Positions 1 through 45,683 of a stretch of DNA of 45,683 nt are shown one piece after another. The notes under the pieces are model-generated. The model was not told the origin of the DNA, ran no database searches, and saw nothing but the letters and a program-made list of their open reading frames with translations. The DNA is from a virus. The position numbers and the translations under genes are program-made. The DNA is taken from positions 1 through 45,683 of the IMG/VR virus record IMGVR_UViG_3300006880_000027; one strand, 5' to 3'. The first letter of the stretch is position 1. Each line of letters begins with the position of its first letter.

Positions 1-222
1 CTGAGAGAACCGCGGCCACGCCGCTCGGATCTGAGACTTCAGGGGGCGGCTCCCGGTTCCCGCGGGCGGCTCGTCGATGAGGAACACAACCCGGACGTCC
101 GTCTTCTGGATCTTGCACTCATCGCCGACCACACGCCAAAACCAACTCCACATTCCGTCGCTGGGTTCACTCACCATTGTCACGAGAAGAGGTGCATCGA
201 TCCTTCCTACCGCTTTGCTCAC
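1..222 (-). CDS. Partial hypothetical protein (3' end beyond window)
   Basis: An open frame runs from a GTG at 222 off the left edge (74 codons visible). The start is supported by GGAGG followed by AAAC and then GTG. The visible protein begins VSKAVGRIDAPLLVTMVSEP and has a hydrophobic strand followed by an acidic Pro-rich turn (VVFLIDEPPAG). I recognise no family. It follows the EndoVII-deoxyribosyltransferase gene after only 15 bases, so it is probably the next gene of the same transcript. Confidence 0.6.
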   Translation of the reverse strand, partial: MSKAVGRIDAPLLVTMVSEPSDGMWSWFWRVVGDECKIQKTDVRVVFLIDEPPAGTGSRPLKSQIRAAWPRFSQ

Positions 223-237
223 GTTTCCTCCCAGTGG

Positions 238-1056
238 CTATGAACTCCCTTCCGGGAGGTGGTCGTAAGGTGTGGGCGGGGGCCCCGTATTCACAGGAGC
301 GACCGGCGCCAGTTCTTTGAGTGCGATCAGTAGCTCGGTCTCGGTCTTGCATACACGGTCCACGAATCTGGTCATTACATCGTACCGGTCCGGTTCAGCT
401 CCGTCGAGGAACAGGATCGTAGACTTTTTCCTCCCGGCCGCGTATCCCAGTTCGAGCATCGCCGACTTTCCCGCGGGCATCGCCAACACGACTACATCAG
501 CCATGTCGAGGTAGCTGCGGTCGAACAAAAAGGTATTCCTGACAGACCGGCCGTTCAGAGCTTCCGCGTAGGTCCGCCCTCGTCGACGTTCGTACTCCTG
601 AAGATTCACATCGGCCATCTCACCGGGCGTGAACCACTCATCCATGACATCATACCCCTGCGCTCTGAGTAGGTTGCCGATGTCAGGGATACGCTGATTC
701 TTCAGCGCACCGATGAGGTAGATGAATGTTTTCTCAAGGTCCCGGTCGAGGTAAGCCATCAGCCGACGTAGCGTGGCCGGATTGTCCTTCAACTGCCCGA
801 GGCCCATGTTACACGCCGGGCAGAGCAGCCCCCGAATCCGTCCCGTCGCATGGTCGTGGTCAAGATGCGCTGATTTGGTGATAGGTTTGAGGCAGCCAGC
901 GCATGAGTTTTGTTGACGAGCAAGTTGCCGCTCAACGTCCTGTGCTGTCCAGCCATGACGGTATTTACGAACCGCCGCCGTGTTCCTCTCCGGATGACGC
1001 GCTCGATATTTCGTCTGTCGGGTGCGGTCCTTTTCCCGTTTCTCTTCAGGAGTCAC
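238..1056 (-). CDS. EndoVII-type HNH endonuclease fused to nucleoside deoxyribosyltransferase-like domain
   Basis: Two domains are visible in 272 residues. Residues about 50-92 form a recombination endonuclease VII-type HNH fold: Cys52/Cys55, the HLDHDH motif at 64-69 and Cys79/Cys82 followed by Asn83. Residues about 109-250 look like the nucleoside 2-deoxyribosyltransferase superfamily: a start resembling YLAGP (FIYLIGAL), then DVVVLAMP and LELGYAAG with Glu202 as the likely catalytic acid. Known members exchange bases on deoxynucleosides or hydrolyse the N-glycosidic bond. The GTG start overlaps the ThyX stop (GTGA) and has GGAG upstream, so the gene is translationally coupled to thyX. A pyrimidine salvage role is inferred. 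The nuclease half could be a captured homing-type domain. Confidence 0.8.
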   Translation of the reverse strand: MTPEEKREKDRTRQTKYRARHPERNTAAVRKYRHGWTAQDVERQLARQQNSCAGCLKPITKSAHLDHDHATGRIRGLLCPACNMGLGQLKDNPATLRRLMAYLDRDLEKTFIYLIGALKNQRIPDIGNLLRAQGYDVMDEWFTPGEMADVNLQEYERRRGRTYAEALNGRSVRNTFLFDRSYLDMADVVVLAMPAGKSAMLELGYAAGRKKSTILFLDGAEPDRYDVMTRFVDRVCKTETELLIALKELAPVAPVNTGPPPTPYDHLPEGSS

Positions 1057-1751
1057 GCGAGGTCTCCGAACATGTGGGGGGCTTCCTTGACGAGAACGTC
1101 GAGCACTGCCGCAGCAAGATCCCTGATCTCTCGGTCAGCGTGGGGTGAGTTTCTCTTCTGGATGAACTCTCGCCACGTCCGGGCGTTGCCCGTGACCATG
1201 ATCTTCGTCTCGGTGCTCTCCAGAAGGAAAGCCCGAGCCATCCCTCGCAGGCGCTTCGTCTCGGTAGTGGACGAGTCCTCGGACGTCTCGGACAACAACT
1301 CCATCACAGATCGGTAGTTTTCCCGAGCCTGCTCCGCGAGGGACTCAAGCAGTGACGTTAGGCCCGTCCCCTCCAGTTCGGGGGGTGTGACCGTCTTCGA
1401 GTCCGAGTGGTCGACGTACCGCTGCGACAGCTGGCTGAAGCTGAAGTGCCGGTGCCTCACCAGCTCGTGCGTCAGAGAGCGGGAGACACCGGTGAAGATG
1501 AAGCTGTAGACGGCGTGCTCCAGCACCGAGAAGTGCTGCTGCCCGATGATGTTCGCGAGGTACTGGGCGTTGGTCTTGCGGCCCTTCCCGAAGCTCATGT
1601 AGCAGAGGCGCCCGCCGATCTCGGCCAGAGTCTCCCCATCCGAGGGTGGCTCGACCATGTACTGTGCGCCGTCGGGCAGCGCTTCGTCCCGGGCGAACCT
1701 TGAGAACTCACTCCACTCTAGGCGGGGCTTCCCCACGAGGTAGATGTTCAT
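1053..1751 (-). CDS. thyX: Flavin-dependent thymidylate synthase ThyX
   Basis: The protein has 232 residues and begins MNIYLVGKPRLEW. ThyX methylates dUMP to dTMP using FAD, NADPH and methylene-tetrahydrofolate. The family signature RHRxxSxxxxSxR is present as RHRHFSFSQLSQR, preceded by ELV as usual. The length fits the family (about 220-250). I chose the ATG at 1751 because the frame upstream of it has Ser/Thr/Arg-rich, non-protein-like composition and GAGGG lies upstream. The downstream gene overlaps by GTGA. The start lies inside the 3' end of an HNH gene, which extends to 1708 in another frame. Confidence 0.95.
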   Translation of the reverse strand: MNIYLVGKPRLEWSEFSRFARDEALPDGAQYMVEPPSDGETLAEIGGRLCYMSFGKGRKTNAQYLANIIGQQHFSVLEHAVYSFIFTGVSRSLTHELVRHRHFSFSQLSQRYVDHSDSKTVTPPELEGTGLTSLLESLAEQARENYRSVMELLSETSEDSSTTETKRLRGMARAFLLESTETKIMVTGNARTWREFIQKRNSPHADREIRDLAAAVLDVLVKEAPHMFGDLA

Positions 1752-2337
1752 AGTAGCTCTTGTCCCTCTTCTCAGTGCGTGCGCTGCGGTGGAGGCGGCC
1801 TCCCTCGCCGGGGGCTGAGTGAAGCCACCAGAGGAAGCGGAGTGTGATGACGAACTGCCACTTGCTCCGCACCCATACGAGGACATCCTCGTCCGTGAAC
1901 TCGTTCGCCCCGCGCTTGCGGTTGCAGGCGGGGCACAGGGGGCGGTAGTGGCCGTCGTTCTCACCCGGGTGGATGTGGTCGAGCTGGAGACGCCGACCAC
2001 TCCGGCGTCCCCCGAGGTGCTTGAACCACGGGCCCTTCAACCAGTAGCGGTGAAGCTCGTAGTTGGGGAGGCCGCAGATGTCACACCGGGTCTCGGGGTG
2101 GTTGAGCACCCCGGCCCAGTAGACAGCGTGCTCGTGGGACAGCCCTCGGTGGGACTTGAGCTGTCGGATCAGACCTTGAAGGCTCTTACGAGCCCTCGCC
2201 TGCTGGTCCTTCCGCTTCTCCGCGTTCCGCGAGATCCACGCCGTGTTCCTCGCCTTGTCGCACGCTCGGCACCGGTACACCTTGTGCCGGAGGTTCCCCT
2301 CCGAGATGTCCGTCGACCCGCATCGACATGTCGTCAC
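1708..2337 (-). CDS. HNH endonuclease with N-terminal zinc ribbon
   Basis: About 209 residues. An N-terminal zinc ribbon has CxC and CxxC pairs (CRC...CRAC). An HNH core follows: CDIC, then LDHIHP and LCPACNRKRG. Such proteins are usually freestanding homing-type or phage recombination nucleases. Two starts are possible: GTG at 2343, which directly abuts the Shine-Dalgarno, and GTG at 2337, with GGAGG spaced six bases. I prefer 2337. The gene overlaps the 3' end of the upstream gene by about 150 bases and the thyX start by 44 bases, which suggests insertion between two formerly adjacent genes. Confidence 0.8.
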   Translation of the reverse strand: MTTCRCGSTDISEGNLRHKVYRCRACDKARNTAWISRNAEKRKDQQARARKSLQGLIRQLKSHRGLSHEHAVYWAGVLNHPETRCDICGLPNYELHRYWLKGPWFKHLGGRRSGRRLQLDHIHPGENDGHYRPLCPACNRKRGANEFTDEDVLVWVRSKWQFVITLRFLWWLHSAPGEGGRLHRSARTEKRDKSYYEHLPRGEAPPRVE

Positions 2338-2950
2338 TGACACCCTCCTTGAGCTTCGCAGCCGCGGCCTCCGCCATCTCGGGCGGGAGACCGAAGGCCG
2401 TAAGCGCTTCGGCCAGACTCCTGACGACGTGATCGAGTGCGATCTGGACAGCGTACCCCTTCATCTCGCGGACGTCGTCCTCGGGGATCGGGAACTCCAA
2501 CCCGTCGAGAGTGATGACGTTGCGCGTGAAGTCGAAGCTCTCCACCTTCCGGAAGTCCGGCAAGCGAGGGGCCATCGGGGGCATGAACGCGCCACCCCGC
2601 AAGGGAGTCCGGGACTGGAACTCCCTCGACATCCGCTGTTCGCGGTTGTCCGCGGCCAGTGGGGAGATAGGAGCGCCCGCTGCCGCCGCTTCCTCGAACG
2701 AGGCGTAGTCCGCGGGTGCGTCGGGGTCCTTCTCGATGAGGCCCAGATCGCGAGCCGCAGCATCACGCCGGGCCTGCTCCTCCGGAGACAGAGGTGGCGG
2801 GTCCATGGCGGCGGAGCGGACCGACGGTCCGGTGCCGAGTGTGACCGGCCCGGACCGACGCATGTGTCCCCGCTCCATGTTCTCCTGCTTCACCCGGGCA
2901 GCCAACCGAGTGATGGCATTGTCCTTTTCGTAGCCGGGCTCAGCAGACAC
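2186..2950 (-). CDS. Hypothetical protein, C-terminus overlapped by HNH gene
   Basis: 254 residues from a GTG start at 2950 with GGAGG four bases upstream. The protein is charged, with a Pro-rich middle and a helical segment (residues about 165-205). No family is recognised. The last 50 residues (Gly/Glu/Pro-rich) lie entirely within the overlap with the HNH gene and look unlike a conserved domain, so the original C-terminus was probably shorter or different. It directly follows the candidate ssDNA-binding gene with a 9-base gap and is probably cotranscribed with it. Confidence 0.65.
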   Translation of the reverse strand: MSAEPGYEKDNAITRLAARVKQENMERGHMRRSGPVTLGTGPSVRSAAMDPPPLSPEEQARRDAAARDLGLIEKDPDAPADYASFEEAAAAGAPISPLAADNREQRMSREFQSRTPLRGGAFMPPMAPRLPDFRKVESFDFTRNVITLDGLEFPIPEDDVREMKGYAVQIALDHVVRSLAEALTAFGLPPEMAEAAAAKLKEGVSDDMSMRVDGHLGGEPPAQGVPVPSVRQGEEHGVDLAERGEAEGPAGEGS

Positions 2951-2959
2951 GGCCCCTCC

Positions 2960-3556
2960 TTAGACCGTCGGCGCGTCGGGGAGGTAGGACTCCACGTTCG
3001 TGCGGCGGTCGTGCTTGGCGCCCTCGCCAGCGTTCGGCGAGTCGCACAGGTTGACCATGACGCTCTTGCCGACGATCGGCACGTTGACGCCCGGCTGGCC
3101 CTTCGGGGGGAACATCAGCTGGAGCACGGAGGCCTTGAGGCCGCCGGTCTTCGAGGCGTAGCCCGTGGCCGAGAACAGCGTCGACAGCGCGTTGATCGAG
3201 TTGTCGTTCATGAACGTGTGCTTCTTCTTCTCGTCCTCGGTCGCCGTCCCGGCCATGACGCGCGGGTTCAGCGAGTGGCGGGACCAGAGGCGCTGGTGCT
3301 CGTTCGGGAAGCCCGCACGGACCTTCAGCTGCACGACGGCGACGATGAGGCCGTCCTTCGTGCCCTCACGCCACGTACCCTCGATGACCGCGGCCTCGGT
3401 CCAGCGTGAACGGACGTTGCCCTTCTTGTCGGTCGAGGACGTCGCGTCGGCAGGCACCTTCAGCGGGGCGCCCTGCGACATCGCAGCCGCGGCCGCCTTC
3501 TGCGCGCCGTCGGAGATGTCGAAGAAATCGGGGGTAGGGATGTTCGCGTCAGCCAT
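2960..3556 (-). CDS. Candidate single-stranded DNA-binding protein of the Sak4 module
   Basis: 198 residues, MADANIPTPDFFDIS at the start, overlapping the Sak4-like ATPase gene by 8 bases. The centre is beta-rich (TWREGTKDGLIVAVVQLKV, then ASVLQLMFPPKGQ), as in OB-fold proteins, and the tail is acidic/charged. In many phages a DUF669-like or SSB-like gene follows a Sak4-type ATPase. That context, rather than a diagnostic motif, is the reason for the call. A role in coating ssDNA for annealing and replication is inferred. Confidence 0.55.
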   Translation of the reverse strand: MADANIPTPDFFDISDGAQKAAAAAMSQGAPLKVPADATSSTDKKGNVRSRWTEAAVIEGTWREGTKDGLIVAVVQLKVRAGFPNEHQRLWSRHSLNPRVMAGTATEDEKKKHTFMNDNSINALSTLFSATGYASKTGGLKASVLQLMFPPKGQPGVNVPIVGKSVMVNLCDSPNAGEGAKHDRRTNVESYLPDAPTV

Positions 3557-4400
3557 TGTTGTTCTCCTTCGGTTGGTTGTTGCGCTGGGCGTTCACGTAC
3601 GGCACGTACTTGTCGGTCCAGTAGGACGAGGGGTTCCTATCGAGGAACACCTTCGCGAGGGGATTCGCCGCGACCTCGTCCGAGGTGCGGATCTTGCTGA
3701 TGAACTTGCCGTCGCCTTCGGTGATGGCGACCACCACCTCTTCCGGGGCATCGTTGCCGGGGACGAGCACCGTCTCCCGGATCACCCGGATGACTGTGCT
3801 GAACTGACCCGGCAGGTACTCCGTCATCGCACGGCCCGGGTGAGCCGGACCGCCGACTGCCTGCACGCCCTCGATGAGCTTCACGTCCTCGTGCATCACG
3901 AAGATGATGTGGAAGTCACGCTGTCGGGTGAAGATCATGTCGAGGTAGCCGCGCGAGAGTGCGTCGATCGCCTGATAGTCGCCGCGGTTCGGGATCGCCT
4001 GACCACCGTTGTGGGGGTCGCCGATCACGTAGTGCTTTTCGCGATCCATCGACTGGGAGTTGGCCGCGTAGCTGATCGTGTCGAGCGCCACCTTTGTGTA
4101 GGTGTCGACAACAATCGTGCCGATCTCCGGGTCGATCGCCTTCCAGTCCATCATCGTGAACTGCTGGAAGTTGACCATCGGGTTGTCCCCCTCGGGGATG
4201 ACCGGGATGACGCGACCGCGCTTGTCTGGGCTGATCGACGGCAGCTGCTCCGAGTTGAGGTCGGCTGCGTAGTAGACGATCTTGCCCCAGTCGGCGGGGA
4301 CGGACAGCGCGAGCCGGGACTTCCCGGTGCCTGCGCGGCCATAGATGCAGATCCGTTCCTTGGGGACCGGGGGTGCCTGCTTGAGAACTCTGAGTCCCAT
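3549..4400 (-). CDS. Sak4-like RecA-fold ATPase (single-strand annealing recombinase)
   Basis: 283 residues. Walker A is GRAGTGKS at residues 21-28, and a Walker B strand, GTIVVDT, ends at residue 100. Further on are FHIIFVMHEDVK and AMTEYLPGQ, as in phage AAA/Sak4-type NTPases, which promote ssDNA annealing with a partner SSB. The ATG at 4400 has GGAG at good spacing. The gene has its own promoter at 4431-4459, inside the end of the primase gene, and leads a cotranscribed set continuing into the SSB-like gene. The C-terminus is Asn/Gln/Lys-rich. Confidence 0.8.
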   Translation of the reverse strand: MGLRVLKQAPPVPKERICIYGRAGTGKSRLALSVPADWGKIVYYAADLNSEQLPSISPDKRGRVIPVIPEGDNPMVNFQQFTMMDWKAIDPEIGTIVVDTYTKVALDTISYAANSQSMDREKHYVIGDPHNGGQAIPNRGDYQAIDALSRGYLDMIFTRQRDFHIIFVMHEDVKLIEGVQAVGGPAHPGRAMTEYLPGQFSTVIRVIRETVLVPGNDAPEEVVVAITEGDGKFISKIRTSDEVAANPLAKVFLDRNPSSYWTDKYVPYVNAQRNNQPKENNNG

Positions 4401-4430
4401 CGGGGCTCCTTTGGTGAGGTGTGGACTACA

Positions 4431-4459
4431 ACCCTACACTGTTTCGCGGCTGATGTCAA
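4431..4459 (-). promoter_or_regulatory. Sigma70-type promoter, copy 1 (for Sak4-like operon)
   Basis: On the minus strand the -35 box TTGACA (4454-4459) and the -10 box TAGGGT (4431-4436) are separated by exactly 17 bases. It matches the promoter at 17,968-17,996 beyond the two boxes: both begin TTGACATC and both end GTGTAGGGT, one base, GTAGTCC. The predicted start lies about 25 bases before the Shine-Dalgarno/ATG of the ATPase gene. The promoter overlaps the last codons of the primase gene. Confidence 0.8.
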
Positions 4460-5468
4460 GGGGACCGTAGACCTGCTCGACGATTCTTTCGATCTCGGTT
4501 GGTGGGAGAGCCTTCTCATCCCCGAGGATCCGGTTGGCGTACGAGATGGCTGCCCTCGCCTGCGTGCGGTCGATGCCGCATTCGGCGAGCTTGGTGACCG
4601 TGTGCCACATCGTCTCATGGCGGCCCGGGTCCTCCTTGCCCTGTGTCAGATACTCCTGTGCCTTCCGTGTCAACCTATTGTACACAGTTTGCCAAGGCGT
4701 CCCCGGCGGCAGCTCCCCGGGCTCGGGCTCGTTGAAGGTCGTCTCTGGGACACCCTCCACAAGGGTGTTCGCGAGGAAGTCGTACGGCTCGGTCGGCCCG
4801 GACACGATCGCGGTCACCCGGCCGGTCTTCTGGTTCACGGTCCCCGGCATCCGCATGACGCGAGGGAGGTCCGCGACACTCGTGTCGATCCGGCAGCCCT
4901 TGTGTGTCCCGACGTGCTCAGCCAGCTTCTTCAGCCAGTAGCCCATCGCCTTCCGGGCCGTCTTCCTCGTGCAGACACCGAACGGCCGGGGAAGGGGGGT
5001 GCCATCCATGCGAGCACTGATGCCGATGAAGCGCCCCTCCTGCTGACGGTCATCGAGGACGATGTCCCCCAGCCGAATCCACGCCTGCATCCCTCGGCCG
5101 CTGTCCACGATGATCGGTGGTCGCCGCTTGAAGTCGATGTTGTGCCATCTCCCCAGCCAGAGCAGCGCCTCGGCGAGGGCAGACGCCGGGTCACACTCCT
5201 CCTCGACCGGGTCAGCGTCGATGAGGAAGTAGGACCAGTGGGTCACGTCGGCCGTGCTGTGCCGGGTGCCCACCGTGCTCTTCGTGGGGTTCATGGCGAC
5301 GTAGACGTTCATGTCCACGGCGCTGTCAACGAATCGTTGCATCTCCCCCGGTGTTCGAGCGAAGTCCCCAATCTTCCGATTCCCCATCTTTGCGAACATC
5401 CGCACCACATGGGAGGGCGTTGGGTGGGGCAGTAGGTCCCACAGCTGCGTGATGGTCGGAGAGGTCAT
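4434..5468 (-). CDS. Archaeo-eukaryotic-type DNA primase
   Basis: 344 residues. Motifs of the AEP superfamily are visible: the acidic pair in YFLIDADP (Asp84, Asp86), the SGRG motif at 123-126 after PPIIVDS, and the third acid in CRIDTSVADLPRVMRMPGT (Asp195, Arg203, Arg206). A helical PriCT-like tail (residues about 275-335) ends with EIERIVEQVYG. It would make primers for replication together with the RepA-like helicase. The ATG at 5468 has a modest GGAAG upstream. The Sak4 operon promoter overlaps its end. Confidence 0.8.
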   Translation of the reverse strand: MTSPTITQLWDLLPHPTPSHVVRMFAKMGNRKIGDFARTPGEMQRFVDSAVDMNVYVAMNPTKSTVGTRHSTADVTHWSYFLIDADPVEEECDPASALAEALLWLGRWHNIDFKRRPPIIVDSGRGMQAWIRLGDIVLDDRQQEGRFIGISARMDGTPLPRPFGVCTRKTARKAMGYWLKKLAEHVGTHKGCRIDTSVADLPRVMRMPGTVNQKTGRVTAIVSGPTEPYDFLANTLVEGVPETTFNEPEPGELPPGTPWQTVYNRLTRKAQEYLTQGKEDPGRHETMWHTVTKLAECGIDRTQARAAISYANRILGDEKALPPTEIERIVEQVYGPLDISRETV

Positions 5469-5652
5469 CGATCTTCCATTCGTTGAAGAGGTCCATCTTG
5501 CCCGGCTTTCTCAAGGGGACAGGAGGGGGAGCTAGCTCGCAGAACCATTCAAGGAGCTGGTACGTCCAGTACCGCCTGAGCCGGTGGTAGACTGCGGGCC
5601 GTGTGACCCCCAGCCACCACAGGAACAGACGCAGCCTAACGGTGAAAATCAC
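5326..5652 (-). CDS. Doubtful small ORF between nuclease operon and primase
   Basis: A GTG-started frame of 108 codons begins VIFTVRLRLFLWWLGVTRP and fills an otherwise empty 168-base gap before the primase gene. The first 60 residues look protein-like (aromatic and basic), but the last 47 lie in the overlap with the primase start and look like out-of-frame sequence. The ribosome-binding site is weak. It may be a real short gene, a leader or chance. Confidence 0.3.
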   Translation of the reverse strand: MIFTVRLRLFLWWLGVTRPAVYHRLRRYWTYQLLEWFCELAPPPVPLRKPGKMDLFNEWKIDDLSDHHAAVGPTAPPNALPCGADVRKDGESEDWGLRSNTGGDATIR

Positions 5653-5854
5653 CCGACAGCTCCCGGCTGATCCGCTTGCGCGCGGCGCCCCGGGTCGTGA
5701 ACTTGCGGGTCGCGCCGTCCGGCGAGCGAAGCCACTGGTTGGTCTTGTTGTCGTAGATCTCGAACACGTTGACCGGGCCCTCCATGATCGTGTAGTGGGC
5801 GGTGGTGGCGGTCGGGTCGATCGTGGTCACGGTGTTGCTGATGGTGGTCTTCAC
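5636..5854 (-). CDS. Small hypothetical protein
   Basis: 72 residues from a GTG at 5854 with a strong AAGGAGA six bases upstream, overlapping the nuclease gene stop. The N-terminal half is Thr-rich, and the C-terminal half has YDNKTNQWLRSPDGATRKF, followed by a basic helix (RGAARKRISREL). The second part could bind nucleic acid, but I recognise no family. Confidence 0.7.
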   Translation of the reverse strand: MKTTISNTVTTIDPTATTAHYTIMEGPVNVFEIYDNKTNQWLRSPDGATRKFTTRGAARKRISRELSGDFHR

Positions 5855-6849
5855 TCTGCATCTCCTTCTGGTGGTGCGTAGGTGTCCTCGCGGGGCCCGA
5901 AGTAACGGGGGTCGTCGAGTTCGATCTCCCCGGTCAGCACGCGGTAGTAGTCGTCGGGAGAGTTGCCGAACTGGCCACCGTTCATCGTCTCGTTGGGCGC
6001 CGGGATCCGTCCCTCGTTGAGCCACAGCAGCTGAGTCCGCCGCATGTTATTGGCGTGGTACCGGATGCTGTCCATGACGTGCTCGTGCAGTGGGCTCTCC
6101 AGATCGATCGACATCGGCAGCTGGCAGAACATCTCGTTCAGCTGCTTGACCTCCCCGAGAGGGTTGTTCTTCGTCACCTTCGTCCGGTACTTGAGCTTCC
6201 GGATGAGGTTGAACTGGGTGCCCCCGACCTTGTACTGCGGGTACTTCTCGTGCTCGGCTTCCGCGTAGAGGTGCTCGTGGTAGCTGCGCTTGGCGAGGTC
6301 CGTGAAGACCCCGAAGTGTGTGCCCGCCGCCAGCGCCTTGTGCTGCTTGTGCCACAGCGTGCCGTACTCGACAGCCATCCTGTCCGGGCGCCCTCGCGCG
6401 CGCAGTCCATTCCCGAGGTTGAACTCGAAGGGTGTCTCGACTTCGAGGCAGTGGATGTGCTGGTCACCATCCTCCTCCACGTCGGGCGTGAGCGTGTCCT
6501 TCCACTGGACGAGTGCCTCCGTCAGGTCGTCGAGCTGCTTGAGGACCTTCTCCCCCACGACGAGGTCAACCGGGTCCGTGGTCTCTGCCATCTTCAGGAC
6601 CCAGAGATAGCGCTGCCGTTCGATCGCCCCGACCATGGTCGCGGGACCACCGAAGTGGTCAGTGCCATATCCGGTGTAGTAGTCCTCGAAGATCCGGTGG
6701 ATCAGCTTGCCGAAGCTGAGGGGCTGAGCCTCGTGGATCGGGACCTTGTTCATGACCCAGCAGGCCCACCAGCGGAATGGGCAGCGCATCCACGACTGGA
6801 CCTCGGAGACGTTGAATGTGGCGTCGATGCCGTTGTCGGCGAGGATCAT
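5851..6849 (-). CDS. PD-(D/E)XK superfamily nuclease (Cas4/RecB-like)
   Basis: 332 residues. The N-terminal part has SEVQSWMRCPFRWWACWV and then SFGKLIHRIFEDYY (motif I His51). An acidic strand, CLEVETPFEF, is followed by ARGRPDRM (Asp156) and KQHKA (Lys171), as in the PDDEXK_1/RecB-like exonuclease fold. The Cys set that holds the Fe-S cluster in Cas4 is not evident. A role in end resection for the Sak4 annealing pathway is inferred from the neighbours. The ATG at 6849 overlaps the RNA ligase stop by four bases. Confidence 0.75.
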   Translation of the reverse strand: MILADNGIDATFNVSEVQSWMRCPFRWWACWVMNKVPIHEAQPLSFGKLIHRIFEDYYTGYGTDHFGGPATMVGAIERQRYLWVLKMAETTDPVDLVVGEKVLKQLDDLTEALVQWKDTLTPDVEEDGDQHIHCLEVETPFEFNLGNGLRARGRPDRMAVEYGTLWHKQHKALAAGTHFGVFTDLAKRSYHEHLYAEAEHEKYPQYKVGGTQFNLIRKLKYRTKVTKNNPLGEVKQLNEMFCQLPMSIDLESPLHEHVMDSIRYHANNMRRTQLLWLNEGRIPAPNETMNGGQFGNSPDDYYRVLTGEIELDDPRYFGPREDTYAPPEGDAE

Positions 6850-7667
6850 TTCTTACCCTTCCACTCCTCATCCTTCTTGACCGTCGCCTTGAACATCAGA
6901 TCCCCGGCCGTGTGGTAGACGATTATGCCCTCGGGGTGCTTGAAGCCGGGAGCAGCGACGGAGCCATTCCGCTTCAGCCATTCGAGGATGAAGTTCGGGG
7001 CGAAGCGAGGGCGGGGGTTGAACGGCAGGACCTTCAGCAGCTCGGCCCGGACGATCTCGCTCATGTTCTCCCCACCGAAGACCTCGACGATTCGGTCGGC
7101 CAGCGTCTGGACCTCCATCTGGGCGGCTTCCAACTCCGGCCACACTGGGTCGTGGACCTCGGAGACCTTGAACCACTCGCCCTTGTCGTTCTTGTAACCG
7201 AGGTTCCCGGTCCACGGCCCCCGGTACAGAACCGGGACGACGTCGATGGAGACGCCGTTGGCCTTGATCTCGGCCAGCGAGGCGTCGAGCCGGTCCTCCT
7301 TGCCCTCCTCACGCACAATCCAGCGGGTCGTGTTGAAGAGGGAGAAGCGCTTGACGTCGAGGCCGTAGTTGCGCTGGATGCCCTTGCCCCACCACTCGCC
7401 GAAGTGGGTGCCCTCGCCGAGGGCGTAGATCAGGGCAGCCCGGTTCTCCTCGACCCACTTGGCGAAGCCGAACTGATCGTCCTCTACGGTGAGGAAACGG
7501 TTGCGGCTCTGGGCGCGGACGCTCCAGACGAGGGGGAGCTGCTCCCCCGCCGGGTCGTACACACGCTCGATCACGATCGCCGCATTGGTCCCGTCGATCT
7601 TCTCGGTGATGACGATCTCCCGGTTGAGCCGGGGGATCTTCGGGAACTCCTTGAATCCGTCACTCAT
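6846..7667 (-). CDS. RNA ligase, Rnl2-like nucleotidyltransferase
   Basis: 273 residues from the ATG at 7667 (GGAG upstream, 8-base overlap with the preceding gene). The nucleotidyltransferase motifs are in order: motif I EKIDGTNA with the adenylated Lys23, motif III-like FGEWWGKGIQR, motif IV-like PEGIIVYH and motif V FKATVKK near the end. The family seals RNA nicks, often repairing tRNA cut by host defence. No polynucleotide kinase was recognised here, although a metallophosphoesterase lies at 16,961. A DNA-ligase role is less likely, given the length and sequence. Confidence 0.82.
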   Translation of the reverse strand: MSDGFKEFPKIPRLNREIVITEKIDGTNAAIVIERVYDPAGEQLPLVWSVRAQSRNRFLTVEDDQFGFAKWVEENRAALIYALGEGTHFGEWWGKGIQRNYGLDVKRFSLFNTTRWIVREEGKEDRLDASLAEIKANGVSIDVVPVLYRGPWTGNLGYKNDKGEWFKVSEVHDPVWPELEAAQMEVQTLADRIVEVFGGENMSEIVRAELLKVLPFNPRPRFAPNFILEWLKRNGSVAAPGFKHPEGIIVYHTAGDLMFKATVKKDEEWKGKK

Positions 7668-8352
7668 TGGTCGGCTCCACAGTCCCGAAGTCCACACCGT
7701 CGAGGGCCTTCACCGCCTCGTCAGCGGCCGAGAGGGCGCCCTGAGAGGGGGCAGGCGTCTCCACCTGACCAGCCCAAGCGAGGGCAGCGGCCTCCGTCGC
7801 ATCCAACTCGGGATCCGTCGGGGCAGCGACCTCGGTCTCCGTCACGAACTTCTGCGGCAGCGGCAGCGCCTTGCGGACACCACGCTGGAGCACGAAGCCG
7901 AGAAGCCCGGAACCGTTCGGGAGGATGGCGGCGATCTGCCACTGCTCCGGCCCGTTCACGAGGATCTCGATGTCCTTCGCGTGCTTGGCGTTGTAGCCAC
8001 CCGTCTTGAACTGAAGCTCGACCCACGGGGCCAGCAGCTGAACGCTGTCCTCGGTGCGGTGAAGGACGCTCTTCGGGTAGAGGTGGGCGATGTTCTGGTC
8101 GATGTCGTACTGCGACCAGTCCTCCTTCGCGGGATCGAACGGCGCAGGCGCCGCAGTCTGCTCGCCACGAGCGGCCAATGCCTCATCCTCCGCAAGGGCA
8201 GCCTCAGCGGCCTCAGCGGTGACCTCGGTCGTGCCCCCTTCCGGGGCGACCCAGTGGCCATCGGCGTCCTTGACCATGCCGAGACGCTCCATCATCAGGT
8301 CCATCTTGTTCTTCAGTTCACCTTCGCCAACCGGCAGCGTCTCTTCGGACAT
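7660..8352 (-). CDS. Hypothetical protein
   Basis: 230 residues, ATG at 8352 with GAGGA upstream. The N-terminus is acidic/Ala-rich (residues 40-70). A central domain begins DWSQYDIDQNIAHLYPK and continues with VELQFKTGGYNAKHAKD. The C-terminus is Ala/Glu/Pro-rich. No family is recognised. It is coupled to the RNA ligase gene by an 8-base overlap, so it is made with it, but a shared function is not shown. Confidence 0.7.
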   Translation of the reverse strand: MSEETLPVGEGELKNKMDLMMERLGMVKDADGHWVAPEGGTTEVTAEAAEAALAEDEALAARGEQTAAPAPFDPAKEDWSQYDIDQNIAHLYPKSVLHRTEDSVQLLAPWVELQFKTGGYNAKHAKDIEILVNGPEQWQIAAILPNGSGLLGFVLQRGVRKALPLPQKFVTETEVAAPTDPELDATEAAALAWAGQVETPAPSQGALSAADEAVKALDGVDFGTVEPTNE

Positions 8353-8359
8353 TGATTCC

Positions 8360-8638
8360 TCACACTTCGATGAGAGCGACCAACAGGACGTTGCTGACCC
8401 TGTGGTGCTCGGTGGTGTCCGTCTGCTCGGTCGGGCGACCGAAGCCGAGGGACAGACGGAGGGAGATGCGGTCTTCCTCACTGTTGACGTAGACATTCAT
8501 CACTGCGGGCACAGCATCGCAGACATCGTCGGTGATCTCGCACGACCACTGGTAGCGGCGGGGGAGACGGCCGAGCATGTCGTTGATGCTGTGGAGAATC
8601 GGGGGTGCCTTGGGTGACAGGCGATTTGATCGGGGCAT
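8360..8638 (-). CDS. Small hypothetical protein
   Basis: 92 residues, ATG at 8638 with GAGGAGG four bases upstream. It has a short basic N-terminus, then a mixed alpha/beta body (YQWSCEITDDVCDAVPAVM) and the beta-like ISLRLSLGFGRP. No family is recognised. It sits between the glycosyltransferase and the 7,660-8,352 gene with short gaps. Confidence 0.6.
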   Translation of the reverse strand: MPRSNRLSPKAPPILHSINDMLGRLPRRYQWSCEITDDVCDAVPAVMNVYVNSEEDRISLRLSLGFGRPTEQTDTTEHHRVSNVLLVALIEV

Positions 8639-8659
8639 CCTGCCTCCTCGGCGGGGTGG

Positions 8660-9223
8660 TTACTTCTTCCAGCCCAGTGGGCGGATGAAGCAGATGACTT
8701 CGCTGTGGAACACCTTCTCGTAGCGGCGGGCGCACTCCATGAGGAAGTGCCCGTCCGCCTCGTACACGTTGTGCTGCGCCCAGCGAGGGAGGTCAGTGCG
8801 GACAGGGGGAACGCACTGAGGCCCTCCCATCGTCCCCACGATCGGTCTGTCCGAGGGGAAGGTGAAGCCGTGGTTCTGCATGCGGAAGAAGTGGACCTTG
8901 TTCGGGTCGGCCTCGGTGGCGTGCAGGACACGGAAGGCGTCCGGGCCCGGCCAGTCGTCGTCGTCGATGTAGACGAGGCAATCGCCCTTGGCGATCGACG
9001 CCGCGTAGTCACGCTGCGCGTTGCCGTACACTGACCCTACCACATGGTGGCGGTGGAGGGAAGTGAATAGTGACGACTCGTACTTCAGGATCGGCGCGTC
9101 TGGTGGAGCGTCGTGGATCAGGAGGTGTTCGTCACCGGGGAGGAGGAGGGAGGCGACCGTCGCGATCGTGGAGTTGATGGAGTCCCGGTCCCCCCGGGTG
9201 GGCGTGACGACGGTGATCCTCAT
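8660..9223 (-). CDS. Small family-2 (GT-A) glycosyltransferase
   Basis: 187 residues. It opens with RITVVTPTRGDRDS, the usual nucleotide-binding first strand of GT2 enzymes. The metal/sugar-nucleotide DxD motif is in CLVYIDDDDWPGPDAF. A short acceptor part follows. It is shorter than most GT2 enzymes (usually over 220 residues) but keeps the catalytic half. Substrates could be DNA bases, virion proteins or host surface sugars; none is shown. Its start overlaps the GroES-like gene's stop. Confidence 0.75.
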   Translation of the reverse strand: MRITVVTPTRGDRDSINSTIATVASLLLPGDEHLLIHDAPPDAPILKYESSLFTSLHRHHVVGSVYGNAQRDYAASIAKGDCLVYIDDDDWPGPDAFRVLHATEADPNKVHFFRMQNHGFTFPSDRPIVGTMGGPQCVPPVRTDLPRWAQHNVYEADGHFLMECARRYEKVFHSEVICFIRPLGWKK

Positions 9224-9501
9224 CGCATCACTCCGAGAATGTCGTTCTCCATCACGACGTAGAAGCGCTCGCGAGGGGCGCCCTCGCTGGGGCTCAGGTC
9301 GACTGGGCTGCCACAGTATTGCTTGGTTATGACGCCGTCGCCAACTCGGACGTCCTCGCGGACACCAGAGCCGACGCGGACGACGACCGCATGCTGGGAC
9401 TCTCGGGACTCGCCGAGGTTGACGACCTCGATGATGGACGACTGGAGCTTGTCCTCTTCCAACTTCTTGATCAGGATCTTCTGGCCGAGTGTGGTGATCA
9501 T
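9220..9501 (-). CDS. GroES-like co-chaperonin (Cpn10 fold)
   Basis: 93 residues from the ATG at 9501. The order of strands fits Cpn10: TLGQKILIKKLEED at the start, then a mobile-loop-like ESRESQHAV, VVVRVGSGVREDVRVGDGV in the place of VVAVGxG...VKVGD, and a closing YVVMENDILGVM resembling the usual end of GroES. Phage GroES analogues (T4 gp31 type) cap host GroEL for capsid protein folding. The ATG overlaps the upstream stop (ATGA). Confidence 0.75.
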   Translation of the reverse strand: MITTLGQKILIKKLEEDKLQSSIIEVVNLGESRESQHAVVVRVGSGVREDVRVGDGVITKQYCGSPVDLSPSEGAPRERFYVVMENDILGVMR

Positions 9502-9746
9502 GCGCGATCGAACTCCGCCGCGTCTTCGCGGCAAGTGAGCACCCGGATGCAGGCGACCTCCGCCTTCGCCACCCGGGCTGCGTGTTGGAGAGTCTGGTAG
9601 ATGAGCGCCCCACCCTTGTGGGGGGAGAACTGGTAGATGGAGCCGTCTTCCTTCCGGTCGTCCGTGTAGTCGGACTGGAAGTAGACCAGCTCGTTGTCCA
9701 GCTCCCGATAGACGACGTAGGCGGGGGCCATGATGGAGGGTGTCAT
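9498..9746 (-). CDS. Small hypothetical protein
   Basis: 82 residues, ATG at 9746 with GAGGA upstream and an ATGA overlap with the gene before. The sequence has YVVYRELDNELVYFQSDYTD and a helical middle (GALIYQTLQHAARVAKAE). No family is recognised. It is coupled to the GroES-like gene downstream. Confidence 0.65.
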   Translation of the reverse strand: MTPSIMAPAYVVYRELDNELVYFQSDYTDDRKEDGSIYQFSPHKGGALIYQTLQHAARVAKAEVACIRVLTCREDAAEFDRA

Positions 9747-9931
9747 GATTCCTCGGTGGGGGGCAGGGTGCCCGGTTGGTGGCGACGGATGCCCTCGTCG
9801 ACGCGGGGTTTGGTGTAGCGCTTGCGCTCCCTCGTGCGGACGGGTCGCTCGCGCTCGGTGGTGTCGAGGTCCTCGGGGGCGACCCCGCGGCGCAGCTGGT
9901 CTCGCCAGTCTTCCTTCACTTCGTTCTCCAT
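9743..9931 (-). CDS. Small charged hypothetical protein
   Basis: 62 residues, Arg/Glu-rich (MENEVKEDWRDQLRRGV, then ERPVRTRERKRYTKPR). It is probably disordered and possibly nucleic-acid binding. It overlaps the upstream gene by 16 bases and the downstream one by ATGA. No family is recognised. Confidence 0.6.
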   Translation of the reverse strand: MENEVKEDWRDQLRRGVAPEDLDTTERERPVRTRERKRYTKPRVDEGIRRHQPGTLPPTEES

Positions 9932-10119
9932 CGGCGGCGCACCTCGCTGGTCAGGATTTCGAGCAGGCGGATGACGTTCAACTGGGTGAGACTGCTGGTC
10001 GGTGGTGCCAGCACTGTCGAGCGCTGGGTGAACGTCTGGTGGTTCCCGACGACGTTCTCCCCGTCGATCTCGTCGACAGTGATGAGGATGCTGATCTTGG
10101 TGCCTCGGCTATCGGCCAT
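9916..10119 (-). CDS. Small hypothetical protein
   Basis: 67 residues, ATG at 10119, overlapping the zinc-ribbon gene by 11 bases. A beta hairpin-like start (KISILITVDEIDGENVVG) is followed by an amphipathic helix (LTQLNVIRLLEILTSEV) and a basic end (RRRWRTK). No family is recognised. Confidence 0.6.
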   Translation of the reverse strand: MADSRGTKISILITVDEIDGENVVGNHQTFTQRSTVLAPPTSSLTQLNVIRLLEILTSEVRRRWRTK

Positions 10120-10309
10120 AGAACTTCCCAGTGGGGCAGCCCTTCGGCGGACCCGGCAGCGAGGGAACCTTCACGGTCTCACCTCCGCATTCTTCCACCA
10201 TATCCCCCACACCAACGTGAGCGATGCAGGGCGGGTTCGGGTCGTCCACACGCTTCAGGTCCTCGAAGGTGTGGCCGCACACGGTGCAGCGGTAGTTGTA
10301 GAATGGCAT
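10109..10309 (-). CDS. FmdB-like zinc-ribbon protein
   Basis: 66 residues. MPFYNYRCTVCGHTFEDLK is the typical opening of FmdB-type zinc ribbons (Cys8, Cys11), with further Cys at NPPC and EECGG. The role of such phage proteins is unknown; a regulatory or nucleic-acid contact is possible. Its start overlaps the upstream stop as TAATG. Confidence 0.7.
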   Translation of the reverse strand: MPFYNYRCTVCGHTFEDLKRVDDPNPPCIAHVGVGDMVEECGGETVKVPSLPGPPKGCPTGKFYGR

Positions 10310-10626
10310 TATTTGAGTTCATCCTCCAACCAGCTGTGGTACTTGCGGGGTGACGCGACCTTGGGTGCCGCGAGAGTGAAGGGGGTGGGCCACGGTTCGA
10401 TGAGCGTGATCCCGTGAGTGATCTCCCCACAGTCCTTGTTCTTCTTGCCGCAGGAGCAGGTCGCTTCCTCCCACGCACGATAGCGGGCACGAGCGGCGCT
10501 GATCCGGCGCTTCAGCTCGGCACGGAGTTCGGCGAGGGTGAGGCGACCGAGCCGGAGGACGTCCTCGGCGGTGCCCTCCCACTCAGTTAGCTCGTCGATG
10601 AGTTGTGCCTTGGTGACCCTAGTCAT
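10309..10626 (-). CDS. Hypothetical protein with Cys cluster
   Basis: 105 residues, ATG at 10626. The first 50 residues are helical (TKAQLIDELTEWEGTAEDVL). A possible zinc site is CSCGKKNKDCG around residues 57-67. The C-terminus is Pro/Trp-containing (EPWPTPFTLAAP). No family is recognised. It overlaps the preceding gene by 8 bases. Confidence 0.6.
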   Translation of the reverse strand: MTRVTKAQLIDELTEWEGTAEDVLRLGRLTLAELRAELKRRISAARARYRAWEEATCSCGKKNKDCGEITHGITLIEPWPTPFTLAAPKVASPRKYHSWLEDELK

Positions 10627-10930
10627 CGTAGTCGAACCTCTCTAGGTCGAGGGCCTCGATCCGCTTCATGACGGCGTCCGAGATGAAGCGAACTCCGGCC
10701 ATGACTTTCTTTGAGTAGAGATCTTTGCCGTCCCACGAGGTGACCTCACCTCGGGTGACTCGAATCTCGTACTGGAAGACCTCCCCGTTGAACTCCATGA
10801 TGAGGAGCCCTTCGAGGAACTCACCGCTCAAGCGGCTCCCGAGAATAGGACGGTGTGTGAGGGCCCGTCCGATCCGGTGGAAGTGTCGGGGAGGGATCTT
10901 CAGCAGGTCCAGCAGGGTGTTCTCACACAC
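10619..10930 (-). CDS. Hypothetical protein
   Basis: 103 residues starting at 10930 and overlapping the membrane-protein gene by 8 bases. The sequence contains PPRHFHRIGRALTHRPILG and VFQYEIRVTRGEVTSWDG. It appears soluble, alpha/beta, with no recognised family. The stop overlaps the following gene's start. Confidence 0.6.
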   Translation of the reverse strand: MCENTLLDLLKIPPRHFHRIGRALTHRPILGSRLSGEFLEGLLIMEFNGEVFQYEIRVTRGEVTSWDGKDLYSKKVMAGVRFISDAVMKRIEALDLERFDYDD

Positions 10931-11255
10931 CCTTCTTCTTCTCCACCTTCACCATCTTGGGGAGGGTCTTGTCCTCGGTCACCCATTCGTAGCCGAGGGC
11001 GGTGGTGAGGGCCTTGAGGCGAGTGTAGAGATCTCTGAGGTCCTCGTGGGAGACGAGGGTGGTAATCCTGAGGGGCGAGCTAGTGGGGGCGACCACATGC
11101 TCGAACCTTTCCCGGAAAGAACGGTTGATGTCCCGAGTTGTGTTGAACTCAGAGCGCAGCTCCTTCAGACCCTTCGCCTGTGCCTTGACATTCATGTTGA
11201 GGACGAAGACGACGGCGATGAGAGAGGCGAGGACAGTGATGAGAAAGGGGATCAT
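10923..11255 (-). CDS. Single-span membrane protein with coiled-coil-like tail
   Basis: 110 residues. Residues 2-22 (IPFLITVLASLIAVVFVLNM) form one hydrophobic span at the N-terminus, followed by a long charged helix (KGLKELRSEFNTTRDIN) and a mixed domain. The C-terminus is Lys-rich (KVEKKKG). The ATG overlaps the helicase stop. No family is recognised; membrane anchoring is inferred. Confidence 0.65.
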   Translation of the reverse strand: MIPFLITVLASLIAVVFVLNMNVKAQAKGLKELRSEFNTTRDINRSFRERFEHVVAPTSSPLRITTLVSHEDLRDLYTRLKALTTALGYEWVTEDKTLPKMVKVEKKKGV

Positions 11256-12448
11256 TCGGGTGTCTCCTCGAAGTCGGCCGCCATGTAGGCAGCGCGACGG
11301 CCACGGTTACCCCCACCCTCTTGCAGGATGCGGGGCTTGAGTCGGCGCTTCTCGTTCGAGATGCGGGCGTAGATGGCCCTCTCGAACTTGTCAGCGTCGG
11401 GGAACAGGAAGGTGAACTTGGGATGCAGGGCGGTAGCAATCTCGGACTTCGTGAGTTGCTGCCCTCGCTGGCCGCGGAGGAGACCGACGATAGCGTCGAC
11501 CAGCTCGTCCTCGACGCCGGTGACCTCGACTTCGCTCGGCTGCTTGAAGGCGAGTGAGGCGGAGTCCTCGTCACTGACGTTCATGGCGTAGTAGAAGGGT
11601 TCAGGGGTGATGCCCCGGAACTTCTTGTACTCCGCCCGGATGAGGTACTTCTCCTTCTCCGTGCGGTTCAGCTGGATCTGGTTGTCGAGAGCGCCGGGCC
11701 CGGCGGTGGCACCGCGCCACCCCTCGCCGTCGTTGTGCTCGGACTTGGCGGCGTTGTGGTGGAGGATGAGGCAGGCAGCGCCGGTCAGACGACTGAAGAA
11801 GCGGACGTTGCGGAAGACACTCTCGGTGAAGGTGTTGCTGTTCTGCTCGACGGAGGTGAGCTTCGACCATGTGTCGAAGATGACGAGGACGGCGCCCCGG
11901 CGGCGGCGCAGTTCCGTGATGGGGATCTGGAGGTCACCCTCAGCCGAGGGCTCGAACCCGACGACGTGCTCGGTCTCCGGCCCCCACTCCAGTGCGTTCG
12001 CCGTGACGACGAGGCGCCGGATGGTGTCGATGTTGTCGAGCATGAAGTCGGACTGGATGAGGAAGTGGACGTTCGATTCGAGAGGGTTGTCGACGTCGTG
12101 GTGTCCCTCACCGAGGGGAACGTAGGACTGCCACTCACGCAGGGTGAGGCGGCGCCACTGGCGGGCGTAGTCTTCCTTGGACGAGTCGGAGCCGACGAAG
12201 AGGACCATGCCTTGGCGGGCTTGGAAGGCTTCGAGGAACTTGGTGCCAGTGGCGACGGCGCGAGCCATTTCGAGGGCGAACCACGTCTTGCCAACACCGG
12301 GTGCGGCAGTGAGACCGGTGATGGTGCCAGCGGGCTGGGCGTCCTCGATGAGCATTTCGGGGGGCTCGACCGTGTAGAGGTCGGTGGACCCGAGCAGTGT
12401 GTAGGGCTTGACGCTCTCGATGCCGAGGAGGCGGATGTCGTCGCTCAC
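11252..12448 (-). CDS. RepA-like hexameric replicative helicase (RecA-fold ATPase)
   Basis: 398 residues. Walker A is AAPGVGKT at about 48-55, the Walker B strand is VLVIFDTWSK and a sensor-like ACLILHHNAAK is followed by EGWRGATAGPGALDN, an arrangement known from AAA_25/RepA-like helicases that unwind DNA at replication forks. The C-terminus (from about residue 315) looks like a winged helix (LTKSEIATALHPKF). I chose GTG at 12448 because it overlaps the stop of the upstream microprotein (GTGA) and has GGAG five bases upstream. Confidence 0.8.
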   Translation of the reverse strand: MSDDIRLLGIESVKPYTLLGSTDLYTVEPPEMLIEDAQPAGTITGLTAAPGVGKTWFALEMARAVATGTKFLEAFQARQGMVLFVGSDSSKEDYARQWRRLTLREWQSYVPLGEGHHDVDNPLESNVHFLIQSDFMLDNIDTIRRLVVTANALEWGPETEHVVGFEPSAEGDLQIPITELRRRRGAVLVIFDTWSKLTSVEQNSNTFTESVFRNVRFFSRLTGAACLILHHNAAKSEHNDGEGWRGATAGPGALDNQIQLNRTEKEKYLIRAEYKKFRGITPEPFYYAMNVSDEDSASLAFKQPSEVEVTGVEDELVDAIVGLLRGQRGQQLTKSEIATALHPKFTFLFPDADKFERAIYARISNEKRRLKPRILQEGGGNRGRRAAYMAADFEETPE

Positions 12449-12606
12449 TTTGTCTCCGGGGGAGGGAAGGGAACGGGGACCTTCATCCAGTCTCCGTAGA
12501 TGTTCGTTGGGTATGTCTTGTACCGGTGCCACAACTGGCCCATGTTGTCGAGACCGTACATTGAACCATTCTCGATGAAGATCTGGATCAGCTTCCGCTT
12601 TTCCAC
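12445..12606 (-). CDS. Microprotein upstream of helicase
   Basis: 53 residues from a GTG at 12606, in a frame that fills the gap between the 12,588 gene and the helicase. It begins VEKRKLIQIFIENG and ends PVPFPPPETK. It has an aromatic-rich middle with GQLWHRYKTYPTNIYGDW. AAGG lies upstream of the start, there is a 19-base overlap with the gene before and a GTGA overlap with the helicase. No family is recognised; it may be coupled to helicase synthesis. Confidence 0.6.
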   Translation of the reverse strand: MEKRKLIQIFIENGSMYGLDNMGQLWHRYKTYPTNIYGDWMKVPVPFPPPETK

Positions 12607-13157
12607 GGGTCCTTTCCTTCCTCGAAGAACTTCATCTCGTAGATGGGGTGCCGTTCCGCGTCGAAGTCGATCGGCTTCATGCGGCTGAAGTCGAGCATGT
12701 GCATCGAGCGGATCATCTCGTTGGTGAGCTGGTACACGATGACCCCTCCCGCAGTCTTGAGGTCCCGAGCGTACTGCATGAAGGTCTCATCGAACTGGAC
12801 GGTGAGCATCCAGCGGCGGGAGAGCTTCTTGTGGGTGGTGATCAGGCGAACCCGAGTGACCTCGGCAGCGAGGGCGGACATCCGGTCCTCGGCCACCTTG
12901 ATGCGGGCGGTCGCCCGGTCGTGCTCGTTCTGAAGACCTTTAGCGGTCTGCTCCCTCGCTTGGGTCGCGATCTCCTCGGTGCGCTTGCGGAGGGTGCGCT
13001 TGTACGACTGGCGCCAGCGGCGCCGAGTGGCACGGTGGGCGTTGTTCTGTTCTTGGAGGAGGCGCTGGACGTACTCGACCGCAGCTTGGCCACCGGCATT
13101 GAGGAGCTGATGGTGTTCGCGGGTGAGGATCGGGAGGCGGAACGAGCGGTTACTCAC
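12588..13157 (-). CDS. Hypothetical coiled-coil protein
   Basis: 189 residues from GTG at 13157, overlapping the upstream microprotein's stop (GTGAGTAA). Residues about 40-105 are Arg/Glu/Ala-rich and probably coiled coil. The C-terminal 80 residues form a mixed domain (RRWMLTVQFDETFMQYARD, then IDFDAERHPIYEM). No family is recognised. Confidence 0.65.
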   Translation of the reverse strand: MSNRSFRLPILTREHHQLLNAGGQAAVEYVQRLLQEQNNAHRATRRRWRQSYKRTLRKRTEEIATQAREQTAKGLQNEHDRATARIKVAEDRMSALAAEVTRVRLITTHKKLSRRWMLTVQFDETFMQYARDLKTAGGVIVYQLTNEMIRSMHMLDFSRMKPIDFDAERHPIYEMKFFEEGKDPWKSGS

Positions 13158-13311
13158 GTTCCGTGTACCCCATCAGTTCAGCGCCGAGCATGCCCACCGT
13201 GAACAGGATGAAGCCGCAGATCCACTCGTAGATGTTGGTGACGTGGCTCGTCATGCGGGCCCCCTGAGCCACAGCGATGCAGATCATGATGCGAAGGACG
13301 AGACGTCCCAT
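13150..13311 (-). CDS. Small membrane protein
   Basis: 53 residues, ATG at 13311 with AAAGGAG seven bases upstream. The N-terminus has a short hydrophobic stretch (LVLRIMICIAVAQ), and residues about 27-47 form a membrane span (IYEWICGFILFTVGMLGAEL). It is the first gene after the structured 285-base gap, so its translation could be affected by that RNA. No family is recognised. Confidence 0.65.
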   Translation of the reverse strand: MGRLVLRIMICIAVAQGARMTSHVTNIYEWICGFILFTVGMLGAELMGYTERE

Positions 13312-13596
13312 CTGTTGTCTCCTTTCAGGAGGAAGTTACCGCCCGGGGCCTCATTGCCGGGCCTGCCATGGTGGACCCTTTGTGGAGGTCGCTCCGAAGA
13401 GCGTTCCCTGATATTCCACGAGGCGGGTCAGCCCATTGTTGGGGGCAGGTAGACGGTGATCTCACAGCGTCTCAACGGGCGTTCGCCTCCGGCTCACGGC
13501 CCCTCTACAGGGGCCACCTCGGGTTACTTCCCTCGCCAGCGGGCTGTGCATCTTCCCGCCTACCTGTTATCCCCTCAGCCGGTAGCGAACCGGCGC
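13312..13596 (-). ncRNA. Candidate structured non-coding RNA in a gene-free gap
   Basis: This 285-base gap sits in an arm where genes otherwise overlap, and no convincing frame is open on either strand. Read on the minus strand it has a long-range helix of 11 pairs (CAGGTAGGCGG at 13,556-13,566 with CCGTCTACCTG at 13,446-13,456; one G-U). The helix encloses three short hairpins: 13,498-13,515 (7 bp, GTAG loop), 13,521-13,532 and 13,478-13,487. Outside it are a UUCG tetraloop hairpin (13,390-13,403), a 6-bp stem (13,341-13,346 with 13,357-13,362) and a 5-bp hairpin at the 5' end (13,578-13,594). A family could not be assigned. Confidence 0.55.
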
Positions 13597-13734
13597 CTAC
13601 TCTTCCCAGCCAGCTTCACACTTGCAGTCATCGACGTTGCAGCCACCCCAGCCGTGTTCATTGGGGGTGTGGTCGCAGGTACAGGTGCCCGTGAAGTACG
13701 GTTCGTAGTCCGGGAACTCTTCATCTTCGTCCAC
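13597..13734 (-). CDS. Cys-rich acidic microprotein
   Basis: 45 residues from GTG at 13734, preceded by GGAGG at five bases. The start is acidic (VDEDEEFPDYEPYF), then CTCDH, WGGCN and CKCEAGWEE give five Cys and one His, which could bind zinc. The GTG lies inside the end of the upstream membrane protein gene. No family is recognised. Confidence 0.65.
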   Translation of the reverse strand: MDEDEEFPDYEPYFTGTCTCDHTPNEHGWGGCNVDDCKCEAGWEE

Positions 13735-13864
13735 TCATTCCTCCCACGTAGACCATGCCAGCGATCAGGAGGGCCAGCACCACGAGCTTCAAGATGTTGG
13801 CGGTGGCCATCACGTATGTGCGGTTGACCTTCATTCTACGGGTGAACGGCTCGCGAGGGATCAT
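13721..13864 (-). CDS. Small single-span membrane protein
   Basis: 47 residues from the ATG at 13864, chosen because it overlaps the upstream stop as ATGA. A basic start (IPREPFTRRMKVNR) is followed by a span ANILKLVVLALLIAGMVYV, ending GGMSGRR. Topology with the N-terminus inside is suggested by the positive charges. No family is recognised. Confidence 0.6.
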   Translation of the reverse strand: MIPREPFTRRMKVNRTYVMATANILKLVVLALLIAGMVYVGGMSGRR

Positions 13865-14091
13865 CGAGGTCCCGTCCCCCCAGTGGGCATGAACCGAGCG
13901 ATGACCCCACATATACCGAAGAGGGGGAGAATGAAAATGAGGGCAATAAGGGGGATGGGGAGGTCACTGTGAACGGCCCACTTGCCGAACCACTCTAGGG
14001 CTCGGATGATCCACATGACGCCCACGCCCCCGATCCAGAAGAATCCGCCGAGTAGAACTCCGTCGGACAAGCCCCCGAGGATCTTTCTCAC
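13861..14091 (-). CDS. Two-span membrane protein (holin-like size)
   Basis: 76 residues, GTG at 14091 with GGAGG upstream and a GTGA overlap. Two hydrophobic segments are visible: GVLLGGFFWIGGVGVMWII and PLIALIFILPLFGICGVIA. The size and topology resemble small holins, but no lysin gene is nearby in this window, so that role is only a possibility. Confidence 0.65.
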   Translation of the reverse strand: MRKILGGLSDGVLLGGFFWIGGVGVMWIIRALEWFGKWAVHSDLPIPLIALIFILPLFGICGVIARFMPTGGTGPR

Positions 14092-14363
14092 TTTCCCTCC
14101 CCGTTCTCGAATGCGTCCACTGCGGCGCGGGCGGAACGCAGAGCAAGGTCCAGCGTCAGCCTCCCGCGCGGTGACACCAAGTGATGTGGAAGCGCGTCCC
14201 TGCTCGCCTCGCACTCGGCCTTGTAGAGCCGCAGGGCTTCGAGCAAGAGGCGGAGGTCGCCAGCGTCAATCGGCATCAGGTAGCCGTCCTTGGCTCCGTG
14301 CTTGAGGCGGTCAAGTTCCAGCCGCTCCACGGCCTCACTCACGCGATTGGTCATCGGGCTCAC
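14088..14363 (-). CDS. Hypothetical helical protein
   Basis: 91 residues from GTG at 14363 (GGAGG seven bases upstream, GTGA overlap). It is helical throughout: RVSEAVERLELDRLKHGAK, then a Leu-rich stretch (AGDLRLLLEALRLYKAE). It is the last of a run of eight tightly coupled small genes that starts at 16,630. No family is recognised. Confidence 0.6.
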   Translation of the reverse strand: MSPMTNRVSEAVERLELDRLKHGAKDGYLMPIDAGDLRLLLEALRLYKAECEASRDALPHHLVSPRGRLTLDLALRSARAAVDAFENGEGK

Positions 14364-14716
14364 GTCCGTTCCTCCTTCGGTCCGGCCTCGGCGGCGGAGA
14401 GGGCGTCCACGGAATCGCAGAACTTGATCCACTCGGTGTTGGCATCGCCGGATGTCTCGTAGTGTCTCCACGCCTTCGCCGCCTCGACCACCGGCCGCAC
14501 TCTGGCCAGCTCCAGCCCCAACCCGTGCACCTTTGCCAGCAGGTGATTGCACTCATCGTCCAGCCGCTTGTTGTGCGTCTCCAGCGCAGCGACCTTGGCG
14601 CGCGTGGCGTCGAGTTCGGCTAACAGTATCGTGCCGAGGATGCTGCTCTCGCTCCAAAAGCGCGCCGCAGTCTCCTCTAACGCGTTCATCGTCAGCGGCT
14701 CGTTCGTCTGGCTCAT
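14360..14716 (-). CDS. Hypothetical coiled-coil protein
   Basis: 118 residues, ATG at 14716 overlapping the upstream stop (ATGA). A helical segment with LDATRAKVAALETHNKRLD and further heptad-like residues suggests a coiled coil at about 35-80. Proteins of this style are common accessory genes in phages. No family is recognised. Confidence 0.6.
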   Translation of the reverse strand: MSQTNEPLTMNALEETAARFWSESSILGTILLAELDATRAKVAALETHNKRLDDECNHLLAKVHGLGLELARVRPVVEAAKAWRHYETSGDANTEWIKFCDSVDALSAAEAGPKEERT

Positions 14717-14982
14717 GGCTTCCCTCCGCTGGCGAGGATGCGGCCCAGCCGCAACCCCGCTAGGTGTGTGTTGCTCGACCGGCTGCAAGCGGCAATCACC
14801 ACGCGCCCATGCTTCGCGTCCTCACACTCCACCAGCCACCAGCGGTCGCAGCCCCACAACCTCGCCCTAGTGGCCGCGAAGTCCTCAATCGTTCCGACAA
14901 ACCGCCACTCGGTGTTGACGCGCTGGAGGAACTTCGGATGTTTGTCGAACTCACCCTGGCCCATCAGCAGCACGCGGCTCAC
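14713..14982 (-). CDS. Small hypothetical protein
   Basis: 89 residues from GTG at 14982, overlapping the upstream gene as GTGA. It is alpha/beta with EWRFVGTIEDFAATRARLWG and WWLVECEDAKHGRVVIAAC. No family is recognised. Confidence 0.6.
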   Translation of the reverse strand: MSRVLLMGQGEFDKHPKFLQRVNTEWRFVGTIEDFAATRARLWGCDRWWLVECEDAKHGRVVIAACSRSSNTHLAGLRLGRILASGGKP

Positions 14983-15389
14983 GGCTCACGCTCCGGATCG
15001 GGGGTGGCGGCGAGGGCTGCGCGGGCGAAGTCCATGCGAGCCTCGCCCTCGTCCTTCCAGCGTTCTGCGGTCGCCATCCCACCGATCCCGAATGCTTCCA
15101 TGCTGCCAAGGCGTCGTAGCGCCTCCCGCAGCTTCTCCACGCGGCGCATCAGGTCACGCACTACCCCGCCCTGTCGGTCGTATGCCTCAGTCTCCGAAAG
15201 GGCCAGCGCTGTCAGCCGCTCGACCTCCCGCTGCGACTCGGCGAGAGCGGCCCGCAGGGACGAGATGTGCTCCACGATGAGACGCGCGTCCTCCCGGTAG
15301 ATGTCATCGTCGTACTTCTCCAGCCACCACATCGCATCGTTCAGTCGTCCACCCTCGACAATCTGCCCCTTCGTCAGCGGCTCGGTCAT
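14979..15389 (-). CDS. Hypothetical coiled-coil protein
   Basis: 136 residues, ATG at 15389 with an ATGA overlap. MTEPLTKGQIVEGGRLNDA is followed by a long helix rich in Leu, Glu and Arg (residues about 40-95), probably a coiled coil. The C-terminus includes ERWKDEGEARMDFARAAL. The style resembles accessory proteins carried by temperate phages, with no known role. Confidence 0.6.
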   Translation of the reverse strand: MTEPLTKGQIVEGGRLNDAMWWLEKYDDDIYREDARLIVEHISSLRAALAESQREVERLTALALSETEAYDRQGGVVRDLMRRVEKLREALRRLGSMEAFGIGGMATAERWKDEGEARMDFARAALAATPDPEREP

Positions 15390-15640
15390 CTCCCCTCCAC
15401 GTTCTTCATGGCGCGGATGATGTGGGCCGTAACTGGCTCGCTGCGCTGGTCGCATTCACAAGCCGCCTTCTCCAGCGCCGCGTCGTGCTCGGCTGCGAGC
15501 AGGGCAGCCAGAGAGGCGATGTCGTCGTGGTGCGATCCGGTCACGCGATCTTCGCTGCCCAGCCACTCCCGCGCCTTTGCGAGCCAGCGAGCATCTCTCT
15601 CCATCCACGGGCTCAGGTGCTCCGGGGTGGGGGCGGTCAT
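15386..15640 (-). CDS. Small hypothetical protein
   Basis: 84 residues, ATG at 15640 with an ATGA overlap on each side. It has a Trp-rich start (EHLSPWMERDARWLAKARE), then an acidic helix and CECDQRSEP near the end. No family is recognised. Confidence 0.6.
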   Translation of the reverse strand: MTAPTPEHLSPWMERDARWLAKAREWLGSEDRVTGSHHDDIASLAALLAAEHDAALEKAACECDQRSEPVTAHIIRAMKNVEGR

Positions 15641-15903
15641 CGGGATGCCTCGCCGATTTCTTCCAGAGTTGTGCGGGCCTCGTCTGCGGCATCACTCCGT
15701 AGGGCCTCAACGCGTTGGCGCAGCAGCGCCCACACCGCCTTGTAAATCTCCCCGTCCTCGTGAGCCGTGAATCCAATCGATAGTTCGCTCGTCGCAGGCT
15801 GAATCCGGCCTCGCTCCACCCGCACCGACAAGCGCCCGCAGCAGGAATGCTCAAGGTCGTGTAGCTGCTGCTTCGCCTGTTTGTAGGCGTCGATGGCGCT
15901 CAC
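15637..15903 (-). CDS. Small hypothetical protein
   Basis: 88 residues from GTG at 15903 (GTGA overlap with the upstream stop). It is helical at both ends (AIDAYKQAKQQLHDLEHSC; LEEIGEASR) with a beta-like middle (LSVRVERGRIQPATSELSI). No family is recognised. Confidence 0.6.
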   Translation of the reverse strand: MSAIDAYKQAKQQLHDLEHSCCGRLSVRVERGRIQPATSELSIGFTAHEDGEIYKAVWALLRQRVEALRSDAADEARTTLEEIGEASR

Positions 15904-16169
15904 TTGCCACGCTCCAGCCCGTCGAACAGGTCGCCAGCCATCGGGTGCGCGCGCCCGGCCTTCACGTCGGCCTCGAAGTTCTCGCGGAACGGGTCGCGGC
16001 GGACTGGCTCCGGGGCATCCTCCAGAAACGCCTTGCCGCACTTCACGCACGACTGCCCCAGCAGCGCCTCACGCTTCACGACGCGCCGCTCGTACTGAGA
16101 CAGCACCTTGCCGGGGTCGTGGGTCTTGCAGTACAGCAAGCCGCCTGTCCTGAATGCCGAGCGGTTCAT
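15900..16169 (-). CDS. Small zinc-finger-like protein
   Basis: 89 residues, ATG at 16169 with an ATGA overlap. LLYCKTHDPGK (Cys14, His17) and SCVKCGKAF (Cys41, Cys44) form a possible zinc site, as in small phage zinc fingers. The C-terminal half is charged. DNA or RNA binding is possible but unproven. Confidence 0.6.
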   Translation of the reverse strand: MNRSAFRTGGLLYCKTHDPGKVLSQYERRVVKREALLGQSCVKCGKAFLEDAPEPVRRDPFRENFEADVKAGRAHPMAGDLFDGLERGK

Positions 16170-16630
16170 CGCTCGCCTCCTTCCAGCCCGTTCAGCGTGT
16201 CGGCCACGGCGCGGGCCTGTGATTCGGTCAGCGGAAGGTTGTTCACCCTGCACCCGGCCTCCGCCTCGTCCCTGACGCACCATTGCCCGCAGTGCGCGTT
16301 GGAGGCCGTGTAGCGGGGCTTGGGCGGCTTCGGCGTGCGCTCGGCGATGACGGCGCGACCGGCCAGCAAAACAGCCATTGAGCGTGGACCTGTGACACTG
16401 ATATTGGTTTCGTCGCACATCTTCGCGTACTCCAAACACGCAGCCACGCACTCCCGCTCCGCCTCCGTGGCTTGGTTGGCTCGCGCGGCTCGCAGGGCGG
16501 CGATGAGGACGGCGATGCGCTGCTGGCCGGTGAAGTCGGCCGGGAGTGCTCCAATCAGATGCACCCCTCTCATAGCGGCTCGCTCCCACTGCTCCAGCAG
16601 CTCATCGGTCATCCACTGTGGATAGCTCAT
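16166..16630 (-). CDS. Hypothetical protein
   Basis: 154 residues, ATG at 16630 with an ATGA overlap. The first 75 residues are helical (DELLEQWERAAMRGVHLIG), and the second half has four Cys (NAHCGQWCVRDEAEAGC). It is the first gene of the 16,630-14,088 block. No family is recognised. Confidence 0.6.
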   Translation of the reverse strand: MSYPQWMTDELLEQWERAAMRGVHLIGALPADFTGQQRIAVLIAALRAARANQATEAERECVAACLEYAKMCDETNISVTGPRSMAVLLAGRAVIAERTPKPPKPRYTASNAHCGQWCVRDEAEAGCRVNNLPLTESQARAVADTLNGLEGGER

Positions 16631-16968
16631 GACTTCCCCCCGAACGCTCTGTCGACCGCTCGTTTGTTCAGGATGTACTGACGGGCGTCCTCAGCCTCAG
16701 CCTCGGTGAGTTCCTCGACCTCGTACTTCCCGTTGGGCTGGAGGCGAACGATGATGGGGGGCTCGGTCGAGGTGGCTTCGACCGCCATGAAGGCATCGAA
16801 GAGAGACTTCGCTCGGGGGATGTCGTCGAGGGTGCTGATGACGATCTTGTCGAGCATCAGGTAATACTTGAGGCCCACTTGGAAGAGCTGTTCCCGGAGG
16901 TCCGCGAAGGCGACGTTTCGGGCGCTCATGATCTGGTCTTTCTCACTCATCCTGCTCTGCTTATTCAT
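16627..16968 (-). CDS. Hypothetical protein
   Basis: 113 residues, ATG at 16968 with GGAGG five bases upstream and an 8-base overlap with the phosphatase gene. Helical start (ARNVAFADLREQLFQVGLK), then PIIVRLQPNGKYEVEELTE and a basic end. No family is recognised. Confidence 0.6.
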   Translation of the reverse strand: MNKQSRMSEKDQIMSARNVAFADLREQLFQVGLKYYLMLDKIVISTLDDIPRAKSLFDAFMAVEATSTEPPIIVRLQPNGKYEVEELTEAEAEDARQYILNKRAVDRAFGGKS

Positions 16969-17692
16969 CGGTGCCTCCATTGAGTGCCATCTCGTTGATG
17001 TCGGCGTCTTCACCAACGGCGACGACGGTGAGGTCGGGAAGCCAGAGGCCTGCGAGGTTGTTGGTGCGGCCGGAGCCGACGTCGATGCAGAAGCGACGGT
17101 TACCGAAGGATCGTACGTACCCTCGCGTGTGGCCGAAGACTTGGGGGATGTTGTAGAGGTCCTCGCGGTCGTCGCGCCAGAGGATCCCCCCAGAGCGGTT
17201 GAGACCACCGCGCCATGGACCGATGTCGTTGATGACGGGGGACCTATGCATGAGAGCGGTCTCTCCCACTGCGTTGATCGCCCGCGCCATCAAATCAGCG
17301 TCTTGGATACCGAGCTGGTTGTAGGCAGGGTGCTGTCCGGCGTGGGTGAGGAGGTAGCCGTGTGACGCAGTAGCGAACGAGGGTGCGACCTTCTCGACGA
17401 GGCCCCGGAGGAGGAGGGTGGGGGGAGCGTAGCCCTTGAAGGCGTGGCGCTCCGGGTCCTGAGTGGCGTAGTCGTGGTTACCCCAGAGGACCTCGATGCC
17501 AAGGGTGAGGGCGGTGTGGTAGCAGGCGATGTCACGCTCGACGGTGCCGAGACGGAAGTCACCGAGGTCACCGAGCTGGATGACTCGGGTGTCACCAGTG
17601 AGCTTGCCGTCCTTGAGGAGCCCGGCCTTTTCGAGCAGGGCGAAGAGGTTATCGAAACGTCCGTGGACATCGCCGATGACGAAAGCTCTCAT
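16961..17692 (-). CDS. Calcineurin-like metallophosphoesterase
   Basis: 243 residues with the full set of metal-binding motifs in order: GDVHG at the N-terminus, GDLGD, WGNHD, LTHAG and GHTRG. The spacing fits serine/threonine phosphatase-like enzymes of phages (lambda PP type). Substrates may be phosphoproteins, 2',3'-cyclic phosphates or nucleotides. Because an RNA ligase is encoded in the same arm, an RNA-end healing role is worth testing but is only inference. Confidence 0.85.
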   Translation of the reverse strand: MRAFVIGDVHGRFDNLFALLEKAGLLKDGKLTGDTRVIQLGDLGDFRLGTVERDIACYHTALTLGIEVLWGNHDYATQDPERHAFKGYAPPTLLLRGLVEKVAPSFATASHGYLLTHAGQHPAYNQLGIQDADLMARAINAVGETALMHRSPVINDIGPWRGGLNRSGGILWRDDREDLYNIPQVFGHTRGYVRSFGNRRFCIDVGSGRTNNLAGLWLPDLTVVAVGEDADINEMALNGGTDE

Positions 17693-17695
17693 GGG

Positions 17696-17911
17696 TTACC
17701 TCGGGAAGGAGCGGAAGATGTGGCGGAGGCCGTTGGTCTTGACCTCGCGGATGGAGGTGTCGTAGTCCTGCCTCTCCCACACCTCGGCCAAGATGCGGAG
17801 GTCCGCATGCACGAAGACGAGCACGACGGCGATAAGGAATACTAACACCTGACCGAGGATGAGGAACGGCAGGCGAGGGAGCCAGAGCAGGCGGTTGATG
17901 AAGAGGATCAC
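17696..17911 (-). CDS. Small membrane protein, first gene after promoter copy 2
   Basis: 71 residues from GTG at 17911 with AAGGAGAA upstream. One strong hydrophobic region (residues about 3-34, PFLILGQVLVFLIAVVLVF) is followed by a charged domain (WERQDYDTSIREVK). It is the first gene after the promoter at 17,968-17,996, with a leader of about 50 bases. Confidence 0.65.
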   Translation of the reverse strand: MILFINRLLWLPRLPFLILGQVLVFLIAVVLVFVHADLRILAEVWERQDYDTSIREVKTNGLRHIFRSFPR

Positions 17912-17967
17912 TTGAGCTTCTCCTTGGTGGTGGGCTCCCTCGCGTGCTGCTGGGGGCCCGGACTACT

Positions 17968-17996
17968 ACCCTACACGATCGAGCCGCGGATGTCAA
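17968..17996 (-). promoter_or_regulatory. Sigma70-type promoter, copy 2
   Basis: Minus strand: TTGACA (17,991-17,996), 17 bases, TAGGGT (17,968-17,973). The flanks match the copy at 4,431-4,459 (TTGACATC at the start, GTGTAGGGT and GTAGTCC at the end). The -35 box overlaps the stop codon of the upstream gene. It would drive the membrane protein, phosphatase and following genes. Confidence 0.8.
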
Positions 17997-18313
17997 TAGC
18001 CGGGTGCGTCGGGAGGGATGGGGGCGTGGCCGGGGAGGATGGTCTTCCCCGTCCAGTGGACAGGTGTTCCGTGTTGGTCACGGAATAGCTTAGCGAAGCT
18101 GTACGTCAGGCTCCCTCGGGATCCCCCGTATGACAAGTTCATGACGACTGCCCCCTTGTACCGGAGCCAGCGGCGGCGGACGAGGACAGTGCCGTTCTGC
18201 TGCCACCGGTAGATCCGGCCCTTCCGATCCATGAAGAAACGGGGGAGGGGGTGGAGGTCCCAGAGGTTCTGGATGTGGGTGATCTTGGTCGGAGGACGCC
18301 TCTTTTTTGTCAT
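17993..18313 (-). CDS. Small basic protein, possibly NUMOD4-like
   Basis: 106 residues, ATG at 18313 with GAGGA upstream. The middle (FFMDRKGRIYRWQQNG, then KGAVVMNLSYGG and SFAKLFRDQHG) weakly recalls NUMOD4-type DNA-binding domains that accompany HNH nucleases, but no HNH motif is present. It could be a nuclease relic or a DNA-binding protein. Its 5' flank holds a hairpin and a possible plus-strand promoter. Confidence 0.55.
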   Translation of the reverse strand: MTKKRRPPTKITHIQNLWDLHPLPRFFMDRKGRIYRWQQNGTVLVRRRWLRYKGAVVMNLSYGGSRGSLTYSFAKLFRDQHGTPVHWTGKTILPGHAPIPPDAPGY

Positions 18314-18338
18314 GGAAATGTCCTCAGAAAAGTATCCG

Positions 18339-18368
18339 TTGATTCTCTCTCTTCGAGAGAGATAGGGA
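18339..18368 (+). promoter_or_regulatory. Possible plus-strand promoter with dyad filling the spacer
   Basis: TTGATT (18,339-18,344) and TAGGGA (18,363-18,368) flank an 18-base spacer. An inverted repeat, TCTCTCTC-TTC-GAGAGAGA (18,344-18,362), occupies it almost exactly. This could be an operator-controlled promoter reading against the surrounding genes, or a hairpin in the minus-strand leader of the 17,993 gene. A good Shine-Dalgarno (AAGGAG) and ATG follow at 18,417, but the frame soon looks non-coding. Confidence 0.35.
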
Positions 18369-18472
18369 ATACATGAATAAGAACGAAGACCCAGAGACAG
18401 GAAGAAGGAGACCACTATGAGACGACTGACTCTCGTCGTCGCTCAATCGTGTTCGCCTTTTTCTTCCCAGTC

Positions 18473-18592
18473 TCAAGGGTGGGGGCGGCCCCTCCAGATC
18501 CAGCCGAGCAGCCCGAGCAGGGCCATGAGGGGGAAGGCGAGGAGGAGGACCAGCCCAGTGAGGAGGTGGAACAGCTGGGCGACCAGCCTCAT
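18473..18592 (-). CDS. Membrane microprotein
   Basis: 39 residues, ATG at 18592 overlapping the upstream stop as ATGA. Nearly the whole chain is hydrophobic (LFHLLTGLVLLLAFPLMALL), ending WIWRGRPHP. It is probably a single- or double-span peptide. The next minus-strand gene begins 160 bases on; that gap holds hairpins but no gene I can support. Confidence 0.6.
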   Translation of the reverse strand: MRLVAQLFHLLTGLVLLLAFPLMALLGLLGWIWRGRPHP

Positions 18593-18909
18593 GTTCGCGC
18601 CGGGTTGCGGCGTGTCCGGACACTGTCAACCACCAGCCGGGGGACGGACAGGGTCGAGCCCATGGGTAGGAGGAGGAACTGGGTAGTGCTGTCGAGGGGA
18701 GGGGCGGCGAGGACCATCCCGCTCACGTCGAAGCGATCGAGGACGATGTAGCGATCGGTGAGGACTGCCCTCGTCGGGGGTGTCCCGGGAGGGGGTGGGA
18801 GGGGGATGGCGGCCGCCCCTACTCGCCGGGTGGCGAGCAGGAGCGTGAGGAACGCGAGGATGGTGAAGACCAGCACCCACCCCACTCTAGACAGCAGACG
18901 GCGGATCAA
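18589..18909 (-). CDS. Membrane-anchored or exported hypothetical protein
   Basis: 106 residues, probably from a TTG at 18909 with GGAGGT seven bases upstream (overlap of 23 bases with the gene before). A basic start and span (RVGWVLVFTILAFLTLLLAT) look like a signal anchor, followed by a Pro-rich linker (IPLPPPPGTPPT) and a beta-like domain. No family is recognised. Confidence 0.6.
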   Translation of the reverse strand: MIRRLLSRVGWVLVFTILAFLTLLLATRRVGAAAIPLPPPPGTPPTRAVLTDRYIVLDRFDVSGMVLAAPPLDSTTQFLLLPMGSTLSVPRLVVDSVRTRRNPART

Positions 18910-19213
18910 CAGCCACCTCCATGCCCCGCTCGGGAAGGCCGAGGAACTGGGCAGCGCACTTCTCGGTGACGATGCGTCCGATCTCGTCGCGAAGAACGGC
19001 CAGCGAGGGAAGGATCGACGGAGGCAGCTCGAACTTCAGCTTCTGCTGCCAGTGGTCGGTCTGGATCAGGAAGGTGGCGACCTGCTTCCCGTCGGGGGTG
19101 AGGAGTCCGATGGTGGCGGCGACGTCGGGGAGCTTCAGGGCGTCGGATGGGAACGTGATGACCAGCCCAGTGAGGCGGGCTTCGGTGATGTCGACTCGGA
19201 TTGCGTGTTTCAT
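18887..19213 (-). CDS. Hypothetical protein
   Basis: 108 residues, ATG at 19213 with GAGG upstream. It is alpha/beta: KHAIRVDITEARLTGLVIT, then ATIGLLTPDGKQVATFLIQ and a helix IGRIVTEKCAAQFL. It lies in the run of small membrane-protein genes but looks soluble. No family is recognised. Confidence 0.6.
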   Translation of the reverse strand: MKHAIRVDITEARLTGLVITFPSDALKLPDVAATIGLLTPDGKQVATFLIQTDHWQQKLKFELPPSILPSLAVLRDEIGRIVTEKCAAQFLGLPERGMEVAVDPPSAV

Positions 19214-19226
19214 GGTGACCTCGTGG

Positions 19227-19430
19227 TTAGTGATGGACAGCCCACCAAATGACGACACCGAAGAGGGTGCCGATGATTCCAAAGATGACGGCCACTGTCA
19301 CCCATTGGGGGTATCGGGAGAGGCGGCTCACCAGAGCGTCGGCACCTTTCCCGAGGAGGGCGAGGGTGAAGACGAGGAGGGGCAGGCCGATCAGCCCCCC
19401 GAGGAGGTACTTGACGAGGCTAGCATCCAC
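19227..19430 (-). CDS. Two-span membrane protein
   Basis: 67 residues from GTG at 19430, with GAGG upstream and an 11-base overlap with the previous gene. Two spans: YLLGGLIGLPLLVFTLALL and WVTVAVIFGIIGTLFGVVI. The C-terminus is WWAVHH. No family is recognised. Confidence 0.6.
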   Translation of the reverse strand: MDASLVKYLLGGLIGLPLLVFTLALLGKGADALVSRLSRYPQWVTVAVIFGIIGTLFGVVIWWAVHH

Positions 19431-19641
19431 CGAGCACCTCCGAGAGCCACCAGAGCCCACCGAGGATGGTCCCGAGGATGGCCGACATGGCGACTGCTTC
19501 GGCGGGGAGCACCCCACAATACTGCTCGATCATGTCCACGAGCCAGTTGAACACAGCACCGATGCTCATCACGATGAAGATGAGGGCGAGCACGCCGAGG
19601 GTGGCGCCGCCGATGTACAGCGGGAGGAGGGGCCAGTTCAT
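19420..19641 (-). CDS. Two-span membrane protein
   Basis: 73 residues, ATG at 19641 with an ATGA overlap. Spans YIGGATLGVLALIFIVMSI and AEAVAMSAILGTILGGLWW. It is paired with the similar-sized membrane protein downstream, so the two may form one complex; this is inference. Confidence 0.6.
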   Translation of the reverse strand: MNWPLLPLYIGGATLGVLALIFIVMSIGAVFNWLVDMIEQYCGVLPAEAVAMSAILGTILGGLWWLSEVLGGC

Positions 19642-19991
19642 TTCTTGCCTTTCTTCGTGGGGCACGTCTTCGCGTTGTGCCCGGGTTTGTGGCAGTTGCC
19701 ACACTTTCGCTGTTTCCGTTCGGTCACCTCACCCGAGGCGTCCATCACTTGGACGGTGGGTGCGGGGGTCCCGGGGGCAGCGGCCTTCGCGTACGTCAGC
19801 TTCCGGGTGACGGCACCCCGGGCTTCTTCCCTCTCGTCCGCTGCGTCGAGGGCCAGCATGTCACCGCTCTCGATCAGGCGGTTGACGATCTTGCTGATGG
19901 GCTCGGTGATCCGGCGCAGCTCGACCAGCAGTTCGGTCGCCATCTCCATGTACTGCCGTCGCTCTTCACGCGGGCTCAGTTGCTCAGGCAT
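19638..19991 (-). CDS. Zinc-knuckle (CCHC) protein
   Basis: 117 residues, ATG at 19991 with GGAGG five bases upstream. The N-terminal 65 residues are helical (REERRQYMEMATELLVELRR), followed by a Pro/Ala linker. Near the C-terminus CGNCHKPGHNAKTC is a C-x2-C-x4-H-x4-C zinc knuckle, a fold known to grip single-stranded nucleic acid in retroviral nucleocapsids and RNA-processing proteins. The tail is Lys-rich. Confidence 0.7.
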   Translation of the reverse strand: MPEQLSPREERRQYMEMATELLVELRRITEPISKIVNRLIESGDMLALDAADEREEARGAVTRKLTYAKAAAPGTPAPTVQVMDASGEVTERKQRKCGNCHKPGHNAKTCPTKKGKK

Positions 19992-20574
19992 CGGCACCTC
20001 CAGTGTTGCGGTCCCTCGCGGTCAGGTCATCCCTCAGCCACTCGGGGATGCTCTTCGTTCTCGTGCTCACGGGGTCCACCTTCGCCATCAGCTGGTGCAG
20101 CTCCCGGTTGCGCTCGTCCTGAGCCTTCGCCCGGCGCAACTCACCGGGATCAACGGCCTGACGGAGCCGCATCTTCCGCTCACGGTCGGCGAGGTCGGCA
20201 CTGCCCGCACCCAGTCGGTCCACCGGTTCGGCGTTGCTCGTCTGGCCGGTGTCCTTGAGGTACTGGCGGGTCACGTCGTCCATCGGGACGTCCTCCCAGT
20301 CGAGGCCGAAGGGCGCCCGAGCGAGGGAAGGAACCTCCTCCACCCGGTCATCATACTCCTCGGCCGTCCGGTTCTTCAAGCGCTCGATCTTGTCAGCGAT
20401 CAGGCGTTCTGTCCTCTTGGTCCCGAAGCTCAGCACCAGTATCATTCTGTCGAACGCGAGCATCATTTCGTTGACGACAATGAGGTCGCCTCCGTACAGC
20501 TTCTGGTACTCACGGTCGGCGATTACGTCGAGTAAGAACTGCTCCTGCTCAGTAAGGTGTCGGGCTGTGGCCAT
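19984..20574 (-). CDS. Hypothetical protein
   Basis: About 196 residues. Two ATGs (20580, 20574) are possible, and 20574 has GAGG at the better spacing. Helical start (LTEQEQFLLDVIADREYQK) with a hydrophobic middle, then a charged, Asp/Arg-rich second half (LADRERKMRLRQAVDPGEL). It overlaps both neighbours. No family is recognised. Confidence 0.6.
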   Translation of the reverse strand: MATARHLTEQEQFLLDVIADREYQKLYGGDLIVVNEMMLAFDRMILVLSFGTKRTERLIADKIERLKNRTAEEYDDRVEEVPSLARAPFGLDWEDVPMDDVTRQYLKDTGQTSNAEPVDRLGAGSADLADRERKMRLRQAVDPGELRRAKAQDERNRELHQLMAKVDPVSTRTKSIPEWLRDDLTARDRNTGGADA

Positions 20575-21013
20575 CTTCATCCTCTTCCTTCGGTGGTGCG
20601 GCTTGGGGCGGTGGTGACAGGGGCTGCGCGAAGAACGGGATGGTCGGGTACGTCTTCCGTACTTGGTCGATCGACCACCTGTTCAGGTCTTTGATCCGTC
20701 GCTTGCGCCCGAGACCGATCATCTTCCGGTACTCCCGGACGAAGGACCTCGTAGCGACTGACCACCCCAGCCTGTTCCACACCATCGTGACGGGGTAGGG
20801 TACGTGCATGTGGGTCATGTCCCCACAGGGCAGGGGGAACCATTCGAGGATCACGATGGGCGGTGAGATGGCCACTACCCGGGCGAGTGTACCCTCGGCT
20901 CGGCGGTCGAGGTTCTTGAAAGGGACGCCGTTGTAGTCGACGCCGCTGACTTCCTGTCCCTTGCTGCACACGAGGTACATGCCGGGCTTCAGTACGTCGA
21001 TGGATTCGATCAC
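20549..21013 (-). CDS. Hypothetical protein
   Basis: 154 residues from GTG at 21013 (GGAG upstream, GTGA overlap). A beta-rich N-terminal half (MYLVCSKGQEVSGVDYNGV, VVAISPPIVILEWFPLPCG) is followed by a basic helix (RKMIGLGRKRRIKDLNRW) and a Pro-rich, acidic tail. No family is recognised. Confidence 0.6.
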   Translation of the reverse strand: MIESIDVLKPGMYLVCSKGQEVSGVDYNGVPFKNLDRRAEGTLARVVAISPPIVILEWFPLPCGDMTHMHVPYPVTMVWNRLGWSVATRSFVREYRKMIGLGRKRRIKDLNRWSIDQVRKTYPTIPFFAQPLSPPPQAAPPKEEDEDGHSPTPY

Positions 21014-21306
21014 GTCATCTCCCCTGTCTGGGAGAACATCTCCTCCTTCCCGACGACGGCGACATGGAACCACCGGTTCGTAGGGACTTCGAGGATCTGC
21101 TCTTCCCGCGTGTCATTCCACAGCTTGATGAGTTGCGTGGCCTCGTCTGTGTCTACGACCACGGCCACCAACCGCTGGGCTGTGTCCGCTTCCCGATGTC
21201 CGTACACTCGGGCACCGGGGCCGCCGTCCTGTCGGCGCTTACTCTTCGGGTTCTCATACCCGCAGACGACGATGTTCTCGACGGGTCCCCTGTTCCACGG
21301 CATCAT
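21010..21306 (-). CDS. Hypothetical protein
   Basis: 98 residues, ATG at 21306 overlapping the upstream stop (ATGA). It contains [19 protein letters not shown] and ends in [19 protein letters not shown]; the body is probably alpha/beta. No family is recognised. Confidence 0.6.
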
Positions 21307-21629
21307 GACACACCACCACAGCAGCGCTTGTACTTCTTGCCGCTCTTGCACCGGCACGGGTCGTTGCGCCCGATGGTGAAGGGCTTGACGAAGGGCATCG
21401 CTCGGGGGGCGAGCCCCGGGTGGACACCGAACTCCCCGATGTACCACATCACGATCCGTCGCCTCGGACGCGAGCGAGGGAGGAGAGCGAACAACTGGTG
21501 GTCCCCGTCCTTCTTCCCAGCCATGCCGTATTCCCAGAAGCCGAACTTGGTGGACTCGATCCCCTTCTCCACGGTCAGGATGCGGCCGTTACCCGGCCCA
21601 CCGACCAGCTTGATGGACATGGTACTCAT
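21303..21629 (-). CDS. Protein with C-terminal SEC-C zinc motif
   Basis: 108 residues, ATG at 21629 (ATGA overlap). The end [19 protein letters not shown] is a clear SEC-C motif, the zinc-binding tail first known from SecA. The N-terminal 85 residues ([19 protein letters not shown]) resemble small beta domains. The biological role of SEC-C tails in phages is unknown; protein-protein contact is inferred. Confidence 0.7.
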
Positions 21630-21886
21630 GAGGGCACCTCCGTCAGCAGGGCCTTGAGTCGGACCAGTTCCTCCGGCTTGTGGCCGGGCCGTGCGATGAG
21701 CTTCTTGAGGGCGTTCCGCATTGCGGTCTCCCACGTCTTGCCCCGTCCCACTGAGCGGCCGAACTCACCGATCTTCCAGACGAGCTTCTCCATGGGCGTG
21801 CCATCGGCGAACGTCTCCTGTGAGGAGATGGTGCCCATCTCCCCGAAGATCACGCGCGCCAGTTCCGTTGCCTGCTTCCTGTCCAT
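21626..21886 (-). CDS. Small hypothetical protein
   Basis: 86 residues, ATG at 21886 with AAGGAGA upstream, overlapping the upstream stop as TGATG. Mostly helical ([32 protein letters not shown]). No family is recognised. Confidence 0.6.
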
Positions 21887-22341
21887 CAGAACTCTCCTTC
21901 CCGTGTGAGTACAGCGTTGGACGGCAGGCTGATGAGCACTGCATTGTCGGGCAGCCGCTCCCGGTACGCAAGGGGAATCGTCCCGTTGCTCCAGAGGTTG
22001 TCAGTCTCGACGATGCGGCCGTCGGTGAACTCGATGCGCCACTTCGCACCACCGAACCCGCGGAAGGTGCCCTGCTTCTTCCCCTTCGCGCCGATGTAGT
22101 AGTGCCCACCGTCCGCCCGCACGATGCGAGGACTGTCCTTCATCTGCTCCTTCTCGTCCCAGAACTCGCGCGTGTTACGAGCGCTCGCGAGGGCGCCCGC
22201 CACGGTGTTGTGGTTCGACCACCACCCGTCGCTCCCCTCGCTGGTGGCCGCGTCGAACACGTAGAACCGGCCGTTCTCCCCCCGCTTGATCACACTGACC
22301 TCGTCGCGGAAGATGGTGTCTGCCATCTGCACCGGGTTCAT
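21886..22341 (-). CDS. Hypothetical protein
   Basis: 151 residues, ATG at 22341 (ATGA overlap). Strand-rich: GENGRFYVFDAATSEGSDG, YYIGAKGKKQGTFRGFGG and RIEFTDGRIVETDNLW suggest a beta domain that may bind a ligand or nucleic acid. No family is recognised. Confidence 0.6.
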   Translation of the reverse strand: MNPVQMADTIFRDEVSVIKRGENGRFYVFDAATSEGSDGWWSNHNTVAGALASARNTREFWDEKEQMKDSPRIVRADGGHYYIGAKGKKQGTFRGFGGAKWRIEFTDGRIVETDNLWSNGTIPLAYRERLPDNAVLISLPSNAVLTREGEF

Positions 22342-22529
22342 TCGTCCTCCCCGAGGTCGGGTTCGAGGTAGTCGTCGAGGGGCACCTTGTGGGTGGCCGT
22401 GTTGGTAAACAGGTTGAACGGCTCGAACGGTTCCTTCTCGATCGGCTCAGGCACACGCGCCACGGTCAGGTCCGCGGTGTCGTACACTCGACCGTCGTTG
22501 GTCAGCACCTTCACGATGTACTTGGTCAT
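22338..22529 (-). CDS. Small hypothetical protein
   Basis: 63 residues, ATG at 22529 (ATGA overlap). It begins TKYIVKVLTNDGRVYDTAD and ends acidic (EPDLGEDE). No family is recognised. Confidence 0.6.
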   Translation of the reverse strand: MTKYIVKVLTNDGRVYDTADLTVARVPEPIEKEPFEPFNLFTNTATHKVPLDDYLEPDLGEDE

Positions 22530-22834
22530 GCGTCCCTTCCTACTGTCAGGTTGGCGATTCGGAGGGTGATGAGATCCCTCGCGGGCTGTGTGTTCTGCTC
22601 GATGAACCGATTGAACACGGCGTCGGTGATGTGGCACTTGGGGAGGGAGGCGACTCGCGCCCGCCATGACCCCACGATGTTGAAACTGTACCCTCCCGGG
22701 CTGTGCTCGTCAACATCTTCCTCCTGCACGCCCATGAACAGGCCACCGGTGATGGTCTTGAAGGCGTAGGCCCGCCACCGCTTCCGACCATCGGGCTCGG
22801 TGTGGAGTACCTGCTCCCAGCTTCGCACCTTCAC
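22526..22834 (-). CDS. Hypothetical protein
   Basis: 102 residues from GTG at 22834 (GTGA overlap). It contains KRWRAYAFKTITGGLFMGV and RVASLPKCHITDAVFNRFI, and is probably a small alpha/beta protein. No family is recognised. Confidence 0.6.
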   Translation of the reverse strand: MKVRSWEQVLHTEPDGRKRWRAYAFKTITGGLFMGVQEEDVDEHSPGGYSFNIVGSWRARVASLPKCHITDAVFNRFIEQNTQPARDLITLRIANLTVGRDA

Positions 22835-23040
22835 TTGCGCCCCCGCTTCTTCGGGACGCGCTGCTTCGTCGAGCCGAGGGCACGGCCTTGACGGACGACA
22901 GGCGAGGGATGGACGACTTCGTACTCGTTCGTCTCCGGGTTGAGGACGACCTTCCGTACGGCCTTCACGGTCGGCGCGACGGTGATACGTTCGACGGGCT
23001 GGCTCACCCGGTTGCGCTTGAGGTTGTGCTTGCGTGCCAT
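22831..23040 (-). CDS. Small basic protein
   Basis: 69 residues, ATG at 23040 with AAAGG upstream. It is strongly basic at both ends (ARKHNLKRNR; RVPKKRGRK) with a beta-like centre (RKVVLNPETNEYEVV). Nucleic-acid binding is possible. Confidence 0.6.
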   Translation of the reverse strand: MARKHNLKRNRVSQPVERITVAPTVKAVRKVVLNPETNEYEVVHPSPVVRQGRALGSTKQRVPKKRGRK

Positions 23041-23065
23041 TGTGTTGTCCTTTCGGTGATGTGGA

Positions 23066-23449
23066 TTACTCTTCGTCCTCGGTGGAGGCGGTCCGGACAG
23101 CGTCGCCCCATGTGTGGCCACGGTCCTGATTCGACTGGACATCCGACAGCCACGACGCTTCCTCGGGGAACTGTGCGGCCAGACCGACCCGCCGGAGTAG
23201 GTTCTTGATTCCCACGAGGGCGCGCTTGTCGAGGCCAGCTGTGCTGACGCCGATCCGCCGCAGGCCCTCCCCGATGAGACATCCGGTGACGCGGCCGTTG
23301 CGGGGCGTCGGCTTGTACAGACACGACGTCCCATCCCCGTTGTGACGGTAACAGAAGTCCGGGTGCTCAGCAGCAATCGCCCGGACCGCAGCCACGAGGG
23401 CGGGGACGTTGACGGAGTTGCGGGAGAACTTCTTGAGACGGGGCTTCAT
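23066..23449 (-). CDS. Hypothetical protein
   Basis: 127 residues, ATG at 23449 with GGAGA upstream. A basic start (KPRLKKFSRNSVN) is followed by a domain with three Cys (DFCYRHNGDGTSCLYKP, TGCLIGEGLRRIGV) and a C-terminal segment with VQSNQDRGHTWGDAV. Proteins of this look occur in other phages as unknowns. No function is assigned. Confidence 0.6.
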   Translation of the reverse strand: MKPRLKKFSRNSVNVPALVAAVRAIAAEHPDFCYRHNGDGTSCLYKPTPRNGRVTGCLIGEGLRRIGVSTAGLDKRALVGIKNLLRRVGLAAQFPEEASWLSDVQSNQDRGHTWGDAVRTASTEDEE

Positions 23450-23457
23450 GGTGTCTC

Positions 23458-23649
23458 CTACAGGCGTGCGAGTTGACGCAGCGCCTCGTCGAGGTGGTGC
23501 CACGCCCGGGCCACGGTGGCCTTGACGTTGGTGTCGATTGTGTCCAGTTCTTCGTGCGACTTCTCGACCTCACGTCGTGCTTCGGTGAGGCGTGAGGTCA
23601 CCCTGTCGAGGGCGCCTGCCCTCGCGATGCGGTTGCTGAGGTTGCTCAT
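23458..23649 (-). CDS. Small coiled-coil protein
   Basis: 63 residues, ATG at 23649. A heptad-like pattern (LTEARREVEKSHEELDTID) runs through almost the whole chain. No clear Shine-Dalgarno beyond an A/G-rich stretch. No family is recognised. Confidence 0.55.
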   Translation of the reverse strand: MSNLSNRIARAGALDRVTSRLTEARREVEKSHEELDTIDTNVKATVARAWHHLDEALRQLARL

Positions 23650-23653
23650 GTGA

Positions 23654-24040
23654 CTACTTCTTCTTCTTCGGGGCCTTCTTCACCAGACCGGCCTCGATGA
23701 TGTCGGCAATCTGGGAGAACGGCATCCCGTTGTCATTGAGATGGGCGAGGGTGATGACGTCTCCCCCTCGGGATTCGAGAATCAGGGTACCGGAGTCGCT
23801 GGACCAGTTGAGTCGTCTCTGGAGGAGACGAGGGAGGACCGACTCAGAGGACTCTCCCTTGATGGTGAACAGGAAGTCCTCACCGGTGGGCTGTGACCAC
23901 TTCCCTGTCGGGCTGATGTCACAGTAGACGCCGAGGCAACAGAACTTTGCCCCAATGCGGAGTGCGTCTTTACCCTGTTCGTAGTGGTCGGAGCGGAGTG
24001 CTTCGATGAGCTTGCGCTCTTCTGCGTTCGTGCGCTTCAT
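23654..24040 (-). CDS. Hypothetical phage protein with FCCLGVYCD motif
   Basis: 128 residues, ATG at 24040 (ATGA overlap). EALRSDHYEQGKDALR and KFCCLGVYCDISPTGKW match a recurring phage protein type whose function is unknown. The C-terminal half has GGDVITLAHLNDNGMPFSQI and a Lys-rich end. Confidence 0.65.
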   Translation of the reverse strand: MKRTNAEERKLIEALRSDHYEQGKDALRIGAKFCCLGVYCDISPTGKWSQPTGEDFLFTIKGESSESVLPRLLQRRLNWSSDSGTLILESRGGDVITLAHLNDNGMPFSQIADIIEAGLVKKAPKKKK

Positions 24041-24369
24041 GATTCAGTGTCCTCCTTCTCGAATCGATCGACCAACTCCTGAATGGAGTCGATGACCGGG
24101 TCGAGGCTGATGGTGTAGTCGGCGATGACGGTCCAGCCTTCGTTGCCCAACACGATGAACACCCACCCGCGCTGTTCCCCCTTTCGGAAGTATACGTGAG
24201 CTTCGTCGCAGGCGAAAGCGATTTCCATGGCCCGCTTGGGGCCGATGTCCTCTTCGTACTCCTCGCCATTGCTGGCTGCATCGAGGCGCCAGCCCTGCTT
24301 GATGGCTGCCTCGATGACGGACTTGACGATTGCACGCTCGACTTCGGCTCGCCTAGCTCGGGTGAACAT
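24037..24369 (-). CDS. Hypothetical protein
   Basis: 110 residues; ATG at 24369 is preferred over GTG at 24375 because GGAG is better spaced. It is helical at both ends and strand-rich in the centre (ACDEAHVYFRKGEQRGWVF). The acidic C-terminus is VDRFEKEDTES. No family is recognised. Confidence 0.6.
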   Translation of the reverse strand: MFTRARRAEVERAIVKSVIEAAIKQGWRLDAASNGEEYEEDIGPKRAMEIAFACDEAHVYFRKGEQRGWVFIVLGNEGWTVIADYTISLDPVIDSIQELVDRFEKEDTES

Positions 24370-24577
24370 GCTCACTCTCCTTCGTTAGATGATTGTAGTG
24401 GCTCCATCCCTCGCTGCCGTCGTCCCAACGGACCCACACGGGCTTCTCGTGCTTCTCGGGGTACCGGTACGTGCCGTCGGTCCAGCGCTCGCGAGGGACG
24501 GAGTGCGCGAGGACTGTGCCCGATTGCTGAACCCCCATGCTCTTCACGACGCGGGTGCCTGCGAGGATGCGGTTCAT
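24353..24577 (-). CDS. Small hypothetical protein
   Basis: 74 residues, ATG at 24577 (ATGA overlap). The centre has a small beta-type domain (GTVLAHSVPRERWTDGTYR, KPVWVRWDDGSEGW), similar in feel to SH3-like folds. No family is recognised. Confidence 0.6.
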   Translation of the reverse strand: MNRILAGTRVVKSMGVQQSGTVLAHSVPRERWTDGTYRYPEKHEKPVWVRWDDGSEGWSHYNHLTKESEHVHPS

Positions 24578-24876
24578 GGACACTCCTTCACATGGACCCA
24601 TGGTCCGGGGATGGTCTTCGTCTTGAGTTGCTTGCCCGACCACTTCACGGGGCCTTCACACACTTTGCACACAGAGCGCCCGTTCAAACTGATGGGGTCC
24701 GCTTCGTGTTTCGGATCGATGAGGTTGACGTCGTACTCCTCGTCCCCGTCGAGGTAGTCGTAATCAGGCTCCTCCTGCTGGGCCATCTCCTCGGCGTCCG
24801 TGGGGTTATCAGCAGTGACCCACACAACGGCCTCACTCGTCTCGGTCCGGGTGATGGTGACTTGGTATCGGGGCAT
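24574..24876 (-). CDS. Hypothetical protein
   Basis: 100 residues, ATG at 24876 overlapping the upstream stop (TGATG). A beta start (RYQVTITRTETSEAVVWVT) is followed by an acidic Asp/Tyr stretch and a Cys-containing end (SVCKVCEGPVKWSG). No family is recognised. Confidence 0.6.
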   Translation of the reverse strand: MPRYQVTITRTETSEAVVWVTADNPTDAEEMAQQEEPDYDYLDGDEEYDVNLIDPKHEADPISLNGRSVCKVCEGPVKWSGKQLKTKTIPGPWVHVKECP

Positions 24877-25100
24877 CAGGCGTCCCTCGCTTTCAGTTTG
24901 CGACGACAGGTGTGGCACCTGTAGTCCATGAACCCGTCCTCGTAGTCCGGGTGGTCAGCGTCGTAGCCGAAGCAGTTGCCTCGGCCGTCCGGTCCATCGC
25001 CCTCGTGGCCGTGTTTCTTGAACGCTTCCGCCTCGGTCTTCGGGAAGCAGGGCTTGCAGTAGTCGACGGGGTTCGACTCACTGTCATAGATGCGGGGCAT
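24876..25100 (-). CDS. Small zinc-binding-like protein
   Basis: 74 residues, ATG at 25100 (TGATG overlap). Cys pairs YCKPCFP and RCHTCRRK, with a further Cys at GNCFGYDAD, could bind zinc. Acidic middle, basic end. No family is recognised. Confidence 0.6.
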   Translation of the reverse strand: MPRIYDSESNPVDYCKPCFPKTEAEAFKKHGHEGDGPDGRGNCFGYDADHPDYEDGFMDYRCHTCRRKLKARDA

Positions 25101-25504
25101 CAGACGCTCTCCTCTCCCCACTGGTACGGTTCGCCGCACGGGCTCGGGTACCAGTGGTCTGGGTTCGTGCATTCGTCGGGGGCCATGAACGTGGTGAGCT
25201 TCGGGAGGTCATACTCCCCGTCGAAGTTGTACGGACCGAAGATGGGCGTCTCGTCGTCCTCAAGCTCGAAGGACGTCCACACCCTGACCTCCACGTATTT
25301 GTCGGTCAGCGGCCGGACCACCACTGTGTCGACATCGCCAGTGTGGATTGATTCGCACTGCACTTCGTCGCTGCCCTCGTCGTCCGTCACGGTGGACAGG
25401 CTGGAGATGTTGTGGGCCGCTCGCTTGTCGGTGAGGAATCGAACGGCGGTGAGCATCGACTCGGGGTTGTCGAAGATGAAGGCGAAGCTGCGACTGTGGC
25501 GCAT
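25100..25504 (-). CDS. Hypothetical protein
   Basis: 134 residues, ATG at 25504, 3 bases after the stop of the 25,508 gene. Strand-rich start (RSFAFIFDNPESMLTAVRF) and centre (VDTVVVRPLTDKYVEVRVW). The C-terminal part has CTNPDHWYPSPCGEPYQWG. No family is recognised. Confidence 0.6.
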   Translation of the reverse strand: MRHSRSFAFIFDNPESMLTAVRFLTDKRAAHNISSLSTVTDDEGSDEVQCESIHTGDVDTVVVRPLTDKYVEVRVWTSFELEDDETPIFGPYNFDGEYDLPKLTTFMAPDECTNPDHWYPSPCGEPYQWGEESV

Positions 25505-25507
25505 GTG

Positions 25508-26467
25508 TCACCATCCCCTTTCGTTCGCGAGACGCTCGATTTCGTCCCACGCGATGTTGTGGCATCCGGCCTTGATGTTGCCTTGCGCGTCCACATGGTC
25601 GAGCGTGAAGTGACCGAGGCGGACGCTGTCTCCCTGTGGGGTCCACGCTGTCGCAGCCTCGCGGCAGCGTCTCACCACTGCGAAGGCTCGGATTGCATCC
25701 TCCACCGGAACGTGCGCCCCGCGTGACGTTTCCACGTAGGCCTCATCGGGGTTGTAGCGGAGGAGTGTCGGCATCCCGTACGTATCGCCGAGGGTGTGGA
25801 CCTCTCGCGCCCGCCAGCGAGGGACGAGCTTCTCACGCTCGGCTGCACGCTGTGCGTGGTACTCGGCCATGTGGCGCTCACGTTCGGCCTGACGGATGCG
25901 CTCGGCCTGTTCTCGCTGCGTGCGCTTCCACACTTGCGCGGGCTGATTCTGGCGCTTCAAGCGCTTGGCGCGATTCTCGTTGATGCGTGCGAGGTCTGCG
26001 GCTGTGTTGATGTTGGGCGCTCGGAGTCCGAAGAGGTCGGAGTATTCGAGCGCGATGCGCTCCGTCTCGGCGAGGCTTTCCTCGTACGGGCGCCATGGTG
26101 CGCTCACTTGACGCAGGAGACGGACAGCGTTCTCGGCGTGGCGCTGTTCCAGATACGCGAGGTTCGCTTCGTGTTCGTCAGGCCGAAGCTCGGGAGAGTC
26201 GCCGATTCGTGCGACCACGATTGACGTTCCCTCGTACGCGCTCCGGGCTGCGTTGATGTGTTGCTGCGTGGTCACCGAGTACCGTCTGTAGGTCACCAGC
26301 ATGACCTGACGGCCGCTGCGCCCGAAGACGATGCGAGCGATGGGCGCAGCGTAGGAGCGCAGGAGACTACCAGAGAACGAGATTGACCGATTCCCGTTCC
26401 GTCCCTCGTCCTGCGATTGCGCGCAGAAAACGTGGAACGTCATGGCATTCGTGAATACCTTCCGCAT
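25508..26467 (-). CDS. Conserved-type phage hypothetical protein
   Basis: 319 residues, ATG at 26467 with GGAGG four bases upstream. The first 90 residues (RSISFSGSLLRSYAAPIAR, then YRRYSVTTQQHINAARSAY) match a kind of domain often seen in uncharacterised phage proteins. A long charged helix (residues about 160-225, Arg/Gln/Glu-rich) follows. The C-terminal domain has RGAHVPVEDAIRAFAVVRR. Function unknown. Confidence 0.65.
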   Translation of the reverse strand: MRKVFTNAMTFHVFCAQSQDEGRNGNRSISFSGSLLRSYAAPIARIVFGRSGRQVMLVTYRRYSVTTQQHINAARSAYEGTSIVVARIGDSPELRPDEHEANLAYLEQRHAENAVRLLRQVSAPWRPYEESLAETERIALEYSDLFGLRAPNINTAADLARINENRAKRLKRQNQPAQVWKRTQREQAERIRQAERERHMAEYHAQRAAEREKLVPRWRAREVHTLGDTYGMPTLLRYNPDEAYVETSRGAHVPVEDAIRAFAVVRRCREAATAWTPQGDSVRLGHFTLDHVDAQGNIKAGCHNIAWDEIERLANERGW

Positions 26468-26475
26468 GGAACCTC

Positions 26476-26694
26476 CTAGCGGGGTAGTGGTGAGTGGACG
26501 CGCAGTCCATCGGACTGCATGAGCCGTGCGACATCTGGAGCGAGCCACCACTGTACGACAGTGGCGCCACCAATCACGGGGGCATCATGTGGCAGGCGCT
26601 CCCGTATCCAATCGGCTGCGCGGCTGGACAGGGGGAGAACGAGAGTCAGAGCGCCGTGGGTGCGGATTGTGACGTCGATCGATGCGCCTTTCAC
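26476..26694 (-). CDS. Small hypothetical protein
   Basis: 72 residues from GTG at 26694 (GTGA overlap). Beta start (ASIDVTIRTHGALTLVLPL) and helix (SSRAADWIRERL). No family is recognised. It is the second gene of the early arm counted from the control region. Confidence 0.6.
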   Translation of the reverse strand: MKGASIDVTIRTHGALTLVLPLSSRAADWIRERLPHDAPVIGGATVVQWWLAPDVARLMQSDGLRVHSPLPR

Positions 26695-26951
26695 CGGACG
26701 TCACCGATAGGCGTCGGCAGGTTGTCGAGCCAGCGGAGCGCGACCGCGCGGGCCTCTTCGAGAGTCAGAACGTTGGGCGGGCAAAACTCAACGTTGGGGC
26801 GGAGTGTGTCGATTCCGGACACGCTGTAATAGGTGTCCTCTTCGCGGGCAGGTCCAGAGAACATGCCGCGGTCATGGCGGACGTGTTTGATGGTCGCAGA
26901 CCGCGTGCCTTTGACATGACGTTCACGTCCGGGGAGAATGGTGAAGGGCAT
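26691..26951 (-). CDS. First gene of the minus-strand arm; hypothetical
   Basis: 86 residues, ATG at 26951 with AAAGGAA upstream. A short basic start is followed by MFSGPAREEDTYYSVSG and a helix (LTLEEARAVALRWLDNLP). No family is recognised. Its promoter must lie in the control region on its right; I could not fix one with confidence. Confidence 0.6.
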   Translation of the reverse strand: MPFTILPGRERHVKGTRSATIKHVRHDRGMFSGPAREEDTYYSVSGIDTLRPNVEFCPPNVLTLEEARAVALRWLDNLPTPIGDVR

Positions 26952-27703
26952 TGCGTGTTCCTTTCGGTTTCGGCCTCGCGGCCTCGTCAGGCGTGCCACT
27001 CTGCTAAGGGCCTGATATAGCGGGCCGCTCTCGACCCTTTTGGTTACTGTGCAGTTTGCTATACCTTCCAAGCGCTCCCGTTAGCGTAGGTTCGACCATC
27101 TCCTGTCCGTATGCAGAGTGTAGCACGCTACCGATGCACGCTAGGCTAGACTCTGGGACGTTCGCACCTTCGCGCGAAGTGTCCACACATCTTGCCTAGC
27201 GTGCACAGCGTTTGCGAGTTTGCCAGACTCGCGTCGGTGAGACTGCCCGGTTCGTCGCACGTATCATGACCGGTCACGCCACTTGTCCACCACGTTCCGT
27301 TAGGATTGTGGACACTGTGTGCGCGACAATGGCCGCATATGCCGCCGGTTCGCTCACCCCATATTCACGGGCCGATGTCCCTTCGCTCGCTGCCGACACA
27401 CAGTGTGCCCGCGCGTTGCGTCAGTATCCGGCTTCATGTCCAGCCGCATCTGTCGGACTCCACGTCCGATGCTCTCGCGAGCGGGCCGTGCGTCGTGTCG
27501 CGCGTCCGGTAGTCACGCTGGGTGCGCGTGGTAGCTTACGTGCGGCGTGCGTCGGTGCCTTTTGCGTCAGGTGACAATCATCTCATGATGCTGCGTTGCG
27601 TGTCAACGTCATTCTGCGTTGCTGGCCGAGCGGCCCCGGCATCCCGGGAGCGTGTCCGGCACTGCCACGGAGTAGTGCACGGGCCATGCCAGACGTCCAA
27701 TCG

Positions 27704-27722
27704 TTGCGGCACAACAAGTTAG
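27704..27722. promoter_or_regulatory. Operator-like motif, degenerate copy
   Basis: TTGCGGCACAA, three bases, GTTAG. It matches the right two thirds of the sites at 28,013 and 28,140 (TTGTGGCACAA, three bases, GTTAC). The left arm is not conserved. Confidence 0.4.
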
Positions 27723-27844
27723 CGGCTCGGCATGTCCCTGCCTGCGTGCATTTCCCACTCCCCGCGCGTGCATCTTGCCTTGACAGTACCCTAACGGCCC
27801 GCGCCGCACGGACTTAGGCACGTTGGGGAATGCAACGCACCGAT

Positions 27845-27860
27845 TGGGTCGATCGACCCA
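27845..27860. repeat. 16-base perfect palindrome
   Basis: TGGGTCGATCGACCCA reads the same on both strands. Such a site could bind a dimeric regulator or a replication protein. It is unique in the window as far as I could see. Confidence 0.6.
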
Positions 27861-27912
27861 GCGCGCGAGAGGAGAGGACGGGCGGGCGCGCGTAGCAACT
27901 ATCGTGCCAGCG

Positions 27913-27935
27913 TGACACTTGTCATGCGAGTGTCA
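27913..27935. repeat. Inverted repeat TGACACT / AGTGTCA
   Basis: Seven-base arms with a nine-base spacer, followed two bases later by another dyad (CGAGAAT-cc-ATTCTCG). The arms are 16 bases apart centre to centre, suitable for a dimer binding one face of the helix. Confidence 0.5.
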
Positions 27936-28012
27936 ACGAGAATCCATTCTCGGCCTCCTAGGATGCCCTAGGACGGGCGAGTTCCAGCTGAGAACGCGCT
28001 CTCACGAACCGC

Positions 28013-28039
28013 GTAACTCATTGTGGCACATGGGGTTAT
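28013..28039. promoter_or_regulatory. Extended dyad operator-like site, copy B
   Basis: GTAAC, three bases, TTGTGGCACAT, three bases, GTTAT. It matches copy C at 28,140 with the same spacing and small differences in the right half. A repressor-like protein with paired binding domains would fit the double symmetry. Confidence 0.55.
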
Positions 28040-28139
28040 GCGGGATGCTCCCTCGCGGCTGGTATGGTCACTCATGGACGGGCGCGACGCGCTCCTAGGG
28101 CAACCTTGGAAGCGTGGAGGGCATGTGCTTGACAATCGT

Positions 28140-28166
28140 GTAACGCATTGTGGCACAACGAGTTAC
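28140..28166. promoter_or_regulatory. Extended dyad operator-like site, copy C
   Basis: GTAAC, three bases, TTGTGGCACAA, three bases, GTTAC: a perfect outer and inner inverted repeat around one central G. A TTGACA (28,129-28,134) lies directly upstream, so binding here could block a plus-strand promoter, although I see no good -10 box. Confidence 0.6.
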
Positions 28167-28195
28167 GGGGGATTGGGCCATCCCACCCAATGGGG

Positions 28196-28212
28196 TGCAC
28201 GGGTGTGCAGTG
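28196..28212 (+). repeat. TGCAC-N4-GTGCA motif, copy 1
   Basis: TGCACGGGTGTGCAGTG: five-base inverted arms with a four-base spacer followed by GTG. Two further copies lie at 28,340 and 28,369. Confidence 0.55.
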
Positions 28213-28339
28213 TACCATACGGTACAGGGGGCAGGCGCGGCAGGGCAGGGAGCGGGCCACGGCAGGATTGACACGCTCTTGACCACTTGCGCCGCACGTT
28301 GGCATGGAAAGTGTGATAGGGTCATATCTCCCACTGACC

Positions 28340-28357
28340 TGCACGCTTGTGCAGTGG
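28340..28357 (+). repeat. TGCAC-N4-GTGCA motif, copy 2
   Basis: TGCACGCTTGTGCAGTGG, with an added outer dyad (CCACTG at 28,331 and CAGTGG at 28,352). It is 29 bases from copy 3, nearly three helical turns, so two dimers could sit on one face of the DNA. Confidence 0.6.
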
Positions 28358-28368
28358 CCACCCAGTGG

Positions 28369-28386
28369 TGCACGCCTGTGCAGTGG
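28369..28386 (+). repeat. TGCAC-N4-GTGCA motif, copy 3
   Basis: TGCACGCCTGTGCAGTGG, identical to copy 2 except for the spacer. It lies about 135 bases before the first late gene, where it could control late transcription. Confidence 0.6.
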
Positions 28387-28521
28387 GGCGGGCAGGCCCG
28401 GACGCACGCGCACACGCGCACACAGCCTCGGACGCTGAGGGTGGGGGGACGACCCCAACTCGCGAATGGGGGGTATAGAGTCTAGGGGGCCTGTGGCCCG
28501 CAAAAATGAAAGGGTTTTCAG

Positions 28522-29244
28522 ATGACCAGACCGATGGGACGGAAGCCAGAACAGCGGGAGGCGGTCAAAGCCTACCTGCTTGAGCACCCAGAGGCCAAGG
28601 ATGTCGACGTCCGAAAGGCCCTCGGAGCCTCCGCCCCCACGGTCGCCCGGGCCCGCTGGGATCTGATCGACGAGGGGCTCCTCCCCCCGACCACGAGGCG
28701 CGCTTCCACACGCCCGAAGTCAGCCCCATCCCTCCCTGCGGCCCCCAAGACGCCCGCGAGGGAGCCCAACGCCCTGATGACCGGCGAGGAACTGCTCGAA
28801 CTCGGCGCCGACCTCGACTCCATGGACGGTCTGGACGACGAGGTCGTCCGCACCCGGATGCTCAAGTCCCTCCGGAAGCTCGCCTTCGACTCCCTCACGA
28901 ACAATGACACCCGCCTGACGGCCATGAGCCTCTGGTTCAAGCTCAAGGACATCGCCTCTATCAAGGCGCTCGGCCCCGGTGTCCCGATGACCCCCGAACT
29001 TGCGATCGCCCGCCTGAAGGACCTCCTCGCCGCCTGTGGCATTGCCGTCGCCATCAAGGCCGCCATCGAGGCCTTCAGCCTCCCGTCGATCCTCACCTAC
29101 ATCCAGCACCTGATTGGAGTCCCGAATGAAGGGCAAGCCCCCACTCAGCCTGTCGAAGCTGAACTCGGCAGCGCTGGAACTCCTGAAGCACAAGGAAGTG
29201 ACCCTGACCTTCCAGCACCAGACGGCCCAACAGGGCCACTGTGA
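28522..29244 (+). CDS. Terminase small subunit (candidate)
   Basis: 240 residues, ATG at 28522 with GAAAGGG upstream. The N-terminus has a winged-helix-like segment (REAVKAYLLEHPEAKDVDVR, then APTVARARWDLIDEG) as expected for recognising packaging sites. A second helical part (residues about 95-195) may oligomerise. The Pro-rich last 40 residues lie in the overlap with the next gene. The call rests on position, two genes ahead of the small late genes and the large terminase, and on the HTH-like start. Confidence 0.6.
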   Translation: MTRPMGRKPEQREAVKAYLLEHPEAKDVDVRKALGASAPTVARARWDLIDEGLLPPTTRRASTRPKSAPSLPAAPKTPAREPNALMTGEELLELGADLDSMDGLDDEVVRTRMLKSLRKLAFDSLTNNDTRLTAMSLWFKLKDIASIKALGPGVPMTPELAIARLKDLLAACGIAVAIKAAIEAFSLPSILTYIQHLIGVPNEGQAPTQPVEAELGSAGTPEAQGSDPDLPAPDGPTGPL

Positions 29245-29515
29245 GTGGGACGAGTGCCACCCACCCACCAACATCCGCATCAAGGTCGACGCGAACCAGC
29301 AGACTGGCGCCATCGACCACATCTCGACCGTCGTCCACGAACTCCTCCACGTCATCATGTACCCCGCCGTGCTCGGCTGGTTCACGGACGAAGTCGAAGA
29401 GATCCTCGTGCTCGCAGTCGACGCCGAGATGACGAAGTACATCCGCAAGTCCCCGAAGCGCCTCTCCGCATGGACCGAGGCCATCGACGCCAAACTGAAG
29501 GAAGCGGACGGATGA
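29126..29515 (+). CDS. Putative zinc metallopeptidase (HExxH)
   Basis: 129 residues from ATG at 29126 (GGAG upstream). The HExxH zinc motif is HELLH in ISTVVHELLHVIMYP, followed by acidic residues (FTDEVEEILVLAVDAEM) that could supply the third ligand. Phages often carry such small metallopeptidase-like proteins with unknown targets; prohead processing or host targets are possible. It overlaps the small-terminase gene by 119 bases. Confidence 0.6.
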   Translation: MKGKPPLSLSKLNSAALELLKHKEVTLTFQHQTAQQGHCEWDECHPPTNIRIKVDANQQTGAIDHISTVVHELLHVIMYPAVLGWFTDEVEEILVLAVDAEMTKYIRKSPKRLSAWTEAIDAKLKEADG

Positions 29516-29519
29516 CCTC

Positions 29520-29780
29520 ATGGAAGACGAAATCCACCTGTGCAGTGATGCAGGACACATCCTCTCTGTCGACTGCTGGTGTGAACCAGTAGACATCGAC
29601 CGCTGCCCACGCAACGATGGCACCGGGGACATCCTCGTCATCCGCCACGTTGACAATCACGACGATCCAGACGACAACGATGAGATCTTCTATCGAACCA
29701 TCATCGTCGATCGCCGAACCAAAGAGAACGACTGGATCACTCGTGCTCTCAATCTCTCCCCTCGCTTGCTGGGGGAATGA
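29520..29780 (+). CDS. Small acidic hypothetical protein
   Basis: 86 residues. Four Cys occur near the start (LCSDAGH, DCWCEPV, RCPRND), then an Asp-rich centre and a helix at the end. No family is recognised. It lies four bases after the metallopeptidase-like gene. Confidence 0.6.
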   Translation: MEDEIHLCSDAGHILSVDCWCEPVDIDRCPRNDGTGDILVIRHVDNHDDPDDNDEIFYRTIIVDRRTKENDWITRALNLSPRLLGE

Positions 29781-29790
29781 AAGGCCCTCC

Positions 29791-30057
29791 ATGCCAATGT
29801 CCGCTACATGTCGCAACTGTGGTGAGGTGAAGACACCCGCCTACTACAGTGAGAACTACTGCAAGACCTGCACCGATGCCCTCGACAAGGCAACGGCCGA
29901 GGCCCGCAAGAACGATGCCGATGCTGGTGCTGCCCGCCGTGAGGCCCTCGCTCAGCGAGCCCACAGCGCGCACAATAACCACATCAGTCCCCGTCGCCCT
30001 CTCACTCGTGGCGACTACTGGAACGCCGCTCACCCCGGCACCGAACCCACCCTCTAG
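29791..30057 (+). CDS. Small zinc-finger-like protein
   Basis: 88 residues, ATG at 29791 with AAAGG upstream. Cys pairs TCRNCGEVK and YCKTCTDAL look like a zinc ribbon at residues 7-27, followed by a charged Ala-rich helix and a basic end. DNA-contact or assembly roles are possible but unproven. Confidence 0.65.
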   Translation: MPMSATCRNCGEVKTPAYYSENYCKTCTDALDKATAEARKNDADAGAARREALAQRAHSAHNNHISPRRPLTRGDYWNAAHPGTEPTL

Positions 30058-30078
30058 GTGGGAGAAAGCGAGCATCCC

Positions 30079-30438
30079 ATGCTCCAGTACCTCAGTGATC
30101 TCTGGGACATCCTCACCCTCCACACCACTCGCCGACTTCGCGAACGGATCAAAGCCCTCGAAGAGCAGGCAGTTGATCGAGATACTGCGATCGCTACTCT
30201 CCTCGAACAGGTCGTGATCATCAGTGGCATCAAGGACGGCTCCTTCATCAATCCGAGGAAGAAGACCTCTCCTCTCACCTCGATCGCCCGCCCGTACTTC
30301 AAGGCAGCCCCTCTGGCCCTCAAGATCGCCACGGACGTCGAGAAGGTCTTGGAGAAGCTCGACAAGGACGAACTCAAGGGGCGCCGGGCGCTCCAGCGTA
30401 AGCAACGTGCGGATCAGAAGAAGCGGGTTTCCCGCTAA
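30079..30438 (+). CDS. Hypothetical helical protein
   Basis: 119 residues; ATG at 30079 is preferred, but a GTG at 30058 directly after the previous stop is possible. Coiled-coil-like part (RRLRERIKALEEQAVDRD), then LALKIATDVEKVLEKLDKD and a basic tail. It lies just before the large terminase; no function is assigned. Confidence 0.6.
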   Translation: MLQYLSDLWDILTLHTTRRLRERIKALEEQAVDRDTAIATLLEQVVIISGIKDGSFINPRKKTSPLTSIARPYFKAAPLALKIATDVEKVLEKLDKDELKGRRALQRKQRADQKKRVSR

Positions 30439-30449
30439 AGGAGATGCAG

Positions 30450-32300
30450 ATGGTCAGCTGGAACCTCGACGCAGAGCGTGATCTCTGGCGGGCCATCTGC
30501 TCCCCCAATCGGTGGCACACGAGCGAGGGAACCTCGCACCCGAAGTCTCTGCAACACTTCCTCGAACGCTGCTGGGGTACGAAGTTCTACTTCGAGTCCC
30601 ACCCCGAGCAGGCGCGCTGGCAGTACGAGCCCATCCACGGCCCCTTCCTCAAGTGGCTCCAGACCCACATCCTCACTTGGAAGGTCCTCGCCCGCCGCCC
30701 CGATGTCACCCAACAGTACCGTGTGGCCGTCATCCTCCCCCGTGACTTCGGCAAGACTGTCTGCGCCACGAAGTCCGCCATGGTCTGGGCCCACCTCGAT
30801 GAGCCCGACATGTCCACGCTCATCTGCTCCGCCACCTCCCCCCTCGCCGTCGACACCCTCGAAGCCATTGGCGCCCTCATCTCCGGCGACATCAAGGACT
30901 CGTGGTTCACTTGGCTCTACGGCAACTGGCGCAAGGGCGGGAAGTCGTGGACTCGCGAATCGATCGAGCACGGCTACCGCAAGACCGCCGGTCTCAACGA
31001 GCCCTCCTTCGACACCTGCTCCGTCGACTCCGGCATGACCGGCTATCACCACCGGATCCACGTCTGGGACGACCCCATCATCAAGAACAAGCTCCGCGAG
31101 GGCGGCGTCTACATGCAGGGTGTCCACGATGCCGTCGGTGCCTCCTACAACGCCCTCCAGAAGAACGGCCTCCTCCTCTTCGTTCTCACCCGCTACCTCG
31201 ACGACGACGTCGCTGGTCGCGCCATGGTGAACGAAGGTGTGGCCACATGGTCCGGCATGGAGTGCCCGAACACCATGCTCTTCCAGAAGATCCCCATGGG
31301 CAAGGGCTCATGGCACGTCTTCTTCTGGCAGGTCGAGGACGAACTCACCGGCCTCCCCACGCACCCGATCCTCTGGGACGTCGACAAGATCCGGGAAGCC
31401 AAGGCCCGTGACGCCGAAGATTTCGCCTGTCAGCACCAGAACGATCCCGGCACCTCTGAGCGTGCGCCCCTGCGTGAGTCCCAGTTGGCCGACATGTACA
31501 TGGACTACACGGACTTCCAGTTCCAGCTTCAGGCACTGGGTCTCGTCGAGGCCGCCTCTGTCCACATCGACACGGCCTTCAAACGGAAAGAGACCATCGG
31601 CAAGGGGGACGACAATGCGATCGTCCCATGGCTTCACGATGCCCGCCGAAACGGGATCCTCTACCTCGACACAGACAACCTCCGCGCCTCCAACGAGTGG
31701 CGTGAAGAGGAGTTCAACGACGAACTGATCAAAGTTCTGCTCAACATCCGGCGCCGCGGCATTCGCATCAAAGCGCTCACGGACGAGGTGGAACCGGGAG
31801 GCAAGGCTGGTAGCTACCGCAATCGAATCCTCGGACTCGTGCGCGCGTCTGGCCTTCGCCTCACCGATGAACAGTTCATCCAGTTCAACCGAACGTCCGA
31901 CAAGCGCGCCCGCATCCGCACTGGCGCCGGTCACTGGGTCGAGGGCTACGTCAAGATCCTCCTCCACAAGGACACCCATGGCCACTGGATCATCCCTCCC
32001 GTCGCCCGGAAGCTCTTCAACCAGATCCTCCGTGTCGACGTCGCCCCCCACGATGACCTCGCCGATGCCGCCACTGACGGCTTCGCGAAGGGCATCTGGG
32101 TCCAGCCCCGCATTCAACAGTGGGGCACCGATAATGAGGGTGACCTCCCTCGCCAGCCGGGTGACGACGAGCTGCGTTCCTTCTCCCGTCCGCTCTCCAT
32201 GCAAGAACTCTACACGATGATGGACGAGCAGAAGCACATCAACGAAACCCTCGGGCCCGGTCACGGCCCCGACAACTGGACGCTCGACGATCCTGTATGA
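30450..32300 (+). CDS. terL: Terminase large subunit
   Basis: 616 residues from ATG at 30450 (GGAG six bases upstream; ATG at 30444 sits on the ribosome site). The packaging ATPase has a Walker A variant (VILPRDFGKT, residues about 95-103) and a Walker B end IHVWDDP (Asp-Asp near 207). The nuclease half shows SVHIDTAFKRK and VDVAPHDDLADAATDGFAK, whose acids match the RNase H-like DNA-cutting site of terminases. It pumps and cuts the genome. The length is normal for the family. Confidence 0.9.
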   Translation: MVSWNLDAERDLWRAICSPNRWHTSEGTSHPKSLQHFLERCWGTKFYFESHPEQARWQYEPIHGPFLKWLQTHILTWKVLARRPDVTQQYRVAVILPRDFGKTVCATKSAMVWAHLDEPDMSTLICSATSPLAVDTLEAIGALISGDIKDSWFTWLYGNWRKGGKSWTRESIEHGYRKTAGLNEPSFDTCSVDSGMTGYHHRIHVWDDPIIKNKLREGGVYMQGVHDAVGASYNALQKNGLLLFVLTRYLDDDVAGRAMVNEGVATWSGMECPNTMLFQKIPMGKGSWHVFFWQVEDELTGLPTHPILWDVDKIREAKARDAEDFACQHQNDPGTSERAPLRESQLADMYMDYTDFQFQLQALGLVEAASVHIDTAFKRKETIGKGDDNAIVPWLHDARRNGILYLDTDNLRASNEWREEEFNDELIKVLLNIRRRGIRIKALTDEVEPGGKAGSYRNRILGLVRASGLRLTDEQFIQFNRTSDKRARIRTGAGHWVEGYVKILLHKDTHGHWIIPPVARKLFNQILRVDVAPHDDLADAATDGFAKGIWVQPRIQQWGTDNEGDLPRQPGDDELRSFSRPLSMQELYTMMDEQKHINETLGPGHGPDNWTLDDPV

Positions 32301-32307
32301 GGCACCA

Positions 32308-32589
32308 ATGGCACAGCCCCCAGAAATCGAATCGGCCCTCTTCAATCTCAACGAAGCCCTGAACTTGGTCATCGCGAATCGAGGGCGCCTGATCTCCCTT
32401 TTCGATGAGATCGGTCCGAATGGGTCGACCTTCAATCTGCTTTCGCCCGTTGGACGGCAGATTTATGGGACTCTCCTTCTCGATGAGCTGAACTTCGGGA
32501 TAGCAGAACTCCAAGGTGTCCATTTCGCCCTCATCAACTACTTCAACAGTCTCTCGAACCAAGTCCTCCCTGAAGGCGAGCCACTGTGA
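32308..32589 (+). CDS. Hypothetical protein
   Basis: 93 residues, ATG at 32308 with GAGG upstream. Helical: ESALFNLNEALNLVIANRG, then LLLDELNFGIAELQG. No family is recognised. The next gene starts inside its stop (GTGA). Confidence 0.6.
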   Translation: MAQPPEIESALFNLNEALNLVIANRGRLISLFDEIGPNGSTFNLLSPVGRQIYGTLLLDELNFGIAELQGVHFALINYFNSLSNQVLPEGEPL

Positions 32590-32828
32590 AGGTCATCATC
32601 GAGCACGACGACGGGAAGAAAGAAGTCTTCCAGAGCATCACCGATCTCTACATTGCCTATCGGCAAGAGTCGAAGGTCGTTGGTATGAAAGACGTCATGA
32701 ACATCCTCTACCAATCGCGCTCGCACTCGTGGGGCCCAAACCTCCGTGAACTCGTGAAGGAGGTCCAGCAGTCGCTCATCGAGCTACAGGACTTCCTCCG
32801 GGGGCAACGTCATGGCGGTTCCAGCTAA
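32586..32828 (+). CDS. Small hypothetical protein
   Basis: 80 residues from GTG at 32586. Beta start (KVIIEHDDGKKEVFQSIT) and helical rest (LRELVKEVQQSLIELQDF). It overlaps the collar protein by 17 bases. No family is recognised. Confidence 0.6.
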   Translation: MKVIIEHDDGKKEVFQSITDLYIAYRQESKVVGMKDVMNILYQSRSHSWGPNLRELVKEVQQSLIELQDFLRGQRHGGSS

Positions 32829-34167
32829 CGTCTGTGTCGCATGGCCCTCGACAGTGGCCTCTATCCCGGCGGGGTGGACGCGCGAGACGGCCCTCGATGC
32901 TCGCTACATCTTGGGTGCTGCTGCGGGGGCCGACACAGACCTCACGACCGACCGAGGGAGCGCAACACACAGCCACACCTCTCCCTCCCACACCCCGATC
33001 CAGAACGCGCACACGCATGAGATCACCAGCACTGGCTCCACCGGCTCCATCCTCGCCGGGCCTCCCCCCAACGGCGGCACCGCACAGGCCGACGGCCACC
33101 AGCACGCGAGCTTCACCTCGAACGCGGCCACCGGCACGAACAACGGTATCGTGATCACGGTCGACCCGGCCGCAAACGAGCTGGCCTACACGGAAGTCAT
33201 CTGGATCAAGAGCAACGGCGTCCCTCTCACGCTCCCCTCCGGCTGCTACGCCTTCTTCGAGTCGGACACCCTCCCTGCTGGCTGGTCGCGCGTCAAGGGT
33301 GATCGCTATCTCAAGGGGGCTGCGGCCGCTTCCAACCCCGCAGCTGACGGCGGGTCGAACACCCACACGCACACCTCCCCCGCCCACACGCACACGCAGA
33401 ACACCCACTCCCACACGGCGACCACCTCGGGTAGTGGTGACTTCGCACTCGCTGACGGCGCCGGGGCACAGACACACGCAGGAAACGCGCACACTCACGC
33501 TGTGTCGCTCTCCGCCGCGGTCCCCACGAACCAGTCCGTCACGACGTCGATCGACTCGGGAGACTCGGAGCCGCCGTTCAAGAAGCTGAACATCGTCTCA
33601 GCCAGTGCGGCCGATCTCCCCACCAACATCATCACCCTCTGGCTCAGCACGAACGCCTCCATCCCCTCCGGCTGGTCCCGCTACACCGCCATGGACAGCA
33701 AGTGGGCCAAAGGGGCGAACGCCAACGGTGAGTCCGGCATCGCCACCGGCGGCTCTTCCCAGCATCTCCACCTCGCCTCGGACTGTCAGCCCACTCAGAA
33801 CAGCCACTCTCACTCTGGGACGGCTACCTCGGGGGCTTCTACGACTGGCGCGGGCACCGGCCTGAACGTCATGGCGGAGACTGCTCACACCCACGTCTGG
33901 ACCGGTGGAGCAACGACCGCTACGAACAACGCCGTGGCCGTCACGATCGACCTCTGCACCGTAGACGATGCCCTTCCGAAGCACCGCACCGTCATCTACA
34001 TCCAGTTCACCGGCACCCCGACGCCTCCCGGCCCCCCGATCACCGGTGTCACCACCTACGATCTGGACGACATGAACCGCGAGAACGTCTTCACCGGCTG
34101 GACGCCCGAAGTATCACAGAAGATTTGGCGGGGTGACCGCCGTTACTACGAAGGTGGCCCCGAATGA
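32812..34167 (+). CDS. Tail-collar-like protein with three His-rich repeats
   Basis: 451 residues composed of three repeats of about 130 residues. Each opens with a signature such as IPAGW (18-22), LPAGW (154-158) or IPSGW (284-288), as in phage tail-collar domains, and continues into His-rich runs (HTHTSPAHTHTQ, residues about 185-201). In T4 gp12 and gp37 similar His pairs bind iron ions along a trimeric fibre. The closing part (GVTTYDLDDMNRENVFTGW) is different. A receptor-binding or short-fibre role is likely. Its place, between terminase and portal genes, is unusual. Confidence 0.75.
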   Translation: MAVPANVCVAWPSTVASIPAGWTRETALDARYILGAAAGADTDLTTDRGSATHSHTSPSHTPIQNAHTHEITSTGSTGSILAGPPPNGGTAQADGHQHASFTSNAATGTNNGIVITVDPAANELAYTEVIWIKSNGVPLTLPSGCYAFFESDTLPAGWSRVKGDRYLKGAAAASNPAADGGSNTHTHTSPAHTHTQNTHSHTATTSGSGDFALADGAGAQTHAGNAHTHAVSLSAAVPTNQSVTTSIDSGDSEPPFKKLNIVSASAADLPTNIITLWLSTNASIPSGWSRYTAMDSKWAKGANANGESGIATGGSSQHLHLASDCQPTQNSHSHSGTATSGASTTGAGTGLNVMAETAHTHVWTGGATTATNNAVAVTIDLCTVDDALPKHRTVIYIQFTGTPTPPGPPITGVTTYDLDDMNRENVFTGWTPEVSQKIWRGDRRYYEGGPE

Positions 34168-34370
34168 AGCAACCCACATCCTTCTCGATCACGTTCCAGA
34201 AGGCCCACGAGACTCCGACCTACCACGATGTCGTCAATCACGAGATTCTCGACCTTCGTGCTGGCACGTACCATCGTCTGACCTTTCCGAACAAAGTCGT
34301 TCTCTACATCAACGACTTCGGCGTCCAGTCCGTCCTCGTCGTCCCCAAGGGAGTGGAGACACCACTCTAG
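34164..34370 (+). CDS. Small hypothetical protein
   Basis: 68 residues, ATG overlapping the collar gene's stop (ATGA). Strand-rich (FSITFQKAHETPTYHDVV, NKVVLYINDFGVQSVLVV); it could be a small beta-sandwich that sits with the collar protein. No family is recognised. Confidence 0.6.
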   Translation: MKQPTSFSITFQKAHETPTYHDVVNHEILDLRAGTYHRLTFPNKVVLYINDFGVQSVLVVPKGVETPL

Positions 34371-34381
34371 AAAGGGCTCCC

Positions 34382-35005
34382 ATGCCCCGCATCGTCTTCT
34401 TCGACCTCGAAACCCGCAAGCTCGCTGCCGACCTTCGGCCCGATGACGAGCAGGCGGGATGGGAAGCCCTCCGCAGAGGCGAGGGAGGAATATCAGCCCT
34501 CTGCCTCTACGACACGAAACTCGGCTGGTGCTACTCCTACGATGACTCCCCTACCTCCCTCGCGAGCGCTGCCAAACACCTCGAAGCCGCGGACGTCGTC
34601 GTCGGTTACAACTCCGAGCGCTTCGACATCCCCTGCATCGAAGGTGTCCTCGGCCGCAATCTCCGCCTGCGCTGCCACATCGATCTCTACACAGAGATCG
34701 CTCGCGCGTGTGCGGTCAAGAACATCCGCACCTCTCTCGGTGACCTGAAGCTCGACACTGTCGCTCGCCGGAACATCGGGCGAGGGAAGATCGAACACGG
34801 CGCTCACGCCCCCCAGCTCATCAAAGACCGGCTCTGGGCAGACCTCTTCAACTACTGCCTCGATGACGTCCACCTCACACACGACCTCTTCCGGTACACT
34901 GTCCGCCATAGCGGGGTGCACGTAGCGGGTCACGGCTGGCTCCCCCTCTCGTTCCCCTCGTGGGCTACAGGGTGGGCCAAGGAGCCACCTAATGGCGATG
35001 TTTGA
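34382..35005 (+). CDS. DnaQ-like/RNase H-fold 3'-5' exonuclease
   Basis: 207 residues, ATG at 34382 with AAAGG upstream. Exo motifs: VFFDLETRK (Asp8, Glu10), VVVGYNSERFDIP (motif II) and YCLDDVHLTHDLF (motif III). These mark DEDD nucleases related to the predicted exonuclease family RNase_H_2. It could help replication proofreading or DNA turnover. Its position in the late arm, ahead of the portal, is notable; the stop overlaps the portal start by 14 bases. Confidence 0.78.
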   Translation: MPRIVFFDLETRKLAADLRPDDEQAGWEALRRGEGGISALCLYDTKLGWCYSYDDSPTSLASAAKHLEAADVVVGYNSERFDIPCIEGVLGRNLRLRCHIDLYTEIARACAVKNIRTSLGDLKLDTVARRNIGRGKIEHGAHAPQLIKDRLWADLFNYCLDDVHLTHDLFRYTVRHSGVHVAGHGWLPLSFPSWATGWAKEPPNGDV

Positions 35006-36971
35006 ATCTCAGGGTGCCCTTCGGATCGAGCGTGCTCAAGGCGCCGAGGCGTATCGCGACCAAATCTGCGATATGGTCGTCGGCCGGATGAAGCTCTCCG
35101 AATCGCACTACGGCGGAGTGCGCCAGCGCTTCCCCCGCCTCTACGACCTCTGGCGAGGCACATGGACCGGGCGCTTCCACCCACACAAGAACAACGCCCA
35201 CATCCCCCTCATCTTCTCGGCCATCTGGGCTGACGCTGCCCGCAAGGCCTCGACCTCGCTCGCGCTCTACCCGATCGTCGGCTTCTTCGGCTACGGCCCC
35301 GACGACGCCCCAGTCTGCCGCAAGTGGGAGTCCCTCATCTCCGCCCAGATGAAGGACGACGACATGTTCATGAAGCAGGTCGACCATATCGTCTCTGCCG
35401 ACCTCTACGGAGTCTCCATCCAGCAGCACGGCTGGAAGCGCACCGAGGAGTTCCGCATCATCGAGGCGATGGATCGGATGCCCCTCTCGGGCAAGATGAT
35501 CCGCACGATCAAGAAGGGCAACGTCGTCACCTTCGATGGCCCCTGCTCCGAGCAGGTCGACCTTCTCGACTTCTTCGTCCCCGCGAACATCAAGTCGATC
35601 CAGAACATGCCCTACGTCATTCGTCGTTACTTCCTCGACTGGGACGAGGTCCGCTTCATGTCCTCTGGTGACATGTCCGTCTTCGACAGCGCCGAGGTCG
35701 CAAGAATGGCCCGCGAGGGCGGGGTCAACTCTCAGATCGCCGACCAAGCCTCAATGATCCGGCGCTTCGCCGTCCGTGCAGGCATGGACGACGAGTCCGC
35801 CCGCTGGATGGACAAGTACAGCCGCCCGGTCGAGATCCTCGAATACTGGGGCACGGTCCCGTCCGAACTCTCTCCCGACGGGGACCTCAAGCGCGTGATC
35901 ACGGTCGCCAACCGGCGCTACCTGCTCCGCAACCGCCCCAACCCGTTCTGGCACCGTCAGATTCCCTTCACGGCCTTCTCTCCCACACCCGATCCCCACT
36001 ACTTCTACGCCCCGGGCAAGGGTGAGATCATCGAGAAGCTCCAGATCATCGGCAACCGCTACGTCAATCAGTCCCTCGACGCCGCGGACCTCGTGATCGA
36101 CCCGATGTGGTTCTACGACCGCGCCTCGAACCTCAACACCCGTCAGCTCTACGCTCGCCCCGGCCGCTTCATCGGCGTGGACGGCAACCCCTCCCAAGTG
36201 GTTGCTGCCATGCAGAAGGACCTCTCGGGCATGGCCGTTGCGAACGACAAGATCGCCATGGTCCGCGAGTACGCGCAGATGGGCACGGGCATCGTGGACG
36301 ACGCCGTCCAAGGCCTCGGTGGTGACAGCCGCCAGACCGCCCGCGAGTTCATCGGCCGCCGCGAAGCTGCGGGCAACCGACTCTCCCTCGAAGCACGCAT
36401 CTACGAGGAGATGTCACTCGAACGGCAGGCGAATTTCATGGTCGCCCACAACCGCCAGTTCCTCGACACCCCGGCCTCAGTCGCCATTCTCGGCGACTCC
36501 GCTCGCTTCGACCCCGTCACGAACAAGCCGATCGACGTCACGCGCGACGTGATGCACGATGCCGACATGATGCACAACTACGCCTGCAAGGCGATGGGTG
36601 CCTCGACCGCCCTCTCGAAGGGCATGGGCCAGCAGAACCTCATCACGCTCATTCAGGCGCTGGGGTCCCCCCTCGGCCAGTCGGTCATGGGCTCGATCAA
36701 CGCCGTCAACTTCTGGCGTGGAGTCTTCCGCGAGTTCGAGATCAAGAACCTCAACGAGATCTTCGCCACCGGTGATGCGGCCGATCCGCTCCAGAAGCTC
36801 ATCTCTCAGGCGCAGGGCCTCCAGCCCGGCCAGCCCGGTCAGCTCGGACAGATCCCGACCTCCGGTCAGATCGTCAACGGCGGTGCTCTCCCGCTCCCCG
36901 GCAACCCCGGTGTCCCGCAAGGCCCGGGCAGCATCCAAGACACACTCACCCCCGTCCCGCAGGCGGCATAG
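34992..36971 (+). CDS. Portal protein
   Basis: 659 residues, ATG at 34992 with GGAG seven bases upstream. The position after the terminase and ahead of scaffold and capsid genes, the length and motifs such as YLLRNRPNPFWHRQIPF and NRYVNQSLDAADLVIDP fit the large portals of podo-like phages. The long helical part (residues about 430-560) would form the stem and crown, and the Pro/Gly/Gln-rich tail (residues about 600-659) is flexible. It forms the dodecameric channel for DNA. Confidence 0.85.
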   Translation: MAMFESQGALRIERAQGAEAYRDQICDMVVGRMKLSESHYGGVRQRFPRLYDLWRGTWTGRFHPHKNNAHIPLIFSAIWADAARKASTSLALYPIVGFFGYGPDDAPVCRKWESLISAQMKDDDMFMKQVDHIVSADLYGVSIQQHGWKRTEEFRIIEAMDRMPLSGKMIRTIKKGNVVTFDGPCSEQVDLLDFFVPANIKSIQNMPYVIRRYFLDWDEVRFMSSGDMSVFDSAEVARMAREGGVNSQIADQASMIRRFAVRAGMDDESARWMDKYSRPVEILEYWGTVPSELSPDGDLKRVITVANRRYLLRNRPNPFWHRQIPFTAFSPTPDPHYFYAPGKGEIIEKLQIIGNRYVNQSLDAADLVIDPMWFYDRASNLNTRQLYARPGRFIGVDGNPSQVVAAMQKDLSGMAVANDKIAMVREYAQMGTGIVDDAVQGLGGDSRQTAREFIGRREAAGNRLSLEARIYEEMSLERQANFMVAHNRQFLDTPASVAILGDSARFDPVTNKPIDVTRDVMHDADMMHNYACKAMGASTALSKGMGQQNLITLIQALGSPLGQSVMGSINAVNFWRGVFREFEIKNLNEIFATGDAADPLQKLISQAQGLQPGQPGQLGQIPTSGQIVNGGALPLPGNPGVPQGPGSIQDTLTPVPQAA

Positions 36972-36983
36972 AAAGGACACACC

Positions 36984-37388
36984 GTGTCCGACTTCAAGGA
37001 ACTCATCGACGTCTCGGGGCTTGAGGACCACCAACTCGGTCAAATCGAGTTCGTCCTCAACTCCCCGGCGTACGCCGATCACTTCGAGCCGTACCTCCAG
37101 CGTGTCCGTGACTCCCTCAATCGAATGCTCCTCGATCCGTCCCAGTCCCGCAAGGACCGGGATCCCGATGACTTCCTGCGAGGGGGCATCGTCATGGTCG
37201 ACGGCCTGCTCACCCTCTTCAAGAAGCTCATCGAGGAGACCCGCATCGAGCGCATGGCCCGATCCCAAGTCGAGCGCACGCCCGATCAGGTCTACCAGCA
37301 GATGCGCGAAGAGGGCAGAGTCGGCCACTCGGGCACGACGGAGCAGCCCGCGGGTCCCGGCACCTATGATCCTGCTGAGGACTTCTGA
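36984..37388 (+). CDS. Hypothetical head-operon protein
   Basis: 134 residues from GTG at 36984 with AAAGGA upstream. Helical (LGQIEFVLNSPAYADHFEP; MVDGLLTLFKKLIEETRIE) with a loose Pro/Gly tail. It sits between portal and DUF6496-like genes and may act in head assembly; no family is recognised. Confidence 0.6.
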   Translation: MSDFKELIDVSGLEDHQLGQIEFVLNSPAYADHFEPYLQRVRDSLNRMLLDPSQSRKDRDPDDFLRGGIVMVDGLLTLFKKLIEETRIERMARSQVERTPDQVYQQMREEGRVGHSGTTEQPAGPGTYDPAEDF

Positions 37389-37389
37389 C

Positions 37390-37560
37390 ATGAGCAAACG
37401 ACACAAGCCCTCCGACCGCGCCAAGGTCCGGAAGGTCATGCACGAGTTCGCAGAGGGAACCCTGCACTCGGGCAGTAAACACGGTCCTCAAGTGAAGGAC
37501 CGGAAGCAAGCCATCGCGATCGCGCTCTCCGAACAGAGAAAGAAGAACGCTCGTGGCTGA
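37390..37560 (+). CDS. Small basic protein, DUF6496-like
   Basis: 56 residues, ATG at 37390. VRKVMHEFAEGTLHSGSK followed by VKDRKQAIAIALSEQRKK closely matches a small, widespread phage family (DUF6496 type) of unknown function found near head genes. It is strongly basic. The next gene (HNH) overlaps by 8 bases. Confidence 0.75.
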   Translation: MSKRHKPSDRAKVRKVMHEFAEGTLHSGSKHGPQVKDRKQAIAIALSEQRKKNARG

Positions 37561-37876
37561 TCGGGCCTATCATGAAGAGTGGGCCGCCAAACACCCCGGG
37601 GCTAAACGGGGGTACAACCGGATCTACCGGAAACAAATACGAGCAGCTGTTCTCGCCTTCCTCGGTGGTTGTTGCAGTCGATGCGGTTTCTCAGACCCCC
37701 GAGCCCTCCAAGTTGACCATGTCAATGGTGGTGGTTACACACACCGGAAAGGGAAGAGCGGCTTGAACATCTATCTCGACGTCTTGAAGGACCGAGGAGG
37801 TCCTTATCAACTCCTCTGCGCCAACTGCAACTGGATCAAACGAGACGAGAACAACGAGCACGCCCCATCGAAGTGA
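37553..37876 (+). CDS. HNH endonuclease inserted between head genes
   Basis: 107 residues from GTG at 37553 (weak Shine-Dalgarno). The HNH fold is visible: Cys pair in GCCSRCGFSDP, LQVDHVNGGG, then LLCANCNWIKRDENNE. It would be a DNA nickase/homing-type enzyme. It lies between the DUF6496-like and scaffold genes, and its AT content is slightly higher than the surroundings, as is common for mobile HNH genes. Confidence 0.8.
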   Translation: MADRAYHEEWAAKHPGAKRGYNRIYRKQIRAAVLAFLGGCCSRCGFSDPRALQVDHVNGGGYTHRKGKSGLNIYLDVLKDRGGPYQLLCANCNWIKRDENNEHAPSK

Positions 37877-37916
37877 CAACCACCGCTGGGAGCCCGTCAG
37901 GGCGAAAGGAGTAACG

Positions 37917-39065
37917 ATGTCTTCATTCGGTAACACAGATGCAGACCGCGCATTGCTTGCCTCATTGGCCGAGCAGGTTCAGATCGAAGTCGTCGATCCG
38001 ATGAACGCTCATGGCTGGCAGCACGGTACACCCCCACCTTTGGCTCCGGTTGCGGACAACCCGCCCCCGGCAGCCGCACCAAACACCCCGGCAGCGCCAG
38101 CGAGGGCGGACAACCCGCCTGCGCCCGCATCGCCGACCGGTGAGGCAGTTGCGAACATGCCCTCGGACAACATCGACTGGGAGTCGATGAAGGATCCGAA
38201 GACGGGCCTCTACGCGGGGAAGTACAAGACCCGGGATGAGTTCGTCAAGGGTATTGGCAACGTCGTCAACATGGCGAAGTCCGCGTTCACTCGCGCCGAC
38301 ACACTGGAGAAGGAACTCCAGTCGGCTCGCACGAACCCGGCTCCCGCCGCTTTGCCCGCAGCGTCCCCCGCTGCGGCTCTGGTCGCTCGCGTGTCGACCC
38401 CCGTGGCTTCGCTGGCCACTGAGGCGCCCAAGAGTGAGAAGCTCGCGAAGGTGCTCGCGAAGCTTGTCGAGGAAGGTGGAACTCTCGACGCAGAGAACAT
38501 GGAGGCCCTCCTCGCTGGCATCAGCGACCAGTCGAGGCTTGCGGCCGCCAGTGTTGTGGAGAATCAGCAGGCCGAGCGCCAACGCGCTCAGGATGCTGAG
38601 AACGCGCAGTGGGCGGAAGTGGAAGCCTACATGGAGAAGGAGTTCCCCCGCGCGCTGCTGTTCGTCGATGAGATGGCTCTGCACGTCAGGGCCAATCCAC
38701 TCCTCGCGAGGGCGGTCAACGCCCTCACTCTTCAGGGGGATCACAAGGGTGCTACCGAGATGGCATGGCGGGACTTTGAACGGACCCTCCCAGCCGCTGG
38801 TACCACCGCAGAAGAGCAGGCCGCACAGCGCAAGGAAGCGGAAATGGTGGCTGCCGAGGAAGTTCGCAAACAGGCCGTGGAGAAGGCTCGGCGTGATGCC
38901 GGTCTCCCCCCGACCAATGTCACAGGCGTGCACGAGCGCGTCAACGTCAGTGCGTCTCCTGACGACATCGCGGCCGCTGCACGAGAGATGAACGCTACCG
39001 GGCTTGGTGAGCGGTGGCGTGCTCTCACCTTTGGCAAAGACCTCGTCGGACCTTGGTTCGACTAA
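37917..39065 (+). CDS. Scaffolding protein (candidate)
   Basis: 382 residues, ATG at 37917 with AAAGGAG upstream. A Pro/Ala-rich N-terminal third (residues about 35-85) is followed by a region DWESMKDPKTGLYAGKYKT, typical of phage scaffold-like proteins, and a long charged helical part (residues about 200-340) rich in Ala, Glu, Gln and Arg. It precedes the major capsid gene directly. Scaffold function is inferred from position and composition. Confidence 0.7.
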   Translation: MSSFGNTDADRALLASLAEQVQIEVVDPMNAHGWQHGTPPPLAPVADNPPPAAAPNTPAAPARADNPPAPASPTGEAVANMPSDNIDWESMKDPKTGLYAGKYKTRDEFVKGIGNVVNMAKSAFTRADTLEKELQSARTNPAPAALPAASPAAALVARVSTPVASLATEAPKSEKLAKVLAKLVEEGGTLDAENMEALLAGISDQSRLAAASVVENQQAERQRAQDAENAQWAEVEAYMEKEFPRALLFVDEMALHVRANPLLARAVNALTLQGDHKGATEMAWRDFERTLPAAGTTAEEQAAQRKEAEMVAAEEVRKQAVEKARRDAGLPPTNVTGVHERVNVSASPDDIAAAAREMNATGLGERWRALTFGKDLVGPWFD

Positions 39066-39102
39066 CGCAACACAACTTCCATCAACTCTCTGCTCTCCCT
39101 TC

Positions 39103-39136
39103 TACGTGCCGACCCTCGCTCGCGTGAGGGCACGTA
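39103..39136 (+). other. Hairpin in the leader of the major capsid gene
   Basis: TACGTGC (39,103-39,109) pairs with GCACGTA (39,130-39,136) around an inner CCTC/GAGG stem. It lies about 30 bases before the capsid start; it could protect the mRNA 5' end after processing or modulate transcription. There is no T run. Confidence 0.5.
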
Positions 39137-39166
39137 AGGTACCAGAGACAGTAGGAGGCCATCTCA

Positions 39167-40168
39167 ATGGCCGATAACAACGGCGTTTACAAGTTCGGCA
39201 TTGCGCCGGGCGTGGGCGTCAACAAGGAAGACCTTCTCGACCAGATCGTGAACGTCGATCCTTGGGATACTCCGTGGGTCTCGCAGGCTCCGAAGGTGGC
39301 GTGCCAGCACGTCTACCACCAGTGGCTGCTCGACACCCTCGGCACGGTCACCACGGCTGGTGCGATCGAAGGTGCGGACTACTCGTACGAGACCTCGACG
39401 CAGCCTGCCCGTGAGTTCAACGTCACCATGATCCTCCGTCAGGACATCGGCGTTTCCGAGACGCAGCGTGCGGTCAACAGCGCTGGCTTCAAGGATGCCT
39501 ATGCCTACGAGATCCAGAAGGCGACGAAGCGGCTGGCGATCAAGCTGGAGAAGGCGGTGTTCGCACCGCTGACCACGGCGACCGGCGCTTCGGGTACGGC
39601 TCGTGTCATGAAGGGCTTCCAGTCCTTCATCACCACGAACACGGCCTTCGCGACGGGTGGCGATGCCACGCACGACGGGCAGCTCAGCTCGGCCAACTTC
39701 AACGATGAGTTGGAGCGCATCTACCGTTCCGGCGGTAACCCCGAGCAGGTCTACGTGTCGCCGAAGGTCAAGCGACAGGTCTCGGCCTTCACGATCCCGG
39801 GTGCGGATGCTGGCACCCCGGCTGCGCGCAACATCGCGGCTGTGGACAAGAAGCTCATCTCGGCAATCGACTTCTACGATTCGGACTTCGGTCTGATCCA
39901 GATCGTGCTCGATCGCTGGGCCCCCGAGTCGACCAACGCGGTGACGGCAACGGCCAGCGCGACGGCGACCGGCGGCCAGATGTTCTTCCTCCAGCGCAAC
40001 ATGAACCGTCTGGCGTGGCTGCGCCCGATGGCACACCAGCTCATCGGCAAGCGCGGCGATTCTGTCGCTGGCATCGTCGTGGGCGAGGTGACGTTGGAGG
40101 TGCTGAACGAGAAGGCCAACGGCCGACTCTTGAGCGTCAACAACGTGAGTACGAACACCCCCGCCTAG
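39167..40168 (+). CDS. Major capsid protein, SU10-like (DUF5309)
   Basis: 333 residues, ATG at 39167 with AGGAGG upstream. The N-terminal part NVDPWDTPWVSQAPKVACQ and HQWLLDTLGTV matches the SU10-type capsid family (DUF5309). It continues with FNVTMILRQDIGVSETQRA and QVYVSPKVKRQVSAFTI, which fit the HK97-fold spine and axial domain. The length is normal. Hairpins flank the gene on both sides, suggesting a separate, abundant mRNA. Confidence 0.9.
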   Translation: MADNNGVYKFGIAPGVGVNKEDLLDQIVNVDPWDTPWVSQAPKVACQHVYHQWLLDTLGTVTTAGAIEGADYSYETSTQPAREFNVTMILRQDIGVSETQRAVNSAGFKDAYAYEIQKATKRLAIKLEKAVFAPLTTATGASGTARVMKGFQSFITTNTAFATGGDATHDGQLSSANFNDELERIYRSGGNPEQVYVSPKVKRQVSAFTIPGADAGTPAARNIAAVDKKLISAIDFYDSDFGLIQIVLDRWAPESTNAVTATASATATGGQMFFLQRNMNRLAWLRPMAHQLIGKRGDSVAGIVVGEVTLEVLNEKANGRLLSVNNVSTNTPA

Positions 40169-40224
40169 TGGGGTGTAGTCTCACAGCAACCAAGGTGGGG
40201 TGGCCTTACGGGGCCACCCCTCTT
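40156..40224 (+). terminator. Tandem hairpins after the capsid gene (likely terminator)
   Basis: First hairpin CACCCC (40,156-40,161) with GGGGTG (40,170-40,175) at the stop codon; second and stronger, GGGGTGGCC (40,197-40,205) with GGCCACCCC (40,212-40,220) and loop TTACGG, followed by TCTT. The T run is short, so termination may be partial, letting some transcripts read through to the adaptor genes. Confidence 0.65.
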
Positions 40225-40241
40225 GAGCCTACGGAGGCCCA

Positions 40242-40460
40242 ATGGGCAGTGGCGGATACGCAAAGAAGGCGCGACCCAAGATCAACGGCCCTGAGCCCCC
40301 GATCGATGGGATCACGCTGAGCAGCAACCCTCTGGAGTTCATCGAGGCGGAAGCCCTGAACACGAGGGAGTCCCCCGAGAATGGGCGGTCGCAGGGCGAC
40401 AGCCCTTCGTTCACCATGCCCCCGTTCGCGGACGGCAAGGACATGAGGAACCGCGGCTAA
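40242..40460 (+). CDS. Small hypothetical protein
   Basis: 72 residues, ATG at 40242 with GGAGG four bases upstream. It is Pro/Gly-rich with little secondary structure expected (KKARPKINGPEPPIDGIT). It is the first gene after the capsid terminator. No family is recognised. Confidence 0.6.
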   Translation: MGSGGYAKKARPKINGPEPPIDGITLSSNPLEFIEAEALNTRESPENGRSQGDSPSFTMPPFADGKDMRNRG

Positions 40461-40477
40461 CACCGCGAGGAGCACAC

Positions 40478-40690
40478 ATGAGCAACTACAATCTCAGCCC
40501 GATCCCTGAGTGGAAGCAGCAGGGAGCGATCATGACCCCCGGCAGCGAGGGCAGCTGTCCGCCTGAGCCGGTCGACGGGGACAATCCGGGCGGATTCCCC
40601 AGCTCGGTCTCTCTCCCCGATCAGGGCGACCAGCGTCACAAGGCGTCCGGTAGTGGGGCCGACCCCACGCCCGCGAAGCCGGGAGCGTAA
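40478..40690 (+). CDS. Small hypothetical protein
   Basis: 70 residues, ATG at 40478 with GAGGA upstream. Pro/Gly/Ser-rich and probably disordered (PGSEGSCPPEPVDGDNPGG). No family is recognised. Confidence 0.55.
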   Translation: MSNYNLSPIPEWKQQGAIMTPGSEGSCPPEPVDGDNPGGFPSSVSLPDQGDQRHKASGSGADPTPAKPGA

Positions 40691-40691
40691 C

Positions 40692-40895
40692 ATGGCCAGA
40701 CGACCCATCAAGGCCCGCGTGGGCAACTACAGGGCCGACGTCGATCCGACGGGTGAGCCCGAGATGGACCGCTTCCTCGCGGGACCTCCGCCCAAGATGA
40801 ACAAGGTGGAGTCGGCCTACGTCGCGGGTGCGAAGAACAAGGACTCGGCCACCGAGGCCGTCCGGCGCGCTCGCAGAGCGAACCGAGGCAAGTAA
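40692..40895 (+). CDS. Small basic protein
   Basis: 67 residues, ATG at 40692 with GGGAG upstream. A basic start (ARRPIKARVGNYRADV), a middle with MDRFLAGPPPKMNKVESAY and a basic tail (RRARRANRGK). It may be a decoration or DNA-binding protein; no family is recognised. Confidence 0.6.
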   Translation: MARRPIKARVGNYRADVDPTGEPEMDRFLAGPPPKMNKVESAYVAGAKNKDSATEAVRRARRANRGK

Positions 40896-40898
40896 TCG

Positions 40899-40941
40899 CA
40901 GCCGCCGCAGGGGGCGCAAGTCCCCTCGCGTGCGGCCGCTG
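40899..40941 (+). other. Strong hairpin between small gene and 40,952 gene
   Basis: Arms 40,899-40,909 and 40,931-40,941 pair with one C-C mismatch, and an inner GGGG/CCCC stem lies inside. There is no following T run, so an mRNA-processing or stability role is as likely as termination. Confidence 0.45.
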
Positions 40942-40951
40942 AAAGGACACC

Positions 40952-41374
40952 ATGAGTGGCGACATCCAGATGAAACGTCTCCGCCGGGAGAGCGAAGCTG
41001 AGCTGAAGGTGCTCAGTCAGATCGTTACCCCGGAGGTGCTGCACCGTGCGGTGCCCCGGTTGGCTGAGGTCCGCGAGGCCCGTGTCGAGCGACAGAACAT
41101 GCTCCGCTCCATGAACGCCTTCAAGGACTTCGCCCCGGGCACCCACTTCCATTACGTGGCGCAGATCGATCAGGCCGTCTGGTCGGTCATCCTCGAACTC
41201 TTCGCCAAGTTCGACCCTGAGACCGGCCTCCCGATGCACGACGGCCTCCTCTACAAAGAAGACGCGCGAGGGAACGTCGTAATCAACCGCCCCTTCTTCT
41301 ACATGCTCGTCGACGCACTCAAGGCCGCTGGCTACGATGTCGACATGCGCGCCAAGAAGAAGCTCACCATCTAG
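40952..41374 (+). CDS. Hypothetical late protein
   Basis: 140 residues, ATG at 40952 with AAAGGA upstream. The N-terminus is helical (KRLRRESEAELKVLSQIVT) and the second half has VWSVILELFAKFDPETGLP and INRPFFYMLVDALKAAGYD. No family is recognised; head-completion or tail roles are possible from position. Confidence 0.65.
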   Translation: MSGDIQMKRLRRESEAELKVLSQIVTPEVLHRAVPRLAEVREARVERQNMLRSMNAFKDFAPGTHFHYVAQIDQAVWSVILELFAKFDPETGLPMHDGLLYKEDARGNVVINRPFFYMLVDALKAAGYDVDMRAKKKLTI

Positions 41375-41389
41375 CAGAAAGGCTCCACC

Positions 41390-42694
41390 ATGTTGATCTG
41401 GACCTCGAACGAAGCGAAGTCGCACTCGGCCTGCCAAGAGTACCGCATCCGCGTCCCCCTGAACACCCTCTACGACCTCCACGGCGTCCAGAGCTATGAG
41501 GACCGCGGTGAGAACCAGCGCGAAGCCATCAAGTTCATGTTCAATGCGGATGTCATCCAGCTGTACAGTCTCTCGGGCGAGAGCATCCTCCACAAGATCC
41601 AGACGATCCACGACATCAAGCCCCAAGAGCGCGACGGCGAGATGCGTGTCCCCCCGGCCTTCATCTACGACGCCGACGACAACGCCGACTTCGTCCACCC
41701 CTTCAACAACACCTTCGGCCACATGGGCGTCCGCGCCTATCCCGACGCTCGTCTGCTGAAGCCCGGCGACTGCCTCGAATGGAAGGACGAGAAGGGGGTC
41801 GCCCGGGGCTGCTGGATCGATCAAGAGACTGAGTCGGGCCCCGTCCTCTTCGACATCGCGCGCAACCTTCACAACATGAAGGTCCGTCACGAGATCATCC
41901 GGACATGTGATGGTGCCACCGCTTCCAGCGCCCCGCTCGCGAGTTACTTCCGTGACGTCTGCGGCCAGAAGCACGTCCACGTCTACCCCAACACAGTCGT
42001 CCCCGAGGACTACCCGAAGTTTCGCGCCGTCCGTGAGAACACCGACGAGGTCCGCATCCTCTGGCAGGGCTCGGCTTCCCATATCGTCGACTGGTACCCC
42101 CTCCGCTCAGCCCTGAAGACCATCGCCGCAAAGTACCCGAACGTCAAGTTCGTCATCTTCGGCGAGTGGTTCGACTTCATCCACGACGTGATCCCCGACC
42201 ACATGGTCGAGCACCACGGCTGGGTCGAGTACGCGGCCTACAAGCTCTACCGCGGTCTCCTCAACTGCGACATCAACCTCTGCCCCCTCGCTGACAACCC
42301 GTTCAACCGGTGCAAGTCCGCGATCAAGTGGTACGAGGCCTCCGTCTGGAAGGACCGCCCTGAAGCCACTCTCGCACAGGCGACTGCACCCTACCAAGAG
42401 ATCGTCGACGGCGAGACTGGCCTGCTCTACAAGACCCCGGCCGAGTTCGTCGAGAAGCTCTCCCTCCTGATCGAGGACGCCCAGCTGCGTGCCCGCCTCG
42501 GCGCCAACGCGCACGAGTGGGTCTTCAACAACCGTCTCCCCCAGCACACCACCCGGGGACTGTACGAGTTCTACTCCGAGGTTCGCGCCCGTCAGGTCCG
42601 CGAGCGCACCGGTCGTAGCCTCGTCACCTCCGCCACACAGAAGGACATCGCGCTTGCAGTGCAGACACAAGAGGCACTGCTCAAGATGCGCTAG
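41390..42694 (+). CDS. GT-B glycosyltransferase (GT1/GT4-like)
   Basis: 434 residues, ATG at 41390 with AAAGG upstream. The C-terminal Rossmann half has the usual donor-binding layout: RILWQGSASHIVDWYPLR, VKFVIFGEWFD, then CDINLCPLADNPFNRCKSA with the acceptor Glu region (KWYEAS) and PYQEIVDGETGLLYKTPAE before a helix (LSLLIEDAQLRARLGANA). It transfers a sugar from a nucleotide donor. Its place among head and tail genes suggests a virion or adsorption-protein substrate, which is inference. Confidence 0.8.
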   Translation: MLIWTSNEAKSHSACQEYRIRVPLNTLYDLHGVQSYEDRGENQREAIKFMFNADVIQLYSLSGESILHKIQTIHDIKPQERDGEMRVPPAFIYDADDNADFVHPFNNTFGHMGVRAYPDARLLKPGDCLEWKDEKGVARGCWIDQETESGPVLFDIARNLHNMKVRHEIIRTCDGATASSAPLASYFRDVCGQKHVHVYPNTVVPEDYPKFRAVRENTDEVRILWQGSASHIVDWYPLRSALKTIAAKYPNVKFVIFGEWFDFIHDVIPDHMVEHHGWVEYAAYKLYRGLLNCDINLCPLADNPFNRCKSAIKWYEASVWKDRPEATLAQATAPYQEIVDGETGLLYKTPAEFVEKLSLLIEDAQLRARLGANAHEWVFNNRLPQHTTRGLYEFYSEVRARQVRERTGRSLVTSATQKDIALAVQTQEALLKMR

Positions 42695-42702
42695 GAGAAC
42701 AC

Positions 42703-43101
42703 ATGAGTCCGCGGGTGGTGAGAACACCGGAAGAAAGGGCACAGGCACTAAGAGATGCTACCCGCCGGTACCATCAGACCCCGAAGGGGAAGGCGGCGCT
42801 GAAAAGAGCGCAGCAGCGTCAGAAAGAGCGTGGGTGGCCCGCGAAGAAGAAGTGGGAAAAGAATAACCCACACAACTGGCGACAGAGAACATACGGACTT
42901 ACGAAGGAGCAGTGGGCTGATCTTTCTAAAGACGGATGTGGGATCTGCGGCGTGAACGAGAATCTTGTGTGCGACCACGACCATCAGACTGGTAGGATCC
43001 GAGGAGCGTTGTGCCAGACATGTAACGTCGGCATTGGTTTCCTGAAGGATGACCCATCATTAGTTGCACGAGCCCTGAAATGGCTTGGAGGTGTTCCTTG
43101 A
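42703..43101 (+). CDS. EndoVII-type HNH endonuclease
   Basis: 132 residues, ATG at 42703 with GGAG upstream. A basic N-terminal half is followed by YGLTKEQWADL and the zinc-HNH core: Cys79/Cys82 (GCGICG), DHDH at 91-94, TGRIRGALCQTCN with Cys104/Cys107, and GFLKDDP. The core closely resembles the fused nuclease at 238-1,056 (shared TGRIRG, LC, CN and LKD), so the two are probably relatives within one genome. It sits between two late genes. Confidence 0.85.
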   Translation: MSPRVVRTPEERAQALRDATRRYHQTPKGKAALKRAQQRQKERGWPAKKKWEKNNPHNWRQRTYGLTKEQWADLSKDGCGICGVNENLVCDHDHQTGRIRGALCQTCNVGIGFLKDDPSLVARALKWLGGVP

Positions 43102-44039
43102 GTATGACAAGAGCGGCTGCCCGGATCTACGTGGCCCGGGTCCTCGGTGGTGCCAACGACGACAAAGCGTGGGATCTGGCAGAGGAGGCCCTCGTGCGAG
43201 CGGCCTCCGACTGGCAGACCGCCCACCGCTGGGAAGCCTACCTCAAGGACACCTCCGACGGCTTCGTCGTCACCTCCTGCGTCTTCACCGGCCTCTCTCC
43301 CACGTTCGCTGCTCCCTCGGCTGGCTCTCTCGACGGGGTGAACATCGGGCAGGCTGTCGCGGGCACCGGCGTCACCGCGGGCACGCTCGTCAGCAGCTAC
43401 ACCCGGGCGGCGGACGGATCGGTGGCGACGGTCACTCTCTCGACCACTCCGGCCGCAGGCACCGTCTCGCTCACCTTCACTGGCGACATCCCCATCATCG
43501 CGGGCGTGCGCGACTACAACGCCCCCACCGATATGGCCAGTCCCCACATGGCTGAGCTGTCGTCTCGGCCCAGTTGGCCGATCGAGTTCATCCGGCCCCG
43601 GTACTGGAACAAGCTCACAGGGGGCAGCACCACTCCCGGCACGGTGGACGCCTACACCCTCTTCAACTCCGTCTCCCCCACGACCCAGCAGAAGGGCAAC
43701 CTCCGCCTTCGTGTCTATCGGATCCCGGCTCAGGCCGACGTGATGCGTTCCACCTACTACCGAGCCATCAACGCCACCGCCGACCCGCTCGACATCCCGG
43801 ACGACTACCTCTACAAGTTCCTCGACTACGCGCGTGGCCTGCTCGTCCTCACCAAGCGGGCCATGGACGACCCTGCGGGCTACCTCCAGATCGCGGGCAA
43901 CAGTCTCCAAGACGCCAAGACGGATGACGCCGAGAACGCAGAAGACGAAGAGGTCCGCCTGATCTCCCAGATGGAGGTCGGCAACATGGACCGCCCCTTG
44001 TGGAACAACGGCCAGTTCGACTTGTTCTACGGCCAATAA
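43098..44039 (+). CDS. Head-tail adaptor / tail assembly protein (candidate)
   Basis: 313 residues, probably from a TTG at 43098 (GGAGG six bases upstream, TTGA overlap with the HNH stop); ATG at 43104 is the alternative. N- and C-terminal helical parts (DDKAWDLAEEALVRAASDW; PDDYLYKFLDYARGLLVLT) frame a beta-rich insertion (residues about 58-130, Thr/Ala/Gly-rich, Ig-like). This fits adaptor proteins attached below portals, but no diagnostic motif is seen. Confidence 0.55.
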   Translation: MSMTRAAARIYVARVLGGANDDKAWDLAEEALVRAASDWQTAHRWEAYLKDTSDGFVVTSCVFTGLSPTFAAPSAGSLDGVNIGQAVAGTGVTAGTLVSSYTRAADGSVATVTLSTTPAAGTVSLTFTGDIPIIAGVRDYNAPTDMASPHMAELSSRPSWPIEFIRPRYWNKLTGGSTTPGTVDAYTLFNSVSPTTQQKGNLRLRVYRIPAQADVMRSTYYRAINATADPLDIPDDYLYKFLDYARGLLVLTKRAMDDPAGYLQIAGNSLQDAKTDDAENAEDEEVRLISQMEVGNMDRPLWNNGQFDLFYGQ

Positions 44040-44048
44040 GGAGCACCG

Positions 44049-45683
44049 ATGCCCAGTCCTGTCACCGAGATGCTGAACGGTGGAATCGTCACCGCACGCG
44101 CGCCGAAGTTCCTCCGCCCCGGAGAACTCCAGCGAGGGGACGAATGCGTGTACCGCGAGAGCGACCCCGCTCTCCACAGCGCACCGGCCCGCTCTGTCTA
44201 CAACAGCGTGGCGTTTGCCTCGAAGGTGAAGGGAATGGCCCACCTCACCTTCGACGATAACCGCACGGACCAGCTGCTCGCGCACGTCGGCACCACTCTC
44301 CGGCGCTCGGACTTCACCGCCCTCACCGGCACTTTCGCCGAAATCACGGGGCCCCGCAGTGTCGCTGGCACCATCTCCGGCACCACGACCTTCACCGCGA
44401 CCACGGGCTTCCCGTTCCGCGCTGACGTCATTGGCTCCCAAGTCTACGGCGCCAACGGTGGCATCGTCGAGGCCGTCTCCGGCCAGAACGGCTCCACGGG
44501 CTACTACAGCATCGTCACGCTCGCCACCCCCGGCTCGAACGGGGCGGCCACCCTCGGCTTCGACTTCGGTGTCATCCTCGGCATGGACGACGCTGGCACC
44601 GAGATCTTCTCGGCCACCAACTACATCAACACCTATTTCGCCACGTCGGGCACTGGCCTCCCTCGCCGGATCAGCTGGCGCGATCGCGCGGGCAACGCCA
44701 CCTCGGGTGAACTCGCCCCCGTGCTCATCTCGCGTCCTATGGGCCTCGCCCCCGTGACGCAGCCGCCTTCCGCGATCACCACCATCACGGGCAAGTGGAA
44801 CGAGATCCTCGGTGCTGGCTGGTACTGGTTCGTGATCACCGAGATCTACGCCCCCAAGGCGAATGTCTCCGCCGCTGAGAAAGACTCCAGCACTGCCAGC
44901 GAGATCATCGAGAGCGCCTACCTCGCCTCCTTCACGGCCACGGACACGCCCGATCCCACGACCTCCATCGGTCGCCCGGTTCCCGTGAACGTCACCACCC
45001 CCGCTACGCAGGGCGTTCGCATCACCCTCCCCGCCGTCACCAACAACGGCGTCGACGGGCGCCTCGCCACCAACTGGGGCATCTACATGTCGGGACCCAC
45101 GGAGGACAGCCGCTCCTTCCCGTCCCTCGCGACCTTCCGCCGGATCCGCACCCCGACGATCACCACCTATGCCGCAGGTGCCACCGTGGACCTCACTGAG
45201 CCCACGCTCGCCCCACAGGCCAAGTACGCCGCGGATGAGGATGCAGTCGGCACCTATCCCCAGTTCACCAACCCCACGTTCGCACTGGGCGCTCCCGACA
45301 AGGTCTTCGCCACAAGTCAGTTCGTCCTCAACCCCCCGAATCCGTCGAACTCGGCCATCTCCCTCGACAACTGGGGGTTCGACACATCGGGGGGGTACGC
45401 AACCGCAGCCATCGTCGGAGTCGAAGTCACGATCTGGCGGACCGGCCGCCCTCACTCCGCCCTCCTGAAGACCGCCTCGAAGTCCTCAATCCCGCTGGAG
45501 AGTGGTTTCACTCCCTATCAGGCTGTCTACCACGGTGGCCCCCTCGAAACCCTCGGTGCCGCATGGGTCATCGCGGATCTCGCCACTATCGCGGTCGAGA
45601 TCAAGACCCCCTCTCTGGGGAACAACACCATCGACGCTCTCACCCGGCTGGAGATCGACGCCGTCCGCCTGACTGTGTTCTTC
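44049..45683 (+). CDS. Large beta-rich tail protein (partial, 3' end beyond window)
   Basis: An open frame of 545 codons starts at ATG 44049 (GGAG upstream) and is still open at the right edge. The N-terminal part has RAPKFLRPGELQRGDECVY and MAHLTFDDNRTDQLLAHVG, like proteins that line the tail tube or stabilise packaged DNA below the adaptor. It then becomes Thr/Gly/Ala-rich beta sequence (VAGTISGTTTFTATTGF). A tail-hub/nozzle role is inferred from gene order. The complementary-strand frame here is not a gene. Confidence 0.75.
   Translation, partial: MPSPVTEMLNGGIVTARAPKFLRPGELQRGDECVYRESDPALHSAPARSVYNSVAFASKVKGMAHLTFDDNRTDQLLAHVGTTLRRSDFTALTGTFAEITGPRSVAGTISGTTTFTATTGFPFRADVIGSQVYGANGGIVEAVSGQNGSTGYYSIVTLATPGSNGAATLGFDFGVILGMDDAGTEIFSATNYINTYFATSGTGLPRRISWRDRAGNATSGELAPVLISRPMGLAPVTQPPSAITTITGKWNEILGAGWYWFVITEIYAPKANVSAAEKDSSTASEIIESAYLASFTATDTPDPTTSIGRPVPVNVTTPATQGVRITLPAVTNNGVDGRLATNWGIYMSGPTEDSRSFPSLATFRRIRTPTITTYAAGATVDLTEPTLAPQAKYAADEDAVGTYPQFTNPTFALGAPDKVFATSQFVLNPPNPSNSAISLDNWGFDTSGGYATAAIVGVEVTIWRTGRPHSALLKTASKSSIPLESGFTPYQAVYHGGPLETLGAAWVIADLATIAVEIKTPSLGNNTIDALTRLEIDAVRLTVFF

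Follow-up and report, generated by a model that had tools for sequence, protein, structure and literature searches.

A candidate structured RNA, possibly acting in trans, in a gene-free gap of a phage early operon

The question raised by this locus is why 285 bases carry no gene in the middle of an operon whose genes run into one another. The window, i.e., the whole stretch of DNA analyzed, is an IMG/VR virus contig of 45,683 bp (G000). Its head and packaging genes match those of SU10-like podoviruses, with matches to the major capsid, portal, and adaptor proteins of SU10, its TerL matches phrog_38, and its early genes are placed on the minus strand. Gene calls from a crude caller written for the analysis showed a clean gap of exactly 285 bases (13312–13596, minus strand) between genes coding for proteins of 45 and 53 amino acids. 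The near-universal overlap of the flanking genes, pointed out in an earlier sequence-only reading of this DNA, was confirmed, as neighbors in the operon mostly overlap (−4 to −8 bases), though a few further gaps of 150–430 bases are present in the same set of calls. It was also found, in agreement with that reading, that the gap holds no supportable frame: each minus-strand frame contains several stops, and the GC content of the three codon positions (0.68/0.61/0.63) lacks codon-position bias, while nearly all neighboring genes show a GC3 of 0.72–0.85. One plus-strand frame is open through the gap, in the orientation opposing the operon. No promoter-like site was found. The gap and its surroundings are organized as follows.

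13597–13734, minus strand: upstream gene for a Cys/Asp-rich protein of 45 amino acids, without family match; its stop codon abuts the RNA
13339–13596, minus strand: whole candidate RNA as delimited by comparison, in which the pseudoknot module comes immediately after domain A; transcript ends putative
13319–13326, minus strand: GAAAGGAG, ribosome-binding-site-like sequence belonging to the next gene and lying beyond the conserved RNA
13150–13311, minus strand: downstream gene for a hydrophobic protein of 53 amino acids, without family match

The gap lies ∼0.8 kb upstream of a gene (11252–12532) for an AAA ATPase of the phage helicase/primase type, and no relatives were found for a 189-aa downstream protein. 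The early operon also encodes a protein with a PF09414 RNA ligase domain (6846–7667, minus strand), which could repair or circularize RNA and may or may not be connected with the candidate RNA. Elsewhere in the window, where the early and late operons diverge, ∼1.6 kb (26952–28521) are without a confident gene call, and probably represent a promoter region or missed genes.

Relatives of the window were obtained through two of its genes. A search with the ATPase gene identified L002 (IMGVR_UViG_3300046678_000133) and L003 (IMGVR_UViG_3300047471_000283), both at 50% identity, along with more distant phages, and a search with the terminase identified L185, referred to below as G013 (IMGVR_UViG_3300046837_000067; 69%), and others. 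Contig-wide blastn placed the window, L002, L003, G013, and L183 in one phage group that shares long DNA similarity over head or early genes, while the middle early regions have diverged. No DNA relative was found among phage GenBank records, and blastn of the gap against phage GenBank and plasmids gave only matches due to chance or to tRNA.

Folding statistics of the single sequence were not decisive. Compared with shuffled sequences, the whole gap was only mildly more stable (MFE z = −1.8 and −1.6), and its longest long-range helix was equaled in 16 of 100 shuffles. The 5′ domain was an outlier, with z = −3.84 for 13437–13596 and −3.94 for 13446–13566 (0/200 shuffles each), whereas the 3′ half, owing to the pseudoknotted nature of its key helix, appeared ordinary (z = −0.29). 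Since single-sequence energy is uninformative for the 3′ part and weak for the whole gap, the decision rests on comparison, which draws on four phages, i.e., two sequences for domain A and three for the pseudoknot module, so that each module is covered by one or two comparisons that are independent.

Domain A (13437–13596) consists of the following elements, given in the RNA sense.

13578–13594, minus strand: hairpin A, GCCGG-UUCGCUA-CCGGC (5 bp, 7-nt loop)
13567–13576, minus strand: GAGGGGAUAA, whose GGGG pairs with CCCC (13445–13442) beneath the 11-bp helix
13556–13566, minus strand: 5′ strand of the 11-bp helix, CAGGUAGGCGG (CGGGU-a-GGGAAG in G013)
13467–13545, minus strand: conserved core, AGCCCGCUGgCGAgGGaAGUAaCCCGAGGUGGCCCC..GGGGCC..AGCCGGAGGcGAACGC..GuUGAGACGC
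13446–13456, minus strand: 3′ strand of the 11-bp helix, CCGUCUACCUG (CUUCCCACCCG in G013)

The 11-bp helix had been proposed from the sequence alone, and it was recovered at the same place on the minus strand with a pairing probability of at least 0.99. With a 1.6-kb query spanning the gap, one good match was obtained, in which positions 9400–9525 of G013 aligned with 13593–13467 of the window (77% DNA identity over 127 nt, E about 1e-19 to 1e-20), covering hairpin A and the domain of the 11-bp helix. The helix of G013 again has 11 bp, with one bulged A, four two-sided changes, and one G-U to G-C change; its pairing probability was at least 0.96 in both phages. This is the covariation that the sequence-only reading had named as the support to look for. 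Of trials with as many random substitutions, 0.025% kept the full set of 11 pairs (P ∼2.5e-4). Hairpin A of G013 reads CCCGG-GUCAUUC-CCGGG, with the closing pair changed from G-C to C-G, and the GGGG/CCCC pairing is conserved (GAGGGGACCAA with CCCC). The core, including the hairpins GGCCCC/GGGGCC and GGY-GAAC-GCY, is near-invariant, with 89% column identity between the window and G013. Insertions and deletions of 1, 2, 3, and 1 nt separate the two sequences, and therefore a shared reading frame is excluded for domain A.

Comparison of the complete sequences showed that, outside positions 1–4730 of the window, early-region DNA similarity between the window and G013 is confined to domain A. In G013, domain A follows a gene that we take, from its own sequence, to be DnaQ-like and whose end overlaps the first bases of the domain. 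It closes the early operon and is followed by a terminator hairpin and convergent genes. The R2 covariance model found domain A only in the window and G013, and L002 and L003 were without it. Other leads were rejected: L198, retrieved with a domain-A pattern, looks coding, L199 is the same phage as G013, and an apparent hairpin A match in L002 (5086–5102) was dropped because its flanks disagree. The string GGGGATAACAGG, which presumably resembles the peptidyl-transferase region of 23S rRNA and is also I-SceI-like, was likewise set aside because it is not conserved in G013.

The second part of the gap (13339–13436) is the pseudoknot module, made up of the following.

13425–13429, minus strand: 5′ strand of P1, GACCC (CGGUC in L002, CGCCC in L003)
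13420–13424, minus strand: J segment GCCUC, pseudoknot partner of GAGGC in the P3 loop (GCCUU in L002)
13382–13419, minus strand: P2 insert, GUGGA..UCCAC, capped by a UUCG hairpin at 13390–13403 (CGCUCUUCGGAGCG)
13374–13378, minus strand: 3′ strand of P1, GGGUC, preceded by AAA (GACCG in L002, GGGCG in L003)
13341–13362, minus strand: P3 hairpin, GCCCGG-CAAUGAGGCC-CCGGGC

The UUCG-type hairpin and the stem ahead of the next ribosome site, both described earlier, correspond to observed structures. The 10-nt P3 loop CAAUGAGGCC is invariant in the window, L002, and L003, while the P3 stems of the two relatives read GCAGG/CCUGC and GCUGG/CCAGC, respectively. In all three phages, GCCUC or GCCUU directly follows the 5′ strand of P1 and is complementary to GAGGC of the loop, and the spacing from the AAG at the start of the P1 3′ strand to the P3 loop is exactly 21 nt. 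All 10 stem pairs are Watson-Crick in each sequence, and all 15 pairs are standard in 3/3 sequences, with two-sided changes in 6. Only 0–1 of 500 shuffles matched the observed pairing, and slid registers lost it. The P2 position holds an unrelated hairpin in L002 and none in L003. The linker between the P1 3′ strand and P3 (13363–13373, minus strand) and its equivalents in L002 and L003 each contain a 6-nt palindrome (CCAUGG; GUGCAC), which might allow dimer formation; two palindrome variants are all that were seen.

The module appears to be confined to these three phages. The R1 covariance model, applied to 20 loci, matched only the window, L002, and L003, with none in nine distant ATPase relatives and none in eight further records; L005–L013 (ATPase relatives with 36–46% identity) and L114 do not carry the module. 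A control set was made of all IMG/VR sites in which GCCT is followed by AAG 21 nt before CAATGAGGCC (48 stretches); across both stems, the three phages formed 10–11 bp and the runner-up site 7, most sites having 0–3. Among 84,980 bacterial and archaeal genomes, 21 stretches were found, none with more than four stem pairs. No further copy with the exact loop was present in IMG/VR or in these genomes; both scans require the exact loop, and relatives with an altered loop would escape them. The 91 IMG/VR stretches containing GGCAATGAGGCCCC were chance matches except for L002 and L003. A short peptide starting at the AUG of the P3 loop was rejected as no ribosome site accompanies it and its frame ends after 9 codons in the window and 13 in L002. 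In G013, 36 nt past domain A, the sequence GACCG-GCCUC-CGGAAAU-CGGUC resembles P1 plus GCCUC without P3, which is suggestive only; G013 would retain at most this part of the module.

The relatives therefore carry one or the other module with letters changed and base pairing kept, and both modules occur together only in the window; with its parts found in different combinations and at differing places in the genomes, the RNA looks modular. The proposal that the gap encodes a functional RNA is supported by pairing kept through two-sided changes. A conserved peptide frame, which would have spoken against it, is absent, as stops interrupt all sense frames and indels of 1 or 2 bases separate the relatives. 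Very probably, judging from these comparisons, the gap holds a real phage RNA with a previously uncatalogued fold.

The genomic arrangement around the module differs among its carriers. In L002, it is present in a non-coding gap of 643 bases upstream of the ATPase gene, and in L003 in a gap of ∼170 bases. The element following it is tRNA-Glu in L002 and a degenerate cloverleaf in L003 (∼75 nt), after which the next gene begins; in the window, L002, and L003, this gene codes for a small hydrophobic protein. The tRNA-Glu(UUC) of L002 (5434–5506) has an encoded CCA and a non-canonical T-loop (TGTGACA). Its counterpart in L003 (∼6712–6784) has kept the D-arm and acceptor stem, and a CCCGGG-AGCA-CCCGGG hairpin replaces the anticodon arm; it is possibly a tRNA mimic or a decaying tRNA. 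Isolated tRNA T-arm hairpins were observed in L002 (4887–4903, GCGGGTTCGATTCCCGC) and L195 (3646–3662, GTGGGTTCGAGTCCCAC), each with another small hairpin close after it and the rest of the tRNA not recognizable. Upstream of the module in L002, 456 nt (4882–5338) gave z = −2.2 alone and −3.6 for the whole 643-nt gap; the stretch matched nothing in Rfam and is probably a larger RNA domain. A 664-nt gap of L012 (5766–6462) contains tRNA-Arg(UCG) and tRNA-Asp(GUC); the latter gene may carry an insertion, since a better 5′ acceptor strand (GGGAGCC) is located ∼35 nt further upstream.

The explanation that we favor, with a probability of about 0.55, is that of a stand-alone phage RNA cut from the early transcript and acting in trans. 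The gap would encode, on its minus strand, a structured RNA of ∼260 nt transcribed with the early operon. Domain A would be branched, closed by the GGGG/CCCC pairing and the 11-bp helix, and hold the conserved core, and in the pseudoknot module the P3 loop would pair back to GCCUC within the P1 hairpin. In L002 and L003, RNase P may release the RNA by cutting where the tRNA or tRNA-like element adjoins it; in the window, other RNases may do so. The conserved core and the invariant loop could then be contact sites for a host or phage component, with action in trans rather than control of a neighboring gene.

Such control in cis, i.e., an early-mRNA element governing translation or stability of the downstream small membrane-protein gene or of the operon, for instance as an RNase-blocking pseudoknot or a switch, is rather unlikely. 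The small hydrophobic protein gene next in line in three phages, the end of the P3 hairpin ∼30 nt ahead of the next start codon in the window, and the mid-operon place in three phages, equally expected for such an element, are in its favor. However, the constant place before the same kind of gene that characterizes leaders and riboswitches was not observed, as domain A of G013 has no downstream gene, the tRNA or tRNA-like element of ∼75 nt intervenes in L002 and L003, and the spacing to the start codon varies. As to the earlier view, its second half, that the functional RNA is not a leader, is hence favored, though not proven.

It is improbable that the gap functions at the level of DNA, for example as a replication origin or a protein-binding site whose inverted repeats mimic stems. 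Covariation by itself cannot separate RNA from DNA hairpins, and the position near the helicase/primase-type ATPase gene would suit an origin. Against this, the few G-U pairs (pair 8 of the window helix; the L002 pseudoknot) fit only an RNA of the operon strand, a pseudoknot with a constant unpaired loop is RNA-like, and domain A in G013 is placed at the operon end in a record without an ATPase-family match.

A known class diverged beyond Rfam, e.g., a large phage RNA like GOLLD or ROOL or a tmRNA-like RNA, is a very improbable source. The phage setting near tRNA elements resembles that of GOLLD and ROOL (PMC12286853), and the 643-nt gap of L002 is highly structured (z −3.6) with a tRNA inside. 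Yet Rfam 15 gave no match for the candidate RNA at the gathering threshold, and up to E = 10 nothing that approached the gathering score, whether in the window, in L002, or in G013, including the GOLLD and ROOL covariance models. The families that the sequence-only reading had listed for first testing, though not claimed, fared no better, as the HEARO (IscB omega-RNA), RNase P, and group I intron models were unmatched. The immediate neighbors have no family match, and no IscB or TnpB domain was identified among ∼40 window proteins scanned, which agrees with the earlier statement that the window has no IscB. The flanking ORFs are complete, each with its own start and stop codons, unlike those split by a group I intron. 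For tmRNA, there was no model or ARAGORN match, and candidates appeared only at a relaxed ARAGORN threshold. HEARO, RNase P, group I intron, tmRNA, GOLLD, and ROOL are therefore unsupported. Slightly less probable still is the remnant of a decaying tRNA cluster rather than a selected RNA, which the odd T-loop and stray T-arm of L002, the degenerate cloverleaf of L003, and a stray T-arm in G013 might suggest, but no tRNA was found in the window, neither shared module is a part of a tRNA, and both show stronger conservation than the adjoining tRNAs.

The trans-acting RNA may belong to a broader group. Tentatively, and at rather less than even odds, it would represent a new modular class in which branched-core and pseudoknot domains are interchangeable, are exchanged among SU10-like podoviruses, are sometimes fused to tRNA-like ends, and bind host machinery early in infection; under this same tentative reading, the machinery could be, e.g., ribosomes, tRNA-handling enzymes, or defense proteins. 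To our knowledge, phage non-coding RNAs of defined structure are few, and even for the best-known ones, GOLLD and ROOL, a function is still lacking. The candidate RNA is short, with a conserved core and a pseudoknot having an invariant loop, and its location in the early operon is where host-altering RNAs are expected. It offers concrete, testable pairings along with a covariance model with which metagenomes can be mined.

Among known systems, the fluoride riboswitch (crcB motif) contains a hairpin loop with a AUGAGGCC-like sequence in a pseudoknot. The candidate RNA differs from it in the opposite order of the pseudoknot strands, in other flanking stems, and in matching no Rfam model at E ≤ 10, and from this and similar small switches in its inconstant distance to the next gene. 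Like HEARO, it would be a structured RNA from a mobile or phage setting. The stable RNAs C and D of phage T4 (species 1 and 2) are small, structured, and transcribed with a tRNA cluster; the likeness is one of description, and the window has no tRNA. GOLLD and ROOL are large phage or prophage RNAs found near tRNA islands (PMC12286853). All carriers of the candidate RNA are phage contigs, with a tRNA-Glu in L002, a cloverleaf in L003, a T-arm in G013, and no tRNA in the window itself. It has in common with GOLLD and ROOL an elaborate pseudoknotted fold and conserved and variable parts. It is unrelated to them in sequence and spans ∼260 nt compared with more than 800 nt in many GOLLD members; a homo-oligomeric RNA cage is one trait expected of that group's members. 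GOLLD and ROOL are thus its nearest counterparts in setting, not in sequence.
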